From: Desulfobacterales bacterium
Lineage (GTDB): Bacteria > Desulfobacterota > Desulfobacteria > Desulfobacterales > Desulfosalsimonadaceae
Direction: 5' to 3'
DNA: 64,000 bases
Assembly: GCA_018335195.1 (NCBI GenBank)
Contig: JAGXKN010000014.1
Location: forward strand, 1-64,000
Position numbers and translations under genes: made by a program. The notes below the pieces were generated by a model, which saw nothing but the letters and a program-made list of their open reading frames with translations, did no database searches and was not told where the DNA came from. Numbering within the stretch: the stretch's first letter is position 1; every line of letters starts with the position of its first letter. This document shows, piece by piece, positions 1-64,000 of this stretch.

Positions 1-127
1 GTTTAACCCGGAAATCCTGGCCGGCGGTGCGGCCCGCCAGGCCGGCTTCGTGCTGCTCAACCTGGTCATGCTGGCAGCCGCCATCGTGGCCGGCCTGATC
101 GGCGGGAAGCTGGTGTTTAAGGATTAG
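1..127 (+). CDS. C-terminal end of an unidentified membrane protein (partial)
   Basis: An open frame enters from the left edge, with codons starting at base 2, and stops at TAG 125-127, giving 41 visible residues. The tail contains one hydrophobic stretch (around LLNLVMLAAAIVAGLIGG) followed by a short basic/polar end, LVFKD, so the protein very probably ends just after a transmembrane helix. The family cannot be named from this fragment. It points toward the betaine locus, whose genes run the opposite way, so the two meet convergently and share the hairpin region at 136-346. Confidence 0.55.
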   Translation, partial: FNPEILAGGAARQAGFVLLNLVMLAAAIVAGLIGGKLVFKD

Positions 128-230
128 TGGTACACGGTGTCGGATATGCAATCCAACACCGTTGAGAACGGGGATGTGAAGATTTGCAAACCCGTATAGA
201 CATCAACGGTATTAACCGGGACACGGGCTG

Positions 231-258
231 TAGGGGCGAACACACAGGTTCGCCCCTA
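231..258. repeat. 28-base palindromic repeat unit
   Basis: TAGGGGCGAAC (231-241) and GTTCGCCCCTA (248-258) form a perfect 11-bp stem around a 6-base loop, ACACAG. A second inverted repeat, CGGTGT/ACACCG, lies just upstream at about 138-163. Neither has a T-run on the plus strand. From memory, GGGGCGAAC-type palindromes recur between genes in many unrelated bacteria, so this is probably a dispersed REP-like unit and not a dedicated terminator. Confidence 0.5.
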
Positions 259-301
259 CGGATTTACGATTGTCAATGCCTGCATTATTTCGGATATCAA
301 C

Positions 302-346
302 AAAAAAAGGCCCGGATTTCGAAACTTCTCGAAAACCGGGCCTTTT
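302..346 (-). terminator. Intrinsic terminator of the porin gene
   Basis: The arms at 305-315 and 336-346 are perfectly complementary (AAAAGGCCCGG with CCGGGCCTTTT). Read on the minus strand, the stem is followed by a run of seven T. It lies about 40 bases past the porin stop codon, as expected for a Rho-independent terminator of the minus-strand transcript. Because both arms carry A/T ends, it could also stop plus-strand transcription. Confidence 0.85.
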
Positions 347-384
347 GCGCTTTGATTAAAGGATAATCGCTTTATCCCCTCGGC

Positions 385-1584
385 CTAGAAGTAATAGCCG
401 AAGTTGATGTTGAAGCGGTATTTCCAATCATCGTTTGGATTTTCCCCGAACAGACTGTTGTATGCATCCACATCATCTTTCCCGACGAAGTCATTGCCGT
501 TTGAATAGGCCAGATCGGTGTAAATGTACCATCCCCCTCTTGCCCAGGCAGAGCCGAGCACGACCATCTCACTATCGTTAAACGAGCTTTCGTCCTTGAC
601 GATCGAGCTGTACTCGATGTAGGGAATCATGTAGTCGAGCCAGTCCACCTGCGGGGTTTCCAGGTAGTAGCTCAGGGACACCGCGGGAATCATGGCTTCT
701 GCTGCCACCTCAGTCGGGAAGTCATATGCACCCATCTGAACGAGATCAGTCCCCAGTTCATAGCCATTCTTGAGGTCATACTCGTAATAGGTCAGCTGCG
801 CGGCCAGTTTCCAGTTGCCCAGCTGGTTGACCGCATGGATGGATCCAGCCATGTGGTCTCCGTCATCTTGGGTGCCTTTGCTGTCGAGTTGTCCGTACTG
901 CAGGGAAACGCCGAGATCCGTGGTTACATCGCCCATTTCAATCGGGTAAATGGCGCGGATATTGAACTGATTGCGTTCTTCGTAGCCGTTTCCGCCTTCA
1001 TCCACCACATCGTAGGAGTACCGGGCGCTGTCCTCAGAGAAATTCTCACCATAATAGGAGCCTTCATCCGAATAATAGTATGCGAAAGCCAGGCTCAGCT
1101 TATCCACCGACATGGTGTATTTCGTACCCAGATCCATGTCGTCGGAAAGGCCCACATAATAGTGCTGGTCAAACATCCAGCTCTGGGAGATGCCGTAGGG
1201 CCCGGGGCCGAAGGGAACCCGATTCACACCTAACTGCACCTGGCTGTCGTTCTCAAAGTTGTAGCCGACCCAGCCGGTGTGCAGAAAATGGTAGTTGTCG
1301 TGGTTGTTGGGTCCATAACCCGGGTAGAACCTGTATTCTGCCTTGCCGATCCAAGGGCCCTGCTCATAATCCAGGTTTATACGGAACGTGTCCAGTGAGA
1401 AAGCACCGCCATCATCGTCGGTACGCGAAGGTCGATTTAATTCAGGTGCATAATCCCCAATCGTGTAATTCGCCCGCATGGCGCCGCCGATTGTCAGCGG
1501 GCCCAGGTCAATGCCTGCTGCGGCGGTCATGGGGAACCCCAACAGGAACACCAATAAACCGGTTAATAATAACTTCTTTTTCAT
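385..1584 (-). CDS. Outer-membrane beta-barrel porin-like protein
   Basis: The 399-residue product starts with a classic signal peptide (MKKKLLLTGLLVFLLGFPMTAAAG) and continues as alternating aromatic/polar strands, with many Tyr and Asp and regular Gly turns. It ends in NFGYYF, and a terminal Phe is the usual Bam recognition signal of outer-membrane barrels. No periplasmic or enzymatic domain is visible, so a porin of 14-18 strands is the best reading. An AAAGGAG ribosome site precedes the ATG. It is the last gene of the minus-strand betaine transporter locus, so a role in letting osmoprotectants across the outer membrane is plausible, but that is inferred from position only. It has its own candidate promoter region at 1694-1732. 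Confidence 0.75.
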   Translation of the reverse strand: MKKKLLLTGLLVFLLGFPMTAAAGIDLGPLTIGGAMRANYTIGDYAPELNRPSRTDDDGGAFSLDTFRINLDYEQGPWIGKAEYRFYPGYGPNNHDNYHFLHTGWVGYNFENDSQVQLGVNRVPFGPGPYGISQSWMFDQHYYVGLSDDMDLGTKYTMSVDKLSLAFAYYYSDEGSYYGENFSEDSARYSYDVVDEGGNGYEERNQFNIRAIYPIEMGDVTTDLGVSLQYGQLDSKGTQDDGDHMAGSIHAVNQLGNWKLAAQLTYYEYDLKNGYELGTDLVQMGAYDFPTEVAAEAMIPAVSLSYYLETPQVDWLDYMIPYIEYSSIVKDESSFNDSEMVVLGSAWARGGWYIYTDLAYSNGNDFVGKDDVDAYNSLFGENPNDDWKYRFNINFGYYF

Positions 1585-1693
1585 GCCGCACTCCTTTCGT
1601 TTTTAAATTTTCAATTCGAACAAGAGCATACAAAGCTCACGAGGCCATGTCATGCTCAGTTTCCGCTTCTGCAGATTTTTTACCGGTGAAACG

Positions 1694-1732
1694 GTAAACT
1701 TAAAGGTTTACATAGAAGTGCGGCCCTGTCAA
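1694..1732 (-). promoter_or_regulatory. Candidate promoter with overlapping inverted repeat, upstream of the porin
   Basis: On the minus strand a perfect TTGACA (complement of 1727-1732) is followed after 16 bases by TAAACC, a poor -10. The -10 position overlaps an imperfect inverted repeat at 1694-1711 (arms GTAAAC/GTTTAC, 7 of 9 positions per half matching). A repressor or activator site over the -10 of an osmotically relevant porin is plausible. The regulator is not identifiable. Confidence 0.35.
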
Positions 1733-1752
1733 TAACGAAATCCAATACTTGG

Positions 1753-2631
1753 CTAATTGTTGTCTTCCGAAACATCCGGCAGCCAGCGTTGAACCTTGTC
1801 CGGGTGCTGTTGTACCCATTCTACGGCGCTTTTATAAGGTGCATCGCTTTCCTGGATCATGTTCATCACCTGGTTGAGATCCCGGGCTTCCCAGTGAAAA
1901 TTGTCAAGAAACCGGTAAAGATCCGGCTTGTCTTTGCGGAGGCCGGTTCTGACAACGGTGTGGATATATTCCGCACCGCCGTAGACGTTTTCCGGGTCCT
2001 TGAGATACTTCAGATCCCATCTGGCAAATTTCCAGTGCGGCGTCCAGCCGGTGACCACCACCCATTCCTTGTTTTTGATCTTATCACTCAGCACGTCCGT
2101 CATTATCGCCCCGCTTCCGCCTACGAGCTTCATGCCCGCCATGTCGTAGATTTCCATGGCCTCTTCTGTCAGGGTCATGATGCCGGCTCCTGGATCAATG
2201 CCGGTAATTTTGTTGTCAAATTTTTCGGCATGGGCGTCAAGTCCGGCAATGGAGTCCACGGATACGTAGTTCGGGACTACGAGCCCGACCTTTGTGCCCG
2301 CCAGGTTGGGCCCAAGGTCAATCACGTTGTCCTCGACCTTGGCATAATAGTGCTGGTGCAGGCTGGGAAGCCAGGCGCAGACAAATCCGTCCACACTTCC
2401 GCTGGCCGTGGCCTGCCAGAGGGCCGCGGCGCCGACCGGCGTGAGCTCACAGTCATATCCCATTTTTTCCTCGAGCACGGCTTTGACCACATGGGATGCG
2501 GCTGAGGCACACGACCATTGCGCATAGGCGATTTTGCAGGTTTTTTTGTCTGCTGTCGCCGCGCTGCCGGTAAAAAACAGGACTGCCATTGCCATTGCGA
2601 GAATCCCGCAGGGCCATTTTGCGTGCTTCAT
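1753..2631 (-). CDS. proX: Glycine betaine/proline ABC transporter substrate-binding protein (OpuAC family), copy 1
   Basis: The 292-residue protein has a signal peptide (hydrophobic core GILAMAMAVLFFTGSAATA) and an OpuAC fold. It contains AQWSCASAASHVV near the N-terminus, CAWLPSLHQHYY around residue 95 and GWTPHWKFARWDLKYL around residue 205, a spread of Trp/Tyr typical of the aromatic boxes that bind quaternary amines. It should bind glycine betaine or a related solute in the periplasm and deliver it to ProW/ProV. It lies directly downstream of a second, only distantly similar OpuAC protein (2818-3861). The two probably differ in ligand (betaine, choline, proline betaine or similar), which the sequence does not settle. 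The ribosome site before the ATG is weak, so some expression may depend on the upstream gene. Confidence 0.85.
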   Translation of the reverse strand: MKHAKWPCGILAMAMAVLFFTGSAATADKKTCKIAYAQWSCASAASHVVKAVLEEKMGYDCELTPVGAAALWQATASGSVDGFVCAWLPSLHQHYYAKVEDNVIDLGPNLAGTKVGLVVPNYVSVDSIAGLDAHAEKFDNKITGIDPGAGIMTLTEEAMEIYDMAGMKLVGGSGAIMTDVLSDKIKNKEWVVVTGWTPHWKFARWDLKYLKDPENVYGGAEYIHTVVRTGLRKDKPDLYRFLDNFHWEARDLNQVMNMIQESDAPYKSAVEWVQQHPDKVQRWLPDVSEDNN

Positions 2632-2749
2632 GGTCGCGTTTCCGTTTTCAGCGGCAGTTTCTGGTTAGATGCGGGTTTTTTCGGTATGCTGCGGACCGAT
2701 TATATAAACCCTCCGGACCATTTCCGAAGGGTTTATGTGATCCTTCCGG

Positions 2750-2789
2750 GCATGCCTGAAGCGCTTTTTAAAAAGCGCTTCAGGCATGC
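2750..2789 (-). terminator. 40-base perfect palindrome between the two binding-protein genes
   Basis: Positions 2750-2769 and 2770-2789 are exact reverse complements, giving a 20-bp stem whose centre is TTTTT/AAAAA. A smaller inverted repeat (AAACCCT/AGGGTTT, about 2706-2733) follows on the minus strand. There is no clean U-tract after the large stem in the direction of transcription, so it may act as a weak terminator or as an mRNA 3'-end stabiliser for proX copy 2, making the ratio of the two binding proteins unequal. Confidence 0.5.
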
Positions 2790-2817
2790 ATTTTTTCAAA
2801 AACCAACGCGCTGCAGA

Positions 2818-3861
2818 TTACTTGGCGGCCGCCTTGGCGGCATCAAGCCAAGCGTTCCACTTCTGCTGGTTGGCCTCGATCCATTCGTCCACGTGCCGCT
2901 CGATGTCCTCCTGCTTGTCCTCGCCTTCATACATCTTGGTGTTCTGCGTTGTAATATCGGAAAACGGCACAGACATCAGGGAGAACATGGTTTTGACCGC
3001 GGGATTGTTTTCCAGAAAATCGTTGTTGGCAACCACGCGGATGTCGTTTGCCACGTAACCCATCTTGCAGGGATCAGTCACCGTACCGGTCAGCCCCTTG
3101 GCCACCATGTATTCCTCAAATCCCTTTTGATCTTCTTTGGGAACAATTTCGGGCACGTTGATCCACATCACGTCCTCGCCCGGCTTGAGCTTGTTCACGG
3201 TCCAGTTCGGCGTCCAGGTGTAGAACAAAATGGGCTCGCCGTCATTGTAACGGGCCACGGCATCTGCCATTCCGGCTGCGTATCCGGCCTTGATCAGGTT
3301 GATGTGATCATGCAGGTCATAAGTATCCATATGGAATGCGATCTTTTTTTCGCAGCCCCAGCCCGGCGGGCATGCAACCATGTCGGCCTTGCCGTCACCG
3401 TTGGCGTCAAATGCTTCCTTGACCTCTTCGCGCTTGAAATCATCCAGGGAGGTGATATCGTATTTCTCAACATGCTCCTTGGACACCAGGTACCCCTGAA
3501 CCGCGCCTTTGGTGACCACGGTGCCGGCCATGGTGATGTCCTTTTTCCAGTTGTCGGGCAGAAATTCCCCGTGCAGCGGAAACCAGCCGTTTGCCCAGAA
3601 ATCCAGATCGCCTGCGGCAAGGGATCTGTAAAAAATGGGTGCGGCAAGTTTCTTGGCGTCCTTTACTTCATATCCGAGCTCATCGCATGCCCTGGAATAA
3701 AGTGCTTCCAGGAAGAAACCGGACTGCCATGTTGCGGCAGCCGGCTGGATGGTTTTGCCCTTGCCGGGCAGATCCTCGGCAAAAGAAGTGCCGGGAAATG
3801 CCATCAGGCATGCGGACAGAAGAACAACCGCGAGTCCGGCTTTTTTCAGTAAATGTTTCAT
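2818..3861 (-). CDS. proX: Glycine betaine/proline ABC transporter substrate-binding protein (ProX type), copy 2
   Basis: This 347-residue OpuAC-family protein has a signal peptide (MKHLLKKAGLAVVLLSACLMAFPGTSFA). Key stretches are AATWQSGFFLEALY near residue 43, LDFWANGWFPLHGEFLP near residue 87 and FYTWTPNWTVNKLKPGEDV near residue 213, all rich in Trp as expected for a betaine-binding cleft. Length and spacing resemble E. coli ProX. A strong AGGAGG ribosome site precedes the ATG. It follows proW by about 55 bases in the same operon and is likely the main soluble receptor of the ProVW transporter, delivering compatible solutes in the periplasm. A strong palindrome follows the gene before the second binding protein. 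Confidence 0.9.
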   Translation of the reverse strand: MKHLLKKAGLAVVLLSACLMAFPGTSFAEDLPGKGKTIQPAAATWQSGFFLEALYSRACDELGYEVKDAKKLAAPIFYRSLAAGDLDFWANGWFPLHGEFLPDNWKKDITMAGTVVTKGAVQGYLVSKEHVEKYDITSLDDFKREEVKEAFDANGDGKADMVACPPGWGCEKKIAFHMDTYDLHDHINLIKAGYAAGMADAVARYNDGEPILFYTWTPNWTVNKLKPGEDVMWINVPEIVPKEDQKGFEEYMVAKGLTGTVTDPCKMGYVANDIRVVANNDFLENNPAVKTMFSLMSVPFSDITTQNTKMYEGEDKQEDIERHVDEWIEANQQKWNAWLDAAKAAAK

Positions 3862-3917
3862 AGGAATCCTCCTTTTCTTTTAGGTTTCAACACATTTTAA
3901 GGCAGCCATGTTCAAAA

Positions 3918-4766
3918 TTATTCCTGCGGCTTGCCGGAACCCAGGGCCTGGGTGATCCGGTCAAGCACCATGGCCATCAGGACAATGCCCAGTCCGCCGA
4001 TGCCGGCCAGTCCTACCTGGAGGCTGTTTAAGCCCTCAAACACCGGCACGCCGAGGCCGCCGGCACCGATCAGCGAGGCAATCACAACCATGGAAAGCGA
4101 GAGCATGATCGTCTGGTTCAGCCCCGCCATGATGGTGGTCAGCGCCAGGGGGATCTGGACCTTCCAGAGCACCTGCCGCTGGGTGGCGCCGAATGAATAG
4201 GTGGCCTCGATGAGTTCGGGGTGCACCTGCCGGATGCCCAGGTTGGTCAGCCGGATAATGGGCGGCATGGAGAAAATGATCGTTGCAATGACGCCGGCCA
4301 CCGTGCCGATGGAAAACAGCATCACCACCGGAACAAGATAGACGAATGCGGGGGTGGTCTGCATGGCATCGAGCACCGGTCTTAAAACGGACTCAAACCG
4401 GTCGCTGCGCGAGGATATAATGCCCAGGGGCACGCCGATCAATACGTCCACGAACACCGCGGAAATCACCATGGCCAGGGTGGTCATGGTTTCATCCCAC
4501 AGCCCGGTAAACCCGATAAAAGCCATGGCTATGAAGCTGAAGACCCCAACTTTCCATCCCGCGGCCTTCCATCCGGCAACCAGGAAGATGATCAGAACGA
4601 TTTCCGGCGGAAGCCACAGGAGCAGATCGTTAATGCCGTTTAGCATCCACTCGATGGGCATTTTAATGGCCTGGAAAAACGGCCTGTAGTTGCCCACGAG
4701 CCAGTCCACAGCCAGTGCGATCCAGTCGTCCAGGGGGATGGTGTACTTGAATATATTAAAAAACAT
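3918..4766 (-). CDS. proW: Glycine betaine/proline ABC transporter permease
   Basis: The 282-residue integral membrane protein has a BPD_transp_1 domain. The EAA loop that contacts the ATPase reads SFGATQRQVLWKVQIP followed by a Gly-rich segment (LIGAGGLGVPVFEGL). An N-terminal extension (about 90 residues, including DWIALAVDWLVGNYRPFF) matches the ProW subtype. It forms the membrane channel for osmoprotectant import. The start codon overlaps the proV stop by one base (TAATG), so the two are translationally coupled. Confidence 0.93.
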   Translation of the reverse strand: MFFNIFKYTIPLDDWIALAVDWLVGNYRPFFQAIKMPIEWMLNGINDLLLWLPPEIVLIIFLVAGWKAAGWKVGVFSFIAMAFIGFTGLWDETMTTLAMVISAVFVDVLIGVPLGIISSRSDRFESVLRPVLDAMQTTPAFVYLVPVVMLFSIGTVAGVIATIIFSMPPIIRLTNLGIRQVHPELIEATYSFGATQRQVLWKVQIPLALTTIMAGLNQTIMLSLSMVVIASLIGAGGLGVPVFEGLNSLQVGLAGIGGLGIVLMAMVLDRITQALGSGKPQE

Positions 4767-6052
4767 TATGCCTCCTCGGCGGCGGTATCAGCTTCGGCCT
4801 CGGTCTCGGTCTCGGCCTCCGCTTCCGCCTCAGCTTCGCGGGTTAAGGTTTTCAAAAACAGGTGCCTGGAGATGGTGCCGAAAAACTTGTTGTTTTCATC
4901 CACGATCGGAACCGGGCATTCATAGGAGGTCAGTTTGGGCAGAATGTCCTGGAGCGTGGAATCCTTGTGAACCGGCTCGACGCCCTCGAGAAAGGCGGGC
5001 TTAATGTCTTCGGAAGCTATTGACTCGTCTTCAATTGCTGCGTTTACGCTGTCAAATGACACCACGCCGACATATGCCCGATCCCTGCGCACGATATATG
5101 CATGTTCGCGGTCATATTCATTAAGCCGCTGGCGGACCGCCCGGAGGCCGGCCTTGTGCATGGGGAAGGTGACTTGGGTGCTGGTGGCGATATCGCCGGC
5201 AGTGTAGACGTTGGTGGGATCCACGCCCCGGAAAAAGGCCTTGACGTATTCATCCGCCGGGCTTCTGAGAATCTCTTCAGGGGAGCCGATCTGGACGATC
5301 CGTCCGCTTTCCATCATTGCGATGCGGTCGCCGATGCGCATGGCCTCATCCAGGTCGTGGGAGATAAAGACCACCGTTCTTTCGCTGCCTTCCTGGAGTT
5401 TGAGCAGCTCATCCTGCATTTCTGTTCGGATCAGGGGGTCAAGCGCGGAAAACGCCTCGTCCATGAGCATGATATCCGGATCCACGGCAAGGCCCCGGGC
5501 AAGGCCCACACGCTGTTTCATGCCGCCGGACAGGGCAGTGGGGTAGCTGTTTGCCACGTGTTCAAGCCCGACCTGTTTTAAGGCGTTCATGGCCCGTTCC
5601 TGGCGTTTCTTCTCGTCAATGCTCATGATTTCCAGCCCGAACGCGGCGTTTTGGAGCACCGTTAAATGCGGCATCAGCGCAAAGGACTGGAATACCATGG
5701 ACATGTATTTTCTGCGCATATCCACGAGTTCCTTGGTATCCATTTGCGTAATGTCCTGGTCCTCTACAATGATTTTGCCGGCAGTGGGCTCAATGAGCCG
5801 GTTGAGCAGCCGGACCAGGGTGGATTTGCCGGACCCGGACAGCCCCATGATCACGAAAACTTCCCCGGCGTAAACCGAGAAGCTGGCGTTTTCAACCCCG
5901 ATGGTAAGGCCGGTTTCTTTGTAAATCTCATCTTTTTTCTTGCCCTGCTCGATTAATTTAAAGGCAGATTCGGGGTCTCCGCCGAAAATTTTGTAGGCAT
6001 TCTCCACTTTCAGTCTTACATGGCCGTTGCCGTTTGTTGAGTTGTTCGACAT
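4766..6052 (-). CDS. proV: Glycine betaine/proline ABC transporter ATP-binding protein
   Basis: The 428-residue ABC ATPase carries Walker A GLSGSGKST (around residue 72), signature LSGGMKQRV, Walker B IMLMDEAFSALDPL and the H-loop VFISHDLDEAM. The C-terminal third holds a CBS-pair region, the part that senses ionic strength in OpuA/ProV relatives. The protein ends in a very acidic low-complexity tail of repeated Glu-Ala and Glu-Thr pairs, longer than usual for ProV; such a tail could tune the response to salt, but this is speculation. It is the first gene of the locus proV-proW-proX-proX-porin, with an AAGGGA ribosome site and a long AT-rich upstream region (6053-6594). Confidence 0.93.
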   Translation of the reverse strand: MSNNSTNGNGHVRLKVENAYKIFGGDPESAFKLIEQGKKKDEIYKETGLTIGVENASFSVYAGEVFVIMGLSGSGKSTLVRLLNRLIEPTAGKIIVEDQDITQMDTKELVDMRRKYMSMVFQSFALMPHLTVLQNAAFGLEIMSIDEKKRQERAMNALKQVGLEHVANSYPTALSGGMKQRVGLARGLAVDPDIMLMDEAFSALDPLIRTEMQDELLKLQEGSERTVVFISHDLDEAMRIGDRIAMMESGRIVQIGSPEEILRSPADEYVKAFFRGVDPTNVYTAGDIATSTQVTFPMHKAGLRAVRQRLNEYDREHAYIVRRDRAYVGVVSFDSVNAAIEDESIASEDIKPAFLEGVEPVHKDSTLQDILPKLTSYECPVPIVDENNKFFGTISRHLFLKTLTREAEAEAEAETETEAEADTAAEEA

Positions 6053-6273
6053 GATTTTTATCCCTTGTCTGAGTTATGTTCTTGATTCCGCCTTTTTAAA
6101 AAGTTTTTGTTTCCCGGTGCCCCGCCGGCGGCTTTTTTTCGCCGGAACTCGGTATCAGGAAATACGATGATTCGTTATCAAGCGGGCTTTTCCGCACGCC
6201 GCATGGGTTTTCAAAGACCAAGACATGTATGGCTTTTGTGCTTATGAATCCGACAAAAAATGGCATATTCTAA

Positions 6274-6301
6274 AAAATATTGGCATTCCCTTAAAAGTCA
6301 A
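6274..6301 (-). promoter_or_regulatory. Candidate sigma-70-type promoter of the betaine transport operon
   Basis: On the minus strand TTGACT (complement of 6296-6301) is followed after 16 bases by TATTTT (6274-6279), inside the AT-rich gap upstream of proV. This would give a leader of about 215 bases before the proV ATG. The -10 is imperfect and other AT-rich hexamers lie nearby, so the choice is tentative. Confidence 0.35.
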
Positions 6302-6462
6302 ATAAAATGAAATCCGAGAACGAAATTAAATTTTTGAATTATCCGCTGATCGTTTCCCGGTTAATGTATACAATTCAATATTTTTATTATACTCTGCCTG
6401 GTTTGTCAATGCAAGGGCGTCTGAAAATATGGCGCCGGCCGGCGGGGATGTACTAAAAATGA

Positions 6463-6491
6463 TTGATATTATACGAATTATTTAATATTGT
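6463..6491 (+). promoter_or_regulatory. Candidate promoter of the acyltransferase gene
   Basis: TTGATA (6463-6468), a 17-base spacer and TATTGT (6486-6491) lie about 100 bases before the chosen start of the acyltransferase. The surrounding gap 6053-6594 is AT-rich compared with its flanks and contains no convincing gene; apart from the two promoter candidates and a GCCGGCG/CGCCGG inverted repeat near 6124-6145, nothing else is recognised in it. Confidence 0.4.
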
Positions 6492-6594
6492 AAAACTACA
6501 ACATTGTTCAGGCGGAGATGGCAGTGCCGCAGATGTCTTTATGCGCAGGTTGTTTCGGGGAAAGGGGAGAATCGATTCGCGGGAGAGGAGGGGT

Positions 6595-7491
6595 ATGATA
6601 TCTTTTCTGCCGACGTTTATCCGGGGCTTTGTCACGTTTGTATTCTACCTTGTTTTTACCATCGGCCTGAGTCTTTTTTTCTTCGCAGTGGCAGCCGTCA
6701 AGTTTGCCGTTCCACAGGCCGCGGTACGGCGGGTCACCAGCCGCATTCTGGACTGGATTGCCAGTGGCCTGTGGGTGGGATGCGCCATGTGGACCCATCG
6801 GTTCACCGGGCGCATCCAGTGGCAAATACTGGGGGATGGAGATTTCCGTATTGACCGCTGGTGCCTGATCGTTTCCAATCACCAGAGCTGGGTGGATATC
6901 CTGGTGATTATCCACGTGCTTGCCGGAAAAGTGCCACCCTACAAGTTTTTTATCAAAAAGGAGCTGCTTTGGGTTCCGTTTTTCGGGCAGTGCCTGTGGG
7001 CCCTGGACTTTCCGGTAATGAAGCGGTATTCAAGGGCGTTTCTGGAAAAGTACCCGCATTTAAAGGGAAAGGACCTGGAAACCGCACGGCGGTCGTGCGA
7101 GAAGTTCAAAAACACCCCGGTTTCCGTAATGAATTTTATCGAGGGAACCCGCTTTACCCGCGAAAAGCATGCCAGCCAGCAGTCTCCTTTTACGCATCTG
7201 CTTAGGCCGCGGGCGGGCGGACTTGCCATGGCCGTCTACGCAATGGGCGATCTGGTCGAACCCCTGGTGGATATTACCATCGCCTATCCCGAGGGGGTGC
7301 CGGGGCTGTGGGAATTTTTCTGCGGCCGCACCCGCAGGGTAAAAGTGCATATGCGTCTTTTGCAGGTCCCCCCGGAGCTCCGGGGCGTCAATTATTTTAC
7401 GGATACCGACAATCGGCAACGCTTTAATGAATGGCTCCATCAATTGTGGACGGAAAAGGACCGCACCATGGAGGGGTTGCTGGCAGAATGA
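6595..7491 (+). CDS. 1-acylglycerol-3-phosphate acyltransferase-like protein (PlsC/YihG type)
   Basis: This is a 298-residue membrane-bound lysophospholipid acyltransferase homologue. It has the catalytic NHx4D-type block as NHQSWVDILVI, a second block KKELLWVPFFGQ, and the FIEGTRFT block that binds the glycerol phosphate; the order and spacing resemble E. coli YihG/PlsC. The N-terminus is hydrophobic (ISFLPTFIRGFVTFVFYLVFTIGLSLFF split over two helices). The frame is open upstream to 6463, but the ATG at 6595 has a strong GAGAGGAGG site and begins the family-like sequence, so it is preferred. The likely role is transfer of an acyl chain to a lysophospholipid or related acceptor in the inner membrane. 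It stands alone, divergent from proV. Confidence 0.85.
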   Translation: MISFLPTFIRGFVTFVFYLVFTIGLSLFFFAVAAVKFAVPQAAVRRVTSRILDWIASGLWVGCAMWTHRFTGRIQWQILGDGDFRIDRWCLIVSNHQSWVDILVIIHVLAGKVPPYKFFIKKELLWVPFFGQCLWALDFPVMKRYSRAFLEKYPHLKGKDLETARRSCEKFKNTPVSVMNFIEGTRFTREKHASQQSPFTHLLRPRAGGLAMAVYAMGDLVEPLVDITIAYPEGVPGLWEFFCGRTRRVKVHMRLLQVPPELRGVNYFTDTDNRQRFNEWLHQLWTEKDRTMEGLLAE

Positions 7492-7539
7492 GACCGTGAC
7501 CGCAGGCTTTTGCGCCAGGCCTCCCCCGCCCGCGGCTGC

Positions 7540-7932
7540 TCAGAAATGCCCGCCGCAGCCGCAGTCACAGCCGCTGCAGGCTGCAATTTCAGCCATCGCC
7601 CGCACAACTGCTCGCGGATCTGCCGGGTCCACGGAGATAATTTTCAGGTTCAGATAAAACGGGTCAAGCGGGATTTTCAGTTTCATGGGAAACGGGAAGA
7701 TATGCCCGAAAAACTCCGGGATATAGGACCTGCTCACTTCAATGCTCCGGCAATCCCCGGCAGCCCTGCCTTCGATCTGGCGTTCCAGGGGAGTGAGCCC
7801 GGCCTTGCCGAGTCCGAAAATAAATTCAACCGGCGCAGGCTCCATCAGTTCCGTGCCGGAGGGTCTTTTGCCGGCTGAAACTTCCAGGCTCACCTTTTTT
7901 AGCGGTGCAATGGGCTGAATATCGTGTTTCAT
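7540..7932 (-). CDS. Small FKBP/SlyD-like protein with a Cys-rich C-terminal tail
   Basis: The 130-residue product contains the FKBP signature region PVEFIFGLGKAGLTPLERQ followed by IEGRAAGDCRSIEV, which lines up with the hydrophobic pocket and flap start of SlyD-type peptidyl-prolyl isomerases. The rest of the FKBP fold is only weakly recognisable. The extreme C-terminus, ACSGCDCGCGGHF, has four Cys and a His and looks like a metal-binding tail, comparable in position to the His/Cys tail of SlyD. A GGAAGG site precedes the ATG. A metal-handling folding helper is the best guess; catalytic activity is not assured. The gene faces the acyltransferase gene and is divergent from rubrerythrin. Confidence 0.6.
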   Translation of the reverse strand: MKHDIQPIAPLKKVSLEVSAGKRPSGTELMEPAPVEFIFGLGKAGLTPLERQIEGRAAGDCRSIEVSRSYIPEFFGHIFPFPMKLKIPLDPFYLNLKIISVDPADPRAVVRAMAEIAACSGCDCGCGGHF

Positions 7933-8039
7933 GGTCCTTCCTTTTTATTATGGGGCTTTGTTCAAGCTCGGTTCTGACTATAGCACACGGAAAAGGGCGG
8001 TATCAATACCTGCCGTATGCGGGTGTATCAAAATGATCA

Positions 8040-8057
8040 CTGTCTCAGGTGAGACAG
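8040..8057. promoter_or_regulatory. Palindromic candidate activator site upstream of the sigma-54-type promoter
   Basis: CTGTCTCA and TGAGACAG form a perfect 8-bp inverted repeat around GG. It lies about 100 bases upstream of the -24 element at 8141, the usual distance for the upstream activating sequence of an NtrC-family enhancer-binding protein. The activator is not encoded in the window. Confidence 0.5.
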
Positions 8058-8140
8058 CCGGGGGACTGCCGCCCCGCGGGAAGGTGGGCAGCCTTATCAA
8101 GCCGGCGTATGAGGCGCCGCGGTCAACCGGAGCCCGGTTT

Positions 8141-8155
8141 TGGCACGATACTTGT
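8141..8155 (+). promoter_or_regulatory. Candidate sigma-54 (RpoN) promoter of rubrerythrin
   Basis: TGGCACG, four bases, then TTGT matches the -24/-12 sigma-54 consensus (TGGCACG-N4-TTGC) with one change in the -12 element. Transcription would begin near 8166, giving a leader of about 80 bases that contains the palindrome at 8177-8198. Confidence 0.6.
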
Positions 8156-8176
8156 AAAAGGACATGAATGTGTTTG

Positions 8177-8198
8177 ATAATCGCTGAACAGCGATTAT
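8177..8198. promoter_or_regulatory. 22-base palindrome in the rubrerythrin leader
   Basis: ATAATCGCTG and CAGCGATTAT are perfect inverted repeats separated by AA, starting about 11 bases past the predicted transcription start and followed shortly by a run of six T. It can be an operator for a dimeric repressor or an attenuating hairpin. The sequence alone does not decide which. Confidence 0.5.
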
Positions 8199-8243
8199 GT
8201 TCTTTTTTGAACTGTTTGTAACCCCAAATACAAGGAGGATGCA

Positions 8244-8741
8244 ATGGGAAAAACCACTCAGCATTTAAAGGATGCATTTGCCGGCGAATCGCAGGCCAAC
8301 CGGAAATACCTGGCCTATGCAAAGCAGGCGGACAAGGAAGGCTTTACTGCCGCGGCAAAACTGTTTCGCGCGGCTGCCGCGGCTGAAACAGTCCATGCCC
8401 ATACCCATCTGCGGGCCATGGGCGGGATCGGCTCCACTGCGGAAAACCTCAAGGATTCGGTCGCCGGGGAGACCCACGAGTTTAAGTCCATGTACCCGGA
8501 GATGATCGAAGACGCCCGCAAGGAAGGCGAAGAAAAAGCGGAACAGGGCTTTATGTACGCAAACGAGGTGGAAAAGGTCCATGCCGACCTTTACCAGAAG
8601 GTGCTGGACGCGTTCGATAACCCCGAAGCTGTGGATTGCTATTACGTCTGTTCCGTATGCGGATATACCGTGGCAGACCAGGCCCCGGATACTTGCCCGG
8701 TTTGCGGATCCAAAGCAAAAGCCTTCGAGCGGGTGGACTGA
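8244..8741 (+). CDS. rbr: Rubrerythrin
   Basis: The 165-residue protein has an N-terminal ferritin-like four-helix domain (carboxylate/His ligands in AFAGESQANRKYLAYA, AAAETVHAHTHL and AGETHEFKSMYPEM) and a C-terminal rubredoxin-like knuckle with CSVCGY and CPVCGS. It reduces hydrogen peroxide in the cytoplasm with electrons passed through the FeS4 site, a standard oxidative-stress defence of anaerobes. It is shorter than classical rubrerythrin (about 190), matching the compact type. AAGGAGG precedes the ATG at ideal spacing. It is monocistronic and preceded by a sigma-54-type promoter and two palindromes, so its expression looks specifically controlled. Confidence 0.96.
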   Translation: MGKTTQHLKDAFAGESQANRKYLAYAKQADKEGFTAAAKLFRAAAAAETVHAHTHLRAMGGIGSTAENLKDSVAGETHEFKSMYPEMIEDARKEGEEKAEQGFMYANEVEKVHADLYQKVLDAFDNPEAVDCYYVCSVCGYTVADQAPDTCPVCGSKAKAFERVD

Positions 8742-8754
8742 CCGGGATTTGTCG

Positions 8755-8850
8755 GGATCAGCGAGGAACCTCCCCGATTGCCGTAACAGCAGGAGGGAAA
8801 AGCTTGCCGCAATAAAAGGTCCACAGCGGATGCCCGCTCCTCGCTGATCC
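8755..8850. repeat. 96-base segment bounded by a perfect 13-base inverted repeat
   Basis: GGATCAGCGAGGA (8755-8767) and TCCTCGCTGATCC (8838-8850) are exact reverse complements enclosing 70 bases directly after rubrerythrin. It may be a long hairpin acting at the 3' end of the rubrerythrin mRNA or a small mobile-type cassette. There is no T-run, so it is not a standard terminator. Confidence 0.55.
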
Positions 8851-8909
8851 GGTCTTCAAGCGTGAAATGCCGGTTCGGCGCTAAAAGCAGAACTATTAAT
8901 ATTTGGCGG

Positions 8910-9125
8910 TTTCGGAAAAAGCTGTTTATTCCGCCGGGGCGGTATTTTTGCAGAAAGAAAATCCGTAAGCACCTTGGCTGATCGGCGGCGCGAAAAAGGC
9001 GTTTCCTCGCTGCAGGAGCCTCTTCGAGCCTCAATTTCCGCTCGGAAACCCGCTTTTCCGCACCGCCGTCACGGAAGCGAAGCGCAATTTCGTTAAAGCG
9101 CAAAAAAGGGATTTCCCTGGAATTC
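8910..9125 (-). repeat. Dispersed intergenic repeat, family A, copy 1 (full length)
   Basis: About 215 bases that reappear, in the other orientation and nearly unchanged, at 12219-12430. The head (read on the minus strand) is GGAAATC, a T-run and GCGCTTTAACGAAATTG; the middle includes GAGGCTCGAAGAGGCTCCTG; the tail includes TTTCTTTCTGCAAAAATACC and AATAAACAGCTTTTTC. It fills most of the 499-base gap between rubrerythrin and the YihY gene. The frame through it is open on the minus strand in both full copies, but that frame is not credible as a gene. The remaining gap sequence (9126-9240) shows nothing recognisable. Confidence 0.75.
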
Positions 9126-9240
9126 GATTTCCTCGCTCCGTGATCATTTTGGGCGCGGCGAAATTCGTCTGCTAAATTTCTCAAACTCGGGCTAACGCCC
9201 TCAAACAGTTGTGTTCGCCCGGGAAAAGGACGAACTATTG

Positions 9241-10596
9241 TCAGGAGTCCTGGTGCGAGGCGGAAGTATGGTTGCCCCGGGATACGATTTCACCGAGGGT
9301 TAGCTGTTCCAGCGACCGGGCCGCTTCTGCCTGATGTGTTTCGATGAGATCCTGAAGCCGGGGGTTTTTTGCATGCGCCGGGATTTGCCATGTGGTTTGC
9401 CCGTGATCCCGGATGGCGCCAAAGATATCGGCTGCGGAGATGCGGAAAAGATCCATGGCGGGCTGGTAAATCCGGACCGTGCTTTCGATCTCCCGGAGCA
9501 GGCCGTTTTGGCAGAAGATATCGGAAATTCTCTCTACCATTCGGGAGGGTATGGACAAGCGCAGCGCGATTTGCTCAGTGGTCGGCGCTGCCTTGCCGAG
9601 GTAAAACCGGCGCGCGATTTCATGCATGATATAAAGCCCCATTACCTGCTGCTGGCCGAAACTGGCACCCGCGCCCGCAAACTCCTGTTGATAGGCCCGG
9701 ATCTGCTGGATGGCATTGGAAATCTGGGCCCCCACCAGCACAATGACCCAGCTGATATATATCCAGATTATAAAAATCGGTAGTGCGGCAAAGGTGCCGT
9801 AGATTGTATTGTAACGCGCCATGCCGATGTTGAACTCCGTGTATACGTGAAATGCCAGTTCCCAGACGCTGCCGCAGACCACCCCCGCGATCAGCGCGGG
9901 AACAAAGCGCACCCGGGTGTTGGGCATCATGATGTACATGGCGGTAAAGGCGATCCAGAGGCCCAGGTGCGGGATCACCGTGTTAAACAGAAAAAAGAAA
10001 TCCCGGAAGAGCGTGTACTCTGACAGGTTCTGAACCACGGTATACGACGACATCGAGGTGATCATGGCAGTAGAGAGCACGATGAGCAGAGGGCCCAGCA
10101 GCAGCACGCTGATGTAGTCCGAAATTTTTCGCACCAGGGGACGGCTCCGGCGCACTCCCCAGATATCGTTGAAAGCGCGCTCCACGTTGGAAAGCATCAT
10201 AATGACCGCGTAGATGAGCACTGCCGTGCCAAGTGCCCCCAAGGCCTTGAAGTCGGTGTTGGATATGTATTCGAGGATTTTGCTTGTAAGCTGTTCCTGT
10301 TCGGCGGTCAGGTAGCTGACAAGCATGTGCTCGATCTGGGTTTGAAATCCCAGTCCCTTCAGCATGGAAAACCCGATGGCTAGCAGCGGTACAACCGCCA
10401 GCAGGGTGCTGTAGGAAAGGGCCGAGGACCGCAGCATAATTGTTTCATTGCGGAAGTTGTTTACCGTAATCAGGATCACCCGCAGGGTATGGAGCAGCAC
10501 CTGGTGTATACGGCCCGCATCCGGCGGGTCATGCCACACCTCATGCCGGAAGAACTGTCCGATCCGGTCCGTGCGGTTTTTGATTTCCTTATTCAT
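9241..10596 (-). CDS. YihY/BrkB-family inner-membrane protein with C-terminal winged-helix-like domain
   Basis: The 451-residue protein has an N-terminal part that matches the YihY (formerly mis-named RNase BN) family: [19 protein letters not shown] in the first helix, six predicted membrane helices, and the segment [16 protein letters not shown]. The last 150 residues are soluble and include [19 protein letters not shown] with [19 protein letters not shown], which reads like a winged-helix domain as seen in some longer YihY proteins. The function of the family is unsettled. It follows the fumarase gene and overlaps its end by 8 bases, so the two are probably co-transcribed. Confidence 0.88.
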
Positions 10597-12208
10597 CGGT
10601 CTTCAGCATCTGTTCAAAAAAATCTTCGCCCTTGTCGTCAATAATGATAAAGGCGGGAAAATCCCTGACCCGGATCCGGTATACCGCTTCCATGCCCAGT
10701 TCGGCAAAATCGATCACCTCCACGTCGGTGATGCACTCCTTGCCCAGCCGAGCGGCCGGCCCGCCGATGGAACCCAGGTAAAAACCGCCGTGGGCTTTGC
10801 ACGCCTGCCTGACCTGGGCCGAGCGGTTGCCTTTGGCAAGTGTGACAAGGGATCCGCCGTGTTTCTGGAATACGGGTACGTACGGGTCCATGCGCGCGGC
10901 CGTGGTGGGGCCGAAAGCACCGGAGGCATATCCCTGCGGGGTTTTGGCCGGCCCGGCATAATAAATCATGTGATCCTTCATGTATTCCGGCAGGTCCCCG
11001 GTTTTTTCCAGTTGTTCGTAAATGCGCGCATGCGCGATGTCCCTTGCCACAATGATATCTCCTGAAAGCAGCAGCCGGGTGGTGATGGGATACCGACTCA
11101 ATTCGGCCCGGATTTCATCCATGGGCCGGTTTAAGTCGATATGCACGGCCGGGGTTTCGATTTCCGGCGTATCCGGAAGAAAACGGACTGGGTCGGTGTC
11201 GAGCTGTTCCAGGAAAACCCCGTCTTCCGTGATTTTCCCCTTGATATTTCGGTCCGCGCTGCAGGAAACCCCTATGCCCACCGGGCATGAGGCCCCGTGC
11301 CTGGGCATGCGGATGACCCGGACATCCAGACAGAAGTATTTTCCCCCGAATTGGGCGCCGATGCCAAGATCCCGGGAGACGACAAGCAGCTTGGATTCAA
11401 GGTCCGGGTCCCGGAAGGCGTGCCCGGATTCGCTTCCCTGCTGTGGCAGCGTGTCCAGGTATCCCGCGCTGGCAAGCTTGACCGTCTTGAGGTTGGCTTC
11501 CGCCGAAGTGCCGCCGATGACAATGGCCAGGTGATAAGGCGGGCAGGCTGCGGTGCCCAGGGATTTCATCCTGTTTGTCAGAAACGGAATCAGGGCCTTT
11601 TCATTTAATAGCGCCTTGGATTGCTGGTACAGGAAGGTCTTGTTGGCCGATCCGCCGCCCTTGGCCACGAACAGGAATTCGTAGGCTCCGCCTTCGGTGG
11701 CGTAAAGCTCGATCTGGGCCGGCAGGTTGCATCCGGTGTTTTTTTCTATGTACATGTCCAACGGGGCCTGCTGGGAGTATCTGAGATTGTTTTGCGTATA
11801 GGCGTCAAAAACCCCTTTGGACAGGGCTTCTTCATCCCCGCCCCCGGTCCACACCTGCTGTCCCTTTTTGCCGATGATTACGGCGGTGCCCGTGTCCTGG
11901 CACATGGGAAAGACGAATTCAGACGAGATCACCGCGTTTTTGAGCATCTCCAGGGAAACGAAGCGGTCGTTTTCCGAACTGTCCGGGTCATTGAGGATTT
12001 CAGCGAGCTGCTGCAGGTGCGATGTCCGGTACAGGTGCGCCACGTCGGTAAACGCGGCCCGGGCAAGTTCGGCCAGGGCCTCGGGCGCCACCTTGAGCAC
12101 GGGCTGGTTTTCGAACTGCGAAACCGATACGTGTGCATCCGTGATGCGGCGGTACTGCGTGTTGTCATCTGCAATCGGAAACATGGGCTGGTAACGGAAT
12201 TTCACCAC
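10589..12208 (-). CDS. fumA: Class I (iron-sulfur) fumarate hydratase
   Basis: The 539-residue single-chain class I fumarase joins the alpha (about residues 1-330) and beta (about 340-539) parts as in E. coli FumA/FumB. The Cys residues in [27 protein letters not shown] and [14 protein letters not shown] are candidates for the [4Fe-4S] cluster site. It interconverts fumarate and L-malate in the cytoplasm; in a sulfate reducer this serves the oxidative TCA cycle or propionate pathway. The start is GTG at 12206-12208 with AAGGAG six bases upstream. A repeat of family A abuts this ribosome site. The enzyme type is oxygen-sensitive, which fits an anaerobe. Confidence 0.93.
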
Positions 12209-12218
12209 GGCAGACTCC

Positions 12219-12430
12219 TTCCAAGGAAATCTTTTTTTTGCGCTTTAACGAAATTGCACCTTGTTACCCTGACGGCGGTGCGGAAAAGCGGGTTTCCGAG
12301 CGGAAATTGAGGCTCGAAGAGGCTCCTGGAGCGAGGAAACGCCTTTTTCGCGCCGCCGATCAGCCAAGATGGTTACGGATTGACTTTCTTCAAAAATACC
12401 GCCCAGGCGGGATAAACAGTTTTTTTCAAA
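12219..12430 (+). repeat. Dispersed intergenic repeat, family A, copy 2 (full length)
   Basis: Nearly identical to the reverse complement of 8910-9125, with a shared stretch of roughly 90 unbroken bases around GAGGCTCGAAGAGGCTCCTG. It begins one or two bases from the fumarase ribosome site, so the fumarase leader lies inside or across this repeat. A frame across it reads the same hypothetical peptide as copy 1, as expected of a recently spread element. Confidence 0.75.
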
Positions 12431-12592
12431 AATTCGAAACACGAAATCCGTAATATACACAAAACACTGCCAAAAGTCCAAACGGGCATTATCCTGCATC
12501 AAAATTAGCGCAAAAAAGCTGTGAAATCAACAATTGCGCGTTTTAAAAATGCAGTGTTTCGGATTTCGATATTCGGATTTCGGATTTATTCT
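12427..12592. repeat. Dispersed AT-rich intergenic repeat, family B, copy 1
   Basis: An AT-rich segment carrying the hallmark words TTCGGATTTCGATATTCGG and CGGATTTCGGATTTATT at its right end and an inverted version (AATTCGAAACACGAAATCC) at its left end. The same words recur at 28176-28346, 34270-34352 and 36221-36391. It fills the rest of the 377-base gap between the fumarase and thiC genes and ends only a few bases from the thiC stop codon. Confidence 0.6.
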
Positions 12593-13872
12593 TTTTCTTC
12601 CACTGCCCGGGCATAGGTTTTCAGCGCGCAAAAATCCCCGCACATGGTACAGACCTCCCGATCCTTGTCTTCGCTTTGATTCCGCATGCGCCTTGCCTTT
12701 TCCGGGTCCAGGGCATGCCTGAACATGGCCGGCCAGTCAAATCTGCTGCGCGCGGCGGTCATTTCCCGGTCCCGGGTCCAGGCCGCAGCAATGCCTTTTT
12801 CCAGGTCCCCGATGTGAGCGGCGATTTTCGAGGCGATCACCCCTTCCCGGACATCTTCGACCCCGGGCAGGGTCAGGTGTTCGGCCGGGGTGACGTAGCA
12901 CAGGAAATCCGCCCCATTGGCCGCGGCAATCGCCCCGCCGATGGCGCCAGTGATATGATCATATCCTGCGGCAATATCGGTGGGCAGCGGGCCCAGGACG
13001 TAATAGGGCGCCTGGCCGCACAGGCCCTCCTGCAGCTTCATGTCTGATGCGATCCGGTTTAAGGGTACGTGTCCGGGCCCCTCGATCATGGCCTGGACCC
13101 CGGCATCCCGGGCCTGGCGGGCCAGCTCGCCCAGTACCACCAGTTCGCTGATCTGGGCGCGGTCCTGGGCGTCAAAGATGGTGCCCGGCCGGAGGCCGTC
13201 GCCCAGGGAAAGCGTGACGTCATGGGCGCGGGTGATTTCCAGCAGCCGGTCGTATTGGGCGTAAAGCGGGTTTTCGGATTCGTTGCGCGCAATCCATTCC
13301 GCGATCAGACTGCCGCCGCGCGAAACCATGCCCATCATCCGGCTGCATCCACTGAGCACGCGCAGGGTTTCCCGGGTAATGCCGCAGTGCACGGTGATAA
13401 AGTCCACGCCGGCCCGGCACTGGGTTTCGATTTCATCGAAAATGTCATCCGTGGTCAGTTCCACGCCCGTACGGCCGGCTGCCAGCATGCGGCTGACCGA
13501 CTTGTATATCGGCACCGTGCCGATCATGACCGGGGAGTGGTCCAGTATTTTCCTTAATGTGTCATCCAGGTCCCCGCCGGTGGACAGGTCCATGACCGCG
13601 TCAGCGCCAGCCGAAACCGCTGCATCCAGCTTGGCCAGTTCTTCTTCCAGGTTGCAGCGGCTCGGCGATGTGCCGATGTTGGCATTGACCTTGGTGTGCA
13701 GCCCCTTGCCGATGGCCCGGGGCGAAAAGCTGCGGTGGATGTTTTTCGGAATCACCACCCGTCCTGCTGCGATTTCGCTGCAGAGCCGCTCCGGGGGGAT
13801 GTCCTCGGCTGCTGCCACGCAGCGCATTTCATCGGTGATATGTCCGGCTTTTGCCGATTCGAGTTGTGTCAT
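12586..13872 (-). CDS. thiC: Phosphomethylpyrimidine synthase (ThiC)
   Basis: This 428-residue radical-SAM enzyme converts aminoimidazole ribotide into hydroxymethylpyrimidine phosphate for thiamine. Recognisable blocks are FSPRAIGKGLHTKVNANIG, SAGADAVMDLSTGG, FITVHCGITRETL, SLGDGLRPG and EGPGHVPLNRI. The C-terminal cluster motif reads CTMCGDFCALK, that is C-x2-C-x3-C, one residue tighter than the C-x2-C-x4-C of E. coli ThiC; I believe the short (about 430-residue) ThiC branch has this form. The frame is open upstream to 14031, but the ATG at 13872 starts the homologous part. It lies downstream of thi4 in the TPP-riboswitch operon, with a family A repeat in between. Confidence 0.95.
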   Translation of the reverse strand: MTQLESAKAGHITDEMRCVAAAEDIPPERLCSEIAAGRVVIPKNIHRSFSPRAIGKGLHTKVNANIGTSPSRCNLEEELAKLDAAVSAGADAVMDLSTGGDLDDTLRKILDHSPVMIGTVPIYKSVSRMLAAGRTGVELTTDDIFDEIETQCRAGVDFITVHCGITRETLRVLSGCSRMMGMVSRGGSLIAEWIARNESENPLYAQYDRLLEITRAHDVTLSLGDGLRPGTIFDAQDRAQISELVVLGELARQARDAGVQAMIEGPGHVPLNRIASDMKLQEGLCGQAPYYVLGPLPTDIAAGYDHITGAIGGAIAAANGADFLCYVTPAEHLTLPGVEDVREGVIASKIAAHIGDLEKGIAAAWTRDREMTAARSRFDWPAMFRHALDPEKARRMRNQSEDKDREVCTMCGDFCALKTYARAVEEKE

Positions 13873-14004
13873 GGGTTTTTCCTGTTTTTTCGAAAGTTGA
13901 TGAGCCTGTAAAAAGTCTTTTTTACAGGCAGTGTTAAGTTTTAAGTGTTTAAGTAAAATCAAAATCTTATCATTTTGTTGCCTGACGGTTATAACGGTTT
14001 CAGG

Positions 14005-14106
14005 ACTTCCAAGGAACTCCTTTTTCCGCACCGTCGATCAGCCAAGGGGCTTATGGATTGTCTTTCTGCAAAAATGGCGGCGGCGGTATAATCAGCTTTT
14101 TACGAA
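14005..14106 (+). repeat. Dispersed intergenic repeat, family A, copy 3 (internally deleted)
   Basis: It contains the CTTCCAAGGAA head joined to the CCTTTTTCCGCACC-GATCAGCC part and the full tail (TCTTTCTGCAAAAAT, AATCAGCTTTTTACG), missing about 110 central bases present in copies 1 and 2. It sits between thi4 and thiC, inside what should be a single transcription unit. Confidence 0.6.
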
Positions 14107-14121
14107 TTCATCAAAGTTGTG

Positions 14122-14895
14122 TTATAATCTTTCCAACAGTTCCCGGGCGACCTTTTCGCCGGAAAGCAGCATGCCGCCGAAAATCGGGCCCATGCGCGGT
14201 CCCCCGGCAGCGGCGTTGGCGGCCATGCCGGCCACGTAAAGCCCCGGAAAGATTTCCCGGGTGTTTTGCGTGGTGTCGCTTTCCGCCCGGTCCGCCCACA
14301 TGGCTTTCTGCCCCATTATGCCGCCGGTGGGGGTGTTCAATCGGCCCGGGGTTTTTTCTTCCACCACGCGCACCACGTCGGTGTCGTGTCCGGTGGCGTC
14401 GATGACGAACCTGGCGCGCACGGTCAGCGGGTCCACGTGCAGGCCGGCCATTTCCACCGGCGCCCAGTTGATCACCAGGCCCTCCACGCGGTCGGGCTTC
14501 ATCATCACGTCCTCGACCGTGACGCAGTTGAAAATGGTCAGCCCGGCCCGGGCCGCCACGGCGGTCATGGACCCCACGGCCTCGACGCCGTCTGCGGTGT
14601 AGTAGTCGTCCCGGTACCGCCGATAGCGGATGCCGAATGCATCCAGGATGGGCAGTGCCTCGGACTGCAAGACGATTTCGTTAAACAGCATGCCCCCGCC
14701 CCACATGCCGCCGCCGATGCTGAGCTTGCGTTCATAGAGCGCGACCTTTTTCCCGGCCCGTGCCAGGAAGTACCCGGCCACCAGGCCGGAGGGGCCGCCG
14801 CCAACGATGGCCACGTCGGTTTCCAGGTTGGTGATGAGCTTTTCGTGATAGCGGTCAATGATCGCGCGCGAGATTTCAATTTCGTCGATTGCCAT
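14122..14895 (-). CDS. thi4: Sulfide-dependent adenosine diphosphate thiazole synthase (Thi4 type)
   Basis: The 257-residue protein is homologous to yeast Thi4 and archaeal thiazole synthases. It has an N-terminal dinucleotide fold ([20 protein letters not shown]), the block [12 protein letters not shown], and a C-terminal FAD/NAD-like loop ([19 protein letters not shown]). At the position where yeast Thi4 donates its own Cys, this protein appears to have His ([12 protein letters not shown]), the pattern of catalytic, sulfide-using enzymes. It would make the thiazole moiety of thiamine from NAD, glycine and sulfide, and sulfide is plentiful in a sulfate reducer. It is the first gene behind the TPP riboswitch, with thiC downstream. 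Confidence 0.93.
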
Positions 14896-14918
14896 TTTGT
14901 TCTCCTTTCCGGTCCAAT

Positions 14919-14950
14919 AAAAAAGCCGCTCCCGGTGCGGGAAAGCGGCT
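14919..14950 (-). terminator. Riboswitch-controlled intrinsic terminator
   Basis: On the minus strand AGCCGCTTTCCCG and the complementary CGGGAGCGGCT form a stem followed by six T. It lies between the TPP aptamer and the thi4 start, so it is the probable expression platform: thiamine pyrophosphate bound upstream would favour termination. Confidence 0.85.
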
Positions 14951-14988
14951 AACCTCCATTATGCGTCTGTAAATGGATGTTCGTCGTT

Positions 14989-15076
14989 TTCCCTGCGCAG
15001 GCATTACCCTGATCAGGTTTAAAGGGTTATCCGCTTTTTTGCGGATTCTCAGCCGGATGTATCGGCACCCCCAACG
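14989..15076 (-). ncRNA. TPP (THI-element) riboswitch
   Basis: The minus strand carries the conserved THI-box parts in order: GGGGGTGCC, GGCTGAGA, then AACCCTTTAAACCTGATC and GGGTAATGCC, closing with GCGCAGGGA. These are the thiamine pyrophosphate contact segments of the aptamer. P3 is a short stem GAATCCGC/GCGGAT-like arm with a T-rich loop. The element controls thi4-thiC through the terminator at 14919-14950. Confidence 0.95.
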
Positions 15077-15099
15077 GCGGTTGATATGTATTGTATTTC

Positions 15100-15127
15100 A
15101 AGTTAAAAAACCTGACATGGATGTCAA
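15100..15127 (-). promoter_or_regulatory. Candidate promoter of the thi4-thiC operon
   Basis: On the minus strand a perfect TTGACA (complement of 15122-15127) is followed after 16 bases by TAACTT (15100-15105). The predicted start falls about 10-20 bases before the TPP aptamer, as expected for a riboswitch leader. The -10 matches the consensus only in part. Confidence 0.5.
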
Positions 15128-15230
15128 GAAAAAGTTGTTAAAAAAATGATTTTTTGTAAATATGTTTGCCAGCCGGCAGCGGCCGTTTTTTTTGCCGGAA
15201 TACTGCAATCAGCGTAATCAGGAGATAAAG

Positions 15231-15695
15231 TTGTTGCGAAAACACGCGATCCGGGGCATCCGGGCAGGAGATCGTTTTTCCGTCAGCCGGACATTTGATG
15301 AAACCGACATGCACGCGTTTGCAGAAGTGTCCCGGGATTACAACCCGGTGCATTTTGACGAGCGCTTTGCCCGTTCCAGGGGGTTTTCCGGCCGGATCTG
15401 CCACGGGCTGCTCGTGGGCGCCCTGCTCACAGAGATCGGGGGACAGGTGGGCTGGCTGGCCACGGAGATGCGCTTTGATTTCAAAAAGCCGGTGTATTTC
15501 AACGAAACCGTGACCTGCGAGCTTGAAATCACCCGTGTGGATGAAAACGCTCGGGCGCAGGCAGAGGCGGTAATGACCGACAGCAGCGGACGGATCGTGA
15601 TGACCGCTTATCTTGCCGGCGTTCTGCCGGGTGATTCCCAGAAACGCGTGATGAACCAGATGCTTGCAGAAGGTGATCCCACCAATAAGGCCTGA
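15231..15695 (+). CDS. MaoC-like dehydratase / (R)-enoyl-CoA hydratase
   Basis: The 154-residue hot-dog-fold protein has the hydratase-2 motif DYNPVHFDERFARSRGFSG (Asp and His of the catalytic dyad) followed by RICHGLLVGALLTEIGG, the sequence of PhaJ/MaoC single-domain enzymes. It hydrates trans-2-enoyl-CoA to (R)-3-hydroxyacyl-CoA or acts on a related thioester. The frame is open from 15162, but the TTG at 15231 has GGAG six bases upstream and begins at the usual place, so a TTG start is chosen. It is divergent from the thiamine operon and not obviously in an operon. Confidence 0.85.
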   Translation: MLRKHAIRGIRAGDRFSVSRTFDETDMHAFAEVSRDYNPVHFDERFARSRGFSGRICHGLLVGALLTEIGGQVGWLATEMRFDFKKPVYFNETVTCELEITRVDENARAQAEAVMTDSSGRIVMTAYLAGVLPGDSQKRVMNQMLAEGDPTNKA

Positions 15696-15705
15696 GTTTT
15701 AAGCT

Positions 15706-15870
15706 GCAAGCCGCCCCTGCGAAAGTCGTTGAATCTCGATGTTTATTTGCAGGTGTTTACAAAATCGAAAGCTTCTGGAAAAACCCCTGTCTTCAATGCC
15801 GTGCCGCGAGAGTGCCCCGGCCTGCCCCTGCGAAAATCCGGGAAGCGTCGAATTTGAATTTTTTTGCAGG
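15706..15870 (+). repeat. Two imperfect direct repeats in the gap after the MaoC gene
   Basis: Two units of about 45-50 bases, at about 15706-15753 and 15820-15869, both start with GCCCCTGCGAAA or CGCCCCTGCGAAA and end in TTTGCAGG. The beginnings and ends agree while the middles are only loosely alike. Purpose unknown. The rest of the 269-base gap is unremarkable. Confidence 0.4.
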
Positions 15871-15964
15871 GAACAACGCAATTGAAAAGCCACAGCAATT
15901 CACCGCCAATTCGTTGCCAGGATCCGATATTTTCGATTTCGATGCCGGGTGTGGCGATATGGTT

Positions 15965-16825
15965 TTAGGGGTCATCCGGGGAGGGGCCGAGATGGATGAG
16001 ATCGCCGCAGGTGTGCTGGCAGGCGGCTGAAAAGCGGGGGCGCCAGGCGTTTAAGCGGCCGGTGACGGCGTTCATGGCTTTTTCCGGAGTGTTGTTGGTC
16101 TCGCTGATGTGGGCCAGGATCACGTGCCGGAGATTTTCGTGGAGCAGTTCCATTAACAGGTCCCGGGCCGATTCATTGGACAGGTGCCCGGTGCGGCTCT
16201 TGACGCGCTGTTTGATCGGCCAGGGGTAGGGGCCCTGCTCGAGCATTTCAATGTCGTGGTTGGCCTCGATCACCAGCAGGTTGCAGTCCTTGAGATGCTG
16301 GCGGACCATGGCCGGGGCAAAGCCCAGGTCTGTTGCGATGCCGATTTTCCCGCAATCGTTTTGAATTGTGAAGCTGGCGGGCTCTGCCGCATCGTGGGAG
16401 ACGGAAAAAGGGTGGATGGTCAGGTCGCTGATGGAAAAAGCGGTGCCGCAGTCAAATGCGCAGAACGTATCAATCCGGCCCAGGTGCCGGGAAACTGCTT
16501 CTTGCGTGCCCGGGTTGATGTATACCGGCAGGCTGTAGCGCCTTGCCAGGACCCCGATGCCGGAGACATGATCCGAATGCTCATGGGAGACCACGAGCGC
16601 ATCCAGGGTGTCCGGGGAAAGCCCCCTTTGCCGCATGCGCCGCTCGATCTGGATGCCGGAAAGTCCGGCATCAAACAGCACGGCCGTCTGCGCAGAGGCG
16701 ACATAAATGGCATTCCCCTTGCTGCCGCTGGCAAGAACGCAGATCGACAGGGTGTCCTGCGCCGGGCGTGCATTGCAGCCCCGCGGCAAATGGACAGAGG
16801 CCTCGGTGTCCGGGGTGGTTTTCAT
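15965..16825 (-). CDS. Metallo-beta-lactamase-fold hydrolase (YycJ/WalJ-like)
   Basis: The 286-residue protein begins its fold at [17 protein letters not shown] and carries the metal motif HEHSDHVSG (HxHxDH), a second ligand His in [10 protein letters not shown], Asp in GIATDLGFA and the terminal His in [12 protein letters not shown]. This order is that of YycJ-type single-domain phosphodiesterases/nucleases, which act on DNA or other phosphodiesters in the cytoplasm. The start codon overlaps the stop of dut (ATGA), so the two are coupled. Confidence 0.88.
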
Positions 16826-17280
16826 CGGCCGGTGTGCCCGAATCCGCCGGTGTTCCGGTCCGATTCATCCAGGGCGTCCACCAGGTCGATCCGGGCCCGG
16901 CAGACCCGGCTGATAACCATTTGGGCGATGCGGTCGCCCCGGCTGACGGTATAAGGCGTTTTTCCGTGGTTGATGAGCCCCACCCGGATTTCCCCGCGGT
17001 AATCCGCGTCAATGGTGCCCGGGGAATTGATCAGCCCGATGCCATGCTTGACCGCAAGTCCGCTTCTGGGCCGGATCTGGGCTTCTTGATCCTCGGGGAG
17101 GCATACCGCAAATCCCGTGGGGATCAACTGGATCTCTCCGGGCTCAAGCCGGACCGGCCGGGTAACTGCCGCACACAGATCCATGCCCGCGGATTGGGCG
17201 GTCATGTACTGCGGCGGCGGAATGTCCCCGTCGGCTTCCGGTCTGACCCGCAGGCATTTTATGACAAAAGCGTCAGTCAT
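16822..17280 (-). CDS. dut: Deoxyuridine 5'-triphosphate nucleotidohydrolase
   Basis: The 152-residue trimeric dUTPase shows its motifs in order: SAGMDLCA (1), [12 protein letters not shown] (2), [14 protein letters not shown] (3), [10 protein letters not shown] (4) and the C-terminal GGFGHTG (5) that closes over the active site. It hydrolyses dUTP to dUMP, preventing uracil incorporation into DNA. The frame is open further upstream, but the ATG at 17278-17280 gives the canonical length. It lies 13 bases after the pnp stop and overlaps the following hydrolase by four bases. Confidence 0.96.
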
Positions 17281-17293
17281 CCGGGTTGCGGAA

Positions 17294-19495
17294 TTATTTG
17301 TCGCCGGGATTTCTCTTTGGCCCGCGCTTGTCCCGGTTGTCCCTGTCGCGGGGGCCGCGGTTGCCGCTCTGATTTTTCGGCGGGCGGCTGTCCTTGCCGG
17401 CATCCGCCTCGCTTTTCTCCGGTGCTTCGAGCAGCGCCTTGTGGCTTAAGCGGATTTTGCCGTCCCGGATGTCAATGACCTTGACCTGGAGCGGATCGCC
17501 TTCCTTGACCACGTCTGTGACGCTTTTGACCCGGTAATGCGCCAGTTCGGAAATATGCACCAGCCCCTCGGTCTTGGGCTTGATCTGGACAAAAGCACCG
17601 AAATCCGTGGTCCGGACCACCGTGCCTTCGTAAACTTCCCCGATTTCGGGTTCGGATCCGATGTCCTTGATAATCTGCTCGGCGGCCTCGCCTTCTTCCT
17701 TGGAAAATGCGGCGATTTTTACAAGGCCGGTGTCATTGATTTCGATCTGGGTGTTGGTATCGTTCTGGATCTGCCGGATATGCTTGCCGCCCGGGCCGAT
17801 GAGCTCCCCGATGCGCTCCGGGCTGATCTGGACGTTGATGACATTGGGCGCATACGGGGAAAGCTCCTGCCGCGGTGCGTTGATGGTCTCCTCCATGCGG
17901 TCCAGTATGTGCAGACGTCCCTGCTTGGCCTGCTCCAGGGCCTTTTCCATGATATCCCTGGACAGTTCGGTGATCTTGATGTCCATTTGCAGGGCGGTGA
18001 TCCCGTAGCGGGTGCCTGCCACCTTGAAATCCATGTCTCCGAAATGATCCTCGTCACCGAGGATGTCCGAGAGGACCACGGATTTCTCCCCGTCTGTGAT
18101 CAGCCCCATGGCAATGCCGGAGACCGGCGCGGTGACCGGAACACCCCCGTCCATCAGCGCCATGCTCGAGGCGCAAACCGTGGCCATAGAGGAGGAGCCG
18201 TTGGATTCCAGCACTTCGGAAACCAGCCGGATGGTGTAGTCAAAGTTTTCCTTGGCCGGCACGACCTTTTCTATGGCCCGCTTGGCCAGTGCGCCGTGGC
18301 CGATATCCCTGCGGCTCGGTCCGCCGGGCCGCTTGACCTCGCCAACGGAATAGGGCGGAAAGTTATAGTGCAGCAGAAACGGGTAGGTTTCATCGCCCAG
18401 CAGGGTTTCCACCCGCTGTTCATCCTGTCCCGATCCCAGGGTCAGGGCGGCCAGCACCTGGGTTTCGCCCCGGGTAAACAGTGCGCTGCCGTGGACCCGG
18501 GGCAGCATTCCGGCCTCACAGGTAATCTGGCGTACTTCGTCAAAGGCGCGGTTGTCAATGCGCTGGCCCTGGTTCAATGCCATATCGCGGCAGATCTCGT
18601 TCTGGATCTCATGCAGGATCTCGCCGGCATCGGCCTTGTGTTCCGCGTATTCCTCGCCCAGGGCTTCAATGGCCGCTGCCCGGATATTGCCCAAAGCTTC
18701 GCGGCGCTCGATTTTGTCGGGGATTCGCACGGCCTCCCGGATCCGGTCGGCCGCCAGCTGCTCTAGGCGTTCGGCCAGGCCGGCGTCTTTTTCCTCCTGG
18801 AAAAAGGCCCGTTTTTCCCTTCCGATGCTGTCTCTGAGCTTTTCCTGGATATCGATCAGGGGCTGCATTTCCTGGTGTGCAAAGTAGATGGCCGCCAGCA
18901 TCTCCGATTCGGAAACGAAATTGCCGCCGCCCTCCACCATGATGATACCGGTTCTGGATCCGGCCACGATCAGGTTAATATCCGAGTCCGCCCACTGGCC
19001 GAGGGTCGGGTTGACAACATACTGGTTGTCGATCCGCCCCACCCGGACGCAGGCAATCGGGCCTTCAAACGGGATGTCCGAGGTTTCAAGGGCTGCCGAG
19101 GCCCCGATCATGGCCAGCACGTCCGGCTCGTTTTCCTTGTCCATGGACAGGACCGTGGCAATAACCTGGGTTTCATAGTTGTAGCCCTTTGGAAACAGCG
19201 GACGGATGGGCCGGTCAATGAGACGGGCGGTCAGGGTTTCCTTTTCGCTGGGCCGGCCGATTTCCCGGCGGAAGTAATTGCCCGGGATTCGCCCGGCGGC
19301 ATAGATTTTTTCCTGATATTCCACGGTCAGGGGCAGGAAGTTGACATCCCGTTGATCCTCTGCCGAAACCGCGGTGACCAGTACCATGGTTTCCCCGTAC
19401 TGGACCAGTACCGAGCCGGAGGCCTGCTTGGCCAGCTTGCCGGCCTGAATGCTCAGCGTTTCCCCGCCGATCTGGGTTTTAAATGATATTTCCAT
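17294..19495 (-). CDS. pnp: Polyribonucleotide nucleotidyltransferase (PNPase)
   Basis: This 733-residue protein has two RNase PH domains (the second with the active block [18 protein letters not shown]), a KH domain ([15 protein letters not shown]) and an S1 domain ([18 protein letters not shown]). A basic Gly/Arg/Asp-rich tail of about 35 residues follows S1. It degrades RNA 3' to 5' by phosphorolysis and forms part of the RNA decay machinery. It follows rpsO, the widely conserved rpsO-pnp pairing. Confidence 0.98.
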
Positions 19496-19540
19496 AATTG
19501 ACTCCTGAGGTGCTCAACAAGAATACGGGTTTCCCCTTGG

Positions 19541-19546
19541 ATTATA
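19541..19546 (-). promoter_or_regulatory. Candidate -10 element for pnp
   Basis: A perfect TATAAT on the minus strand about 45 bases before the pnp start, without a good -35 at the right distance. A TGCCGG/CCGGCA hairpin without a T-run lies upstream at about 19598-19616. Read-through from rpsO is as likely as separate initiation. Confidence 0.3.
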
Positions 19547-19673
19547 AGGGTTCGCGTTTTACAGTAATTGAGGACCGTTTGTAAGATGTATTGCCGGTTT
19601 TTTCCGGCATTTTCGCCTATATGCGCAGATTTCCATTGATTGCTCTTTGCATGTTTCGAAAGAGGCGACGATG

Positions 19674-19943
19674 TTATTTCCGAATGCCGAGCTGCTTGAT
19701 CAGGTCCCGGTATCTGTTGATATCCTGGTTTTTGAGGTAGTTTAACAAGCGGCGCCGCTTGCCGACCATCACAAGAAGCCCCCGGCGGGAGTGGTGGTCT
19801 TTCTTGTGGCTTTTCAGGTGCTCGGTCAGGTTGATGATGCGCTCGGTGAGCAAAGCGATCTGTACCTCGGGCGATCCGGTATCAACATCGTGGCGCTTGA
19901 ATTTTTCGATAGTTCCCTGTTTGTCTTCCATGGCGATATTCAC
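19674..19943 (-). CDS. rpsO: 30S ribosomal protein S15
   Basis: This 89-residue S15 has the rRNA-binding core [16 protein letters not shown] and [21 protein letters not shown] start at the GTG 19941-19943, five bases after AGGAGGG, gives exactly the usual length of 89; the frame extends a few codons further but without a ribosome site. S15 is a primary 16S rRNA binding protein. The order rpsO then pnp is the classical arrangement, and truB lies just upstream. Confidence 0.97.
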
Positions 19944-20075
19944 TGTACCCTCCTGTATCAATGTCGCTTATTTAAAGCCTTGTTTTCGGTATTAACCAGA
20001 AAAATCCGGTTAACCCTTTTGCGGTTTTCCTGTCAATAATTTCGAATTTATTTCCTTGTATCACAATTACCCGTT

Positions 20076-21041
20076 TTAATGAAAGACGCAACAATAAGAA
20101 TATACAGATTCGTCCCGGTTTTTTTCAATTACCGCCAGCAGTCGGTTTTCATTGTCCGTAATTTTGACAAATCCCGTATTTTCATCCGCTGCCGCCGCCT
20201 GCAGCTCCATGGCGGAGATCTGCCTGCCGTGCCGGATTTTTTCCGCCAGGGCGGCATCTGCCACATGGGCGGGCATGCCGCGCAGGGCCGCTGCCATGGG
20301 GATGACAAACGGCGCCAGGTCCGCGGGCGTCCCGACGGCCTCCAGGTCTTCAGGCTTTGCGGCCTCTTCAAGGGTAAACCCGGAACTTTCCATACGGATC
20401 AGTTCCTTTAAGTGCCCCCCGCTTCCAAGCGCTTTGCCGATATCCGCGCAAAGGGTGCGGATATAAGTGCCCCCGCTGCATGAGACCTCAAACCCGATAT
20501 CCGGCAGGGTCACTTGCGTAACGCGGATATCGTGAATTTCCACCGTGCGGGGCGGTTTCTCCACGGGTGTTCCGGCCCGTGCGTACTTGTAAAGCGGCAC
20601 GCCGTTGTGCTTGAGAGCGGAATAAGCCGGCGGCACCTGCTGGATTGGTCCGATAAATCCCTCGACTGTATCCCGGATCCGTTGTTCGGAAATATCCGGG
20701 ACCCGATGTTCGCACACAACTCGTCCGGTGCGGTCCAGGGTGTCGGTTTCCGTGCCGAGTCTGAGCACGCCCGCATATTTTTTCCTCCCGTGAAGAAAAA
20801 ATCGGGACAGGCGCGTGGCGCGGTTTATCGGGCAAATGAGCACACCGGTGGCGAAAGGGTCCAGCGTGCCGGCATGCCCGGCCTTTGTAACTCCGGCAAG
20901 CCGCTTAATCCGGCTGACCACCGCAGCCGAGGTTTTTGCCGCAGGCTTGTCCACCACGACGATTCCGTCCCCGGCACTTGGGGTCTTGGCCGGCGATTTG
21001 CGGCCACGAGATTGTTTCAACGCCTCATTGATCTCTTGCAT
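20076..21041 (-). CDS. truB: tRNA pseudouridine-55 synthase
   Basis: The 321-residue TruB has the catalytic-Asp motif GHAGTLDPFATGVL, the YAGVLRLG strand and the FEVSCSGGTYIRTL block. It isomerises U55 in the T-loop of tRNAs. The N-terminus carries a short basic extension (QSRGRKSPAKTPSAG). It sits in the nusA-infB-rbfA-nrnA-truB-rpsO-pnp run and starts only five bases after the nrnA stop. Confidence 0.97.
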   Translation of the reverse strand: MQEINEALKQSRGRKSPAKTPSAGDGIVVVDKPAAKTSAAVVSRIKRLAGVTKAGHAGTLDPFATGVLICPINRATRLSRFFLHGRKKYAGVLRLGTETDTLDRTGRVVCEHRVPDISEQRIRDTVEGFIGPIQQVPPAYSALKHNGVPLYKYARAGTPVEKPPRTVEIHDIRVTQVTLPDIGFEVSCSGGTYIRTLCADIGKALGSGGHLKELIRMESSGFTLEEAAKPEDLEAVGTPADLAPFVIPMAAALRGMPAHVADAALAEKIRHGRQISAMELQAAAADENTGFVKITDNENRLLAVIEKNRDESVYSYCCVFH

Positions 21042-21046
21042 AAAGG

Positions 21047-22030
21047 TTATAAGCGATCCGAAATCGAATACAGCTGGTGTTTCAGTTCCGGCAGTGTGCT
21101 CTGGATGTCAAAGCCTGCGGCGCTCCGATGTCCCCCGCCGCCGAAGACCGCGGCGAGGTTGGCCACATCCACCGAACCGTCGGATCTCAGGCTTACGTGG
21201 TATGCGCTGCCGTTTTTCGACCGTATCCGTCTGCCGCTTGCCCTTTCGTAGAGCAGGGCCGCTACCTTGACATTCTCGATGCGCCTGGCGTAGTTGATCA
21301 GTCCGCTGACATCCGTGATCGAGGTTCCCGTAGCATGGAGCATGTTCTGGGTCAATGTCATAATTGAGAGTCTGCCGTTTTCCGAGACCTCGATGGTGTC
21401 AAAAAGCATGTTCAGCAGTTTGACCCGTCTGAGGGATATGGTTTCATACACGTGATGGGCCACCTTGTGGGGATCAGCCCCCTGGCAGACCATTTCATGG
21501 CAGATTTTAAAAGCTTCCTGCGTGGTATTTGAAAACCGGAACGAACCCGTATCCGCCATGATGCCGGTATAAATGGCATAGGCCACGGCCTTTGTAATCG
21601 GGATGTCCATGGCCGAAATCAGCCGGTAAACCAGCTCCGTGGTCGCCGAAGCCCCGGGATCGATGAGCTGGTAATTGCCGAAGCGGCTGTTGGTCAGGTG
21701 GTGATCAATATTGATGATTGTCGGAATCCGGCTGACGGACTCTGCTGCATCCCCCACGCGCTGCAGATCCGAGCAGTCCAGAATAATGGCAGTATCATAT
21801 GACTGCATATCACCGGCTTCGTTCTTGATGCGGTGAATCGAGGGCAGAAAGTTGTATACCGCCGGCAGCACGCTTTCGTTGTATAATTGTACCTTCTTTT
21901 TTATCTCTTCCAGCGCCAGGCCGAGGCTCAGCAGGGAGCCGACGGCATCGCCGTCCGGATGGATATGTGTGGCCAGCAGTATTTGCTTACTCTGTGTCAG
22001 TTGTTGAATGATCTGATTCATTTTCTTCAT
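21047..22030 (-). CDS. nrnA: DHH-family bifunctional oligoribonuclease / PAP phosphatase
   Basis: This 327-residue DHH/DHHA1 phosphoesterase has THIHPDGDAVGSLLSLG (motif I), ILDCSD (II), NIDHHLTN (DHH, III) and the DHHA1 motif GGGGHRSAAGF. NrnA degrades short RNA oligomers and dephosphorylates 3'-phosphoadenosine 5'-phosphate. The start overlaps the end of rbfA by 44 bases; an alternative ATG nine bases downstream is possible. Confidence 0.93.
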   Translation of the reverse strand: MKKMNQIIQQLTQSKQILLATHIHPDGDAVGSLLSLGLALEEIKKKVQLYNESVLPAVYNFLPSIHRIKNEAGDMQSYDTAIILDCSDLQRVGDAAESVSRIPTIINIDHHLTNSRFGNYQLIDPGASATTELVYRLISAMDIPITKAVAYAIYTGIMADTGSFRFSNTTQEAFKICHEMVCQGADPHKVAHHVYETISLRRVKLLNMLFDTIEVSENGRLSIMTLTQNMLHATGTSITDVSGLINYARRIENVKVAALLYERASGRRIRSKNGSAYHVSLRSDGSVDVANLAAVFGGGGHRSAAGFDIQSTLPELKHQLYSISDRL

Positions 22031-22367
22031 GCAGGCGCTTGATCACACGTTCAATATGCATTCCGTATTCGATGGACTCGTCGTAGAAGAATCTCAGATC
22101 CGGCATATAGCGAAGCTCCAGGCTCTGGGCAAGGGCGCGCTTGATGTAGCCGTGGGCCTTTCGAAAGCCTGCGGCCGCCTCCTCCCGGCTTGAAAATTGC
22201 CCGGAGGTGACAAAATAAATCCTTGCCAGCTTCAGGTCCGCTGTCATTTTTACCCCCGTGATGGAAACCGAGCTCAGACGCGGATCCTTGATGGATCTTT
22301 GCAGAATTTCCGAAAGGGTTTGCTGGATTAACCCGCTGACCCTTTCTGCGCGATCATATGGTTTCAT
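21987..22367 (-). CDS. rbfA: 30S ribosome-binding factor A
   Basis: The 126-residue KH-like RbfA starts MKPYDRAERVSGLIQQTLSEI and continues with KDPRLSSVSITGVKMTADL and the LRYMPDLRFFYDESIEYG strand. It binds the immature 30S subunit during maturation of the 16S 5' end. Its start overlaps the DUF503 stop (ATGA), and its end overlaps nrnA. The last ten residues are acidic. Confidence 0.96.
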   Translation of the reverse strand: MKPYDRAERVSGLIQQTLSEILQRSIKDPRLSSVSITGVKMTADLKLARIYFVTSGQFSSREEAAAGFRKAHGYIKRALAQSLELRYMPDLRFFYDESIEYGMHIERVIKRLHEENESDHSTTDTE

Positions 22368-22651
22368 ATGTTGACGATCTCCGTTTCCGTATCAATGATC
22401 TCCGCAAGGGCCATCCGGTAAATAAACTCGAAGAGTTTGTCGATCTGCGAATTGATTTTCCGGCGGTCGTTTCCGACCAGGGCGAAACCGATCTTGGCCC
22501 GCTGGTGGATATCATTGAAATCAACCTCGGCAACAGCGGCGTTAAAGCCGTTCTTGCTTCGGGAGACAATCGACTTGATGATTTTGCGTTTTTCCTTGAG
22601 TCCGTGGCACTCATCGAGCCGGAGCGTGATGGTGCCGAAACCGATCACCAT
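22364..22651 (-). CDS. DUF503 (YlxP-like) protein
   Basis: The 95-residue protein has the DUF503 hallmarks: LRLDECHGLKEKRKIIKSIV, AVAEVDFNDIHQRAKIGFAL and a C-terminal helix. The family is a small ferredoxin-like fold encoded between infB and rbfA in many bacteria (YlxP in Bacillus). Its exact role is not established, though position suggests ribosome assembly. It begins six bases after infB ends and shares ATGA with rbfA. Confidence 0.92.
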   Translation of the reverse strand: MVIGFGTITLRLDECHGLKEKRKIIKSIVSRSKNGFNAAVAEVDFNDIHQRAKIGFALVGNDRRKINSQIDKLFEFIYRMALAEIIDTETEIVNI

Positions 22652-22657
22652 GGCGAC

Positions 22658-25504
22658 TTATTCAATTACCGGTTTGATTTCTTCGAGGTAATAGCACTCG
22701 ATGATATCGCCGATCTTGATATCGTTGAATCTCTCAATGCCCATACCGCATTCGTAATTGTGCGTGACTTCGCGGACATCGTCCTTGTAGCGCTTCAGCG
22801 AGGCGAGCTTGCCTTCATGCATCACGATGCCATCCCGGATGAGGCGGATGGGCTGTCCGCGCTGAATCTTGCCTTCAAGCACCATGCATCCGGCAACCGT
22901 TCCCATGCTCGGCACGGAAAACACCTGGCGGACTTCAGCCCGTCCCAGCACGCGCTCCTCGTAGGTCGAAGACATCATTCCCACCATGGCGTCCTTGATT
23001 TCCCGGATCGCGTTGTAAATCACGTTGTAATACCGGATATCCACGTTTTCTTCCTCTGCCAGGTGGGCCACCTTGGCCGAGGGCCGCACGTTAAATCCGA
23101 GAATAATGGCGTTTGAGACCGCGGCCAGGGAAACGTCGGATTCGTGGATGGCCCCGGCGGCCGAATGCACCACGTTGACCTTGACCTCGTCTGTGGACAG
23201 CCGGGTCAGCGAATCCTTCAGCGCTTCGATCGAACCCTGGACGTCGGCCTTGATAATCAGGTTCAAGTCCCGGACCTCGCCTTCCTGCATTTTTTCATAC
23301 AGGCTTTCCAGGCTCATGCGGGTGGTCTTGGACAGATCCTTGGAGCGCTGTTTTTCCAGCCGGTGTTCGCTGACCTGCTTGGCGTTCTTCTCGTCATCCA
23401 CGGCAACAAGCTCGTCGCCCGCCCCCGGGACACCTGAAAGCCCGATGATTTCGACCGGGTACGACGGAGTGGCGGTTTTCACGGGCTTGCCCATGTCATC
23501 GAACATGGCCCGGACTTTTCCGTAGTAAACCCCGGAAACCACCGGATCCCCGGTGTGCAGGGTGCCTTCCCGGATCAGCACCGTGGCCACCGGGCCCCGG
23601 CCGCTTTCCAGCTTGGATTCGATGATATAGCCACGTGCGTGCTTGTTGGGATTGGCCTTGAGTTCCTGCACTTCGGCCTGGAGCAGAACCATTTCCAGCA
23701 GATCGTCGAGCCCGCTCTGCTGCTTTGCCGAAACCGGCACGCATATGGTCTCTCCTCCCCATTCTTCCGGGACCAGGTCCTTTTCAGCCAGTTCCCGCTT
23801 GATTTTTTCCTGGTCTGCATTTGCCTTGTCCACCTTGTTAATGGCCACGATGATCGGAACCCCGGCTGCCCGGGCATGATCGATGGCCTCGCTGGTCTGG
23901 GGCATCACACCGTCGTCTGCGGCGACCACCAGGATCACCAGATCCGTGACCTTGGCCCCCCGCGACCGCATGGCTGTAAATGCTTCATGGCCGGGCGTAT
24001 CCAAAAAGATGATGTCGCCGTTTTCATAGGGCACCCGGTAGGCGCCGATGTGCTGAGTGATTCCGCCGGCTTCCTTTTCCGTGATCTTGGAATGCCGGAT
24101 TACATCGAGAAGCGAGGTCTTCCCGTGGTCCACGTGTCCCATAATGGTGACCACCGGCGGTCGGTATTCAAGATGTTCCGGGGCATCCGCTTCGCTCTGG
24201 AACACCGCGTCTTCTTCAAAGGAGGCCTTTTCCACTTCAAAACTGTATTCCGCGGCAAGCAGCTCGGCGGTTTCAAAATCAATGCTCTGGTTGAGCGTGA
24301 CCATCATGCCCATTTCCATCAGGCGCTTGATCAGTTCGTTGCCCTTGATTCCCATACGCTTGGCAAGATCCGAGAGCACCACGGTCTCATCAATCTTGAT
24401 GCGCCGCTTGATGGCCTTGGGCGTGGTCGCCTGGGGCTTTTGCTCGGCCGTGGGCCGGGTGGCCTTGCCCTTTTTTTTGCCTTTCTTGGCCCGCCCGAAG
24501 CGGTTGTCATAAAGCGCATCGCCTTCCACGACTTCCTTGCGCTTGAAAGAAGCCTTTTTCTTTCCGCCCTTTTTGGCCTTTTCGGTCTCGGTAACCGGTT
24601 CGTCGGCATCGGCTCGTTTTTTCTTTTTGGTCCGGGGCTTTTCTTCTTCAGTTGCAGGTTTTGCCGTTTTTTCCGCGGGCGCCTCGGTCTCAGGTGCGGG
24701 GGCTTTGGGCTCGGGGGCTTCGATGGTCCTGGGTTCCGACTTTTCTTCGGGCTCCGGCATCCGGATAATCTTGGCAGGCGCGCCCTTTTTGCCCTTTTTC
24801 CTGGCTTTTTTGGGCTTTTCCTCCTGTTTTTCCGCTTGGCCCGGCGGCTCTTCTCCGGCGGGCGCTTGTGCCTTGGCTGACCGGCTTTCGGATTCCGCGG
24901 GCTGTTTTTCGGGCTCCCCGGCTCCGGGTTGCTGGTCGGTGGCTTCTGCAGCCTGCTCGGCATCAGGGGTTTCCTCTGCGGCCGGCCCGGCTGTTTGCGT
25001 TTCTTCTGCTGCCTTATCCCGGCTGATTTCCCCGGGCGCCGCCGGTGCTTCCGGTGCTTGTTCCGCCTCGGGTTCGGCTGTTTTCTCTTCGGGCTGCCCG
25101 GCTTCGGCTTCACCGGCGGCGGATGGGGCGGCCGCAGTTTCCTCAGGAGCCTGCTTCCCGGGATCTGCAGTGCGGACTCCGGGTGTTTCCTGCTGCGCCC
25201 CGGGCGTTTCAGCCTGCGGGGCGGCGGGTTGTTCCGGCTGTTGTTGGGCTTTGGCCGTCTCGGTGCGGGGTTCGGCCGCTGCCTTTCTTCGCCGGCGAAT
25301 CACGTTGGGTCTGACCCGGGTATCCTCGACTTCAGCTTCTTTTTTCGCGCCGAAAATATGGTTTTTCACATGATTCACGGTATCCTCTTCCAGAGAACTC
25401 AGGTGACTGGAAACTTCTATATCCATTTCCCGGATCTTGTCCAGAAGCTCTTTGTTGTTCATGTTCAGCTCTCTGGCGAGCTCAAATACTCTGCGTTTTG
25501 CCAT
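22658..25504 (-). CDS. infB: Translation initiation factor IF-2
   Basis: The 948-residue IF-2 has an IF2_N domain at each end of its N-terminal region ([20 protein letters not shown] and the second near [18 protein letters not shown]), joined by about 270 residues of Ala/Glu/Pro/Lys low-complexity linker. The GTPase domain carries GHVDHGKTS (around residue 455), DTPGHEAF and NKVDK; domains II-IV follow. It places initiator tRNA on the 30S subunit. The frame is open further upstream, but the ATG at 25504 with AAGGGGGA fits the family start. It lies 107 bases after nusA. Confidence 0.98.
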
Positions 25505-25611
25505 CCATCCCCCTTGATCGTCCAAGATGCTTTTCCCGAAATCGTGGGACGCCGCTGATGCGCGCGGCGATACAGGATCCAGTGTCAGAGCCTTGTGCAA
25601 TCAAATCTGTT

Positions 25612-26955
25612 TTATTCCCCTGAATTGTTCGGATCCGCATCATCGGCTGCTTCGTCTTCCCCGGCTTCCGGCTCGGCATCCGCCGAGACACCGGGGGTCG
25701 GATCCTGGGGCTTTTCGTTTGATTCCAGGTCACTTGCCGCTTCTTCTATCAGGGTCCGGGCTTCGTCTTCGGTCACCCCGATTTCCTGGACCAGGTCTTC
25801 GGCTGCGGCCTTGCTTAAATCCTCGGTTGAAAAATATCCTTTCTCAAACAGCAAATTGGCCAGAGCTTCGTGCACGCCCGAGAGGTTCATCAAGGACTGG
25901 AATCCTGATTGTAAACCTTCATTATAGCGTGTTTCGCTGATAACATCAAGGTGCCATCCGGTCAGCCTGGAGGCCAGCCGCACATTCTGTCCCTGCTTGC
26001 CGATGGCAATGGACAGGGAGTCATCCGGAACCACCACTTCCATGGTATGGTTGACTTCATCAATGATGACCCTTGAGATTTCAGCCGGAGCCAGAGCGTT
26101 GCACACGAATTTGGCCGGATCGATATGCCAGGGAATGATGTCGATTTTTTCGCCTTTTAATTCCTGGACCACGCTTTGCACCCGGTTGCCCTTGATTCCC
26201 ACGCACGCGCCGACCGGGTCGATATCCGGATCATTGGACCGGACCGCGATTTTCCCCCGGCTGCCGGCTTCCCGCGCCGCACTGATAACGCTGATCATGC
26301 CTTCGGTAATTTCCGGCACTTCGGTTTTAAACAGGCTGATAAGAAACTCCGGATGCGTGCGGGACAGAACGATTTGCGGGCCCCGGCTTTCGTCGTGCAC
26401 CTTGAGGATGTAGGCCCGGATGCGGTCGCCCCGGCGATAAGTCTCATTGGGGATTTGTTCGCGTCTGGGCAGCACGGCTTCAGCCTGGCCGAGATTGACG
26501 ATGATCTCGTTGCGGCTGACCCGCTGGACAATGCCGTTGATGATTTCGCCTTTGCGGTTGATGAAGTTTTCGTACACCACGCTTCGTTCGGCGGCCTTGA
26601 GTTTCTGAATAATTACCTGTTTGGCCGACTGGGCCGCAATACGGCCGAACGTGGTGGTGTCCATCTTGGTGCCCAGGCTGTCGCCGACCTCGCATTCCGG
26701 GTCAAGCTTGCGCCCTTCCTCAAGCGTGATTTCAAAGTCCGGGTCGGTAATTTCCTCGACCACGTTTTTGAACTGGAATACCTCCAGTTCCCCGCTTTCT
26801 TCGTTGTACTGGATTTCTATATCGATCTTATTCCCGAATTTTTTCCGAACCGCGGAGCGCAAGGCTTCTTCCAGGGTTTTAACCAGGACGTAGAAGTCTA
26901 TGCCCTTGTCCTGGCTGACCTGTTCAATAACGCGTTTCATGTCTGTGATCAGCAT
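25612..26955 (-). CDS. nusA: Transcription termination/antitermination factor NusA
   Basis: This 447-residue NusA has an N-terminal RNAP-binding domain ([20 protein letters not shown]), S1 ([18 protein letters not shown]), two KH domains ([20 protein letters not shown] and the [15 protein letters not shown]-like block) and one helix-hairpin-helix-like repeat near the end. The last 40 residues are acidic and Pro-rich. It modulates RNA polymerase pausing and termination. GGAG seven bases upstream supports the ATG at 26955. It overlaps the rimP stop by seven bases. Confidence 0.97.
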
Positions 26956-27488
26956 TTGTCGTCTCCGTGATAGTTGACCAGTCTGGCTCTTGTCATCTCC
27001 CGGTAAGGTATGGCAACCGTTTCCTGCTCCAGTGTGAGCCGGATCATATCATCCTCTGTAATACCGGCGAGAACGCCTTTGAAATTTTTTTGTCCGCCCA
27101 GCGGTTTGCGGGTTCGGATGCGCGCCGTATGCCCGGCAAAGCGGTTGAAATCCGTCTTTTTCGACAACGGCCGTTCCGGTCCCGGCGAGGAGACCTCCAG
27201 GGTGTAGGGCAGATCGGTCTCCAGCTTGATGTCGAGCAAGTCCCCGAGCTGCCGGGAGACGGTGCTGCAGTCCTCGACGCCGACGCCGTCCGGTTTTTCG
27301 ATAAAAAGGCGAAGCACCCATCCCCCGGGCTCCCGCTGGTACTCCACGTGGACAAGTTCCATGCCCTCTGCGGCGCACAGGGGATCTCCCAGCTCCCATA
27401 CCAGAGAGACAACCTCCTGCGGGGCCACTGATGGTTTTTCTCCGGCTTCCGGTCCGGCCGGTGAATGTTTTTTTTTCGCCTTTTTCAT
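26949..27488 (-). CDS. rimP: Ribosome maturation factor RimP
   Basis: The 179-residue protein has the RimP N-terminal domain (GMELVHVEYQREPGGWVLRL, then VEDCSTVSRQLGDLLD) and the SH3-like C-terminal domain (VSSPGPERPLSKKTDFNRFAG). It aids 30S assembly. The N-terminus has a Lys-rich extension (KKAKKKHSPAGPEAG) beyond the usual start. The ATG at 27488 is chosen; a TTG four codons upstream lies close to the tRNA terminator. It is first in the rimP-nusA-infB operon. Confidence 0.93.
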   Translation of the reverse strand: MKKAKKKHSPAGPEAGEKPSVAPQEVVSLVWELGDPLCAAEGMELVHVEYQREPGGWVLRLFIEKPDGVGVEDCSTVSRQLGDLLDIKLETDLPYTLEVSSPGPERPLSKKTDFNRFAGHTARIRTRKPLGGQKNFKGVLAGITEDDMIRLTLEQETVAIPYREMTRARLVNYHGDDKC

Positions 27489-27506
27489 ATTCCCGTTCAA
27501 ATAAAT

Positions 27507-27531
27507 AAAAAACGGGCAAACAGCCCGTTTT
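27507..27531 (-). terminator. Intrinsic terminator after tRNA-Gly
   Basis: AAAACGGGC (complement arm 27523-27531) and GCCCGTTTT (27509-27517) form a 9-bp stem followed by a T-rich run on the minus strand. It lies 90 bases after the tRNA and immediately before rimP, separating the tRNA transcript from the nusA operon or attenuating read-through into it. Confidence 0.75.
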
Positions 27532-27620
27532 GATCAGCTCTCTCAGCGTTTCGTCCCGGCACCTTTTTCTGCGGCTTCAGCGGCGTGCCAAATGTTGCCG
27601 CTCAGCGCCGCGGAAAAAGA

Positions 27621-27696
27621 TGGAGCGGGCAACGAGATTCGAACTCGCGACACCAAGCTTGGGAAGCTTGTACTCTACCAACTGAGCTATGCCCGC
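27621..27696 (-). tRNA. tRNA-Gly (anticodon CCC)
   Basis: The 76-base cloverleaf has acceptor GCGGGCA/TGCCCGC, D arm GCTC...GAGT, anticodon stem CAAGC/GCTTG with loop TTCCCAA (anticodon CCC, reads GGG), T arm GCGAG-TTCGAAT-CTCGT, discriminator T and an encoded CCA (27621-27623). The anticodon depends on one loop base: GCC would be the common isoacceptor, but CCC is what the sequence shows. Confidence 0.96.
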
Positions 27697-27711
27697 TCAA
27701 ATTCCGGGCCT

Positions 27712-27740
27712 AAAATAGGTAATAAAATCATGTTTGTCAA
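27712..27740 (-). promoter_or_regulatory. Sigma-70-type promoter of tRNA-Gly
   Basis: TTGACA (complement of 27735-27740), 17 bases, then TATTTT (27712-27717), ending 15 bases before the tRNA 5' end. The geometry is that of a stable-RNA promoter. It lies between the merR-like stop codon and the tRNA. Confidence 0.75.
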
Positions 27741-27760
27741 TATCAAAATGGGGGCGGGGG

Positions 27761-28099
27761 CTATTGGTCCAGAATGGAGCGGATGGTCTCCAGTTCGGCC
27801 CGGATGTCGCGGAGAAGATTGCTGCTGTCTGCGGGGGCGGTTTGTTTTGCCTGTTGTTTTAAATGCTTTTTGGCGCCCTGGATGGTGAATTTTTTTTCAT
27901 AAAGCAGGTGCTTGATGCGCAGGATGGCTTCAATATCGGATCTGCGGTAAAGCCGCTGGCCGGATTCGGTCCGCCTGGGGCGAATCTCGGAAAATTCGGA
28001 TTCCCAGAAACGCAGCACGTAGGCGGCCAGGCCGGTGATCTCGGTTGCTTCCCGGATCCGGAAATAGAGCTTGTCGGGAATCTGACCGCTGGAAGACAT
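27761..28099 (-). CDS. MerR-family transcriptional regulator
   Basis: The 112-residue protein has a MerR winged-helix N-terminus (YFRIREATEITGLAAYVLRFWE, then RPRRTESGQRLYRRSDIEAIL), a short linker helix and no long effector domain or metal-binding Cys. Such minimal MerR proteins are common directly after pheT in Desulfobacterota and related phyla; the regulated genes are unknown. The ATG at 28099 has AAGGA seven bases upstream; a TTG six codons earlier is the alternative. Confidence 0.88.
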   Translation of the reverse strand: MSSSGQIPDKLYFRIREATEITGLAAYVLRFWESEFSEIRPRRTESGQRLYRRSDIEAILRIKHLLYEKKFTIQGAKKHLKQQAKQTAPADSSNLLRDIRAELETIRSILDQ

Positions 28100-28175
28100 A
28101 AAAGGATCCTTTGGCAACCATTTCGCCGGCTATAGACTCCCCGGTGTTAGCAAGGTCATCGGGAAGATAACGGCC

Positions 28176-28346
28176 ATAAGCACGAAGCACGAAGCACGAA
28201 TATCGAAATTCGAAGCAAATTCGAAATATTAAATTTTCAAAATGAATAAACTGGGATTTTGAATTTTAAAAATTTTGTTTCGGTATTTTGAAATTAAGTA
28301 ATTTGGTATTGTTTCGAATTTCGATATTCGGATTTCGAGTTTTCCC
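28176..28346. repeat. Dispersed AT-rich intergenic repeat, family B, copy 2
   Basis: Begins with three tandem copies of a GCACGAA-type word (ACGAAGC repeated) and AATATCGAAATTCGAAGC, and ends with GTTTCGAATTTCGATATTCGG and ATTTCGAG. The outer parts are mutually inverted. It occupies the gap between pheT and the merR-like gene, ending at the pheT stop. Confidence 0.65.
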
Positions 28347-28348
28347 CT

Positions 28349-30763
28349 CTATGCCGGCAGCTCGGCGTCAAATGCCGCAAGCAGGCTGTCGGTGATCTGC
28401 CGGTGAAGCTCGTTGACCTGTGCGTCTTCAAGCGTGTGGGTATGCGAGCGGTATACCACGCGAATGGATAGGCTTTTTCTGCCCGCCGGGATCGGCTCGC
28501 CGCTGTAGACGTCAAACAGGTATACATCCTCGATCAAACCGGTTTCCATGCCCCGGACCGAATTGAGGATCTCTCCGGCCTCGATGCGGTTTTCCACGAT
28601 CAGCGTAATGTCTCTGGCCATGGCCGGAAATTTCGGGATCGGAGTAAATTCAGGCGTTTCGGGAAGGCAGGAAATCAGGGCTTCCAGGTGTGCCTCAAAC
28701 ACAAATACCGGCTGCCGGATGCCGAATTGTTTTAACACCGAGGCTTTGATTTCCCCGATCAACCCGAGGTAGGTGTCTCCCAGGCGCACCTGGGCCGTGC
28801 GGCCGGACCGGGTATAGCTGCATCCGCTTTCCGGCATCTGCGAGCAGGTGAATTTTTCCAGGCCCAGCCCGAACAGCAGGGATTCGAAAGCACCCTTGAT
28901 ATCATAGAAATCGCAGGGCTCGGCTGCCGTGTGCCAGGCCGCCGGCCTCCTGGCGCCGGTCCACACGGCGGCCAGCATTTCAACTTCGTGGGGCAGTTCG
29001 TGGTGCTTGGTTTTGTAAAAGGCCTTGCCCAGTTCAAAGAGCTTCAGGTCTTTTTCCTGGCGGGAAATGTTTTTCCGGGCGGTCTCCAGAAGTCCAGGCA
29101 TCAGCGTGGTGCGCATCAGCGCCTGTTCCTCTGAGAGCGGGTTTAAAAGATTCTCGGCATTTCTGCGGGGATCGCCCGTTGCCAGCTCCAGGCGGTCTGC
29201 TGCCTGGGCCGCGGTAAAGGCGTAATTGATGGTTTCGTAAAATCCAAACCCGGCAATCAGGCCGCGGATCTGCTCTTTGCGCTCGACCATCTGTGCCGGG
29301 GGCTCGGCCCGGGCGGTGAGCCGGGGAAATGTGGTCGGGATGCGGTTGTATCCCCGGAGCCGGGCGATTTCTTCCATGATGTCTTCCGGCCGATCCACGT
29401 CCACCCGGAATGACGGCGGGGTCACGGCAAGTTGATCCGTCTCCGGCAAGGCCACGGAAAACGCGACCGATTCCAGGTAGGCCGCCATCTCGTCGCGCTC
29501 CAGTCGGGTGCCCAGGTGCCGGTTGGCCCGTTGGCAGCTCACGCTGATGGTTTTTTGCGGTGTCGGGCGGGGGTGTTCGTCGATAATGCCGTTGATCCGG
29601 GTACCCCCGGTCAGTTCTGCCATGAGGTCGGCTGCCCGGTTCATCGCGTAAACGGTGCCTTCCGGGTCCACTCCCCGCTCGAAGCGAAAGGAGGCATCCG
29701 TGGAAATTCCCATGCGCTTGGCGGTCTTCCGGATGGAAACCGGGTTAAAACAGGCACTTTCAATTAACACCCGGGTCGTGGTTTCCATGATCTCTGAATT
29801 TTGTCCCCCCATGACCCCGGCAATGGCCACCGGTTTTTTTCCGTCGCAGATCAGCAGGGTTTGTGCATCCAGCTCGCGGGATTTGCCGTCCAGGGTGGTA
29901 AATGTGTTTTCCGCCCGGGGGGTGCGCACCACGATCCGGTGTTGTTCCAGCCGGTCAAAATCAAAGGCGTGAAGCGGCTGCCCGGTTTCCATCATCACGT
30001 AATTGGTAATGTCCACGATGTTGTTGATGGGTTTTAATCCCACGGCCCGCAGCCGCCGCTGAAGCCATGCCGGAGACGGACCCACGGAAATCTCAAAGAC
30101 CAGCGCCGCGGCATATCGCGGGCAGAGGTCCGGATCCTCAATGGTCACGGAGGTATGCTCGGCAATTTTTTCCGGGCCGTCGGCCGGCGGAATATCCGGG
30201 ATCCTGAGCGGCTTTGCACGCAGGGCGGAAATTTCCCGGGCCACGCCGATATGGCTTAAGCAGTCCGGACGGTTGGGTGTCAGGCCGATTTCAAATACCG
30301 TATCCGAAAGTCCCAGGGCCCGGGCCAGGGGCATGCCCGGGGCGTGCTCGGCATTTATTTGCATGAGCCCGGAAGCATCGTCTCCGAGTGCGAGTTCGGC
30401 TTCGCTGCAGAGCATGCCTTCGGAAAATTGGCCCCGGATTTCTGATTTTTCCACGGTCATCCCGGAGGCCAGAACCGCCCCGGGCATCGCGCAGGGGGCA
30501 TTTATTCCGGCTTCGGCGTTGGGCGCGCCGCAGACAACCTGCACGGTTTTGGACCCGATGTCCACCTCGCAGCAGAAAAGCTTGTCCGCATTCGGATGAG
30601 GTTTGGTTTGGATAATGCGGCCAATCACCACGGATTCCATGTGCCGGTAGGGATCCAGCACGGCTTCGACTTCCAGCCCCGCCATGGTCAGCGCATCGGC
30701 AAGGTCAGATGCGCTTGCGTCCAGGTCCACGTATTGCTGCAACCAGTCCAGGCTGACCTTCAT
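28349..30763 (-). CDS. pheT: Phenylalanine-tRNA ligase beta subunit
   Basis: The 804-residue PheT has an N-terminal EMAP/tRNA-binding domain (VVIGRIIQTKPHPNADKLFC), the B3/B4 editing module, B5 domain (VDRPEDIMEEIARLRGYNRI) and C-terminal ferredoxin-like anticodon-binding domain (FPAMARDITLIV). Length and order match typical PheT. With PheS it forms the alpha2beta2 synthetase that charges tRNA-Phe. It starts one base after the pheS stop. Confidence 0.98.
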   Translation of the reverse strand: MKVSLDWLQQYVDLDASASDLADALTMAGLEVEAVLDPYRHMESVVIGRIIQTKPHPNADKLFCCEVDIGSKTVQVVCGAPNAEAGINAPCAMPGAVLASGMTVEKSEIRGQFSEGMLCSEAELALGDDASGLMQINAEHAPGMPLARALGLSDTVFEIGLTPNRPDCLSHIGVAREISALRAKPLRIPDIPPADGPEKIAEHTSVTIEDPDLCPRYAAALVFEISVGPSPAWLQRRLRAVGLKPINNIVDITNYVMMETGQPLHAFDFDRLEQHRIVVRTPRAENTFTTLDGKSRELDAQTLLICDGKKPVAIAGVMGGQNSEIMETTTRVLIESACFNPVSIRKTAKRMGISTDASFRFERGVDPEGTVYAMNRAADLMAELTGGTRINGIIDEHPRPTPQKTISVSCQRANRHLGTRLERDEMAAYLESVAFSVALPETDQLAVTPPSFRVDVDRPEDIMEEIARLRGYNRIPTTFPRLTARAEPPAQMVERKEQIRGLIAGFGFYETINYAFTAAQAADRLELATGDPRRNAENLLNPLSEEQALMRTTLMPGLLETARKNISRQEKDLKLFELGKAFYKTKHHELPHEVEMLAAVWTGARRPAAWHTAAEPCDFYDIKGAFESLLFGLGLEKFTCSQMPESGCSYTRSGRTAQVRLGDTYLGLIGEIKASVLKQFGIRQPVFVFEAHLEALISCLPETPEFTPIPKFPAMARDITLIVENRIEAGEILNSVRGMETGLIEDVYLFDVYSGEPIPAGRKSLSIRVVYRSHTHTLEDAQVNELHRQITDSLLAAFDAELPA

Positions 30764-30764
30764 T

Positions 30765-31772
30765 TTAAAACTGCCTTAAGAAACGAATGTCGTTTTCAAA
30801 AAACATTCGGATGTCGTTGATACCGTACTTTAACATGGCGATGCGCTCAACGCCCATGCCAAATGCGAACCCGGAGTAGCGATTCGTGTCATAGCCCACG
30901 TTCTCAAAGACCACCGGGTGAACCATGCCGCATCCCAGCACCTCCAGCCAGCCGGTATGCGAGCAGACCTTGCAGCCGCTGCCGCGGCAAATCACGCATT
31001 GGATATCCACCTCGGCACTCGGTTCCGTAAATGGGAAAAAGCTCGGCCTGAAGCGCAGACTGGTCTGGATGTCAAAAACCTGATGAACAAAAGCGGTCAG
31101 AACGCCTTTCAGGTCGCCAAAGGAGACGTTTTCATCCACCAGCAGGCCTTCGACCTGGTGAAACATGGGCGTATGGGTGAGATCCGAATCACATCGGTAT
31201 ACCTTTCCCGGGGCAATGATCCGTATCGGCGGGTCGTGGGCCTCCATGTACCGCACCTGGATCGGGGAAGTGTGGGTACGCAGCACCACGTTGTCAGACA
31301 CGTAAAATGTGTCCTGCATGTCCCGGGCCGGGTGATTTTTGGGGATATTGAGCGCCTCGAAATTGTAATAGTCCGATTCAACCTCCGGGCCTTCGGCGAT
31401 GCCAAACCCCATGCGCGCAAATACCCGGGAGATCAGTCGGGTGATTCGGGTGATCGGGTGGAGCGTGCCCAGAGGTGCCGGCCTGCCCGGCAGGGATACG
31501 TCGATGGCTTCGCTGTACTGTCCGGTTTGGCCGGCAAGTCGTTCAAGGGACTCGTTGAAGGTGGATTCGAGCTCCTTTTTGACTTCATTGGCCCTTTTTC
31601 CGGCAGCCGGCCGCTGGTCCTTGGGCAGCTCGGAAATGTTGCGCAAAAAGCCGGTAACCTCCCCTTTTCGGCCGAGGTATTTGACCCACAGGGCCCGGAT
31701 CGCATCTGCGTCCCCGGCCTGTGAAAGTTCGGCCAGGGCTTCTTCTCGAATCTGTTCAATCGGCTTGCTCAC
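30765..31772 (-). CDS. pheS: Phenylalanine-tRNA ligase alpha subunit
   Basis: This 335-residue class II synthetase subunit has motif 1 around [19 protein letters not shown], motif 2 ([20 protein letters not shown]) and motif 3 ([18 protein letters not shown]). The N-terminal coiled coil binds tRNA. A Cys-rich stretch ([19 protein letters not shown]) is typical of bacterial PheS. The start is GTG at 31770-31772 with a weak ribosome site. It lies 37 bases after rplT. Confidence 0.98.
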
Positions 31773-31809
31773 GTTCCATCACCCGGGGCCAGTCAACCGG
31801 TTACCAGGA

Positions 31810-32166
31810 TTACTGCTGCAGTTGGGCCGAGGCGGTGCCGGCCAGCTGAGAAAATGCATACGGATCGGAAACAGCCAGATCCGCCAGCACCTTCCGGTCC
31901 AGCTCGATGTTGGCGCGCTTTAATCCGCTGATGAATTTGCTGTAGGACAGATTGTTCATCCGGGCGGCGGCATTGATGCGGACAATCCACAGCCGGCGGA
32001 ACTGGCGTTTTTTGACCTTGCGGTCCCGATACGCATACATCAGGGCCTTGTCCACGGCATCGGCTGCGGTGCGGTAAAGCTTGCTCCGACCGCCCCGGTA
32101 TCCGCTGGCCAGCTTCAGGACCTTTTTCCGGCGGCGCCTGGCCTTATATCCTCTTTTGACTCGCAT
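31810..32166 (-). CDS. rplT: 50S ribosomal protein L20
   Basis: This 118-residue L20 begins [20 protein letters not shown] and contains the conserved [23 protein letters not shown] and [20 protein letters not shown] blocks. It is a 23S rRNA assembly protein. It lies 33 bases after rpmI in the rpmI-rplT pair, followed by pheST, the standard order. Many bacteria autoregulate this pair through L20; no leader structure is assigned here. Confidence 0.98.
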
Positions 32167-32199
32167 GAGATACTCCTTTACCTTTTTATACCTTTTGCC

Positions 32200-32400
32200 T
32201 CAATTTGCGTACGGCATCAGCCGCCTGACGGTTTTCACGTTGGTGGCATCCATGACCTGCTTTTTTCTGAGCGCACGTTTGCGTTTTCTCGTTTTTTTGG
32301 TCAGAATATGGCTGGCATGGGATTTGCCAAACATGAATTTGCCGGTGCCGGTACGCTTAAACCGTTTGGCCGCAGCCCGATTGGTTTTCAGTTTCGGCAT
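32200..32400 (-). CDS. rpmI: 50S ribosomal protein L35
   Basis: This 66-residue L35 reads [20 protein letters not shown] then [20 protein letters not shown], fully typical. It sits between infC and rplT. A terminator and a new promoter lie upstream (32468-32536), so expression need not depend on infC. Confidence 0.98.
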
Positions 32401-32467
32401 GATCGCTCTCCCTGCAGAAATTGCAAATAAAATTCAAGTAGTTTCCCCCAAATTTTTGAAACGATAA

Positions 32468-32496
32468 AATATGCCTCATAATTTGGGAGGCGTCAA
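32468..32496 (-). promoter_or_regulatory. Candidate promoter of rpmI-rplT-pheST
   Basis: TTGACG (complement of 32491-32496), 17 bases, then CATATT (32468-32473). The -35 begins inside the T-rich tail of the preceding infC terminator. Downstream, CCCAAATT-type inverted arms around 32448-32488 could form a leader hairpin. Confidence 0.5.
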
Positions 32497-32535
32497 TAAA
32501 AAAATATAAGGCGCGGGACATAAATTTCCCGCGCC
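32494..32535 (-). terminator. Intrinsic terminator between infC and rpmI
   Basis: GGCGCGGGA (complement of 32527-32535) and TCCCGCGCC (32510-32518) form a 9-bp GC-rich stem with an 8-base loop, followed on the minus strand by a 14-base A/T run containing seven T. It should end or attenuate transcripts from infC. Confidence 0.85.
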
Positions 32536-32627
32536 CACGGGCCTGCTTTGATCGGGGCTGTCGAAACGGATGGAAAGAGCCGGAAGTTTCCGGGGCGGCG
32601 GTTTTGCCGACAGGCCGCCCGGTATGG

Positions 32628-33152
32628 CTACTTCGGGCCCAGCAGCATGGTCATGGTACGGCCTTCCATTTTCGGCGGCTGTTCTATGGTGGCAAATTCC
32701 GTTGCCTGCTCGGCGATCTGCTCCAGCACCGCTTTGCCCCGCTCTGTCATGGTAATTTCCCGTCCTCGAAACATCAGGGTCACTTTGACCTTGTTCTTCT
32801 TGTCAATGAACTTCTTGATGTGTCCGAGCTTGATCTCAAGGTCATGCGAGTCGGTTTTCGGGCGGACCTTGATTTCCTTGACCTGGATGGCGGATTGTTT
32901 TTTGCGGGCCTCCTGCTGTTTCTTGTCCTGTTGGTACCGGTATCGGCCGTAATCCATGATCTTGCAAACCGGGGGGGTTGCGTTTGGAGAAACCTCCACA
33001 AGATCGAGGCCGACGTTTTCGGCTTCGGAGAGGGCGGAGTGCGTCGGTATTACGCCGAGCTGATTTCCGTCCGGGTCAATGACCCGAACCTCCGAGGCCT
33101 TGATCTCGCTGTTGATATTCACCCGTTTCTCGTTGCTCTTTGCCTTGGCTAT
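32628..33152 (-). CDS. infC: Translation initiation factor IF-3, starting at an AUA codon
   Basis: With the start at ATA (33150-33152) the 174-residue protein begins (M)AKAKSNEKRVNINSEIKAS, the canonical IF-3 opening, then GNQLGVIPTHSALSEAE, VKEIKVRPKTDSHDLEIKL and FRGREITMTERG. AAGGAGGTG lies six bases before the ATA. The first conventional start in frame is a GTG ten codons later without a ribosome site. IF-3 rejects non-AUG starts, so a rare start codon gives the autoregulation known for E. coli infC (AUU). IF-3 keeps subunits apart and checks initiator tRNA on the 30S. Confidence 0.95.
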   Translation of the reverse strand: MAKAKSNEKRVNINSEIKASEVRVIDPDGNQLGVIPTHSALSEAENVGLDLVEVSPNATPPVCKIMDYGRYRYQQDKKQQEARKKQSAIQVKEIKVRPKTDSHDLEIKLGHIKKFIDKKNKVKVTLMFRGREITMTERGKAVLEQIAEQATEFATIEQPPKMEGRTMTMLLGPK

Positions 33153-33223
33153 TTGGCACCTCCTTGAAATCTATAATCCAATGCCTTGTTTAAATGATGC
33201 AGTGACTTCAATTTAAGCAAAAA

Positions 33224-33251
33224 CCTATACCATACTTGCATCAGGATGCAA
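33224..33251 (-). promoter_or_regulatory. Candidate promoter of infC
   Basis: TTGCAT (complement of 33246-33251), 16 bases, then TATAGG (33224-33229) with TG one base before the -10, an extended -10 form. The -35 is part of a TTGCATC/GATGCAA palindrome. This leaves a leader of about 65 bases. The divergent YkgJ-type gene starts about 100 bases away. Confidence 0.45.
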
Positions 33252-33350
33252 GGGAAAATAGTTTCCGGGCCTTGTTTTTTGATAAAATTCCATTGATCCC
33301 GGGCGGCAAAAAACATATGGTGAGGACAAATTCAAGCGGAGCAGAAAACG

Positions 33351-34115
33351 ATGGAAGGGGAAAGTTTGTTTCGCCCCATTGCGGATAACGAAGTATTTTA
33401 TTTTTCATGCGGGCCGGAGGTGCCTTGTTTCAATGCCTGCTGCCGGGATTTGAACCAGTTTCTTGCCCCTTATGACGTCCTGCGGCTGGCAAGACACCTG
33501 GATATGCATACCGGCGATTTCCTGGCGGCATATACCCTCTGCCATGACGGCCCGCAGACCGGATTGCCCGTGGTAACCCTCAAGCCCGCGGAACCGGGGG
33601 AGAAGCAATGTCCGTTTGTTGCAGCCGAAGGCTGCCGGGTATATGAAAACCGGCCCGGCTCCTGCCGGATGTACCCGCTGGCCCGAATGCTTCGCCGGGC
33701 CCGCAATGACGGCAGCCTTACCGAATCCTATGCACTGATACGTGAGGCGCACTGCCGGGGTTTCGAACAGGGATTGCCCATGACGGCTGAGCAGTGGATT
33801 GCCGATCAGGGGCTGGAGCCGTATAACGAATTAAACGATGCCATGATCGATGTAATATCGGTTAAACAGCAATACCTGCCCGGACCGGTTAAGGGGGCTC
33901 TCGGAGAAAAGCTGTTTGCCGCGCTGTATGACATTGATGCCTGGAAAACGGATTTCCATCCGCAGGCGTCGGCTGACAGCCGGCACCCCGGGTTTCCTCT
34001 TGATGAGCCGGACCCGGCCGATGACGAAGCGCTCCTGCGGTTTGCCATGCAGTATGCCGCAGCGCTGCTGCGGCATGAATCGGGGGACCGCCCGCAGACA
34101 GAAGCCCGTATGTGA
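33351..34115 (+). CDS. YkgJ-family Cys-cluster protein, paralogue 1
   Basis: The 254-residue protein has the YkgJ/FliB-type zinc or iron-binding cysteine cluster: FSCGPEVPCFNACCRDLNQF (C-x5-C-x3-CC) near the N-terminus, then QCPFVAAEGCRVYENRPGSC and CRMYPLARML. About 110 C-terminal residues are specific to this subgroup and include LFAALYDIDAWKTDF. Members of the family are annotated as Fe-S oxidoreductase-like or flagellin N-methylase-like, but the reaction is unknown for this one. Two paralogues occur at 35361-36209 and 61556-62332, sharing the order of Cys blocks and C-terminal motif. Confidence 0.85.
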   Translation: MEGESLFRPIADNEVFYFSCGPEVPCFNACCRDLNQFLAPYDVLRLARHLDMHTGDFLAAYTLCHDGPQTGLPVVTLKPAEPGEKQCPFVAAEGCRVYENRPGSCRMYPLARMLRRARNDGSLTESYALIREAHCRGFEQGLPMTAEQWIADQGLEPYNELNDAMIDVISVKQQYLPGPVKGALGEKLFAALYDIDAWKTDFHPQASADSRHPGFPLDEPDPADDEALLRFAMQYAAALLRHESGDRPQTEARM

Positions 34116-34240
34116 TCCTCGGCCGGAATTGGTGGGGTTTCGGGGGAGGAAGATTTAAATTTTCAATCAAAATAAGAAAATAGCAAAATAGGTACTTATA
34201 TGGGCGGTTTTTCCGGCAGTTGTTCCATTTTCCGCATCTG

Positions 34241-34352
34241 GTTATCTCTTACGGGATGCTAACGCGCGGATTTTGAATTTTGGTCATTAGAATTTGTTTA
34301 TCCCTTACGGGATACTAACGTGCGATATTCGTGCTTCGAATTTCGAATTTAT
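34241..34352 (+). repeat. Two direct repeats and family B copy 3 in the gap before the SDR gene
   Basis: GTTATCTCTTACGGGATGCT (from 34241, continuing AACGCGCG) and TTATCCCTTACGGGATACT (from 34298, continuing AACGTGCG) are 27-28-base near-identical units 55 bases apart, each containing the palindrome-like CTTACGGGAT. They are followed by GATATTCGTGCTTCGAATTT, the family B word. The rest of the 318-base gap 34116-34433 shows nothing else recognisable. Confidence 0.55.
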
Positions 34353-34433
34353 TTCCTGCCTCTTTTAAAGGAGGCTGCCTGAGGCCACCCGCTATGCGCG
34401 TGGAGACTCACTCAATGAGCAGAATCTGCAGGT

Positions 34434-35249
34434 ATGGAATTAGCCGGTAAAACAGCGCTGGTCCTGGGCGGCATCAAGGGAATCGGCAAGGCTGTCGGCC
34501 TGGAGTTGGCCCGCCGCGGGGTGCGGCTGGGCCTGACCTATTACGACTGGGAAAAATCCCTCGGCGATATGCAGCGCGATTTTGCCGAAACCGGCGTGCC
34601 TCACCTGATCGAACGGGTCAATCTATTGGAAACCGAATCCATTGCTCCCTTTGTCCGGCGCGTGTCCGATCATTTCGGCCGGATCGACATTCTGATCAAT
34701 AACATTGAAAGAGGGGGGTGGCCGGTGGTACACGGCCCGTATACGCGCGAGCAGTGGGACCTCGAAGTGGCCACCACGCTGCGGGCCAAGCAATGGGTCC
34801 TGGAGGCCGCCCTGCCGCATTTAAAGGAAACCGGGGATGGATGCGTGATCAATTTTTCATCCATCGCATCCATCGTGGGGCGTTCGGGTCCAGCCAGCCT
34901 GGTTTTTAACGAGGGTTATGCCGCCGCCAGCCGCGGGGTTTCGCTGCTGACCGAAACATGGGCCCGGCTCGGAGCCCCGGAAGTCCGGGTAAACGAGCTG
35001 ATGCTGGGAATTTTCGAAACCCGCCATGCCCATGGCACCCGGGGGTGGGGGCTTCTGAGCCAAGCTCAGAAGCAGGCAATTGTGGACCATACGCTGGCGG
35101 GCCGGATCGGGCGCCTCGAGGATGTGGTCAAGGCCGTCTTGTTTATAATAAAGGACGCCCCTTACATGACGGGTTCGGTTCTGCGCATCGACGGCGGCTA
35201 CGTGCTCGGCGGCGCGCCGGTGGCGCCCATGCCCGAAGGGGTTGAGTAA
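34434..35249 (+). CDS. Short-chain dehydrogenase/reductase-like protein with altered catalytic motif
   Basis: The 271-residue Rossmann-fold protein has the nucleotide loop VLGGIKGIGKAVGLELARRG, the NIE variant of the NNAG motif (ILINNIERGG), the Ser block VINFSSIASIVGRSG and a C-terminal SDR end (YMTGSVLRIDGGYVLGG). The usual YxxxK is here YAAAS (NEGYAAASRGVSLLTE): Tyr is present but Lys is replaced by Ser, with Arg next. It may bind NAD(P) with altered or lost redox activity. The ribosome site before the ATG is weak. Neighbours give no pathway; it stands between two YkgJ-type genes. Confidence 0.82.
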   Translation: MELAGKTALVLGGIKGIGKAVGLELARRGVRLGLTYYDWEKSLGDMQRDFAETGVPHLIERVNLLETESIAPFVRRVSDHFGRIDILINNIERGGWPVVHGPYTREQWDLEVATTLRAKQWVLEAALPHLKETGDGCVINFSSIASIVGRSGPASLVFNEGYAAASRGVSLLTETWARLGAPEVRVNELMLGIFETRHAHGTRGWGLLSQAQKQAIVDHTLAGRIGRLEDVVKAVLFIIKDAPYMTGSVLRIDGGYVLGGAPVAPMPEGVE

Positions 35250-35360
35250 TCAAGCTTCTGAATGTTATATTTTATTGGTTTTACGGATCCACCAAAGTTG
35301 ATTTTTACGAAGAGATTAAGAATAAACGCATTTAAATTGAACCATATAAGGAGCATTGCC

Positions 35361-36209
35361 ATGGAAACAGAAAATAACGCCGGCATCCCGCCGGTCAAGC
35401 TCAGTGCCCAAAGCCGTTTTAATTTCCGGTGTCATCCCGGGATCTCGTGTTTTACCCGCTGCTGCCGCGGGATTAACATCATGTTGACCCCTTACGATAT
35501 TGTCCGTTTGAAAAACCGCCTGCAGATGACCTCCGAGGAGTTTCTGGCGATGTACACCACGCCGCAGTTGCTGGAAAAAACCGATCTGCCGGTGGTTACG
35601 CTTCGAATGCTCGATGATCAGCCGGGCGAGCCCGTCTGTCCGTTTGTGCGGGAGGATGCGGGCTGCATTATTTATGCGGACCGACCCACCACCTGCCGGT
35701 ATTATCCGCTGGGCGTGGCTTCCCTGAGCCATAAGCCCGAGGTGGCCGAAGGGTTTTATTTTTTCATCAATGAGCCGCACTGCAAGGGGTTTGAAGAGGA
35801 TGCCGAGTGGAGTGTTGAAGAATGGCGGCGCGACCAGGGGGTGGATGTCTATGACAGTATAAACGCGCCGTGGACCGAGCTGCTCGTGCGCAAACGTTCC
35901 ATTCCCTCCAATATCCGCCTGACGGAGAAAACCAAGAACATGTTTTTTACGGCCAGCTATGATATCGACCGGTTCCGGCGGTTTGTGTTTGAAAGTTCGT
36001 TTTTGAACCTCTACCAGGTGGATAACGAAACCGTGGCGGAAATCCGCAATGACGAACTGGCGCTGCTGAATTTCAGTTTCCGGTGGCTGAAATGGCTGCT
36101 TTTCCAGGAAGGCGACTTCCAGTTAAACCCCGAGGAGGCCGAGAGCCGGCGCAGGCGGAGGGAAGAGGCCGGAAAATCCGGCGGGGGGCCGGAGATGGAA
36201 AAGAGCTGA
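35361..36209 (+). CDS. YkgJ-family Cys-cluster protein, paralogue 2
   Basis: The 282-residue protein has FNFRCHPGISCFTRCCRGIN (C-x5-C-x3-CC), then VCPFVREDAGCIIYADRPTT and CRYYPLGVASL, and the shared C-terminal segment FFTASYDIDRFRRFVFESSF. The frame is open from 35262, but the ATG at 35361 has AAGGAG at good spacing. The C-terminus adds a charged tail (ESRRRREEAGKSGGG). It binds a metal by its Cys cluster; the reaction is unknown. It is much closer to paralogue 3 (61556-62332) than to paralogue 1 in the first Cys block. Confidence 0.87.
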   Translation: METENNAGIPPVKLSAQSRFNFRCHPGISCFTRCCRGINIMLTPYDIVRLKNRLQMTSEEFLAMYTTPQLLEKTDLPVVTLRMLDDQPGEPVCPFVREDAGCIIYADRPTTCRYYPLGVASLSHKPEVAEGFYFFINEPHCKGFEEDAEWSVEEWRRDQGVDVYDSINAPWTELLVRKRSIPSNIRLTEKTKNMFFTASYDIDRFRRFVFESSFLNLYQVDNETVAEIRNDELALLNFSFRWLKWLLFQEGDFQLNPEEAESRRRRREEAGKSGGGPEMEKS

Positions 36210-36220
36210 AGGAAAACACA

Positions 36221-36391
36221 GTCATAAATCCGAAATCCGAATATCGAAATCCAAAACAAATTCAAAATCCGAATATCAAATTTTCAAAACATTTCTGCAC
36301 AAAGGTTTCGTTGCATTCGTTTTGAGCATTTGAATTTCGGTAATTGCATTTTTGTTTCGGATTTCGGATTTCGTGCTACGGATTTTTTATT
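36221..36391. repeat. Dispersed AT-rich intergenic repeat, family B, copy 4
   Basis: Begins AATCCGAAATCCGAATATCG and ends TTGTTTCGGATTTCGGATTT, again as mutually inverted outer parts with an AT-rich centre. It fills the gap between the converging YkgJ paralogue 2 and dapA-like genes and may replace a normal terminator there. Confidence 0.65.
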
Positions 36392-37426
36392 TTAATATTT
36401 CTCGTATGCCAGCCCTTCGGCAAATTTCGGGTCGTTTAGGCGCTGTTCGATGTCAATGCCGAAGAAATCCGCAGCCGGGACCAGGACATGGGGGGCATTG
36501 ACATGCACCTTTCTTGCGGCTTCCAGAACCGTGTCAAGGCCCGCCTGTGTCATTTTTCCCAGTGGCTGCCGGCAGGGACCGGCAGGCATGCCCAGGATCT
36601 GCATCAGGGTCTTGGCCGGCACGGGATTTCTCGCCCTGCAGGTGACCTCGCCGTAAGGGGTCTTTTCGGTGGTTTTAATCGAGACGATGTCAAACAGGGG
36701 CTTTAAGTCGTCAAAAGTGCTTTTGGCCGCATCCGTGCGGCCTTCCAGGATGTGGGCGACCAGCTCGCTGACCGCTTTTGGCGCGATATTGGCCATCACG
36801 GAGATCACCCCGCCGCCCCGGATATCCGGATCGGTCATCATGTCATAGGTGATGCCGTCGTCTCCGGAGAGGATCAAATATTGATCCCCGCAGCAACGGC
36901 GGGTGCGGCGCATGTTCTCCAGGCTGCCGGTGGCCTCCTTGACGCAGCTGACGTTGGGGTGGTCTTTGAAAAGAATTGCCAGGTCCTCGGGAAACATCTG
37001 CGCCCCGGTCCGTCCCGGGATCACATACGGAATAACGGTGGTTCCCGGAAATTCCCGGGCCACGGGCGCCACATATTCCCGCCGGATTTCCAGGGAACTG
37101 GGCCCGTTGTAGTAGGGATCGACCAGCAATACGGCCTCGCATCCGGACTTGACCCCATGGCGCGTGGCTTCCAGGGTTTCCGCGGTGTTGTTGCTGCCCG
37201 TGCCTGCAATGCAGGTGCACCGGTTGCGGGCTTGGCCGGCAACGGCATCAATGACCCGGATGTGCTCGTCCCAGTCCAGGGTCGGACTTTCTCCCGTGGT
37301 ACCCACGGCAAGAATGCCGTTGATTCCGTTTTCGATCTGAAATGTGATCAGCTTTTCCATGCCCGCCGCGTCAACCGCATTGCCGTCAAACGGGGTGATC
37401 AGGGCAGTATAGCATCCTGGCTGCAT
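36392..37426 (-). CDS. dapA: Dihydrodipicolinate synthase-family aldolase with C-terminal extension
   Basis: The 344-residue class I aldolase of the DapA/NAL family has GTTGESPTLDWDEH, VDPYYNGPSS, VIPYVIPGRTG (active Tyr) and the Schiff-base Lys in SCVKEATGSLENM. The C-terminus is about 50 residues longer than E. coli DapA and ends with a tail (LVPAADFFGIDIEQRLNDP). The most likely activity is condensation of pyruvate with aspartate semialdehyde in lysine synthesis; the change at the Thr/Gln positions of PYYNKPTQ and the tail leave another pyruvate aldolase possible. AAGGAGG precedes the ATG. Monocistronic. Confidence 0.85.
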   Translation of the reverse strand: MQPGCYTALITPFDGNAVDAAGMEKLITFQIENGINGILAVGTTGESPTLDWDEHIRVIDAVAGQARNRCTCIAGTGSNNTAETLEATRHGVKSGCEAVLLVDPYYNGPSSLEIRREYVAPVAREFPGTTVIPYVIPGRTGAQMFPEDLAILFKDHPNVSCVKEATGSLENMRRTRRCCGDQYLILSGDDGITYDMMTDPDIRGGGVISVMANIAPKAVSELVAHILEGRTDAAKSTFDDLKPLFDIVSIKTTEKTPYGEVTCRARNPVPAKTLMQILGMPAGPCRQPLGKMTQAGLDTVLEAARKVHVNAPHVLVPAADFFGIDIEQRLNDPKFAEGLAYEKY

Positions 37427-37541
37427 AGGCCTTCCTCCTTATTATGGCTTTGGCAGTCTCGATCACTGCAGCGTATGGGAAAGTTCTTTATTCGTTAAGC
37501 GAACGGGTCCGGAATCGATCCGTTGTTACCGTATTTTTAAT

Positions 37542-37570
37542 ATTATTATGAACTTCAAAAAAGGTGTCAA
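37542..37570 (-). promoter_or_regulatory. Sigma-70-type promoter of the dapA-like gene
   Basis: Perfect TTGACA (complement of 37565-37570), 17 bases, then AATAAT (37542-37547), about 115 bases before the dapA start codon, leaving a leader of roughly 110 bases. It lies in the 351-base gap 37427-37777, which also holds the divergent promoter candidate at 37662-37691 and no gene. Confidence 0.6.
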
Positions 37571-37661
37571 ATAAAAAATGTGGGCAACCCCGGGGAAAGA
37601 CGACGACAGGGACTGGCCAACAGGGGGTTTTATGAAGATTGCGCATCAAATGGGATTTTAC

Positions 37662-37691
37662 TTGACAATTTGCGGTCTCATTTTTTAGTGT
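37662..37691 (+). promoter_or_regulatory. Candidate promoter of the TPR gene
   Basis: TTGACA (37662-37667), an 18-base spacer and TAGTGT (37686-37691), about 85 bases before the TPR start codon. The -35 is perfect but the -10 matches only in part. Confidence 0.45.
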
Positions 37692-37777
37692 GCGATGATT
37701 CAATTATGAAGCCAACAGACTTCAGGCACGCCGGTTTGCTGCCGGGTGCAGAAAATAGCGGGGAAAAGGGAGTTTTT

Positions 37778-38404
37778 ATGACAAGCGAGAAAACAGTAGA
37801 CCAATATATCGAAGAGCAGCGGTTTTCCATCATGTCCAATCCGGATTGCGGGATGAGCCACTACAATCTGGCCACGGCACTGCTGGGACTGCGAAGGTTT
37901 GACGAAGCCGAAGAGGAGCTCAAGGAGGCCATCCGCTGCAGCCCCACCCTGGCTGAAGCCTATGTCCAGCTGGGAGGGATCCAGCTTCAGCGCGGGGATA
38001 TCGACGGCTGCCTGGCATATAATCAGCAAAGTGTGAAGGTGCGGGCGGCGTTTGCCGAAGGTCACGGCAATATCGGTTTTGTTCAGCTCCAGAAGGGGAA
38101 CGTGGAAGAGGCCATCGCCGCCCTGAAAAAGGCGATCAAGTACAATTCCAGGTTCATTCAGGCCCATGTTACGCTGGCCAATGCATATCTTTTTGCCGGG
38201 TTGGTGGACGAGAGCATTGATGCCGGTTTAAAGGCACTGGAAATTGACGAAAACTTTCCGGTTGCCCATAACAATCTGGCCATTGCCTATCTGGAAAAAG
38301 GCGACTATGAAAAAGCGGTCCAGCACTGTGATCGGGCCCGGGATCTGGGCTATGAAGTGGCCCCGGAAATCGTCTCGGAAATCGACAAATACCGCAAAGC
38401 ATAG
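37778..38404 (+). CDS. Tetratricopeptide-repeat protein upstream of dsrA
   Basis: The 208-residue cytoplasmic protein (no signal peptide) has about five TPR units, for example SHYNLATALLGLRRFDEAEE, EAYVQLGGIQLQRGDIDGCL, EGHGNIGFVQLQKGNVEEAI, AHVTLANAYLFAGLVDESID and AHNNLAIAYLEKGDYEKAVQ. TPR arrays bind partner proteins. The frame is open upstream, but the ATG at 37778 with GGGAG fits. It lies 221 bases before dsrA, which has its own promoter. I recall similar genes near dsrAB in related sulfate reducers, but a role in sulfite reduction is unproven. Confidence 0.85.
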   Translation: MTSEKTVDQYIEEQRFSIMSNPDCGMSHYNLATALLGLRRFDEAEEELKEAIRCSPTLAEAYVQLGGIQLQRGDIDGCLAYNQQSVKVRAAFAEGHGNIGFVQLQKGNVEEAIAALKKAIKYNSRFIQAHVTLANAYLFAGLVDESIDAGLKALEIDENFPVAHNNLAIAYLEKGDYEKAVQHCDRARDLGYEVAPEIVSEIDKYRKA

Positions 38405-38483
38405 GCCGGTCATGGGTTGCTGAAAAGGCGGATCAAAGTGTTTGCCAACAAGCGGTTTCCAGGCAGAAAGGAACCGTTTTTTG

Positions 38484-38512
38484 TTGACAATAAGCGCCAA
38501 CCATTTTATAAA
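38484..38512 (+). promoter_or_regulatory. Sigma-70-type promoter of the dsrABD operon
   Basis: TTGACA (38484-38489), exactly 17 bases, TATAAA (38507-38512): a near-consensus promoter, the strongest of its kind seen in the window. Transcription should start near 38519, leaving a leader of about 105 bases before dsrA. It fits a constitutive, very highly expressed energy gene. Confidence 0.8.
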
Positions 38513-38625
38513 AATAACCTTTTATTGTGGTTGTTATCGTGTCTTGCGATATTTGGCAGGTGTTTGTAAGGTCTCACAGGGATAAAGACGACGTGGCTTA
38601 ATTTTAATGAAAGGGAGGTATGACA

Positions 38626-39945
38626 ATGGCAAAGCATGAAACCCCCTTGCTCGATCAGCTTGAAAGCGGACCATGGCCGAGTTTTGTTTCGGACATGAAG
38701 CAGGAAGCCGAGTCAAGGGCAAAGAATGTCAACAATGTCGAATTCCAGATTCCCAGCAATGTTATTGAAGACTTGATGGGGGTGCTTGAGCTTTCCTACA
38801 AGGACGGGGAAACGCATTGGAAGCACGGCGGCATCGTTGGCGTGTTCGGATACGGCGGCGGCGTGATCGGTCGTTACTGCGACCAGCCGGAAAACTTTCC
38901 GGGCGTGGCCCATTTCCACACCATGCGGGTCAACCAGCCGTCCGGGCATTTTTATACAACGGAGTATCTCAAGCAGCTTTGCGATCTCTGGGAGTTCCGG
39001 GGCAGCGGGCTGACCAACATGCACGGCTCCACCGGAGACATTATTTTCCTCGGCACCTTTACCCCTCAGCTCGAGGAGATTTTTTATGAAATGACCCACA
39101 AGCATGATCAGGATCTGGGCGGTTCGGGGTCCAACCTGCGAACTCCGTCTGACTGTATCGGCCAGGCCCGTTGCGAATATGCCTGCTATGATACGCAGGA
39201 CCTGTGTACGCATCTGACCATGGAATACCAGGACGAGCTGCACCGTCCGGCATTTCCCTACAAGTTCAAGTTCAAATTCGACGGCTGCCCCAACGGCTGC
39301 GTGGCCTCGATCGCGCGTGCGGACATGTCCTTTATCGGTACCTGGAAAGACGATATCCGCATCGATCAGGAAGCGGTCAAGGGCTATGTCAACGGCGACT
39401 TCAAACCCAACGGCGGTGCCCATGCCGGCCGCGACTGGGGCGCATTTGACATTCAGAAAGAGGTCATTGATCTGTGCCCGACCGAGTGTATGCGGTATGA
39501 AAACGGCAAGCTCGAGATTGACAACAAGGAGTGCAATCGCTGCATGCACTGCATCAACGTCATGCCGCGCGCCCTGCGCCCCGGCAAGCAAACCGGGTGT
39601 TCCATCCTGGTCGGCGCCAAGGCGCCCATCCTGGACGGTGCCCAGATGAGCTCCCTGCTGCTTCCGTTTGTGGAAGTCAACAAGGAAAACGACTACCAGG
39701 AAGTCAAAGATGTCATCGAATCCATCTGGGACTGGTGGATGGAAGAGGGCAAGAACCGCGAACGTCTCGGCGAGCTGATGAAGCGACAGGGCTTCCAGAA
39801 GCTGCTGGAGGTCACGGGTGTTGATCCGATTCCGCAGCACGTCCAGGAGCCGCGGCACAACCCCTACATCTTCTGGAAGGAAGAGGAAGTGCCGGGCGGC
39901 TTTGATCGAGACATTCACGAGTTCCGCAAACATCACCAGCGATAA
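38626..39945 (+). CDS. dsrA: Dissimilatory sulfite reductase alpha subunit
   Basis: The 439-residue DsrA begins (M)[19 protein letters not shown], as in sulfate reducers. Siroheme-[4Fe-4S] ligands are in DCIGQARC (C-x5-C) and GCPNGC (C-x3-C); an inserted ferredoxin domain holds LCPTECMRY and [16 protein letters not shown]. With DsrB it reduces sulfite in the cytoplasm, handing sulfur to DsrC, the terminal step of sulfate respiration. Two ATGs lie close together; the second (38626) is seven bases after GGAGG and matches known N-termini. Confidence 0.99.
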
Positions 39946-39959
39946 GAAGGGGGTTGATC

Positions 39960-41105
39960 ATGGCTTTTATATCTTCAGGATATGATCCCAACAATCCGAT
40001 GCAGGATCGGATTACGGATATCGGACCCAGACATTATGAAGAGTTTTACCCACCGGTGATCAAAAATAACAAGGGCAAGTGGCTGTATCATGAAATCCTG
40101 CAGCCCGGGGTCCTGGTACACGTTTCTGAAACCGGTGATGAGGTCTATACGGTGCGCGTCGGCGGCGCGCGCCTGATGAGTGTCAGCTTAATTCGCGAAA
40201 TCTGTGAAGTCGCGGATAAGCACTGCGGCGGTTACGTCCGCTGGACCACCCGGAACAACGTGGAGTTCATGGTTGACAGCAAGGATAAGGCCCAGCCGTT
40301 AATCGATGATCTCCAGAGCCGCAAGTTTGCCGGCGGCAGCTACAAGTTCCCGGTCGGCGGCACGGGCGCCGGAATTACCAACATCATTCACACCCAGGGA
40401 TGGATTCACTGCCATACCCCGGCCACGGACGCCTCCGGCCCGGTCAAGGGGGTCATGGACGAAGTGTTCAATGATTTTCAGGACATGCGGCTGCCGGCGC
40501 ATCTGCGGATTTCCCTGGCATGCTGCCTGAACATGTGCGGTGCCGTGCATTGTTCGGATATCGCCATTCTGGGCTATCACCGCAAGCCGCCCATGATCGA
40601 CCATGAATACATGGACAAGATGTGCGAGATTCCGCTGGCCATTGCGGCTTGCCCGACAGCAGCAATCAAGCCCAAGAAGGTGGAGATCGAGGGCAAGACG
40701 GTCAACAGCGTGGAGGTCAACAACAGCCGATGCATGTTCTGCGGCAACTGTTACACCATGTGCCCGGGCCTGCCGCTGGCGGACAAGGAAGGCGACGGCA
40801 TCGTGCTGATGGTGGGCGGCAAGGTCTCCAACCGGCTTTCCGCGCCCAAGTTCTCCAAGGTGGCTGTGGCATTTATTCCCAACGAGCCGCCGCGCTGGCC
40901 CAAAACAGCCGAGACGATCAAGAAAATCGTTGATGTTTATGCTGCAGACGCCAGGAAGTACGAGCGCTTGGGCGAGTGGGCCGAGCGCATCGGATGGGAG
41001 CGGTTTTTCGAGAAATGTGATCTGGAATTCACGCATCATCTAATTGACGATTTTCGTGACCCGGCATACTACACGTGGCGCCAGACAACGCAGTTTAAAT
41101 TCTAG
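39960..41105 (+). CDS. dsrB: Dissimilatory sulfite reductase beta subunit
   Basis: The 381-residue DsrB begins (M)[20 protein letters not shown]. It contains [16 protein letters not shown], the siroheme/cluster Cys in [16 protein letters not shown], and a ferredoxin insert with ACPTAAIKP and [20 protein letters not shown]. It forms the alpha2beta2 core of the enzyme with DsrA. It begins 14 bases after dsrA with a purine-rich site (AAGAAGGGGG). Confidence 0.99.
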
Positions 41106-41143
41106 ACCTGATTCGGGTACCGGAACGCCGGGCAGAGAAAAGC

Positions 41144-41177
41144 GCGTTGCGGCGCGGTTTGCACCGCGCCGCAACGC
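41144..41177 (+). terminator. 14-bp perfect hairpin between dsrB and dsrD
   Basis: GCGTTGCGGCGCGG (41144-41157) and CCGCGCCGCAACGC (41164-41177) pair perfectly around TTTGCA. Only ATTTAACATT follows, so this is not a full intrinsic terminator; it is more likely a partial terminator or 3'-end stabiliser that sets dsrAB mRNA above or apart from dsrD mRNA. Confidence 0.65.
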
Positions 41178-41206
41178 CCCATTTAACATTATAAGGACAT
41201 CGCGCT

Positions 41207-41455
41207 ATGGCACTGGACTACGAAGAATCCAAACAGAAAATCATTGAAGGCCTGCAGAAAAAATCCAAGTCCAAGTCCAAGTTTTACTTCAGCGATTTGG
41301 CCAAGATTCTGGATGCCAAGCCCCGGGAAGCCAAAAAGATCGTCACCCAGATGATTAATGAGGGCATCCTGGAGTTCTGGTCAAGCGGCAGTACCTCCAT
41401 GTACGGTTTGAAAGGTACCGGCAAGCAGGCCGGCGCTGAGCACGAAAACGAATAA
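41207..41455 (+). CDS. dsrD: DsrD, activator of dissimilatory sulfite reductase
   Basis: The 82-residue winged-helix-like protein has the DsrD core: KFYFSDLAKILDAKPREAKK, VTQMINEGILEFWSSGSTSM and YGLKG. It is restricted to reductive-type Dsr systems and, from recent work, is described as an allosteric activator of DsrAB; it does not need DNA binding for that. The N-terminal stretch KKSKSKSK is Lys/Ser repetitive. A moderate AAGG site precedes the ATG. Its presence indicates sulfite reduction and not sulfur oxidation. Confidence 0.97.
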   Translation: MALDYEESKQKIIEGLQKKSKSKSKFYFSDLAKILDAKPREAKKIVTQMINEGILEFWSSGSTSMYGLKGTGKQAGAEHENE

Positions 41456-41465
41456 TGCATTGTTG

Positions 41466-41490
41466 ACAGCCCCCGCTTTAAGCGGGCTGT
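41466..41490 (+). terminator. Hairpin after dsrD
   Basis: AGCCCCCGCTT and AAGCGGGCT pair with one bulged C over about nine base pairs directly after the dsrD stop. No T-run follows, so termination is probably partial and the downstream cbiA gene could still be read through. Confidence 0.5.
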
Positions 41491-41535
41491 ACATGCCATT
41501 GGGCTTTATTTCTATTTTCACTACCGGGCCGGACT

Positions 41536-42972
41536 GTGCTTAATGGGGCCGAACCAATTGAGATTCCCCGTGTTCTGATCGCCGGATTGCGCGGGGGATC
41601 CGGCAAGACGGTCGTGTCGATTGGCATGATTTCGGCTCTCAGCCAACTCGGTAAGCGTGTCGCTCCCTTCAAAAAGGGCCCTGATTATATTGACGCAGGG
41701 TGGCTGGCCCTTGCGGCCGGCCGCCCGTGCCATAATCTGGACCCCTTTCTTTTTCCCGCCACCCGTCTGTGCGCGGCTTTTTCCCATGCTTCCCGGAAGA
41801 CCGATCTTTCCGTTGTTGAAGGCAACCGCGGCCTTTATGACGGACTCGATACAGAAGGCACCACAAGTACGGCCTCGCTGGCAAAGATGCTTGGCGCGCC
41901 TGTAATTCTCTGCGTTGACTGCACGAAAACCACCCGGACCATGGCCGCAGTGGTGCTGGGCTGCCTGCATTTTGACCCGGAAGTCAAAATTTGCGGCGTG
42001 ATTTTAAACCGGGTGGCCGGCAGTCGGCACGAGCGAATTCTTCGGGCAAGCATTGAAACCCATTGCGGGATCCCCGTGCTTGGCACGGTTCCCAAGCTCA
42101 GCCAGGAGGACTTCCCGGAACGTCACATGGGTCTGATCCCCACGGTCGAGCATGAACTGGCCACCAATGCGGTTGATTCCGCCGCGCAGATCGCCCGATC
42201 CCATATCGACCTGGACCGGGTGATCCGGATTGCGGACCGGGCCGCTGTCAACCCGCTATGCCCGGAGTCTGCGCCCGCCGGCCTGCCCGAACACGGATAT
42301 GCTCTCCCCGGCCGCGGCAAGACAGGAGGCCGGGTGCGCATCGGCGTGGCCAGGGATTCGGCTTTCCAGTTTTATTATCCCGAAAACCTGGAGGCTTTGC
42401 AGGCGGAAGGGGCGGAACTGGTTTTTGTCAGTCCGCTTTCTGATGGAGTCCTGCCTGAAGTGGACGCGCTTTACATCGGCGGGGGGTTTCCGGAAACGCA
42501 TGCCCGGCAGCTGGCTGAAAATCTCAGGTTCCGTAATAGCGTCAGGAATGCCGTTGACAGCGGTCTGCCGATCTATGCGGAATGCGGCGGCCTGATGTAT
42601 CTGGGCGAATCCCTGGTGATGGACAATGCCTATCCCATGGTCGGCGTTCTGCCGGTTGTCTTCGGGTTTTCCCGACGCCCCCAGGGGCATGGTTATACGA
42701 TTGTCTCGGTTGAAGGCGGAAATCCGTATTTCTCCAGGGGCAGGGAGTTGCGGGGGCATGAATTTCATTACTCCCGGGTCCTGGAATGGAAAGGCCGGGA
42801 TTCGGATCTGCTGTTTTCCATGAAAAAGGGGCGGGGCATCGTGAACAAAAGAGACGGCTTGTGCTACAAAAACGTGCTGGCAACCTATACCCATATCCAT
42901 TCCCTGGGCGCACCCGATTGGGCGGATTCACTGGTGCAGGCGGCAGAGAGATACAGGGGAAATTCCGCTTAA
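41536..42972 (+). CDS. cbiA: Cobyrinate a,c-diamide synthase (CbiA; DsrN-like)
   Basis: The 478-residue amidotransferase has an N-terminal dethiobiotin-synthetase-like ATPase (VLIAGLRGGSGKTVVSIGM, then FKKGPDYIDAGWL) and a C-terminal class I glutaminase domain (ALYIGGGFPETHARQLAEN, Cys in LPIYAECGGLMYLGESLV, His near GHEFHYSRV). It amidates cobyrinate a,c side chains; next to dsr genes the same enzyme (DsrN) is taken to amidate siroheme for the sulfite reductase. GTG at 41536 is the likeliest start, though its ribosome site is weak. It is the last gene of the dsr cluster, ended by a strong terminator. Confidence 0.94.
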   Translation: MLNGAEPIEIPRVLIAGLRGGSGKTVVSIGMISALSQLGKRVAPFKKGPDYIDAGWLALAAGRPCHNLDPFLFPATRLCAAFSHASRKTDLSVVEGNRGLYDGLDTEGTTSTASLAKMLGAPVILCVDCTKTTRTMAAVVLGCLHFDPEVKICGVILNRVAGSRHERILRASIETHCGIPVLGTVPKLSQEDFPERHMGLIPTVEHELATNAVDSAAQIARSHIDLDRVIRIADRAAVNPLCPESAPAGLPEHGYALPGRGKTGGRVRIGVARDSAFQFYYPENLEALQAEGAELVFVSPLSDGVLPEVDALYIGGGFPETHARQLAENLRFRNSVRNAVDSGLPIYAECGGLMYLGESLVMDNAYPMVGVLPVVFGFSRRPQGHGYTIVSVEGGNPYFSRGRELRGHEFHYSRVLEWKGRDSDLLFSMKKGRGIVNKRDGLCYKNVLATYTHIHSLGAPDWADSLVQAAERYRGNSA

Positions 42973-42993
42973 GTGCCCTGGTCGCATGAAATC

Positions 42994-43050
42994 AAAAAAA
43001 GGCCGTGTGCAGATGGCGCTTTTGCACACGGCCTTTTTCGTTTTTTTTTT
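42994..43050. terminator. Bidirectional intrinsic terminator between cbiA and the cytochrome gene
   Basis: AAAAAGGCCGTGTGCA (42996-43011) and TGCACACGGCCTTTTT (43023-43038) form a 16-bp stem, followed on the plus strand by CG and ten T and on the minus strand by further T. It ends the dsr cluster rightward and the convergent cytochrome transcript leftward. Confidence 0.9.
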
Positions 43051-43090
43051 GCTTTCCCCCCCGGCTGGCGGAAAGCGCATATAATATAAG

Positions 43091-43537
43091 TTATTCGCCT
43101 TCCTTGATGTGGCACTGGTTGCAGGCAACCGGGCCGCCCTGCTTTTTGTGGCAGCCTACGCAGTTGACATGAACAGCGGTGTAGTAGGCGTTCAGCGCTT
43201 CTGCGTCCGGTTTGGGGCCCATGAAATCTTTGGGCGTTCCCGCGCCTTTGCCGCTGTGGCATTCAAAGCAGCCCTGAACGTCGTCTCCGGCCTTCAGGTC
43301 CGTGAGGGGTTCTCCGTTTTCGTCGTGATGGCATTCGCCGCAGCCGATTCCGTAACCGTCATCTGCGGTATGCTTCTGGTGGGAAAATTCGACGATCGGC
43401 ATCCGATGCTGGTCAAATGCGTTTTCGTTTTTCATCTTAACGGTATCCGGGACAGTTGTGCCCGCATAAAGCCCGGCTGCCAGAAATACCGCCAAGACAC
43501 ACGCGATTGCAGACAAGATTCCTAAACGCTTGCTCAT
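43091..43537 (-). CDS. Tetraheme class III cytochrome c (cytochrome c3 family)
   Basis: The 148-residue periplasmic protein has a signal peptide (LSAIACVLAVFLAAGLYAG) and four heme motifs, all CxxCH: CGECH, CFECH, CVGCH and CNQCH, with further axial-ligand His in FSHQKH, and ECHHDENG. Size and layout fit a small tetraheme cytochrome c3 of sulfate reducers, which shuttles electrons from periplasmic hydrogenase or formate dehydrogenase to membrane complexes. A GGAGG-rich site precedes the ATG. It is monocistronic with its own promoter. Confidence 0.93.
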   Translation of the reverse strand: MSKRLGILSAIACVLAVFLAAGLYAGTTVPDTVKMKNENAFDQHRMPIVEFSHQKHTADDGYGIGCGECHHDENGEPLTDLKAGDDVQGCFECHSGKGAGTPKDFMGPKPDAEALNAYYTAVHVNCVGCHKKQGGPVACNQCHIKEGE

Positions 43538-43610
43538 TGCTTCCTCCTTCGGAAACGGGTTAGAATATATTCTTTATAAACGCCTTTTTATGTATTTGCC
43601 AGGAAAAATA

Positions 43611-43639
43611 TGTGTATCAGTACTGACCGCAGATGTCAA
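43611..43639 (-). promoter_or_regulatory. Candidate promoter of the cytochrome c3 gene
   Basis: TTGACA (complement of 43634-43639), 17 bases, then TACACA (43611-43616). The 12-base palindrome AGAATATATTCT (43562-43573) lies in the leader between the promoter and the start codon. Confidence 0.5.
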
Positions 43640-43714
43640 CTGTTTTTCCCGCCAGGCAAGACATTTGCATTTCCAGGACGCTGCATAATTCCGGGGCTTG
43701 GGCTGAAATGCGGC

Positions 43715-44467
43715 CTATTCCGGTTCCTCCTCTGTGTCCGGGACATCCCGCTGCTTGCCAAAGACCCGTGCGCCGATAATACTGATTTCGTAAAGCACCA
43801 TCAGGGGCAGCGACAGCATGATCTGGGTGACCACGTCAGGCGGGGTAAGCAGCGCGGAGCCCGCAAAGAATATCAACAGGGCGTATTTCCGGTGTTTCTT
43901 GAGAAACGGCACCGTCACCAGCCCCAGGCGCGCCAGAAACGTGATCACGATCGGCAACTCAAAAACCACGCCAAAGGCCAGCAGCAGCTTTGAGGAAAAG
44001 CTCAGGTATTCCCGCATGGAAGGCAGGGCCTGGATGTTTTCCGTTGCAAAGCTGAGCAGAAACTTGAATCCGAAGGGAAACACGATGAAATAACCGAACA
44101 GGGCACCGCCGATGAAAAAAAAGGCCGAGACGAAGACAATGGGAATCATCATGCGGCGTTCTTTTTTATACAGACCCGGGGCCACGAACATCCAGAACTG
44201 GTATATGATCACCGGTGCTGCCAGCAGGAGCCCGGCCAGCAGCGATACCTTCAGGTAGGTGAAAAAGGCCTCCGGAATGCCGGTGAAAATCAGGGTTTCT
44301 CCCTCCTGCATCACGCGGATCAACGGCCGGGTGAGGATTTGAAAGAGGCGTTCCTTGAATATATAGGCGATCACGAAGCCGACAAATACGGCGATAAAAC
44401 ACCGGATCAGCCGGTCTCGCAGCTCCGTGAGGTGTTCGGTCAGCGGGAGTTTTTCTTCTTCATCCAT
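43715..44467 (-). CDS. tatC: Twin-arginine translocase subunit TatC
   Basis: The 250-residue, six-helix membrane protein has the conserved [20 protein letters not shown]-terminus that binds the twin-Arg signal, [20 protein letters not shown], and the [20 protein letters not shown] helix. TatC receives folded precursors at the inner membrane. The frame is open upstream, but the ATG at 44467 gives the family start; it overlaps tatB by eight bases. Tat export is needed for periplasmic hydrogenases and formate dehydrogenases, fitting the nearby Moco genes. Confidence 0.96.
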
Positions 44468-44858
44468 GGTTCGGATCGTTTTCCCCGGATTGTGAGTTGT
44501 GTTTCTGCTCGTCTGCTGCCGGATCCGATTGAGATGACGACTTATCGGCTGGGCCTGCCGGTTGTTTCTGCGCGGTGGAATCGCCGCCGTATAAATCCTC
44601 GGGCCTTGTTTCCTGCCGGTTTTCGACCCGGTTGACATTCCGGGCGGCATCATCAAAAGGCTTTTTCACATCTTCAAAGGGTTTTTTCACGTCCTTTACT
44701 TCGTCGTCCATGGACGCCTTGAAATCCTGGGTGGCACTTTTGAACTCATTTATGGCCTTTCCCAGCGATCGAGCCAGGTCCGGCAGTTTCTTGGGGCCGA
44801 ATACGATCAGGGCAACTGCCAGGATCAGGATCAGTTCAGGCATGCCAATACCGAACAT
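44460..44858 (-). CDS. tatB: Sec-independent translocase TatA/TatB-type protein
   Basis: The 132-residue protein begins [20 protein letters not shown] then [19 protein letters not shown], a single N-terminal helix plus amphipathic helix. The Glu after the Pro in MPEL and the length suggest TatB rather than TatA. Two tandem copies of [13 protein letters not shown]-like text and a charged Ser/Asp/Gln tail follow. An AAGGAG site precedes the ATG. Confidence 0.93.
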
Positions 44859-44905
44859 AAATTGTTCTCCTTATGGATTCCGAATTTGCTGTCGCGCTCC
44901 TTCGT

Positions 44906-45403
44906 TCAGAGATGCGCGGCAATATGTTTGATTTCAGGGAAGATCAATTCCTTGCAGGCGAGCTTGCAGGCGTTGATGCTTCCCGGAATGCAGAAGACGG
45001 CCGTTTTCCCGATAATACCCGCGGCTGCCCGGGACAGTAGCGCCGCAGAGTCGATTCTTTCAAAGCTGAGCTGGGTAAACAAGGTGGCAAATGCGCCCAT
45101 TTTCTTGGAAAACATGGGCTGCAGGGCCTCTATGGTCACATCCGCAGAACTGATACCGGTTCCGCCGGTCAGGATCATTGCATGCAGATCATGTTCGCCG
45201 ATACTGTCTGAGACCGCTTTTGCGATTATCCGGGAGTTGTCTGCAATGACCCGGTAGACGGCAACCCGGTGACCTTCCTTTTCCGCCTGTTTTTTGATCC
45301 ACTGGCCGCTTTTGTCGTCTTTTTCGCTCCGTGAGGAGGAAACCGTGATAATGCCGGTATGAATGATTTCCGGCGCATTGTGCAGATGCTGTTTTTTCCC
45401 CAT
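44906..45403 (-). CDS. moaB: Molybdenum cofactor biosynthesis protein MoaB
   Basis: This 165-residue MogA/MoaB-fold protein has IHTGIITVSSSRSEKDDKSG, VIADNSRIIAKAVSD, the Moco-binding loop LTGGTGISSADVTIEAL, and SRAAAGIIGKTAVFCIPGS. It adenylates molybdopterin before metal insertion. It is encoded next to tat genes, which export Moco enzymes, and about 1 kb from mobA/moaE/moaC on the other strand. Confidence 0.94.
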   Translation of the reverse strand: MGKKQHLHNAPEIIHTGIITVSSSRSEKDDKSGQWIKKQAEKEGHRVAVYRVIADNSRIIAKAVSDSIGEHDLHAMILTGGTGISSADVTIEALQPMFSKKMGAFATLFTQLSFERIDSAALLSRAAAGIIGKTAVFCIPGSINACKLACKELIFPEIKHIAAHL

Positions 45404-45441
45404 GGTCCAATAAATCCGTATGTATGGAATAAACCGGTTTT

Positions 45442-45978
45442 TCAGCCTGTCACCAGGTCTACCCGGTCGGTGCCGTCATACTCGGAAACCAGCACGTTGA
45501 CCGCGTCCGCGCGCCGGGTATCTACGAACCTGCCCACGTAATCGGCCTGTATGGGAAGTTCCCGGTGCCCCCGATCAATGAGAACGGCCAGTTCGATTCG
45601 CTCCGGCCGGCCGAAGTCGATGATCGCATCAAGGGCCGCCCGGATGGTGCGGCCGGTATAGAGCACGTCATCGATGAATATGATCTGTTTGCGGTTGACG
45701 TTGAAATCAATCCGGGTGGAGCGGACCTCGGGCTGATGGGAAATGCGGGTCCAGTCGTCCCGGTAGAGGTTGATGTCCATGTCTCCGGTGGGCACATCCG
45801 CAGACCCGATGCCGGAGATCCGCTCCCGGATGCGCCTGGCCAGGTAAACCCCCCGTGTATGAATGCCCACAAGCGCAAGGCTTTCCGGGTTTTCCCGGGA
45901 GTCCATGATCTGCCGGGCCAGCGTGTCGAGCATGTTGCTGATTTCTGCAGCCTCGCAAATGGTTTTGCGGTTGCTCAT
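45442..45978 (-). CDS. pyrR: PyrR bifunctional pyrimidine operon regulator / uracil phosphoribosyltransferase
   Basis: This 178-residue type I phosphoribosyltransferase-fold protein has the PRPP-binding motif IIFIDDVLYTGRTIRAALD, an N-terminal ALVGIHTRGVYLARRI, and DRGHRELPIQADYVG, the PyrR-specific block. PyrR binds pyr mRNA leaders in response to UMP and may also convert uracil to UMP. The frame is open upstream to 46185, but the ATG at 45978 gives the family start. No pyr operon or PyrR-binding leader is in the window. Confidence 0.95.
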   Translation of the reverse strand: MSNRKTICEAAEISNMLDTLARQIMDSRENPESLALVGIHTRGVYLARRIRERISGIGSADVPTGDMDINLYRDDWTRISHQPEVRSTRIDFNVNRKQIIFIDDVLYTGRTIRAALDAIIDFGRPERIELAVLIDRGHRELPIQADYVGRFVDTRRADAVNVLVSEYDGTDRVDLVTG

Positions 45979-46117
45979 CGATTCTTCCTTTTTTCGTTCC
46001 TTTACTCCGGTTCTGCCGGGTTGCAGGAAGCTTGTGTACCACAAAAACGATTGAAAATAAACGCAGTGTATACTATGGCTGCCGATAAGATCAAGATTTT
46101 GTTTTTTTGGAGACAAG

Positions 46118-46744
46118 ATGCATCTTTCCTGTAGCGGGGTGATTCTGGCCGGGGGGCGGAGTTCCCGCTTTGCCGGCGCAAACAAGGCCTTTTTCGATCT
46201 GGGCGGCAGTCCCGTGATTCAGCCCGTGATTGCCCTTTTCAGGGAAATGTTTTCCGAAACCCTGCTTGTGACCAATACCCCGGTGCCGTATCTGCCGTGG
46301 AATGCGGCCATTGTCACGGATATATTTTCCGTGAAAAGCTCCCTGACCGGCATCCATGCCGGGCTTTTTTACGCCGGAACCCCGTATATTTTCGTGGCGG
46401 CGTGCGATACGCCGTTTATCCGCAAATCCGTGGTGGAACTGGTTTTATCCGAAATCGAACCGGGAATTGCCGCGGTGATGCCCGAAACCCCCGCCGGCAC
46501 GGAACCCCTGTTTGCCGCCTATGCAACAGAAGCCCTGCCCGTGGTGGAGCATAATATCCGCCGGGAAAAGCTGAAAATCCAGCGGGTATTTCAAAAGCTC
46601 CGGGTCAGGAAAATCCCGGCAAACCGGGTGATGGAAGCTGACCCGGATCTGGAGACCTTTTTCAATATCAACACCCCCGCGGACCTGGAAGCGGCCCGGG
46701 CGCGGCTGGCGCGGAAAGTATCCGGCACAGGCGGCAATGACTGA
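46118..46744 (+). CDS. mobA: Molybdenum cofactor guanylyltransferase MobA
   Basis: The 208-residue nucleotidyltransferase has the MobA loop GVILAGGRSSRFAGANKAFF, the metal-binding VAACDTPFI and the C-terminal NINTPADLEAARARLA. It transfers GMP to molybdopterin to make the bis-MGD cofactor used by formate dehydrogenases and similar enzymes. The start has GGAG with spacing of eight. It leads a mobA-moaE-moaC set. Confidence 0.94.
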   Translation: MHLSCSGVILAGGRSSRFAGANKAFFDLGGSPVIQPVIALFREMFSETLLVTNTPVPYLPWNAAIVTDIFSVKSSLTGIHAGLFYAGTPYIFVAACDTPFIRKSVVELVLSEIEPGIAAVMPETPAGTEPLFAAYATEALPVVEHNIRREKLKIQRVFQKLRVRKIPANRVMEADPDLETFFNINTPADLEAARARLARKVSGTGGND

Positions 46745-46763
46745 CATACAAGGAGATACAATT

Positions 46764-47123
46764 ATGGATCAGAACCGATTAATCGAGAAGATCAAGGCAC
46801 ACCCGGAATACCACAGGGTCGGGATGATGCTCACCCATCACGGGGTGGTGCGGGGTACATCCCGGGACGGCCGGCCGGTGTCCGGGGTGCGCCTGCAGGT
46901 AAAAGACGAGCAGGTTGCCGGTATAATTGCATCCGAGAAGCAAAGCCCCGGAATCGTGGAGATACTGGTGGAATTCACCGATAAGGCCGAGCTGGCCGTG
47001 GGCGAGGATATCATGCTGATTGCGGTGGCCGGCGATTTCCGGGAAAACGTGCTTTCCTGCATGTCCCGCATGATTGATGCGGTCAAGCAGCTGGTGACCG
47101 CCAAGACGGAAAATTTCGCGTAA
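46764..47123 (+). CDS. moaE: MoaE-like molybdopterin synthase subunit (short form)
   Basis: This 119-residue protein has the MoaE-like opening VGMMLTHHGVVRGTSRDGRP and the helix GIVEILVEFTDKAELAVGED. It is about 30 residues shorter than E. coli MoaE, and the catalytic Lys region is hard to place. No moaD lies nearby. It may be a diverged catalytic subunit or a related protein with another role. The ATG at 46764 has AAGGAG at good spacing. Confidence 0.72.
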   Translation: MDQNRLIEKIKAHPEYHRVGMMLTHHGVVRGTSRDGRPVSGVRLQVKDEQVAGIIASEKQSPGIVEILVEFTDKAELAVGEDIMLIAVAGDFRENVLSCMSRMIDAVKQLVTAKTENFA

Positions 47124-47159
47124 AGCCTCAATGAGAAAAAGATCAACCGGAGTATTTTC

Positions 47160-47660
47160 ATGTCCGAGTTCAGTCATATGGACGAAAAGGGTCGGGCTCG
47201 CATGGTGGATGTGGGCGGCAAGGGCGTGACCGGCCGGCGTGCGGTTGCCCGAAGCCGGGTCTTTATGCGGGCCGATACCTTTGAGAAAGTTTCGAAAAAC
47301 CGGAGCAGAAAGGGCAACGTCCTGGAAACCGCCCGGATTGCCGGGATCATGGCAGCCAAGCAGACCCACCTGTTGATTCCCATGTGTCACCCGATTCAGA
47401 TCCGGCACGTGCAGATTGACTTTTATCCGGATGCCGAATCCGGGTCTTTCCGCATCGAGGCCGCCGCAGAGGCCGAGGACCGAACGGGCGTGGAAATGGA
47501 GGCCATGACGGCAGCTTCCGTGGCCGCATTGACGATATACGACATGTGCAAGTCCCATGACCGGGAAATGGTCATATCCGATGTGTGCCTGCTGGAAAAA
47601 TCCGGCGGGAAAAGCGGCCATTACGTGAGAAACCCGGACTTGCAGGACCCGGGCGCCTGA
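47160..47660 (+). CDS. moaC: Cyclic pyranopterin monophosphate synthase MoaC
   Basis: The 166-residue MoaC has SHMDEKGRARMVDVGGK, KQTHLLIPMCHPIQI and the helix GVEMEAMTAASVAALTIYDM CKS, with catalytic Lys in these blocks. It completes the first step of molybdopterin synthesis from the MoaA product. GGAG eight bases before the ATG. Downstream of mobA and moaE. Confidence 0.97.
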   Translation: MSEFSHMDEKGRARMVDVGGKGVTGRRAVARSRVFMRADTFEKVSKNRSRKGNVLETARIAGIMAAKQTHLLIPMCHPIQIRHVQIDFYPDAESGSFRIEAAAEAEDRTGVEMEAMTAASVAALTIYDMCKSHDREMVISDVCLLEKSGGKSGHYVRNPDLQDPGA

Positions 47661-47685
47661 TGGGCAACCCGGGGGAGGGGCGTGT

Positions 47686-48774
47686 ATGATTGTAGCCGTG
47701 GAGGTTTTATATCTTCTGGCCGGCCTGGGCGGCGGGGCACTGATGGGCCTGGCAATCGGTTTTCTGGTTTTTTCCAGGCGGGCCCGGTCCCTGGAGCGCC
47801 AACAGCGGCAGGAACTCGCCGGAGAAGTTACCCGGCCGGTGCTAGACGCCCTGGAAAGGTTTGAGCGGCAGGTGCAGACCATGGAGCAGGGCCGGCAGAA
47901 CGCCTATGGCGGACTTTTCCGGCAGGTGGAAACCCTGGCCCGGACCCAGCAGGACCTGCAGCGGGAAACCGGCAGGCTGGTCCAGGCCCTCAGGCAGCCC
48001 CAGGTACGGGGGCGGTGGGGGGAGCTCACCCTGCGCCGGGTGGCGGAAATCTCGGGCATGCAAAATCACTGCGATTTTTATGAACAGGCCGCAGCCCGGA
48101 CAGAAGACGGGATGCTGCGGCCGGACCTGGTGGTCCGGCTGCCCGGCCAAAGGCAGATCGTCATTGACGCCAAGGTCCCGCTTACAGCCTACCTGGATTC
48201 CCTGGAGACCGATTCGGAGGAACAGGCCCGTGAGCAGGCAGACCGTCATGCCGAGCTGGTCCGCTCCCATATCACCCGGCTTGCCCAGAAATCCTACTGG
48301 CGGCAGTTCGAGCCCACTCCGGAATTTGTGGTGCTTTTTATGCCGGGGGAAAATTTTTTCAGCGCGGCGCTTTCAAGGCAGCCCGGACTGATTGAAGAGG
48401 GCGCGGCCAGGGGCGTGATCCTGTCCACGCCCACCACCCTGATTACCCTGCTGAAAACCGTGGCATATGCGTGGCGGCAGGAATCGGCCGTGGAAAACGC
48501 CCGCGAGGTCAGCCGCCTGGGAAGCGAGCTCTACAACCGCTTATACGGCATGATCGGGCATTTCAATTCTCTGGGCCGGGAGCTGGACAAAAGCGTGGCC
48601 GCCTTTAACCGGACGGTGGGATCCCTGGAACGGCGGGTGCTGGTATCGGCCCGCAGGTTCCGGGAACTGGGCGTGGTGCCGTCCGACCGGCAAACCATGG
48701 ACGCGCCGGGCTGTATTGAAAATAAGCCGCGGCAAATGGAGCCGGGGGAAGCCGATGAGACTGAAGAGGCCTGA
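47686..48774 (+). CDS. rmuC: DNA recombination protein RmuC homologue
   Basis: The 362-residue protein has an N-terminal membrane helix (LYLLAGLGGGALMGLAIGFL), a coiled-coil region (about 40-110) and the RmuC core with RGRWGELTLRRVAEISGM, VIDAKVPLTAYLDSL and MPGENFFSAAL. RmuC limits inversions at short repeats and resembles a restriction-enzyme-like nuclease fold. It is shorter than E. coli RmuC (475) mainly in the coiled coil. GGGGGAGG precedes the ATG. Its end overlaps mltA by 20 bases. Confidence 0.93.
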   Translation: MIVAVEVLYLLAGLGGGALMGLAIGFLVFSRRARSLERQQRQELAGEVTRPVLDALERFERQVQTMEQGRQNAYGGLFRQVETLARTQQDLQRETGRLVQALRQPQVRGRWGELTLRRVAEISGMQNHCDFYEQAAARTEDGMLRPDLVVRLPGQRQIVIDAKVPLTAYLDSLETDSEEQAREQADRHAELVRSHITRLAQKSYWRQFEPTPEFVVLFMPGENFFSAALSRQPGLIEEGAARGVILSTPTTLITLLKTVAYAWRQESAVENAREVSRLGSELYNRLYGMIGHFNSLGRELDKSVAAFNRTVGSLERRVLVSARRFRELGVVPSDRQTMDAPGCIENKPRQMEPGEADETEEA

Positions 48775-49975
48775 AGCCGTGCGCGTCCTGGCCGGGCTGG
48801 CGGCCCTGCTGATGTTATTTTTGCCGGTACAGCCCGTATTTTGCGCGCAGATCACGCGCGTTGCAGTTGAGAATTATCCGGATTTTGCCGATGATTTGGT
48901 TTTTGACGGGCTGGATCGTACAATTGCGGCTAGTATTGCCTATTACGAAAAGCTGCCGGCTTCCCGGGAGTTTGAATTCGGCCCGGATACGTATACGGCT
49001 GCTGAACTGGCTGCCGGGCTGCAGCGGTTTAAGGAATTTGTCCGAACCCGGCCCGTTCCGTTGGAACTCAAAAGATTTTTTAAAAAACACGCCCGGGTGT
49101 ATGCATTTGAAGAGAAAAAGCAGCAGGTGCGGGTCCTGTTTACCGGATATTATGAACCCGTGCTTGCCGGCAGCCCCCGGAGAAGCGGAAAATATCCGTA
49201 CCCGGTATATGCGCGTCCCCGGGATCTGGTGCATGTGGACCTGGGCGCTTTTGACCGGCAATGCGGCAAAAGCACCGTAATCGGGCGTAACACGGGAAGC
49301 CGCGTGGTGCCTTATTATGACCGCCGGACCATTGAAACCACCGATGTCCTGGAATCGCGCGCAGATGTTATCGCCTGGGTGGCAGACCCGGTCAAGCGGT
49401 TTTTCCTTCACGTGCAGGGTTCGGGCCGGATTGTATTTGAAAGCGGGCGCATCTGCCGGGTGAATTATGATATTACCAACGGCCGCCCCTATCGCAGCAT
49501 CGGCAGGTATTTAATCGACAAGGGGAAAATCAGCCGGGAAGAGATGTCCATGCAGGCCATCGGCGATTATATCCGCGGGCATCCGGATGAAATGCAGGAG
49601 ATCTTTTTTTACAATCCCAGGTACGTGTTTTTCAAGGAGGCCCAGGACGGTCCTTTTGGATCCCTGGGTGTAAAACTGACCCCGGGGCGCTCGGTGGCCC
49701 TGGATCAGGAAATCACCCCGTCCGGCGCGCTGCTGTTTGTTTCGGCAAAAAGGCCGGTAGGCGACGGCACGGGCGGTGTGGATCACTGGCAAGCCTTTTC
49801 GCGGTTCATGTGCAGCCAGGATACGGGAAGCGCCATCCGCGGGCCCGGGCGGGCCGATATTTTCTGGGGCAGCGGCGGATATGCGGAGCTTGCCGCCGGC
49901 CACATGAAGCACCGGGGGCGGCTGTATTTCCTGGTCATCAACCCGGATGCAAAACCCCCGATCCCCAGCAGATAG
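48755..49975 (+). CDS. mltA: Membrane-bound lytic murein transglycosylase A-like protein
   Basis: The 406-residue MltA has a signal sequence (VLAGLAALLMLFLPVQPVFC), the MltA domain (VRVLFTGYYEPVLAGSPRRS, FFLHVQGSGRI) and the 3D domain (ALLFVSAKRPV, AIRGPGRADIFWGSGGYAE) whose Asp in RADIFWG is the likely catalytic acid. It cleaves peptidoglycan with 1,6-anhydro formation in the periplasm. A lipobox (PVFCAQ) is loosely present, so it may be a lipoprotein. The ATG at 48755 overlaps the end of rmuC. Confidence 0.92.
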   Translation: MRLKRPEAVRVLAGLAALLMLFLPVQPVFCAQITRVAVENYPDFADDLVFDGLDRTIAASIAYYEKLPASREFEFGPDTYTAAELAAGLQRFKEFVRTRPVPLELKRFFKKHARVYAFEEKKQQVRVLFTGYYEPVLAGSPRRSGKYPYPVYARPRDLVHVDLGAFDRQCGKSTVIGRNTGSRVVPYYDRRTIETTDVLESRADVIAWVADPVKRFFLHVQGSGRIVFESGRICRVNYDITNGRPYRSIGRYLIDKGKISREEMSMQAIGDYIRGHPDEMQEIFFYNPRYVFFKEAQDGPFGSLGVKLTPGRSVALDQEITPSGALLFVSAKRPVGDGTGGVDHWQAFSRFMCSQDTGSAIRGPGRADIFWGSGGYAELAAGHMKHRGRLYFLVINPDAKPPIPSR

Positions 49976-50170
49976 AACAAATCCTCTTGTCCCAATCAAA
50001 ATCGGTATCGATCGGTATCGCAAGCGAAAGGAAGCCGTTTCCGATAACGAATCGCCGTCCGCTTTCGTGCCCGATGCATCTGCGCAAAACACCCCGCCGT
50101 CTCGCCCTGTCCCAACTCCTCGACAGTTCCCCCGTCTAATTCCGGTGCCCAGGGGTTGTTTACCCGGGCT

Positions 50171-51313
50171 TCAATCCTCTGACGGGCGGGTTGCGGATTC
50201 GAAGATCATCAGCGCGCCCCCAAGCAGGGCCATTGCCCCGGAGGCGGCAAACAAGGCCGGGGCGCCGATGATGTCAAAAAAGTAGCCGTTGGCCATAAAC
50301 CCCACCATGATGCCCAGGCCGTAGGTCACGGCATTGTTGACCGCCTGGCCCATGGTCTTGGTCTCTGGCGGGGTGAGCTTGTCAATGTATAGGATGCTGG
50401 CCACGTGAAAGGCGCCGTAGGAAAAAGCGTGGAGCAGTTGTGTAAGGAGAATCACCCAGGCGGCCCCGGAGCCCGCCAGCACCAGCCACCTGATCCCGGT
50501 CAGGACGAATGCGGCAATCAATACCTTTTCGTGGGAAAACCGCCGAAATATGGGCACCGAATATACCATGATGCCGATTTCCGCCAGCACAGCCAGCGCC
50601 CAGGCAAACCCGATGAACGTGGAGTTAAACCCGATGTTTTCCAGGTGAATCGAAAAAAAACCGTAATACGTGCCGTGACTGGCCAGCATCAGGAAGGCCG
50701 CGATGAGAAATATCACCACGCGTCTTCGCAAAAGCGTCCTGGCGCCCGCGGAAAAGGAAAGCTGCTGCCGGTGTCCTGCGGTGTGGGGCACGTTTAAGGC
50801 CAGCAGCGACTGGATCAGGCTGCCGCAGAGGATGAGCACGATGATGATATCCGCGGAAAATGCGTCAATGGCCCGGCCCACTGCCGTGACCATGATGATG
50901 AAGCTGATCGATCCCCATGCCCGAAGCCTTCCGTAACGGTTTTTCTCCGTGTCAAGAAGGTCCATGGAAAACGATTCCAGAAAGGAGATCAGAGGCGCAT
51001 AGAAAATCCCGTAGAAGCCGGTAATGGCGAACATGAACCAGAAATCGGTGGTCAGCAGGTAAAACGCCCATATGGCGGTGCTGGTAAAGTGACAGAAGAT
51101 GAAAATCGGCCGGCGGAGGGCAAAACGATCCGCGATCGCACCCCAGATCAGCGGGAAAAAGGCGGTGGCCAGGGTGCGCAGCGCGGAGATGGTGCCGATC
51201 TCAAAACCGGAAAATCCCAGGTGATAACAGTAAAGGTTGAAATAGGGCAGGTAGATCCCGAGTATTGCGAAATAAATAAAATACAGGCTGCTCAGCGACC
51301 ACTTGACAGGCAT
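50171..51313 (-). CDS. MFS transporter (3-phenylpropionate/LacY-like subgroup)
   Basis: This 380-residue protein has about 12 helices. Its N-terminus, LSSLYFIYFAILGIYLPYFN then GFSGFEIGTISALRTLATAF and WGAIADRF (the A-like loop), matches the MFS_1-like group that includes HcaT and nucleoside permeases. The substrate cannot be read from the sequence. It lies between mltA and an AI-2E-type carrier gene; the start is 22 bases past the latter's stop. Confidence 0.86.
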   Translation of the reverse strand: MPVKWSLSSLYFIYFAILGIYLPYFNLYCYHLGFSGFEIGTISALRTLATAFFPLIWGAIADRFALRRPIFIFCHFTSTAIWAFYLLTTDFWFMFAITGFYGIFYAPLISFLESFSMDLLDTEKNRYGRLRAWGSISFIIMVTAVGRAIDAFSADIIIVLILCGSLIQSLLALNVPHTAGHRQQLSFSAGARTLLRRRVVIFLIAAFLMLASHGTYYGFFSIHLENIGFNSTFIGFAWALAVLAEIGIMVYSVPIFRRFSHEKVLIAAFVLTGIRWLVLAGSGAAWVILLTQLLHAFSYGAFHVASILYIDKLTPPETKTMGQAVNNAVTYGLGIMVGFMANGYFFDIIGAPALFAASGAMALLGGALMIFESATRPSED

Positions 51314-51334
51314 TTGAAAAACAGATTCCGGGAT

Positions 51335-52465
51335 TTATCGCGTTTTTATGGATCCGGAGCCAACCGGCTCGTCTTCGATCTCCGAATGCGGCATCGTCGG
51401 GCCGGGTGTTTCATTGCCCAGCATTACCGCCAGCCAGCGGGTTTCCGGGTTGCTTTCCATGGCGATCTTAAAGATCATGGTCAGCGGCACTGACAGGAGC
51501 ATGCCCACCGGGCCCAGCACCCATCCCCAGAAAACCAGGGAGAGAAATACCACCAGCGTGGAAAGTCCCAGCCCGCTGCCCATGAATCGGGGCTCAAGAA
51601 AGTTTCCGATGGCCATGTTCACCGCCACAAATCCGGCTGAGCAAAGCGCGGCCGGCCAGAGACCCAGCTGGGCCAGGGCCAGCAGGACGGGGGGCACGGC
51701 GGCGATAATCGAGCCGATATTGGGCACGTAATTGAGCAGAAACGCCAGCAGTCCCCAGAGCAGGGCAAAATCTAGGCCAAGCACCGACAGCCAGATCCAG
51801 ATCAACAGGCCGGTCAGCACGCTGAGCAGGGTTTTGATGGCCAGGTATCGGTTGACACTCCGGGTAAAGCGCCTGTAATTGTAAAGGGATTTTTCCGGGG
51901 CCTTGAACGCGTTTCGGATTTTTTCCGGAAAGCCGGCCGCCTCCAGCAGGATGAAAATCACGGTGAGAATGATCAGAAAGGCGTTGGTCAGCGCGCTGCT
52001 GAGCCCGGTCAGGGTGCGGGCGGCCATCTGCATGGCCATGCCGGGATCCAGGTACTCGCGGACCATTTGTTCGCTGACATTTACTCCGTGCGCATTTAGC
52101 CATACAATCAGTTTTCTCAGCTCCTCCATCAAGTTTGACTGGTAAGAAGGCAAAGCAGCGGTGAACTGGGCCACGGATCCGCCCAGAAACTGGACCAGCA
52201 GCGTTCCCAGCGCCAGAATGACAGCCATTATAAATGCAATGGAAAGGATCTTGGGCACCCCTTTTTCCTGCATCCAGAACATGGGCGGGGTAAAAATAAT
52301 GCCGACGAACACCGAAAGCAGAAACGGCACCAGGATGCCAGCAGATGCGCGCATGCCCGCGACAATGACCACAAAGCATGCTGCACCGATTAAGAATCGG
52401 ATTTCTCGGGATAATAGGTTGGGCGCTTCCATGGCGAAAGTCCGGGATTGAGCGATTTTATTCAT
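51335..52465 (-). CDS. AI-2E family transporter (PerM/YdiK-like)
   Basis: The 376-residue membrane protein has the family halves: an N-terminal helix pair (FVVIVAGMRASAGILVPFLL) and the conserved C-terminal region (LVFWGWVLGPVGMLLSVPLT). Also present is LLNYVPNIGSIIAAVPPVLL. The family includes the AI-2 exporter TqsA, sodium/proton antiporters and permeases of unknown cargo, so the function stays open. The ATG at 52465 is chosen among several; 52432 is an alternative. Divergent from the DUF1573 gene. Confidence 0.86.
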   Translation of the reverse strand: MNKIAQSRTFAMEAPNLLSREIRFLIGAACFVVIVAGMRASAGILVPFLLSVFVGIIFTPPMFWMQEKGVPKILSIAFIMAVILALGTLLVQFLGGSVAQFTAALPSYQSNLMEELRKLIVWLNAHGVNVSEQMVREYLDPGMAMQMAARTLTGLSSALTNAFLIILTVIFILLEAAGFPEKIRNAFKAPEKSLYNYRRFTRSVNRYLAIKTLLSVLTGLLIWIWLSVLGLDFALLWGLLAFLLNYVPNIGSIIAAVPPVLLALAQLGLWPAALCSAGFVAVNMAIGNFLEPRFMGSGLGLSTLVVFLSLVFWGWVLGPVGMLLSVPLTMIFKIAMESNPETRWLAVMLGNETPGPTMPHSEIEDEPVGSGSIKTR

Positions 52466-52486
52466 ACATTTCAGTACCTGTTTATC

Positions 52487-52514
52487 AGAAAGCCTGCCAG
52501 CCGGCAAGCTTTCT
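52487..52514. other. Imperfect hairpin in the divergent region before the DUF1573 gene
   Basis: AGAAAGC-C-TGCC and GGCA-A-GCTTTCT form an 11-bp stem with one mismatch around AGCC. It lies just upstream of the DUF1573 promoter at 52524-52552 and about 20 bases upstream of the divergent start codon, so it may be an operator or mRNA structure. Confidence 0.35.
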
Positions 52515-52523
52515 GTGCTGCAC

Positions 52524-52552
52524 TTGACATCCGGCGCGGGATCACTTATTAC
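52524..52552 (+). promoter_or_regulatory. Sigma-70-type promoter of the DUF1573 selenoprotein candidate
   Basis: TTGACA (52524-52529), exactly 17 bases, TATTAC (52547-52552). Transcription would start near 52559, leaving about 80 bases before the ATG at 52638, which has GAGGAG seven bases upstream. This shows the gene has intact expression signals. Confidence 0.65.
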
Positions 52553-52637
52553 CCTTCAGAAGGGTCAGCCGGTAACGCGGCATGGCCGAGCAGAACCCTG
52601 GTTTTTCAACAGATGGATGGATAAAGAGGAGACCCGC

Positions 52638-53372
52638 ATGATTCGAAGGAAAATTCCGCTGGCGGTGTGTTTGGCCGCCCTGATGGCGCTTCTGGGCGCA
52701 ATTGCGGCCCTGGCCGGTTCGGATGCCGCAGGGGAGCCCAGGACGGTGGTTAAACATCCGAAGCATGATTTCGGCAGTGTGTATGCAGGCACGGATATCA
52801 CGCATACATTCAATATTGAAAACGCCGGAGACACCCCCCTGCACCTCAAGTCGGTGCGCAGCGGGTGAGGATGCACCACGGTCGGGAAAACCGACCGGAT
52901 CCCCCCGGGCGGGCAGGGATACGTCAAGGTCAAAGTCAGCACGAGTCTTTCAGATGGCGGCAGGAAATTAAGCAAAACGGTTACAGTAACAACCGACGAC
53001 CCGAATCATTCCCGGCAGCGGCTGTTAATTTCCGGGCAGGTCAAGCCCTATATCACAGTTGCGCCCCGCCGGGTGGTTTTGCGCGGCAGAGCCGGCGAAA
53101 AGATTTCCGAGACCGTCCGGATCATCCCGCAGACTGATGACCCTTTTCATATCAGGGATGTTTCGGCCATACGGGGCGTGGATGTGCGTTATACGCTGGA
53201 AGAGGTTGAAGAATCCGGGAAAAAGGGCTACGCCCTGCACCTGGAAAATCGGAGAAAGACCCCGGGCCGGTACCACGATTCCATTCACGTGAAAACCGAC
53301 AGTGACGTGGCCGAAACCATTACCATCGCAGTGGGCGGCGTAATTCTGGCATCCGAAGAACAGAGGGAATAG
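52638..53372 (+). CDS. DUF1573 protein, candidate selenoprotein with in-frame UGA
   Basis: Reading TGA 52866-52868 as selenocysteine (residue 77), the frame gives 244 residues: signal peptide (LAVCLAALMALLGAIAALAG), then a DUF1573 domain with HPKHDFGSVYAGTDITHTF, NIENAGDTPLHLKSVRSG, U, GCTTVGK, and TVTVTTDDPNHSRQRLL. Family members have Cys-Gly-Cys where this has U-Gly-Cys. The 167 codons after the TGA hold no stop and continue the same fold, with an additional C-terminal domain (ITVAPRRVVLRGRAG and onward). A SECIS-like hairpin follows the TGA. The protein would be periplasmic. An alternative is a nonsense mutation of TGC or TGT to TGA; intact promoter, ribosome site and 3' half argue against it. 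Confidence 0.78.
52866..52902 (+). promoter_or_regulatory. Candidate bacterial SECIS element with UGA codon
   Basis: TGA (52866-52868) is followed by a lower stem GGAT (52869-52872) with ATCC (52899-52902), an internal bulge, an upper stem CGGTCGG (52879-52885) with CCGACCG (52891-52897), and apical loop GAAAA. The loop begins with G and starts 17 bases after the TGA. Bacterial SECIS elements have the apical loop about 16-37 bases from the UGA, a 4-16-bp upper stem and a G among the first two loop bases; all conditions are met. Confidence 0.72.
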
Positions 53373-53380
53373 GCAGCAGT

Positions 53381-54004
53381 ATGGCAAATTTCAAGGTGAT
53401 CGCCTTTGACTGTGACGGCGTGATGTTTGACACGCAAAAGGCCAACCGCACCTATTACAACGATATCCTGGCGTATCTGGACAAGCCGCCCATGACAGAC
53501 AAGCAGTTCGCCTATTGCCAGATGGCCACCGCAGACCAGGCCTTGGCTTACCTGGTTCCGGATGAACACGAGTTTGCCGCAGCCCAGGCGTTTCGCAAAA
53601 AACAGGGCTACGGCCCCTATATCCGGTATATGCAGATGGCACCGGACCTGGTCGATGTGCTGGCCTGGTGCCGCCCCGGCCTGAAGACCGCGATTGCCAC
53701 GAACCGGGCCGATACCATGAACCGGGTGCTGACGGAACACGGGCTGGACGGGTATTTCGATCTCGTGGTCACTGCCCTGGACGTGGGAAATCCCAAGCCC
53801 CACCCGGAGCAATTGATACGGATTATCGATGTTTTCCGGGTTCGGCCTGAGGAAGTACTTTATATCGGCGATTCTTCGGTTGACCAGGAAGCCGCCCGGT
53901 CAGCCGGGGTCGTGCTGGCGGCCTGCTGCAATCGCGATATGGCGGCCGACTACCATATTGATCGGCTCGGCGAGATCAAGGCCATTGCCGCCGGCCCCTC
54001 ATGA
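53381..54004 (+). CDS. HAD-superfamily phosphatase (phosphoglycolate phosphatase-like)
   Basis: The 207-residue HAD hydrolase has motif I VIAFDCDGVMFDT (nucleophile Asp and DxD), motif II Thr/Asn in IATNRADTMN, motif III Lys in GNPKPHPEQLI and motif IV YIGDSSVDQEAARSAG. A helical cap lies between I and II. It dephosphorylates a small metabolite, perhaps phosphoglycolate, but the substrate is not fixed by the sequence. It begins nine bases after the DUF1573 stop and may share its transcript. polA follows by 35 bases. Confidence 0.88.
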   Translation: MANFKVIAFDCDGVMFDTQKANRTYYNDILAYLDKPPMTDKQFAYCQMATADQALAYLVPDEHEFAAAQAFRKKQGYGPYIRYMQMAPDLVDVLAWCRPGLKTAIATNRADTMNRVLTEHGLDGYFDLVVTALDVGNPKPHPEQLIRIIDVFRVRPEEVLYIGDSSVDQEAARSAGVVLAACCNRDMAADYHIDRLGEIKAIAAGPS

Positions 54005-54039
54005 TGATGAAAACGTATCACCCATCCGGATGACAGCCC

Positions 54040-56721
54040 ATGACCGAGCAAAACCGCATCTATCTCATCGACGGCAGCACTTACATCCACCGGGCGTATC
54101 ACGCCATCCGGGAGCTTTCCACCTCCCGGGGATTTCCCACCAATGCCGCCTACGGCTTTGCCCGGATGCTCATCAAGCTCGTTCACGACCGGGATCCGGC
54201 ATATGTGGCCATGGTGTTTGACAGCCGGGGGCCGACGTTCCGCCACGAACTATACCCGGATTACAAGGGACACCGGCCCGAGATGCCCGAGGACCTGGCC
54301 ATGCAGATTCCGGTCATCCACGAGATCACCCGGGGCTTTAATATTCCCGTGATCATGCAGGAAGGCTATGAGGCAGACGACCTGATCGGTACCCTGGCCC
54401 GTCAGGCGGAGGAAATGGGATATGATGTGGTCATGGTCACCGGGGATAAGGATATGATCCAGCTTATCACCGATCAGGTACATATGTGGGATCCCATGAA
54501 AGACGAGGCCACGGATCGGCCGCGGGTGATTGAAACCAGGGGCGTGGAGCCGGCTCAAATGCTCGATGTACAGGGTCTTTCCGGGGATGCCACGGACAAT
54601 ATCCCGGGCGTTCCGGGCATCGGCCCCAAGACCGCCAAGAACCTGATCAAGGCCTATGGCAGCATGGACAGCCTGTATATGCGGCTCTCAGAGATCACCG
54701 CCGCCAAGCAGCGGGAAAAACTGGCTGCCAACCGGGAACAGGCCTTTTTAAGCCGGAAGCTGGCAAAAATCGTCACGGATGCCCCGGTCCAATTGGATCT
54801 GCAGGCACTTGCCCGCAGGGACCCGGATCACAACAGGCTCGCCCTGCTGTTTCGGGACCTGGAATTCCGCCGTCTCCAGGAACAGTACCCCGTGGTCTCG
54901 GATCTTTCCGCCAAGGACTACCAGGGTATCCGGGACGAAGCCGCCCTGGATGTGCTCCTGGAAAAACTCCGAAATGCCGGCTGTTTTGCCCTGGACACGG
55001 AGACCACCTCCACCGAGGCCATCCGTGCCGGCCTGGTGGGGCTTTCCTTTGCCGTGGCGGAAGAACAGGCGTTTTACGTGCCGTGCGGGCATACCGGCGC
55101 AGATGCCGACCCACAGCTTTCGCGCGATTTTGTCTTGCAAAAGCTCCGGCCCGTTCTGGCGGATCCCGGTATTGAGAAGGTCGGCCAGAACATCAAGTAC
55201 GACTGGACCGTGCTTCGTCGCTACGGCGTGAATCTGGCCGGGGCGGTTTTTGACACCATGCTGGCCTCCTACCTGCTCAGCCCGGAAAAGCGGGCCCATT
55301 CTTTAAACCAGATCGCCATGGACTACCTGGATCACAAGATGATCACCTATGATGAAGTGGTGGCCCGGGAAGGCGGCAAGCTGGAGACATTTGCCGAGGT
55401 GCCGGTGGAAAAGGCGATCGTGTACGCATGCGAGGATGCGGACATCACCCTGGCGGCATATCATAAACTGGCCCCCATGCTGGCATCTGCCGGGCTGGAT
55501 CGGCTGATGGCCGATATCGAGATGCCGCTGGTCCCGGTGCTGTTGAAAATGGAGGAAACCGGCATCCGGGTGGACAGGGACCGCCTGGCTGCCATGTCCA
55601 AGGACCTGGCAGCGGAACTCGAGCGCATCGAGGCCGATATTTACACTCTGGCCGGAGAGGCGTTCAATATCAATTCCTCCCAGCAGCTGGGCCGGATCCT
55701 GTTTGACAAGCTCAACCTGCCCACCCAGAAGAAGACCAGGAAAAAAACCGGGTATTCCACGGACGTGGAGGTATTGACCGCCCTGTGCCGACATCATGAG
55801 CTGCCCGTGCTGGTGCTGCGCCACCGGGGACTTTCCAAGCTGAAGTCCACCTACGTGGACGCCCTGTTCGGCCTGATCAACCCGGCCACCGACCGGATTC
55901 ACACATCGTTTAACCAGACCGTGACAGCAACGGGCCGATTGAGCAGTTCAAACCCCAATCTCCAGAATATCCCTATCCGCACCGAAGCAGGCAAGGACGT
56001 GCGCCGGGCCTTTATCCCGAAACAAGACTGGCACTTCGTTGCAGCAGATTATTCCCAGATCGAGCTTCGCCTGCTGGCCCATTATTCGCAGGATGAGATC
56101 CTGATCGAGGCGTTTGCCAACAACGAGGATATCCACGCCCGGACCGCGGCAGAGGTGTTTATGACCGATGCGGCCAGCGTATCCGATGAGCTCCGGCAGC
56201 AGGCCAAGACGATCAATTTCGGAATCATCTACGGCATGGGGCCGTATTCGCTTTCCAAGGAACTGGGCATTACCCAGAAAATGGCGCGCACGTATATCGA
56301 CCACTATTTTGACCGGTATCGCGGGGTCAAGGCGTTTATTGACCAGACAATTGAGCAGGCGCGCCAGGACGGGCGGGTCAGCACGGAATTCGGGCGGATT
56401 CGCTATATTCCGGATATTAACAGTAAAAATGCCAATATGCGGGGGGTCGCAGAACGTGCCGCAGTGAATACGCCCATTCAGGGAACTGCGGCTGATCTGC
56501 TGAAAATGGCCATGATCCGGGTGGATTCAGCATTGTCCGAAAAGGGGTTCAAGTCCGTCATGCTGCTCACGGTCCATGACGAGCTGATTTTTGAAGTCCC
56601 GGAAGACGAAGTGGACGCGCTGCAGGAGCTGGTCCGGGGGATCATGGAAGACATTGCCGATCTGGCCGTGCCCCTCAAGGTCAACGTGTCTGTGGGCCGG
56701 GACTGGGCAGCGGTCCATTAA
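54040..56721 (+). CDS. polA: DNA polymerase I
   Basis: The 893-residue protein has all three activities. The 5'-3' exonuclease (about 1-290) has LIDGSTYIHRAYHAI, FDSRGPTFRHELYPDYKGHR and GVPGIGPKTAKNLI. The 3'-5' exonuclease (about 310-500) has intact ALDTETTSTEA and NIKYDW. The polymerase domain has TGRLSSSNPNLQNIPIRTE, ADYSQIELRLLAHY, KTINFGIIYGMGPYSLSKEL and VHDELIFE. It fills gaps and removes RNA primers. The proofreading acids (DTE) are present, unlike in Taq-type enzymes. Confidence 0.98.
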   Translation: MTEQNRIYLIDGSTYIHRAYHAIRELSTSRGFPTNAAYGFARMLIKLVHDRDPAYVAMVFDSRGPTFRHELYPDYKGHRPEMPEDLAMQIPVIHEITRGFNIPVIMQEGYEADDLIGTLARQAEEMGYDVVMVTGDKDMIQLITDQVHMWDPMKDEATDRPRVIETRGVEPAQMLDVQGLSGDATDNIPGVPGIGPKTAKNLIKAYGSMDSLYMRLSEITAAKQREKLAANREQAFLSRKLAKIVTDAPVQLDLQALARRDPDHNRLALLFRDLEFRRLQEQYPVVSDLSAKDYQGIRDEAALDVLLEKLRNAGCFALDTETTSTEAIRAGLVGLSFAVAEEQAFYVPCGHTGADADPQLSRDFVLQKLRPVLADPGIEKVGQNIKYDWTVLRRYGVNLAGAVFDTMLASYLLSPEKRAHSLNQIAMDYLDHKMITYDEVVAREGGKLETFAEVPVEKAIVYACEDADITLAAYHKLAPMLASAGLDRLMADIEMPLVPVLLKMEETGIRVDRDRLAAMSKDLAAELERIEADIYTLAGEAFNINSSQQLGRILFDKLNLPTQKKTRKKTGYSTDVEVLTALCRHHELPVLVLRHRGLSKLKSTYVDALFGLINPATDRIHTSFNQTVTATGRLSSSNPNLQNIPIRTEAGKDVRRAFIPKQDWHFVAADYSQIELRLLAHYSQDEILIEAFANNEDIHARTAAEVFMTDAASVSDELRQQAKTINFGIIYGMGPYSLSKELGITQKMARTYIDHYFDRYRGVKAFIDQTIEQARQDGRVSTEFGRIRYIPDINSKNANMRGVAERAAVNTPIQGTAADLLKMAMIRVDSALSEKGFKSVMLLTVHDELIFEVPEDEVDALQELVRGIMEDIADLAVPLKVNVSVGRDWAAVH

Positions 56722-56732
56722 ACCGCACCTGC

Positions 56733-56912
56733 TCACTGCCGGCTGTTGTCTGCCCCGCTGCTTTGCTTTTTGTCTTCCTTGACCGATTTTTCCACGGTGG
56801 CGTAAATGTTGCGGAAGTGATCGTGGAAACTGGTCGGGGAGATGTTGCCCATCTCGATGAACTTCACCACGATTTCCTTGACGGTCTTGAGTATCATTTC
56901 ATCCTGTTTCAT
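56733..56912 (-). CDS. Small conserved hypothetical protein
   Basis: The 59-residue product (from ATG 56910-56912) reads MKQDEMILKTVKEIVVKFIE then MGNISPTSFHDHFRNIYATV and ends with a charged tail. The pattern (short helical protein with MGNISP and FRNIYATV) looks like a conserved small cytoplasmic protein of Desulfobacterota, possibly a small regulator, but I cannot name a family. The ribosome site is poor. It faces the end of polA. Confidence 0.5.
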   Translation of the reverse strand: MKQDEMILKTVKEIVVKFIEMGNISPTSFHDHFRNIYATVEKSVKEDKKQSSGADNSRQ

Positions 56913-57070
56913 GGGCGGTGGCCTTGTTGTATTTGCCGGATGTGTTTTTTTGTCTGCGTGACCTTTGCGGCAGGCTTTCATGTGCCTGGACAATATCACG
57001 TGGCATTTATATCAGAAACAGGGGCCGGGCGCAATTGCTTGACAGCGCCGGCGGCCTGGATTAATAATAA

Positions 57071-57268
57071 CCTAAATTGAGCGTTTCAGATTTTTAAAAA
57101 CAATTGATTTGAAAGGATAACATCCATTTCTATGTTAAAAATCTGAAACCCTACGGGATTTTCAAGTTTACCGCATCTACTGCGTCAGATACAGCCTCGC
57201 ATAGTTGACTATAGCGAGTCTGCATCTTCCTTGTATCTGCGGCAAACTTAAAAATCGCTTAATTTAGG
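57071..57268. mobile_element. MITE-like element with terminal inverted repeats
   Basis: CCTAAATTGAGCG at the left and CGCTTAATTTAGG at the right are terminal inverted repeats with 12 of 13 bases matching. Just inside the left end, GTTTCAGATTTTTAA (about 57083) pairs with TTAAAAATCTGAAAC (about 57137). Inside, CTCGCATAGT/ACTATAGCGAG and CCGCATCTAC/GTATCTGCGG form a long hairpin. No ORF. From memory, similar GCCTCGCATAGTTGACTATA segments occur between genes in other Desulfobacterota. It fills much of the 464-base gap between the small ORF and map, which otherwise holds a GCCGCCGCC/GGCGGC hairpin near 57315-57335. Confidence 0.6.
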
Positions 57269-57376
57269 AATAAAGTTTTCGCAGCAAATTGCGGAATTGC
57301 TTTTGAATTGAAAACGCCGCCGCCAGCGGCGGCCTCTACATTGAAAACACGGCCGCGGCCGCATTGAGTTGTCAAA

Positions 57377-58261
57377 ATGAAAAACGGAACCAAGATCGGA
57401 CGCAATGATCCCTGTCCCTGCGGCAGCGGGAAAAAATACAAAAAGTGCTGCATGGGCCGTCAGACCGAAAAGCCGGTTGACCTCCGGAAGTGGTACAAGC
57501 AGAAGTACAATATCCGGCTCAAGGAGTCAAAGGATATCGAAGGCATTCGCGAGGCCGGGCGCCTCGTGCTCGAAAGCCTGGACCGTGTGGAAGCCGAGAT
57601 CCGTCCGGGGATCACCACGGAGGACATCAACTCGGTGGTTTTCGAACATGCCGAACGCTACGGGGCGGTTCCCGCACCATTGAATTACCGGGGCTTTCCC
57701 AAGAGTGTATGTACATCTGTCAACGAAGTGATCTGCCACGGCATCCCCGGGGAATACGAGCTCAAAGACGGCGATATCATCAACGTGGATGTCACGCATA
57801 TTTATCACGGATATTATGCGGATGCCAGCAAGACGTTTTTTGTGGGCACCCCGGGTGCGGATGCGCAGAAAATCGTCCGGGTGGCGGCCGAGAGCCTCAA
57901 GGCTGCCATTTCAATGCTTGCACCGGATCACACGATCGGGGATATCGGCTGGGCGATCCAGAGCTGTGCCGAGCGCCAGGGATGTTCCGTGGTCAGGGAG
58001 TTCGTAGGCCACGGCGTGGGCTTCGAGTTCCATGAACCGCCCCAGGTGCCGCACTACGGCAAGAAGGGTGAGGGCATCGCATTGGTTCCGGGCATGGTTT
58101 TTACGGTGGAGCCGATGATCAACCTGGGCACGCCCAGACTTTTTGTTCAGGACGACGGCTGGACCGCTTTGACTGCGGACCGGAAATTGTCCGCCCAGTT
58201 TGAGCAGACATTTCTTATTACAGAAGACGGGTATGAGAGCCTGACGCCCTATCCGCTATAA
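57377..58261 (+). CDS. map: Type I methionine aminopeptidase with N-terminal SEC-C zinc motif
   Basis: The 294-residue protein opens with [19 protein letters not shown], a SEC-C zinc knuckle like that at the end of SecA, followed by a normal MetAP type I domain. Metal ligands lie in [20 protein letters not shown] (two Asp), [19 protein letters not shown] (His), [12 protein letters not shown] (Glu) and [10 protein letters not shown] (Glu). It removes the initiator Met from nascent proteins. SEC-C fusions to MetAP are known in some bacteria and may direct it to the ribosome. Standing alone after the MITE-like element. Confidence 0.95.
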
Positions 58262-58288
58262 TGCTGCCGGAGAATCATCGGTGTCGGC

Positions 58289-59110
58289 TTAAGCCACCGG
58301 TAGCAGGATGTCGACACGTGTGCCGAGGGATTTGCGGCTTTCCAGAAAAAGCACGCCGCCGTGGGTTTTGACAATGCCGTGGACGATCGCCAGTCCCAGG
58401 CCACTTCCCTGATCCATGGCCTTGGTAGTGAAAAACGGCTCAAAGATCCGGTCCCGGATATCTGCCGGGATTCCGGTACCGCTGTCTGCCACCGTCAGGC
58501 GGACATATTCTCCCTGATGCAGGTCCGGGTGCTCTCGGGCCGTTTCCGCATCCACGTCCGCATCCGCCACTGACACCGCAAGCGTGCCGCCGGCTTGTTC
58601 CATGGCATGGATCGCATTGGTAAACAGGTTCATCAGTACCTGGTGAATTTGATCCGGGTCGGCCCGCACGGGGGTATCGGAAAGAAGCTTTCGGTTGATC
58701 GTGATGCTTTCCGGCAGGCCGGCGCTGATTTGTGCAAGCGCCTTTTCGGCAATCCGGCAAATCTGCACCGGCTGGAAGGATTCGGCGCGATGCCGGGAAA
58801 AAGAAAGGATCTGACGGACCAGGTCCCGGGCGCGCCACGCGGACTTCAGGACTTCGTTCAGGTTTTTTTCCAGGTCCGTGGCCGGCGCGACCTCGTTTAA
58901 GGCAAGCTCGGTGTAACCGATCATGGTATAAAAAATATTGTTGAAATCATGTGCGATCCCGCCGGCAAGAGTCCCCACGGCCTCCATTTTCTGTGACTGG
59001 TGAAGCCGTCTTTCCATTTCCACCTCCCGGGTGATTTCCCGGCAGACCTGTACAAAATTCGTGATCTGGCCCATGGCATCTCGCAGGGGAGAGATCGAGG
59101 CGGTTACCAT
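58289..59110 (-). pseudogene. Histidine kinase, 3' half (HisKA-HATPase) of a broken sensor gene
   Basis: From ATG 59108-59110 this reads the end of a PAS domain (VTASISPLRDAMGQITNFV then CREITREVEMERRL), the dimerisation/His box (VGTLAGGIAHDFNNIFYTM), N box (LFTNAIHAMEQAGG), G1 ([20 protein letters not shown]) and G2 (GSGLGLAIVHGIVKTHGG), so the kinase core is complete over 273 residues. Upstream in this frame a TGA (about 59155) replaces what is usually a Trp codon in the PAS (SGNS-stop-QGRLKARSEKS), and the frame differs from that of the 5' half. If expressed, it would be a cytoplasmic kinase lacking its sensor. Confidence 0.75.
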
Positions 59111-60126
59111 GAGTTCGCGGCTTTTCTCGCTTCGGGCCTTGAGCCGCCCCTGTCATGAGTTGCCGGAAAACACGGCCCTGCGGATTGTTTCCATGCTTCA
59201 CTGTGCTTTAAGGCCTGGGCCGTCTGCTGATGCTGTCGGGTTTGTTCTTCCAGGTCCCGGGTGCGGGCAGCCACCTGTTTTCTGAGCAGATAAGTCCACA
59301 TCAGGCTGCCGCCCAGAAGCACCAACGCCACTGAAAGGCCCAAAATATAATATCTCAGGGTCTGCCAGGCATCCTGCTTTTCGTAAATGCCGAACCATTT
59401 CTGATAAATCTCGCGGTAGGTCCCCTTGTTCTTCAGCGCAAACAGGCCTTCATTAAGCCGGGACAAAAGATCCTTGGCGCCTTCCTGCACGGCGAAACAA
59501 TACTTGGTCTGCAAAATCGGCGGTTCTATGGCCACCAGGTTATCGTATCGGTTTTGCTTGATGTAATACAGGCCGTGACGAAGCGGCAGCAGGGCGCACT
59601 CGTGGGTCCCGGAGGCCAGCAGGGAAAGGGCGGCTTCAGGGTCATCCACAGGGTGTACAGAACGGCCCATGCCATTTTTGCGCACATAGTCGTGCATGAT
59701 GTCGTCTTGCTGGACAATGATGGCCTTTTGGGCAATATCCGCAGCTGACTCGATATTATCGGTTTTTCGTACAAAGGCTACATGGGATACCCGGGTGTGG
59801 GGAACGGAAAAATCCACGTGCGAATCCCTTTGCCCGGAGTAATGCATGCCCGTGATGATATCGATCTCTCCGGCTTCCAACTGCTTTCGCACCCGGCTCC
59901 ACGGACCCATTGAGATGCGGATGTCCATGCTCATTTCTTCTGCCAGTGCGTACAGCAGCTCTATATTGAAGCCTGCTGGATCTCCGTTTTCATCCGTGTA
60001 TTCGTAGGGCGGGTAGCTTCGATCCCCCCGGGCCACAAGGGGGTTTTCCAACTGGGCCGGTGCCCGGGCCCCAAGGCAGGCAAGCAGGGCCGCGGCAAGC
60101 ATGCATATGGTAAAGATACGGTGCAT
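59104..60126 (-). pseudogene. Sensor (SBP_bac_3) 5' half of the broken histidine kinase
   Basis: The 340-residue frame has a signal peptide (IFTICMLAAALLACLGARAPA), a type 3 solute-binding domain (RSYPPYEYTDENGDPAGFNI, then GPWSRVRKQLEAGEIDIITG), a transmembrane helix (YYILGLSVALVLLGGSLMW) and coiled-coil TRDLEEQTRQHQQTAQALKH leading into a PAS. After HSEAW the frame shifts into unrelated sequence and stops. Only the last third of the PAS survives in the other frame. So the gene suffered a deletion plus frameshift. The sensor may still be secreted but can no longer signal through its kinase. Confidence 0.78.
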
Positions 60127-60256
60127 CAGGATTTTGTTCGAGTTGTCCGGCGCATAGGGATTGTTATGTTTTCGGATGTTGGCTTAAAGTAGCGCATGCC
60201 CCCGGAAAAGTAAAGATGCAATGGCCGCTGGCGGCAATTTTGGATCAACAAAGGGG

Positions 60257-60475
60257 ATGCGGATGATATATAAACCCGCTGGAAATGATTTTCCCGATCC
60301 CGATTTCGACAAGGAAGAGAAACAACTTGTTTGTGCTTTTTGTAACCGGTATTATCGTCAGGAAAAGATCGGAAGGATGGTTTTGCTTGAATTCGCGGCC
60401 GTAACAGCATTTTTGGATTATCAACCCGGGTGCGGCGGCGAAAACGTGGAAAAGGGAAGTCATGTCAGAGTCTGA
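60257..60475 (+). CDS. Small hypothetical protein with a CxxC pair
   Basis: A 72-residue frame starts (M)RMIYKPAGNDFPDPDFDKEE and continues KQLVCAFCNRYYRQEKIGRM. AAAGGGG lies just before the ATG. No family is recognised. It overlaps the amidohydrolase start by 14 bases, and its last third reads like arbitrary sequence, so it may be a chance frame. Confidence 0.35.
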   Translation: MRMIYKPAGNDFPDPDFDKEEKQLVCAFCNRYYRQEKIGRMVLLEFAAVTAFLDYQPGCGGENVEKGSHVRV

Positions 60476-61370
60476 AAAAGCCGTGCTGGGCAACCCGCTG
60501 CCTGCAGTCGATGATCGGGAAGGCGATCGGGTGCCGGAGCGGGCCTCGTTTGTGGTGGACGCCCATGTCCACGTGTTTCCGGAGGGGGTCTTTTCCGCCC
60601 TGTGGAAATGGTTTGACACTCATGCGTGGCCGGTGCGCTACCGGATGCCGGCCCGGGACTTGCTTGAATTTCTGCTTGGCCGCGGAGTGGGGCACGTGGT
60701 GGCCATGCAGTATGCGCACAAGCCGGGCATCGCCCGGGAACTCAACGCCTTCATGGCCGATCTGTGCACTTCTGCCGGCAACCGGGTGACGGGTCTGGCT
60801 GCGGTATTCCCCGGCGAGCCGGGTGCGGCAGAAATCCTTTACCGGGCCTTTGACGCGGGACTTGCCGGTGTCAAGCTTCATGCCCATGTGCAATGTTTTA
60901 ATATGAATGGTCCGGAAATCGATGAAATTTACCGTGTGTGCGCCGAGGCGAATAAGCCCCTGGTTATCCACGCCGGCCGGGAGCCCAAGAGCCCGGCCTA
61001 TGCATGCGATCCCTACGAAATTTGCGGAGCGGGAAAAATCCGGCGGGTCCTGGATGCACATCCCGGGCTCAGGCTGTGTGTGCCCCACCTGGGGGCGGAT
61101 GAATTTGCGGCGTATGCAGAGATGATCGACACGTATGACAATTTATGGCTGGATACGGCCATGGCGGTGACCGATTACCTGCCCATGGATAATCCGGTGC
61201 CCGTGTCGCAGCTGCGCTCAGACCGGATCCTGTACGGCTCGGATTTTCCCAATATCCCGTATGCCTGGGACCGGGAGTTAAAAGAACTGACTGCCGCCGG
61301 ATTATCCGGGGACCGGCTGGAGAAGATGCTGTGGAAAAATGCCCGGGATTTTTTTGATATCCCGATTTGA
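60462..61370 (+). CDS. Amidohydrolase-family TIM-barrel hydrolase
   Basis: The 302-residue Amidohydro_2-type protein has the metal motif VVDAHVHVFPEGV (HxH), AGLAGVKLHAHVQCFNMNG, NKPLVIHAGREP (His), CVPHLGADEF (His) and the final Asp in ILYGSDFPNIPYAWD. It is likely a metal-dependent hydrolase or decarboxylase of small cyclic or carboxylated substrates; the substrate is unknown. AAGGGAAG precedes the ATG. A family A repeat follows. Confidence 0.87.
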   Translation: MSESEKAVLGNPLPAVDDREGDRVPERASFVVDAHVHVFPEGVFSALWKWFDTHAWPVRYRMPARDLLEFLLGRGVGHVVAMQYAHKPGIARELNAFMADLCTSAGNRVTGLAAVFPGEPGAAEILYRAFDAGLAGVKLHAHVQCFNMNGPEIDEIYRVCAEANKPLVIHAGREPKSPAYACDPYEICGAGKIRRVLDAHPGLRLCVPHLGADEFAAYAEMIDTYDNLWLDTAMAVTDYLPMDNPVPVSQLRSDRILYGSDFPNIPYAWDRELKELTAAGLSGDRLEKMLWKNARDFFDIPI

Positions 61371-61372
61371 CG

Positions 61373-61502
61373 GCTTCCGAAAAAGCTTTTTATTCTGCCG
61401 CCGCGGTATTTTTGCAGAAAGGAAAACCGGGCGCGCCGCGGTCAGGAAAACGAAGTACAATTTCGTTAGAATGCAAAAAATCGATTTCCTCGGAAATCGA
61501 TT
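61373..61502 (-). repeat. Dispersed intergenic repeat, family A, copy 4 (internally deleted)
   Basis: Read on the minus strand it has the head GGAAATCGATTTTTTGC and TAACGAAATTGTACTTCG, then joins directly to CCTTTCTGCAAAAATACCGC and AATAAAAAGCTTTTTCGGAA, lacking the middle part. Copies 3 and 4 lost overlapping but different central pieces. It lies between the amidohydrolase and YkgJ paralogue 3. Confidence 0.6.
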
Positions 61503-61555
61503 TGATAACTTGAAAAACGCGCCTTTTGAAATTATAACCGGCAAGCGAGGCGATC

Positions 61556-62332
61556 ATGGCCCGAGAAAACGAACAGATCGTATACGGCACCCGAAGCGAT
61601 ATCACGGCGGGAGGCTTTTTCTTTGCCTGTCACCCGGGGGTGTCCTGCTTTACCAAGTGCTGCCGCAATCCGGACATGTACCTGTATCCCTATGACATGA
61701 TCCGGCTCAAGCATCGGCTGGACATGGATTCCGATGCCTTTCTGGAAAAATATACCTATACGGCCGTTCGGGATAATCCGTATTTTCCCCATGTGATGCT
61801 CAAAATGGCCGAATCCGCCCAAAAACCCTGTCCGTTTTTAACCCCGCAGGGATGTGCGGTATACGAGGCTCGCCCCTTTTCCTGCCGGGCTTACCCGGTG
61901 GAGCCGGCCCTGTCCAGGGACGGACGGTCCGGAAATGCGGACAGGTTCTACATTGTGCGGCATCCTTATTGCCGCGGGCATGAGCAGGACCGCTACCACA
62001 CGGCGGCGCAGTGGATTTCCGATCAGGGACTGGGGCCGTTTATCGAGCACAACCGGCGCTGGGCTGCGGTGGATACCCTGCTGCGGCAAAACAACTGGGG
62101 AGATCAGGGAATGGCGCATCCGGGTGCAAAAATGGTTTTCATGGCCGGCTATAATATGGATCGCTTCCGGGCGTTCGTATTCAACAGCTCTTTTCTGAAC
62201 CGGTTTGCCCTTGATGATGACCGATTGCGCGCCATTGAGATCCGGGATACGGATTTGATGCATCTGGGTTTTGACTGGATTGAATTCATGCTCGCCGGCA
62301 CGGGTCCGCTGGCTGAATGCAGAAAAAAATGA
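61556..62332 (+). CDS. YkgJ-family Cys-cluster protein, paralogue 3
   Basis: The 258-residue protein has FFACHPGVSCFTKCCRNPDM (C-x5-C-x3-CC), PCPFLTPQGCAVYEARPFSC and CRAYPVEPALS, and the shared C-terminal MVFMAGYNMDRFRAFVFNSS plus LMHLGFDWIEFML, also present in paralogue 2 as LALLNFSFRWLKWLL. The cluster binds zinc or iron; the reaction is unknown. It stands alone after a family A repeat and before a kinase remnant. Confidence 0.87.
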   Translation: MARENEQIVYGTRSDITAGGFFFACHPGVSCFTKCCRNPDMYLYPYDMIRLKHRLDMDSDAFLEKYTYTAVRDNPYFPHVMLKMAESAQKPCPFLTPQGCAVYEARPFSCRAYPVEPALSRDGRSGNADRFYIVRHPYCRGHEQDRYHTAAQWISDQGLGPFIEHNRRWAAVDTLLRQNNWGDQGMAHPGAKMVFMAGYNMDRFRAFVFNSSFLNRFALDDDRLRAIEIRDTDLMHLGFDWIEFMLAGTGPLAECRKK

Positions 62333-62339
62333 ACCGGGG

Positions 62340-62551
62340 TTATGCGGATGTGTCGTCTTTTCCGGAATCCAGCAACTCGCGGACCTTTCTGAGCAGATCT
62401 TCCGCGGCAAACGGTTTTTGCAGCAGCTCCATGCCGCAGCCCGAATCACTTACGCTGACAAGTACAAACCGGCCCGGCTGGGCCCAGTCATGGGTTCTGC
62501 AATATTCCCCGTTAATTAGCTCTATTCCACCAGCAGAATCAGAAGTGAGGC
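62340..62551 (-). pseudogene. Remnant of a hybrid histidine kinase (HATPase fused to receiver end)
   Basis: Reading the minus strand to TAA 62340-62342 gives GGIELINGEY, then PGRFVLVSVSDSGCGME, the G1 box of a HATPase domain, running straight into LLQKPFAAEDLLRKVRELLD, the C-terminal helix of a receiver domain with its conserved Lys-Pro. A normal hybrid kinase has roughly 180-200 residues between these points, so an in-frame deletion is inferred. No start or other domains are visible. The remaining gap 62552-62797 contains only a GCCGG/CCGGC hairpin near 62724-62739. Confidence 0.6.
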
Positions 62552-62797
62552 GTTGTCCTCGGACCGGAGGTTTTTTTCCGGGGCCCCGGATGGTTCCTAT
62601 TCCCTGCCTTTTCTCGAGTCATTTTTTTTACTTATAATTTGCTAATACACCAGTTTATAACCGAAATCCGACCTAAAGGCAAAAATGTTTTATTTATAGG
62701 AGGTTTTGTATAAGACCGGGTGCCGGTTTGTCCGGCTTTTGCAGCTTTGAGAAAACTTGCAAATCCTGCAGATTCCGTTATGATAAAATGGCTTGGT

Positions 62798-63553
62798 TTA
62801 CGCGGCAGGAAGCTGCACGGGTGCGGCTGGACAAAGCATTTCGGGTCCCGGCAGGCAGTGCCATCCAAAATTTTGGATGACGGCTGAAAAGGGTCTGTCC
62901 AGCCGGGCCTGGATGGCAATATTCTGGTCGGTGTAAGGATGTTTGAAATCGATCCGGGCGGCTGCCAGCAGCATGCGCCGGCAGACAAAAACCGTTTCAA
63001 AAAGGCGGTTGTGCCGGGTATCTCCGTGGGCCCGGTCCCCGATCACCGGGTGCGAAACATGCTGCAGGTGCCGCCGGATCTGCTGGTACCGGCCGGTCTC
63101 GGGCCGGATTTTCAGCAGGGAATACCGGCCGGTGGCATACCGGCCCACGGGGTAGGGGATTTCAATGGTGCCAAGGCGAAAATAGCGGGTCAATGCCGGC
63201 TGCTCGATCCGGGTGCGGATTTTTTTTTCCCGGTATTTGACCAGCGGTTTGTCAATTGCGCCGGCTGCAGGGGTGTGCCCGCGAACCACGGCCAGGTAGG
63301 TTTTTGTCACGCTGCGGCCGGAAAAGGATCGCCCCAGGCGGCCGGCGGCTCCCGGATGCAGTCCGAAAATCAGCACCCCGGAAGTGTGCTTGTCCAGCCG
63401 GTGAACCGGGTATAAGCGGCATCCGACCATGTCGCGCACCATCTGCAGGGCAAAATCCGTCTCCTGCGGGGCGCTTCGGGCGCGGTGCACCATCAGGCCG
63501 GCCGGCTTGTTGACGGCCACAAAATGGTTGTCCATGTAGAGGATTTCCAGCAT
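62798..63553 (-). CDS. truC: RluA-family pseudouridine synthase (TruC-like)
   Basis: This 251-residue protein lacks an S4 domain and starts directly at LEILYMDNHFVAVNKPAGLM. The catalytic motif is YPVHRLDKHTSGVLIFG; also KTYLAVVRG, and RPETGRYQQIRRHLQHVSHP with HGDTRHNRLF. This matches TruC, which modifies U65 of tRNA-Asp in E. coli, though a rRNA target is possible. The ribosome site is weak. It diverges from galE. Confidence 0.88.
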   Translation of the reverse strand: MLEILYMDNHFVAVNKPAGLMVHRARSAPQETDFALQMVRDMVGCRLYPVHRLDKHTSGVLIFGLHPGAAGRLGRSFSGRSVTKTYLAVVRGHTPAAGAIDKPLVKYREKKIRTRIEQPALTRYFRLGTIEIPYPVGRYATGRYSLLKIRPETGRYQQIRRHLQHVSHPVIGDRAHGDTRHNRLFETVFVCRRMLLAAARIDFKHPYTDQNIAIQARLDRPFSAVIQNFGWHCLPGPEMLCPAAPVQLPAA

Positions 63554-63651
63554 GCTGGGAATCTATCAGCCGCGCCCGGATTTGGCCACCCCAAATTGGC
63601 ATCCAAAGGCTGTGGGAGGAAACAGGAACACAAGGACCGGGAGAACAAAGC

Positions 63652-64000
63652 ATGAAGATTTTACTAACCGGCGGGGCGGGGTATGTTGGCAGCCACACCT
63701 GTGTGAATTTAATGGAAAACGGCCACAGCGCAGTGGTGGCAGACAACCTGGTCAACAGCAGCGCGGAATCCATCCGGCGGGTCGAAAAGATCACCGGCGG
63801 AAATGTTTGCTTTTACCAGGCCGACCTGCGGGATCAGGCCGCCATGAGCGAGATATTTCAGGCAGAGGCCATTGACTGCGTGATCCATTTTGCGGGATTG
63901 AAAAGCGTGGCAGAATCCGTGGAAAAGCCGCTTTCCTATTACGAAAACAACCTGGGTGCAACCTTTACGCTCTGCGAGGTGATGCGCGAATTTTCGGTGA
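63652..64000 (+). CDS. galE: UDP-glucose 4-epimerase (5' part, runs off the window)
   Basis: The visible 116 residues start MKILLTGGAGYVGSHTCVNL (NAD-binding GxxGxxG) and continue ENGHSAVVADNLVNSSAESI, FYQADLRDQAAMSEIF and CVIHFAGLKSVAESVEKPLS then YYENNLGATFTLCEVM, all typical of GalE. It interconverts UDP-glucose and UDP-galactose for surface polysaccharides. GGGAG lies before the ATG. The catalytic Tyr region lies outside the window. Confidence 0.95.
   Translation, partial: MKILLTGGAGYVGSHTCVNLMENGHSAVVADNLVNSSAESIRRVEKITGGNVCFYQADLRDQAAMSEIFQAEAIDCVIHFAGLKSVAESVEKPLSYYENNLGATFTLCEVMREFSV

Follow-up and report, generated by a model that had tools for sequence, protein, structure and literature searches.

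It is very probable, on comparison with homologous sequences, that the UGA at 52866 in the stretch analysed here is a selenocysteine (Sec) codon and that the gene containing it belongs to the OS_HP2 family of DUF1573 selenoproteins. The stretch, called the window below, comprises positions 1 to 64,000 of contig JAGXKN010000014.1 from a Desulfobacterales bacterium (assembly GCA_018335195.1). The comparative evidence in effect settles how the codon is read, and it prevents a family already described from being announced as new. It also yields two testable leads: hairpins that lack the expected apical G, and a frequent neighbouring gene for a HAD-family hydrolase.

The gene and its family

An earlier note, made from the DNA letters alone, had placed the frame correctly to the base. 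It opens at ATG 52638, is interrupted only by the TGA at 52866-52868, and continues for 167 sense codons to the TAA at 53370-53372. If the TGA specifies Sec, at codon 77, the frame (52638-53372) encodes 244 residues. Base composition alone would leave 167 codons open with a probability of about 0.0014. Homology outweighs these odds, because the DUF1573 match (E 2.3e-19, residues 38-135) spans the TGA. When the whole window was scanned for further TGA-joined frames there were many candidates, mostly overlapping longer open reading frames.

The note had also described an intact promoter and ribosome site. The ribosome site stands (GAGGAG, Table 1), and the promoter is unconfirmed: a sigma-70 scan of 52400-53450 gave no site on the + strand and a single one on the - strand, which is weak evidence either way. 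By eye, the N-terminus combines a basic and a hydrophobic segment in the manner of an export signal, and this segment probably takes the protein out of the cytoplasm.

Table 1. Features of the OS_HP2 locus, in window coordinates
Feature	Positions	Strand	Basis
OS_HP2-family (DUF1573) selenoprotein gene, 244 residues	52638..53372	+	frame, profiles, homologue alignment, dN/dS
Ribosome-binding site GAGGAG, 6 nt 5′ of ATG	52626..52631	+	by eye
Probable export signal, about residues 1-26	52638..52715	+	by eye; predicted helix 8-25
DUF1573 domain, residues 38-135	52749..53042	+	Pfam PF07610, E 2.3e-19
UGA, read as selenocysteine 77, position one of U-G-C motif	52866..52868	+	TGA/TGC/TGT alternation at column
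SECIS-like hairpin	52869..52902	+	fold and family comparison
Second beta-sandwich domain, about residues 138-238	53049..53351	+	two-sequence AlphaFold2 model and conserved alignment sites
HAD-family hydrolase gene, 8 bp after OS_HP2 gene stop	53381..54004	+	Pfam, neighbour comparison

The protein scores 119.5 bits against NCBIfam NF041425, 'OS_HP2 family (seleno)protein', where the curated cut-off is 100, and it matches Pfam PF22544 (HYDIN/CFA65/VesB-like Ig) with an E value of 2.9e-10. The suggestion that this might be a new selenoprotein family therefore fails. A table in PMC2398784 (2008) already lists OS_HP2 under pfam07610 with the motif UxC. Table rows in PMC9312934 (2022) and PMC13188914 (2026) list a 'DUF1573 domain-containing protein' with the motif UGC, and both credit Zhang and Gladyshev 2007, a study of the Olavius algarvensis symbiont. 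The family has thus been in print since about 2007, and the gene is a further member. It exceeds the NF041425 cut-off, has an in-frame UGA opening a UGC motif, and aligns with Cys homologues. Nothing sets it apart except that its hairpin lies one base off the register of most members examined across the order.

The family is widespread in the order. Its profile is matched in 343 of 389 sampled genomes, 320 of them above the cut-off, and among the best 150 matches listed, 138 have one TGA and 12 have none. In the window's own family, 31 of 36 genomes match P0001. One genome, G247 (L067, L095, L104, L109, L112), carries seven copies of the gene; six have a TGA, and two share a single contig stretch (L104).

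Decoding of the UGA

The whole Sec pathway is encoded in the host genome, an assembly of 3.29 Mb in 99 contigs that is 99.7% complete. The proposed check for selA, selB, selC and selD found all four: selA, selB and selD score above their curated cut-offs, and the tRNA-Sec has the anticodon tca. The host selD (L019, contig C87) has an in-frame TGA of its own (...SGUAAKLG...), at what we take to be the classical Sec site of SelD.

In the homologue alignment the TGA falls exactly on the first Cys of the C-G-C motif, as the earlier note had proposed. Of 102 entries (101 loci), 79 have TGA here, 20 have TGC and 3 have TGT, with no fourth codon. These proportions do not measure frequency, because the entries were partly selected for having or lacking the TGA. 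Thirty of them (L022-L051) are the best matches to a selenoprotein model, 20 stretches were picked for having no internal stop, and another set was picked for a TGA; L052 is the window gene itself, and L078 and L083 are one gene. The predicted alternation of Cys and TGA is thus borne out. On a maximum-likelihood tree with 76 Sec and 20 Cys rows (96 in all), built with the Sec/Cys site masked, Sec and Cys interchange at least six times, and three of these changes are forced by well-supported branches. The Cys-type proteins have the same domain and the same column, with C-G-C, A-C or C-C-G in place of U-G-C. Their genes have TGC or TGT instead of TGA, mostly without the hairpin described below.

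A scan of contigs returned one relative, which is also the nearest named one: L001, from Desulfobacteraceae bacterium isolate Tobar14m-G18, with a TGA at the same place. The two proteins align without gaps and are identical at 210 of 244 residues (86%). They share 63 of the 76 residues that precede the TGA (dN 0.081, dS 0.291) and 146 of the 167 that follow it (dN 0.069, dS 0.233). The dN/dS ratios, about 0.28 and about 0.29, are nearly equal, so purifying selection acts on the two sides of the TGA to a similar degree.

These data bear directly on whether the TGA is a true stop, in a gene that is truncated or has become a pseudogene, or else a sequencing error within a normal Cys gene. A one-base change would turn TGC or TGT into TGA, and decay does appear close by: two genomes of the same genus, G324 and G305, each have a DUF1573 copy (L102 and L103, which agree in the stretch used) in which two more in-frame TGAs accompany the one at the Sec column, and these copies look truncated or decaying. 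Against this, genomes throughout the order share a TGA at this column, constraint is alike on its two sides, and the machinery for Sec is present in the genome, all of which makes a stop or an error very improbable. More improbable still is that the UGA is read as another amino acid by general recoding or suppression. An open frame does not by itself say which residue is inserted, and nothing specific to such a reading was found. All 23 entries that lack the TGA have Cys at the aligned position, the genome encodes the whole Sec pathway, and a hairpin is enriched in the UGA genes. The main proposal of the earlier note, an exported DUF1573 protein with Sec at the first Cys of its motif, is now supported by the alternation, the hairpin and the sel genes. 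Of the observations that the note had named as refuting it, those open to a check here did not turn up.

The hairpin after the UGA

The hairpin just 3′ of the UGA at 52866 would recruit SelB with Sec-tRNA, and Sec would then be inserted at residue 77 to give the 244-residue protein, a step that the comparison strongly supports. In the window, the 7-bp upper stem pairs 52879-52885 with 52891-52897, and the apical loop GAAAA (52886-52890) starts 17 nt after the UGA. A fold of 42 nt adds a 4-bp lower stem (52869-52872 with 52899-52902) and reaches -16 kcal/mol (z -1.96; 4 of 200 shuffled sequences equal or exceed this stability). A 45-nt fold keeps the upper stem and does not form the lower one; in that fold the z value against synonymous recoding is -2.4. 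The model of a bacterial SECIS element in PMC13188914 has a stem of 4-16 bp and a loop of 3-9 nt with a G within its first two positions; it lies 16-37 nt from the UGA and has a minimum free energy of -7.5 or lower. The same review states that a subset of genes fails it. The window hairpin fits this model (5-nt loop, 7 bp, 17 nt, -16 kcal/mol), although its loop G precedes A, where G or U is commoner. For the window copy, then, the geometry claimed by the earlier note stands, with the lower stem confined to the 42-nt fold.

Across the family, a hairpin is frequent after the UGA and infrequent after the Cys codons. Tests were made on 98 distinct, mutually related 60-nt stretches (76 from Sec genes and 22 from Cys genes). 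Fold energy relative to synonymous recoding has a mean z of -1.36 in Sec genes and -0.12 in Cys genes (p = 7e-6, with rows that are not independent). When the best of nine registers is taken for each group, six or all seven of the stem pairs form in 51 of the 76 Sec genes and in one of the 22 Cys genes. Unbroken hairpins of at least 5 bp occur in 69/76 and 7/22, and those of -6 kcal/mol or better in 51/76 and 0/22. The loop starts 16-18 nt after the UGA in 65 of the 69 family hairpins.

The apical G is another matter, and as a general feature it does not hold. It is absent from the first two loop positions in 59 of the 69 hairpins and present in only 10; L001 has C where the window has it. When a G was required in the first two loop positions, under limits that we set ourselves (a stem of 4 bp or more, a loop of 3-14, an energy of -3 kcal/mol or better), 39 of 76 Sec genes had such a hairpin, where shuffled sequences averaged 32.5 (sd 3.9); for the Cys genes the figures were 6 of 22 and 7.6. 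The loop also encodes protein, and its sequence is therefore not free to vary.

The position of the hairpin varies slightly. One register is shared by 52 of the 76 Sec genes; nine others, mostly from the window's genus, are shifted by one base, nine are off by about a codon, and six fit no register well by the rule used. Alignment A1 holds the window and 51 of the 52 genes whose best register is 47, and its pair counts lean towards structure because it was preselected for one register. There, both partners of a pair have changed in 27 cells (shuffles, 8.8), and pairing falls from 84% to at most 53% when one strand is slid along the other by 1-3 bases. Two of five pair measures in A1 are not above shuffles: pairs with double changes (5; shuffles, 4.0) and further pair types (14; shuffles, 13.3).

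Either this group has a different class of SECIS element, or the contact usually made by the loop lies elsewhere. We regard it as possible, though somewhat doubtful, that the OS_HP2 genes of the order form a distinct class in which SelB would respond to some feature besides the classical apical G. On this reading selection would act on the shape and position of the hairpin, which keeps its place while its register shifts, and not on the sequence of its loop. In the available text of the literature searched, which did not extend to the original 2007 description, we found no mention of OS_HP2 apical loops lacking G. Rfam RF00031 (SECIS_1) has no match in the host genome and none in the control genomes either; we take it to be the eukaryotic element, and the result says nothing on bacterial SECIS elements.

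The U-G-C site and the neighbouring genes

A sequence search of the PDB gave no solved relative, only weak matches to imidazoleglycerol-phosphate dehydratase (E 0.22-0.38). The best AlphaFold2 model, made from a two-sequence alignment, has a pLDDT of 73.9 and a pTM of 0.50 (the other four models, 43-66). It has two beta-sandwich domains, with residues 76-78 in a turn between strands 68-75 and 79-84. In this low-confidence model, the protein would present Sec77-Gly-Cys79 in a turn between two strands of its first domain. The top PDB matches in Foldseek are domains of ciliary central-pair proteins, at whole-model TM scores of 0.32-0.40 (ranks 1-24) and large rmsd; rank 21 is 2qsv, a bacterial protein of unknown function. 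This agrees with the HYDIN-like Ig match in Pfam. Unlike the HYDIN/CFA65/VesB-like domains that it resembles in these two respects, the window protein is short and has a probable export signal and a U-G-C site.

What the site does can be read from its residues in more than one way. We lean slightly towards a thiol/disulfide redox site in which Sec77 and Cys79 would form a reversible selenenylsulfide, the simplest role for such a pair in an exported protein. Cys79 is present in 97 of the 102 entries. Four of the five entries without it are of the Cys type and have a Cys at 76; the fifth, L075, is a Sec form with U-G-L and has a Cys at neither position, and it does not fit a Sec-Cys pair in every family member. 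That L075 keeps its Sec without Cys79, and that the four Cys-type entries have Cys76 instead, is consistent with a selenoprotein whose U-G-C site binds a metal or metalloid and does no thiol redox chemistry. A U-x-C turn on an Ig-like scaffold, which is no known redox-enzyme fold, might also suit a soft metal. Yet no metal-resistance family is prominent among the scanned neighbours, of which an AI-2E-type permease, PriA and the HAD hydrolase are the commonest, though neighbour function is weak evidence. Metal or metalloid binding is the main alternative to the redox site and the less likely of the two.

The neighbourhood itself is partly conserved, which supports orthology. The upstream scan covered 47 of the 61 loci (L001 and L022-L081). 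An AI-2E-type permease, which the window also has, stands there in 16 of the 47, and a protein matching the PriA C-terminal domain in 15. Downstream, the window order is the OS_HP2 gene, 8 bp, the HAD gene and then polA. The downstream scan took in 39 of the 61 loci, picked for a close open reading frame on the same strand; in the other 22 the contig is cut, the open reading frame is on the opposite strand or none was chosen, and the HAD link is therefore not universal. Among the 39 scanned neighbours, 37 are orthologous HAD_2 hydrolases. Beyond the window's genus, and leaving aside the two non-HAD neighbours, these downstream proteins are 45-57% identical to the HAD protein of the window.
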